Below, piece by piece: positions 1 through 5,280 of a stretch of DNA of 5,280 nucleotides. The translations under genes and the position numbers were made by a program. Numbering within the stretch: the stretch's first letter is position 1; each line of letters opens with the position of its first letter. The stretch is from Candidatus Zhuqueibacterota bacterium (GTDB taxonomy: Bacteria; SM23-31). The notes beneath the pieces were generated by a model. It did no database searches. It was not told the origin of the DNA and saw only the letters and a list, made by a program, of their open reading frames with translations. The stretch covers positions 1 through 5,280 of the forward strand of contig JADFON010000168.1 of assembly GCA_022562855.1 (NCBI GenBank), in the 5' to 3' direction.

Positions 1-1318
1 CAAATTCTTCCAGTATCTTTCCTTCCGGGCTGACGATAGACTTCACAATAAAGGGTTTCATTAACGTACCGCCGTTAGCTACCACCGCATATGCGCTGAC
101 CATCTGCATGGCATTGACCGTCATTTCCTGGCCAATCGCAATCGACGCGAGGGAGTGGGACGTCCACTGGTTAACGGGTCTAAGCAGACCCGAAGATTCA
201 CCATTGAGATCTATCCCCGATTTTGACCCGAAGCCAAAATTCCGGGCAAATTTATAAATGCTCTTTTCGCCGACCATTTTCGCTATTTTATATGTTCCGA
301 TATTGCTGGACTTTACTATAATATCATTAAACGTCATCATTCCATGAGGCTTAGAATCACGAAATACCCTGTTGCCGAGAAGTAATATCCCGTTTTCACA
401 GTAAATTTCATACTCCGGTGATATTATTTTCTTTTCAAGAGCCGCCGCCGCCGTAACAAGTTTAAAAATCGATCCCGGTTCAAAGGTGTCGTTTATACTC
501 CTGTTTTTCCGTAAATGAACGGGGGATGATTGAGGATTATTACTGTCAATGGCTGGAAGCGTCACCATTGCAAGAACAGCGCCCGTCAAAGGATCCATCA
601 TTATTGCCGTCCCGGACAGAGCTTTGTATTCGTTCACAGCTTTTGAAAGTTCTTCAACTACGATAGTCTGGATGTCAAGATCAATAGTTGTTATGATTGT
701 ATTCCCGCTTTCGGGGTTTTGAACAGGATAATTGAAATCCACTTTCCTGTTACCGCGAGCATCGGTTTTTACAATTCTTCTGCCGGGAACTCCTGCGAGA
801 AATGTATCATAACGGTATTCCAGTCCTTCGATTCCTGCGTTATCAATATTTGTAAAACCTGTAAAGGAACCGGTAATGTCACCCTGGGGATAAAAACGCT
901 TGAAGTTTGCTTTGGAATAAACGCCTGCCAGGTCTCTTTGAAGAATTTTTTCGGCTTGCAGAGCAGGCACTTTTCGGTCCAAATATACAAATTTTCTGTC
1001 CTGTCTCAATAACTTCAAATAATCGTCAAAGGATTTGTCCGAGTATTGTGAAAATACTGTGGCAATTTTCCAGGCATCTTTTACACGAGGCGGTTCAGCG
1101 GAAAATTCGTAAAATGCGAGGTCGGTTGCCAGGCTGTTCCCCGACCTGTCAAGAATATCGCCTCTACTCGCCGGTAAGACCTCTTCACGAAAATGCTGGT
1201 TCTTGCCGAGGCGGCTATATTGATCGCTTTTGAAAACTTGTATGGTGAAAACACGGTAGACCAAACTGATCCAAATTATCAGAAAAACAAACCACAGAAA
1301 GTTAAGCCGCTTTTGCAT
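1..1318 (-). CDS. ftsI: Septal peptidoglycan transpeptidase FtsI (PBP3 / PBP2B-type class B penicillin-binding protein), 3' partial
   Basis: The first 439 codons are visible; the rest runs off the left edge. Residues 1-6 (MQKRLN) form a very short cytoplasmic tail, about 7-29 a membrane anchor (FLWFVFLIIWISLVYRVFTIQVF). The dimerisation/pedestal domain begins with RGDILDR (52-58) and includes GIEGLEYRYD (162-171) and TTIDLDIQ (210-217). In the transpeptidase domain the active-site motif SIFK (283-286) supplies the nucleophile Ser283 and Lys286, and SSN (337-339) is the second motif. GQEMTVNAMQMVSAY (396-410) precedes where the third motif, KTG, should follow; that lies outside the window. Family role: crosslinking of septal peptidoglycan in the periplasm together with FtsW. 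The ATG at 1318 is the only reasonable start: the frame is open upstream to a stop at 1463-1465 but contains no ATG, GTG or TTG. The ribosome binding site is weak (GGAA). It is the fourth gene of the operon; murE is the usual next gene in such clusters. Confidence 0.96.
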   Translation of the reverse strand, partial: MQKRLNFLWFVFLIIWISLVYRVFTIQVFKSDQYSRLGKNQHFREEVLPASRGDILDRSGNSLATDLAFYEFSAEPPRVKDAWKIATVFSQYSDKSFDDYLKLLRQDRKFVYLDRKVPALQAEKILQRDLAGVYSKANFKRFYPQGDITGSFTGFTNIDNAGIEGLEYRYDTFLAGVPGRRIVKTDARGNRKVDFNYPVQNPESGNTIITTIDLDIQTIVVEELSKAVNEYKALSGTAIMMDPLTGAVLAMVTLPAIDSNNPQSSPVHLRKNRSINDTFEPGSIFKLVTAAAALEKKIISPEYEIYCENGILLLGNRVFRDSKPHGMMTFNDIIVKSSNIGTYKIAKMVGEKSIYKFARNFGFGSKSGIDLNGESSGLLRPVNQWTSHSLASIAIGQEMTVNAMQMVSAYAVVANGGTLMKPFIVKSIVSPEGKILEEF

Positions 1319-1362
1319 TGAATGTTCCGGTTGTACTTTGTGCTCAGTTAGATATTTTCGAC

Positions 1363-1376
1363 CCCGGGCACCCGGG
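1363..1376. repeat. CCCGGG palindrome pair in the ftsL-ftsI spacer
   Basis: CCCGGG (1363-1368) and CCCGGG (1371-1376) are separated by CA, making a 14-bp near-perfect palindrome just after the ftsL stop. It can fold as a 5-bp GC-only stem with a 4-base loop. No T run follows on the minus strand, so it is not a classic terminator; it could slow a ribosome or RNA polymerase between the two genes. Confidence 0.4.
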
Positions 1377-1379
1377 TTA

Positions 1380-1775
1380 TTACTTGTTCCGTGATAAAAC
1401 TTCGTCCGGTACCGGTAAGATGATTTTCGGTGATTCCGGGAAGTCCATATTAAACTTTGATTTTACTACCGGATAAATGATTTCGTATGTTGTTGCCATT
1501 TCTAATTCACTCTTCTTAAAATTATTATTACTTTGCCGGTCGTATATTTTTTGTTGTAATCCCTGGACATTTCCGGAAATAGCATCAATCTGGATTTGAA
1601 GCCATATTAATAAAATGAATGCTGTACTTACGATTGCGAGAACAAACAATATATTTTTTAGAGAACCACGGTTTTTCAGCGGCAGTTCTTTTGCCTTTAT
1701 GTTTCCGGGTATACCTGTTGAATTTCGCTCTTTCTTTCTACGATAATAAGGAGAACCTGTGGCTTTTGTCTGCAC
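1380..1775 (-). CDS. ftsL: Cell division protein FtsL-like, bitopic membrane protein
   Basis: The product has 131 residues. Residues 1-40 are a basic cytoplasmic tail (YYRRKKER, then several lysines), residues about 41-60 a single membrane segment (NILFVLAIVSTAFILLIWLQ), residues about 60-92 a polar stretch suited to a coiled coil (QIDAISGNVQGLQQKIYDRQ), and the C-terminus has IYPVVKSKFNMDFPESPKIILPVP. That end resembles the KxGMxxP...I.VP tail of FtsL. The sequence of the family is poorly conserved; the call rests on topology, size and position between rsmH and ftsI, where ftsL always sits. Family role: with FtsB and FtsQ it activates the septal synthase FtsW-FtsI. Translation begins at GTG behind a strong GGAGG. 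The cytoplasmic tail is fairly long for an FtsL. ftsI begins 61 bp after its stop. Confidence 0.88.
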   Translation of the reverse strand: MQTKATGSPYYRRKKERNSTGIPGNIKAKELPLKNRGSLKNILFVLAIVSTAFILLIWLQIQIDAISGNVQGLQQKIYDRQSNNNFKKSELEMATTYEIIYPVVKSKFNMDFPESPKIILPVPDEVLSRNK

Positions 1776-1779
1776 TTTT

Positions 1780-1784
1780 CCTCC
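1780..1784 (-). promoter_or_regulatory. Strong Shine-Dalgarno that fixes the GTG start of ftsL
   Basis: On the minus strand GGAGG is followed by AAAA and GTG (1775-1773). This is the best ribosome binding site in the window and decides for the GTG start. The frame stays open upstream to 1859, but that stretch has no ATG, GTG or TTG and runs through the repeat block. Confidence 0.8.
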
Positions 1785-1786
1785 AT

Positions 1787-1847
1787 ACTTCGACGAGCCT
1801 GCGACGAGCTCAGCCGAGGCGCTCAGTCGAGCCGGATCAGCCTCCGG
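1787..1847. repeat. GC-rich compound palindromic repeat between rsmH and ftsL
   Basis: The 143-bp gap between rsmH and ftsL contains a GC-rich block unlike its AT-rich surroundings. CGACGAGC occurs twice with 11-bp spacing (1791-1798, 1802-1809). GCTCAGYCGAG occurs twice with 13-bp spacing (1808-1818, 1821-1831). The block ends with a perfect stem CCGGA-TCAGCC-TCCGG (1832-1847). The left edge, ACTTCGACGAGC, resembles the ACTTCGACAAGCTCAG-type extragenic repeat that I recall from many bacterial genomes. The internal duplications suggest two overlapping copies or local slippage. It ends two bases before the ftsL Shine-Dalgarno, so folding could affect ftsL translation. Confidence 0.65.
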
Positions 1848-1918
1848 TTGGCGATTGATTCATTTTCAGCATCGTGTTCGTTTCGCCGCATTGTTGCCGC
1901 AGCGCGAATCTATTTTTT

Positions 1919-2881
1919 TCAGGAATCTTCCCGGATAATTTCTATTTTTTCAGCCACCCTTAGTTTAGCGCTGCGCGACCTGGGATTTATTATTTTTTCT
2001 TCCGAAGAAGCCCGAACAGGCTTTTTTGTAATAATCTTTGCATCAGGGATTTTCCCGCATTGACACACCGGCACTTGTCTGTGACATATGCAGGGGTCTT
2101 GATGTTTACGATATATGTTTTTCACTATTCTATCCTCAAGAGAATGATAAGATACTACAGCGATTCTTCCGCCAGGCAGCAACAAATCCCAACATATTTC
2201 GAGAAACTTCTCGAGGTTTTCAAGCTCATGATTAACTGCAATTCTCAAAGCCTGAAATATACGCGAAGCAGATTTAACGAAAAATTTTGGCCGCCAGTAT
2301 TTTTTCATTATCGTTACAAGGTCATTCGTCGTTACAATAGTCTGTCTCTGCCGTTCGCGGATTAATATTCTCGCTAACTTTGCAGAGCCTCTTTCCTCAC
2401 CGTATTTAAAAAAAATCTCTTTTAAATCTTTTTCAGAGTATTTAGATACTATATGCGAAACCGAATCCGTCATCCGGTTGTCCATTCGCATATCAAGCGG
2501 ACCGTCTAACCGATGACTGAAACCCCGTTCACCAGTGTCTAACTGTCTCGAAGATAATCCGACATCGAGCACGATCCCGTTAACGGCGGAAATTTTATGG
2601 ATACTGAGAACCTCTTTTATTTCACAAAAATTTGCGCGGTGTATTGACAAACGACCGCGTCGTGTTTCAGGCGACGCCCATTTTTCGGAATATTCTACAG
2701 ATTTTTCGTCCCAGTCGACCGCAATGACCTTTCCGTGCGAATCCAATTTTTTTAGCAGAGCCTTGGTATAACCCCCGTCTCCAAGCGTTCCATCGAAATA
2801 TATTCCGTTTGTATCAGTTACCAGAAAATTTATTATCTCCCGCAGTAAAACCGGAATATGCCCTGACGGTTCACTTTTCAT
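1919..2881 (-). CDS. rsmH: 16S rRNA (cytosine(1402)-N4)-methyltransferase RsmH (MraW)
   Basis: The product is 320 residues, as usual for RsmH (E. coli about 313). It starts MKSEPSGHIPVLLREII, with the family's HxPVLL signature at 8-13. The SAM-binding motif I is DGTLGDGG (30-37), followed by DWDEKSVE (56-63). The family blocks LDVGLSSRQLD (105-115), RGFS..LDGPLDMRMD (119-134), RIFQALRIAVN (207-217), SYHSLEDR (244-251) and NPRSRSAKLR (299-308) are all present. A CxC...CxC cluster (C264, C266, C273, C275) matches the four-cysteine pattern found in many RsmH. Family role: N4-methylation of C1402 in the decoding centre of the small ribosomal subunit, in the cytoplasm. The ATG at 2881 gives the expected N-terminus, but no Shine-Dalgarno is visible; ATG immediately followed by TAA lies 9-14 bases upstream. 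The only oddity in the motifs is Asp at position 35, where GGGG is more common. Confidence 0.97.
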   Translation of the reverse strand: MKSEPSGHIPVLLREIINFLVTDTNGIYFDGTLGDGGYTKALLKKLDSHGKVIAVDWDEKSVEYSEKWASPETRRGRLSIHRANFCEIKEVLSIHKISAVNGIVLDVGLSSRQLDTGERGFSHRLDGPLDMRMDNRMTDSVSHIVSKYSEKDLKEIFFKYGEERGSAKLARILIRERQRQTIVTTNDLVTIMKKYWRPKFFVKSASRIFQALRIAVNHELENLEKFLEICWDLLLPGGRIAVVSYHSLEDRIVKNIYRKHQDPCICHRQVPVCQCGKIPDAKIITKKPVRASSEEKIINPRSRSAKLRVAEKIEIIREDS

Positions 2882-2935
2882 GAAAAAGTTTACATGGAAT
2901 ATAGGTTAAAGCCGACCACTTACTCTCTTTGATAA

Positions 2936-2954
2936 AGCCGTTTATTTCCCGGCT
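2936..2954 (-). other. Small hairpin in the rsmH leader
   Basis: On the minus strand AGCCG (2954-2950), a 9-base loop and CGGCT (2940-2936) form a perfect 5-bp stem followed by TTATC. A second CGGCTTT (2914-2908) further downstream could pair with the same AGCCG, so two mutually exclusive stems are possible before the rsmH start. The T run is too poor for a convincing intrinsic terminator. Apart from this hairpin, I see no clear promoter in the 2882-3049 part of the gap. Confidence 0.3.
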
Positions 2955-3049
2955 AAAAAAAATCCTGCACGAATGAGAACTACATTTTATTTCAAAGTTA
3001 TTATGCTGTTGAGAGCGTTTCATAATTGCCAAAGAATGTCAATATCAAC

Positions 3050-3153
3050 TGTCATACCGAACTTAGCCTGCCTGCCACTACGTGGCCCCTGTTTTTGGGG
3101 TTTCGGCATCTTTGAGCACAAAAACAGACCCTGAAACAAGTTCAGGGAGACGG
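3050..3153. repeat. Intergenic inverted-repeat element between mraZ and rsmH
   Basis: The two ends are inverted versions of one motif. The right arm has a perfect 7-bp hairpin, CCCTGAA-ACAAG-TTCAGGG (3129-3147). The left arm starts GTCATACCGAACTT (3051-3064) and resumes with GTTTCGGCATC (3100-3110); joined, these give CCGAA-CTTGT-TTCGG, the counterpart of the right arm. Outer ends GTCA and GAC also mirror each other. Elements of this type, with CCTGAACTTGTTTCAGG-like arms, are to my recollection common between genes in many environmental bacterial genomes. It probably accounts for much of the unusual distance between mraZ and rsmH and could put hairpins in the operon transcript. No open reading frame of note lies in it. 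Confidence 0.7.
3065..3099. repeat. Second palindromic repeat nested inside the mraZ-rsmH repeat element
   Basis: These 35 bp split the left arm of the surrounding element; taking them out joins CCGAACTT to GTTTCGG and restores a clean hairpin. The segment is itself structured: tandem GCCTGCCTGCC, then the stem GCCAC-TAC-GTGGC (3074-3086), then CCCC facing GGGG (3086-3089 and 3097-3100). CTGTTTTTG (3089-3097) is a perfect inverted copy of CAAAAACAG (3119-3127) in the centre of the host element, so part of it may derive from that element. No target-site duplication is visible. Confidence 0.5.
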
Positions 3154-3224
3154 AAAAATAATAATACAACAATCTTCTATTTTATATCGACCTCAATACG
3201 TCCTGTTTCCTTTTTTAATGAAGG

Positions 3225-3668
3225 CTAATCGAGAGAGATACTTTCAGCGATATCCTCATAACTTTCACCCGGCAGATCAAGATGCTTTTGGTATGTTTCC
3301 GGGTTCCAGATTTCCATCTTGTCCAGGACTCCGATAATCAAAACTTCTTTTTCAATGTTTGCCAATTTGAGTAGTTCTGCGGGAATAGTAATCCGTCCCT
3401 GTTTGTCACACGTGTCTTCCGAAGCGTTCGCTGTGGTCATCCGAAGAAAGCGGCGGTTACGTTCTTTTGTTGTAGACAACCGCCTCAGCTTCTCTTCATA
3501 AATCTTCCACTCATCTATTGGAATAAGTTCAAGACATGAATCGAATCCCCGCTTTACCACAAATGTCTCATTTGCCTCGGGAGCTAAGGCTCTACGAAAT
3601 TTGGCGGGAATATTCAACCTTCCCTTAGCATCTAACGTGTAACGAAATTGACCTTTAAATGATGACAT
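3225..3668 (-). CDS. mraZ: Transcriptional regulator MraZ
   Basis: The protein has 147 residues, normal for the family, and two SpoVT-AbrB-type half domains. The first contains DAKGRLNIPAKFR (13-25) and the second DKQGRITIPAELL (88-100); these D-x-[KQ]-GR-x-x-[IV]-P signatures are the hallmark of MraZ. Family knowledge: MraZ forms ring-shaped oligomers that bind the TGGG repeats in front of its own gene and adjust expression of the dcw cluster. A matching operator lies 68-107 bp upstream. The ATG at 3668 is chosen because the protein then starts MSSFKGQFRYTLDAKGR, typical of MraZ. No good Shine-Dalgarno is visible in front of it, so translation may be weak or may depend on leader structure. 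It is first in the operon, followed by a 343-bp gap before rsmH, much longer than the usual few bases in dcw clusters. Confidence 0.96.
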   Translation of the reverse strand: MSSFKGQFRYTLDAKGRLNIPAKFRRALAPEANETFVVKRGFDSCLELIPIDEWKIYEEKLRRLSTTKERNRRFLRMTTANASEDTCDKQGRITIPAELLKLANIEKEVLIIGVLDKMEIWNPETYQKHLDLPGESYEDIAESISLD

Positions 3669-3735
3669 CGCGCTCTGTAGTTCGAAAAGATTTAACCAGA
3701 TTGATTATCAAATAAAGAGAAAATTATCCCTCTAA

Positions 3736-3775
3736 GAATAAACCCCTTTAACCCACTATTACCCATTTTCCACCA
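3736..3775 (-). promoter_or_regulatory. MraZ operator: 10-bp-phased TGGG repeats
   Basis: Reading the minus strand from 3775 there are four consecutive 10-bp units: TGGTGGAAAA, TGGGTAATAG, TGGGTTAAAG and GGGTTTATTC. The two central units are the best matches. The first (TGGT) and fourth (GGGT) are degenerate. Known MraZ boxes in E. coli and other bacteria are TGGG-type direct repeats recurring every 10 bp between the promoter and mraZ, one per MraZ subunit face. The spacing, the position directly behind the promoter and the downstream mraZ gene all agree. Autorepression by MraZ is inferred from the family. Confidence 0.82.
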
Positions 3776-3786
3776 AAAGTAGTGAA

Positions 3787-3815
3787 ATAGTAAAGCTTTT
3801 TTTGCTAATTGTCAA
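3787..3815 (-). promoter_or_regulatory. Near-consensus sigma70 promoter of the mraZ (dcw) operon
   Basis: On the minus strand TTGACA (3815-3810) is separated by exactly 17 bp from TACTAT (3792-3787). The -35 box is perfect and the -10 box matches the consensus at four of six positions. The predicted start of transcription is around 3780, leaving a leader of roughly 110 nt before the mraZ ATG at 3668. A/T tracts lie just upstream. It is the only strong promoter I see in the window, and the mraZ operator begins a few bases after the predicted start site, as expected for the conserved Pmra arrangement. Confidence 0.85.
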
Positions 3816-3905
3816 GTAAAAAAGTAATTTAACCGGATTTTTTAAATGAGTTTGTTAAGAGCAGGCGATTAGTGTTTGCACCTGATTAATGTAAGGCGAG
3901 TGACA

Positions 3906-3929
3906 TATCAAATTACTTGATAGTATCAA
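3906..3929. repeat. Cluster of three alternating hexamers, TATCAA / TTGATA / TATCAA
   Basis: TATCAA (3906-3911), TTGATA (3917-3922) and TATCAA (3924-3929) sit within 24 bp, so the middle copy can form an inverted repeat with either neighbour (5-bp and 1-bp spacers). It lies about 90 bp upstream of the -35 box of the mraZ promoter. It could be a binding site for a dimeric regulator or simply an AT-rich coincidence; nothing else in the window has the same arrangement. Confidence 0.3.
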
Positions 3930-4027
3930 CATAAAGTAGTGTGTTGTAATACGATACGCTATATTTTGAATAATGAGTGGGAATAAATGAAGCGCGGAAA
4001 CGTTGGTTTAAAACAAAAATGTGGATT

Positions 4028-4041
4028 TTTTTTTGCTAATT
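4028..4041. repeat. Upstream copy of a 14-bp direct repeat shared with the mraZ promoter
   Basis: TTTTTTTGCTAATT at 4028-4041 (within a run of nine T) is repeated exactly at 3797-3810. Both copies are followed by CAAG, directly here and after GT in the downstream copy. In the downstream copy this sequence makes up most of the spacer and part of the -35 box of the mraZ promoter. The upstream copy reads TTGAAT on the minus strand where the -35 would be, and lacks a good -10, so it looks like a partial promoter duplication and not an active promoter. Confidence 0.45.
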
Positions 4042-4060
4042 CAAGAAAGTATTAATAATG

Positions 4061-4083
4061 AAAATTTTTTGAGTAATTCTCAA
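4061..4083 (-). terminator. Weak hairpin just after hemW, possible terminator
   Basis: Reading on the minus strand, seven bases after the hemW stop codon, TTGAG-AATTA-CTCAA forms a 5-bp stem. It is followed by a run of A and then only four T. The stem is short, AT-rich and lacks a good U tract, so termination here is doubtful. It is the only hairpin close behind the hemW stop, and the strong promoter for mraZ further on suggests that transcription does end somewhere in this gap. Confidence 0.25.
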
Positions 4084-4089
4084 TTCAGG

Positions 4090-5280
4090 TTAATCAATGT
4101 ATTCTGAGACGTCTTCCTGTACCATTAATTTTGCAATAACCTCGTCTGAAACAAAAAGTCCTTTCGCCGTTAATCGAATGTGGTCATTCTCACACAGCAA
4201 TAATTCAGACAAACGATCTTCTTCAAGGATCGATTCAACTTTTCCCGCAAGAGTCTCAGCCGGCTGTCTGCCGAATTGTTCACCAAAGCAACTCAAAGAC
4301 AACCCGCTCCGCATGCGCAGACCGAGCATTATTACCTCGTTCATTTGCTGAATCTTCGACAAAATTTCCTTGCCTTCAACGGGTAACTCACCGTTATCAA
4401 TAGTCTCGTAATATTTAGAAAAACTCTTTGTATTCCAGAAACGCGTTGTTCCGTCATACGCATGCGAAGACATGCCGAATCCAATGTACGGCTTGCGCTC
4501 CCAATAGTGCATATTGTGTTTCGATTCAAACCCGGGTTTTGCATAGTTTGAAAGTTCATAATGATTGTATCCCAAAGAGCCAAGGCGGTTACAGGCGATT
4601 TCAAACATATCGGTCGTGACATCATCGACCGGAAGAACCAACTCCCCGTTTTGTACCTGGCTGGTCATCCTGGTTCCTGCCTCAAGCATCAATGTGTACG
4701 CCGAAACATGTTCCGGTTCCATAATTCTCACGCTGTCAAGCGTTTCTTCCCAGCTTTTCAGGGTTTGTCCCGGTGTACCATACATGAAATCGACACTAAT
4801 ATTGTCAAATCCCGCTTCGCGCGCTGTTCGTACGGTTTCGGGACCTTCTTCAGCGGAATGATTTCTTTCGAGGGTCTTTAATTCGCCGGCATTTTGGGAC
4901 TGAATTCCAATTGACAGCCTGTTGATACCCGCTTCACGGTAAGTGTGCAGTTTGTCCTGTAACGCAGATCTAGGATTTACTTCTATGGTGATCTCAGCAT
5001 TCTCCAGGACATTAAATTCTCCATGGATTTTGTCCATTATATCGGCTATTGATTTCCCCGGTGCATAAGACGGGGTCCCGCCTCCGATGTAAACTGAACT
5101 TACATTTAATTTTTCCACGCCACGCGAGCGGTCACTATGTGATGATGCGTGGTTCACGCCACGGACATCGGCGGATTTCGCGAAAATATCTACCTCTTTT
5201 ATCAAATAAGAACAATATTGTACGATTTTTTCCTGTTCAAATCCTCCGGTTGTAAAAAAATCGCAATAGTTACACCAGTG
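4090..5280 (-). CDS. hemW: HemW-type radical SAM heme chaperone (formerly 'oxygen-independent coproporphyrinogen III oxidase-like'), 5' partial
   Basis: The visible part is 396 codons plus a TAA stop; the gene enters the window at the right edge in frame. The first residues read HWCNYCDF, the last two cysteines of the radical-SAM CxxxCxxC [4Fe-4S] motif; the first cysteine and the true start lie outside. A TTG at 5205 is not the start, because it lies after these cysteines. Next come GGGTPS (visible residues 66-71, SAM binding), EVNP (100-103), GINRLSIGIQS, DFMYGTPGQT and, near residue 255, HNMHYW. This last fits the HNxxYW motif that marks HemW rather than true HemN. A C-terminal winged-helix-like region (GLSLSCFGEQFG onward) completes the family layout. 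Family knowledge: HemW binds heme and delivers it to respiratory proteins in the cytoplasm/membrane; it is not proven to be a coproporphyrinogen dehydrogenase. The stretch between CDF and GGGTPS is about 18 residues longer than in E. coli HemW as I recall it, largely because of an insertion-like segment (separate entry). mraZ follows 421 bp downstream behind its own promoter, so the two are probably separate transcription units. Confidence 0.93.
   Translation of the reverse strand, partial: HWCNYCDFFTTGGFEQEKIVQYCSYLIKEVDIFAKSADVRGVNHASSHSDRSRGVEKLNVSSVYIGGGTPSYAPGKSIADIMDKIHGEFNVLENAEITIEVNPRSALQDKLHTYREAGINRLSIGIQSQNAGELKTLERNHSAEEGPETVRTAREAGFDNISVDFMYGTPGQTLKSWEETLDSVRIMEPEHVSAYTLMLEAGTRMTSQVQNGELVLPVDDVTTDMFEIACNRLGSLGYNHYELSNYAKPGFESKHNMHYWERKPYIGFGMSSHAYDGTTRFWNTKSFSKYYETIDNGELPVEGKEILSKIQQMNEVIMLGLRMRSGLSLSCFGEQFGRQPAETLAGKVESILEEDRLSELLLCENDHIRLTAKGLFVSDEVIAKLMVQEDVSEYID
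5116..5163 (-). repeat. In-frame GC-rich palindromic insertion inside hemW, flanked by 9-bp direct repeats
   Basis: CACGCCACG occurs at 5116-5124 and again at 5155-5163, exactly 39 bp (13 codons) apart. Both copies are read in the same frame, giving RGV...RGV in the protein with NHASSHSDRS between. The interior has nested symmetry: CCACGC (5115-5120) faces GCGTGG (5147-5152), TCAC (5132-5135) faces GTGA (5139-5142), and GCGTG/CACGC forms another small stem near 5147-5159. The segment is clearly more GC-rich (about 63% over 48 bp) than the flanking gene. Removing one 39-bp unit restores close to the usual spacing between the CysX2Cys and GGGTPS motifs of HemW. This resembles a small palindromic element inserted in frame with a target duplication, or a slippage duplication. 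The direct repeat is plain in the sequence; insertion is inference. Confidence 0.6.

Follow-up and report, generated by a model that had tools for sequence, protein, structure and literature searches.

A probable in-frame insertion of a small, nested hairpin repeat in hemW of Candidatus Zhuqueibacterota

Palindromic repeats lying in frame within conserved genes are best known from Rickettsia. The Rickettsia palindromic elements (RPEs) are short, dispersed palindromic repeats, located in frame in conserved protein genes and mostly tolerated in loops (Ogata et al. 2000, 2002, via PMC2229807, PMC10969869); those of the RPE-1 type measure 105-146 bp, and nearly half of their copies lie in genes. 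REPs and BIMEs are linked to RAYT transposases, for which a REP-rayt-REP unit has been defined (PMC2817692). GTAG and CGTC families of REPs have been described, and intragenic REPs are known from several species (PMC3733652). In fungal mitochondria, Allomyces has double-hairpin elements that carry no flanking duplications (Paquin et al. 2000, cited in PMC2800124). MITEs are about 100-200 bp long and have terminal inverted repeats, usually together with target duplications (PMC2229807). Here we describe a 48-bp segment of hemW from a sparsely sampled phylum (six genomes), contained in a window, the whole stretch of DNA analysed, of 5,280 nucleotides.

The hemW insert

The reading frame was assigned to hemW by NCBIfam TIGR00539 (hemN_rel/HemW), with 251.9 bits against a cut-off of 205.4. 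Its sense codons across the insert are GAT GTC CGT GGC GTG AAC CAC GCA TCA TCA CAT AGT GAC CGC TCG CGT GGC GTG GAA AAA. The insert occupies the loop that connects the first helix to the strand running into GGGTPS, and the alignment of HemW to the solved HemN structure (1olt) begins directly after it. A single-sequence AlphaFold model of the protein was poor (pLDDT 35).

Protein alignment revealed 16 extra residues, missing from HemW of all 17 other genomes compared, as had been predicted of relatives. This absence, a covariance-model match at 5115-5164, and a second copy of the same 48-bp composite on contig C204 form the basis on which the insert was delimited (Table 1). The closest relative, a member of the same family (L011, 56% identical), shows a gap of exactly 16 residues relative to the insert, and another HemW of that family (L010) is one residue shorter than L011. 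Without the 16 codons, HemW reads AKSADVEKLNVSSVYIGGGTPS, equal in length to ARSVDKRTVHVQSVYFGGGTPS. It takes the removal of 16 codons, rather than the 13 (39 bp) proposed in the original prediction, to bring HemW back to the length found in the closest relative; therefore, the insert comprises 48 bp. The nearest empty hemW site belongs to another genus, at 56% identity, and the insertion event is seen from that distance, not between close strains. HemW has presumably gained a hydrophilic 16-residue loop and is still functional, its function being judged from the intact frame and the conserved motifs only. We infer that the insert is neutral, translated, and retained in the protein.

Table 1. 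Features of the hemW region, in window coordinates
Feature	Position	Strand	Remarks
hemW	4090..5280	(-)	396 residues shown; 5' end truncated by the edge of contig C174, which stops at 5280
In-frame composite repeat insert, 48 bp = 16 codons (RGVNHASSHSDRSRGV, residues 40-55 of the shown ORF)	5115..5162	(-)	Ends uncertain by 1-2 bp
Outer 25-bp twin-hairpin unit, left part (A-B), GTGGCGTGAACCACGCATCA	5143..5162	(-)	RTGGCGYRAGCCATCCCTRACGGGA uninterrupted elsewhere
Core twin-hairpin unit, 23 bp, TCACATAGTGACCGCTCGCGTGG	5120..5142	(-)	Genome copies; exact insertion into a REP-pair linker
Outer unit, right end, CGTGG (family CGGGA)	5115..5119	(-)	Alignment with other filled copies
9-bp direct repeat, right copy	5116..5124	(-)	Straddles the core/outer-unit junction; element-internal
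9-bp direct repeat, left copy	5155..5163	(-)	Outer-unit start plus one flanking base
HemW peptide stretch spanning the loop insert, ...SADVRGVNHASSH...			

Copies, anatomy, and nesting of the repeat

A BLAST search of the genome with window positions 5100-5175 identified eight other places, the best matching at 83% over 52 bp (E 7.5e-9). When a profile was made from nine other copies, leaving out that in hemW, it detected the hemW segment with an E value of 5.2e-11, and the position-weight score of the segment was 52.8 bits, compared with a maximum of 11.3 in 100 shuffled windows. Pattern searches of the genome returned 15 places for a 29-base pattern and 24 for a 26-base pattern, with 0 in the backwards controls, while the 23-bp core occurs in about 27 copies in this 80%-complete genome and 0 times in its backwards control. 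The covariance model yielded 69 matches at E<=1, about 40 of them at E<0.005. The expectation of further copies in the host genome was thus borne out by BLAST, pattern, and covariance-model searches alike. The length at this position varies among HemW proteins, as would suit an ordinary variable loop with a coincidental likeness to the repeat. However, the leave-out score far above the shuffled windows and the 15-27 forward matches against 0 in the backwards controls rule that explanation out, leaving it next to no probability. Very probably, the 48-bp segment belongs to a dispersed DNA repeat that is lineage-specific and non-autonomous, one copy of which entered hemW in frame.

Searches of the phylum's five other genomes, two of them from the same family, and of 20 relatives returned no copy of the repeat, and Rfam gave no match for it. 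One exception was observed in a Candidatus Poribacteria MAG (JADFGN010000193.1; L054 2923-2976), where one composite copy matches exactly. It is the only strong match in that 7.3-Mb genome and has a similar context, CAAT-AC. This copy may reflect transfer, shared ancestry, or misbinning.

The hemW copy consists of a 25-bp outer unit filled with a 23-bp core, giving 20+23+5 = 48 bp. The outer unit contains the hairpins TGGC-loop-GCCA and TCCC-loop-GGGA, with the core inserted in the loop of the second; the core itself contains TCAC-loop-GTGA and CCAC-loop-GTGG. Uninterrupted by the core, the 25-bp unit RTGGCGYRAGCCATCCCTRACGGGA occurs 21 times elsewhere in the genome and 0 times in the backwards control, and its fold consists of two 4-bp hairpins (z -2.9). 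For the core, the covariance consensus is likewise two hairpins, and the minimum-energy fold of the lone 23-mer differs from it. The hemW copy, considered as either RNA or DNA, showed secondary structure not above that of shuffled sequence (z about 0). The palindromic character originally ascribed to it is therefore clear in the repeat family but does not extend to the folding of this copy, and for this reason we claim no RNA function.

For each unit, the genome has both occupied and empty sites, and their junctions are flush, with no target duplication. Outer units filled by the core and split at CCCTAA^CGGGA are located on contigs C66, C131, C390, and others. The nesting also occurs in reverse, with the 25-bp unit placed within the core before CGTGG or CGCGG (C67, C351, C474). 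In both directions, the guest occupies a hairpin loop of the host, immediately ahead of the last loop base. The linkers of REP pairs provide a further comparison: they are empty, with GAGCACAGATGTT joined to CGGGTCAGGG (GAGCACAGATGTT^CGGGTCAGGG, within GAGCACAGATGTT-CGGGTCAGGGACGACCCGAACTAC), on C58, C99, and several other contigs, and filled on C292, where GAGCACAGATGTT-TCACGTAGCGACCACTCACGTGG-CGGGTCAGGGACGACCCGAACTAC is read, flush and with nothing duplicated. The empty and filled linkers therefore indicate that the core is a discrete 23-bp unit that inserts flush. An apparent three-level nesting was also observed on C474 (L175, L195), in which the core holds the 25-bp unit and this in turn holds a CCCCGAAATGATAGGGG hairpin.

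As the original prediction stated, the 9-bp sequence CACGCCACG recurs exactly at a spacing of 39 bp, and both copies encode RGV in the minus-strand hemW frame. Such an exact direct repeat is what a classic MITE bounded by a 9-bp target-site duplication would leave. The two copies had been taken for flanks, but they are internal to the element, and other full-length copies are similar but non-identical at both places. On C204, for example, the same 48-bp arrangement lies between CCTC and CAATGACA and reads CGTGGCATG and CGCGGCGGG at these positions. The element also has no terminal inverted repeats of MITE length, and the REP linkers are empty or filled without duplication. Based on the flush junctions and the internal position of the 9-bp repeat, we rejected the MITE explanation, which is highly improbable.

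Other palindromic pieces were observed in the window. The spacer between rsmH and mraZ (3045-3165) contains repeat-like palindromic sequences (AGCCTGCCTGCCACTACGTGGCCCC...); 12-mers of this spacer are present in three or more other contigs as well. The spacer upstream of an ftsL-like ORF (1789-1850) contains a GC-rich pseudo-palindrome, CTTCGACGAGCC...GCTCAGTCGAGCC, which is unlike its surroundings and was not found in the other loci compared.

Copies in other genes and possible routes of spread

Insertion in frame has occurred repeatedly in this genome. A TPR protein on C85 carries the 25-bp unit in frame in antisense orientation (LPVRDGSRRG). A second in-frame insert in the same protein (L169 1925-1970) is a perfect palindrome, GGGGCGGTTCG-TCCCGAAAGGGA-CCACTCACGTGG-CGAACCGCCCC, with two hairpins at its tip; it folds as DNA into a three-way junction (z -5.1), and the second hairpin of the core is also present in it. 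Both inserts are missing from the homologues of three relatives, whose alignments have gaps of roughly 8 and 16 codons there. In-frame copies in conserved genes that are absent from relatives, as expected of a protein-coding palindromic repeat, are thus found in hemW and at the two C85 sites, which were the ones compared with relatives. Additionally, the unit lies in frame as DGVSRPSRD in a 361-aa protein on C367, and rplY (ribosomal protein L25, C24; L160 1501-1525) ends in the 25-bp unit, from which its final residues and stop codon come. Of the six frames of the 48-bp composite, two or three are free of stops, depending on the variant. The hemW copy has no stop in the frame used, and some composite variants have a stop in the frame that hemW uses.

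Most copies of the repeat are intergenic and few lie in genes, despite a coding share of about 84% (ORFs of 100 aa or more) in a sample of 12 readable contigs, all of 3 kb or more (133.9 kb). This distribution fits the purging of harmful gene insertions. Most ORFs overlapping the other copies were dismissed as spurious on inspection, being short or opposite real genes.

The genome also contains a REP/RAYT system. Three Y1 transposase genes were identified, and two of them exceed the NCBIfam RAYT cut-off of 80 (NF047646), with 121.2 bits on C347 and 110 bits on C119. The C347 gene (L110 1366-1866) lies between inverted GTAG-tagged palindromes, the REP-rayt-REP layout. GTAG-type palindromes, CGGGTCGTCYCTGACCCG, were found in at least 34 places, often forming inverted pairs with a spacing of 36 bp. 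The core is within or adjoining REP pairs on six contigs (C292, C175, C293, C131, C390, and C476).

The best reading is that the units are selfish, REP/RPE-like micro-hairpins, tolerated in the HemW loop. In this reading, the outer 25-bp unit would have been interrupted by the 23-bp core in the loop of its second hairpin, and the resulting 48-bp composite would have landed in frame in hemW, lengthening the loop before the GGGTPS strand. The element would have moved by a single-strand (HUH/Y1, RAYT-like) or a template-switching route.

One route would involve no transposase: the hairpins would stall the replication fork, and recombination or template switching would copy them into other hairpins and, now and then, into genes. 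The positions of the units in each other's loops and at the feet of REPs, their form as tiny hairpins throughout, the lack of target duplications, and the fact that no copy adjoins a transposase gene are all consistent with such copying. The exact 23- and 25-bp ends, however, recur at unrelated sites, suggesting a defined mobile unit, and RAYT genes and REPs are present in the genome. We regard this route as quite possible, at only somewhat less than an even chance. Alternatively, the units could be non-autonomous satellites of the REP/RAYT system, moved as single-stranded hairpins by a Y1 transposase. The two RAYT genes, with the inverted GTAG palindromes on C347, and the six contigs on which the core accompanies REP pairs point in this direction. 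Enzymes of the IS200/IS605 type produce no sizeable target duplications (PMC2817692), which fits the flush junctions, although template switching at hairpins fits them too. Against RAYT-driven movement, no GTAG tag was found at the ends of the hemW element, whereas the separate REPs of the genome do carry GTAG, and no hemW-type unit lies beside any of the three Y1 transposase genes. Movement by RAYT appears rather unlikely. The system lends itself to a clear test of the idea that RAYT transposases mobilize satellites that lack the REP tag.

With either route, we tentatively propose a self-nesting system of twin micro-hairpins. Its units of 23-25 bp would be among the smallest mobile DNA known; they would insert at a fixed loop position, just before CGGG or CGTGG, with no target duplication, through REP/RAYT or fork switching, and would repeatedly enter genes in frame, adding loops of 8-16 residues. 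The chances of this proposal holding in its entirety are distinctly below even.

Relation to known systems

Distinctive of this genome, relative to the systems described above, are units much smaller than RPEs and smaller than MITEs, their reciprocal nesting, and empty and filled sites that can be read directly. These features make it a usable model for the spread of hairpin repeats and for the gain of loops by proteins.

In behavior, the RPEs are the closest system. The likeness to them that was first noticed in hemW holds in this respect, as in-frame copies were found in further genes, and in both cases several conserved genes of one genome are affected. An RPE proper is about 100-150 bp long with long terminal inverted repeats, whereas the hemW insert is a 48-bp composite of 23- and 25-bp units, nested, with few copies in genes; this comparison is by description, not by sequence.

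In genomic setting, REPs and BIMEs are closest, being short hairpins of high copy number, mostly intergenic, and arranged in mosaic inverted pairs; in this genome, GTAG REP pairs adjoin the hemW-type element. A GTAG-tagged REP is a single imperfect palindrome of 20-40 bp with GTAG at its foot. In contrast, the hemW element bears neither a GTAG nor a CGTC tag; its building blocks are 4-bp twin hairpins, which insert into one another's loops. MITEs such as ERIC, RUP, and Correia are likewise small non-autonomous repeats, with open frames able to fuse to genes; unlike them, the units described here are smaller and have no terminal inverted repeats or target duplication.

In anatomy, the double-hairpin elements of Allomyces are the closest. 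They are mitochondrial, and the likeness is one of description rather than sequence. Both are compact twin hairpins that are present or absent between relatives and leave no target duplication, and some of the Allomyces elements lie in genes, like some of the units here, and are kept in transcripts. Two adjacent hairpins that behave as one mobile unit without target duplication, the features that define a double-hairpin element, are what we found in this genome.
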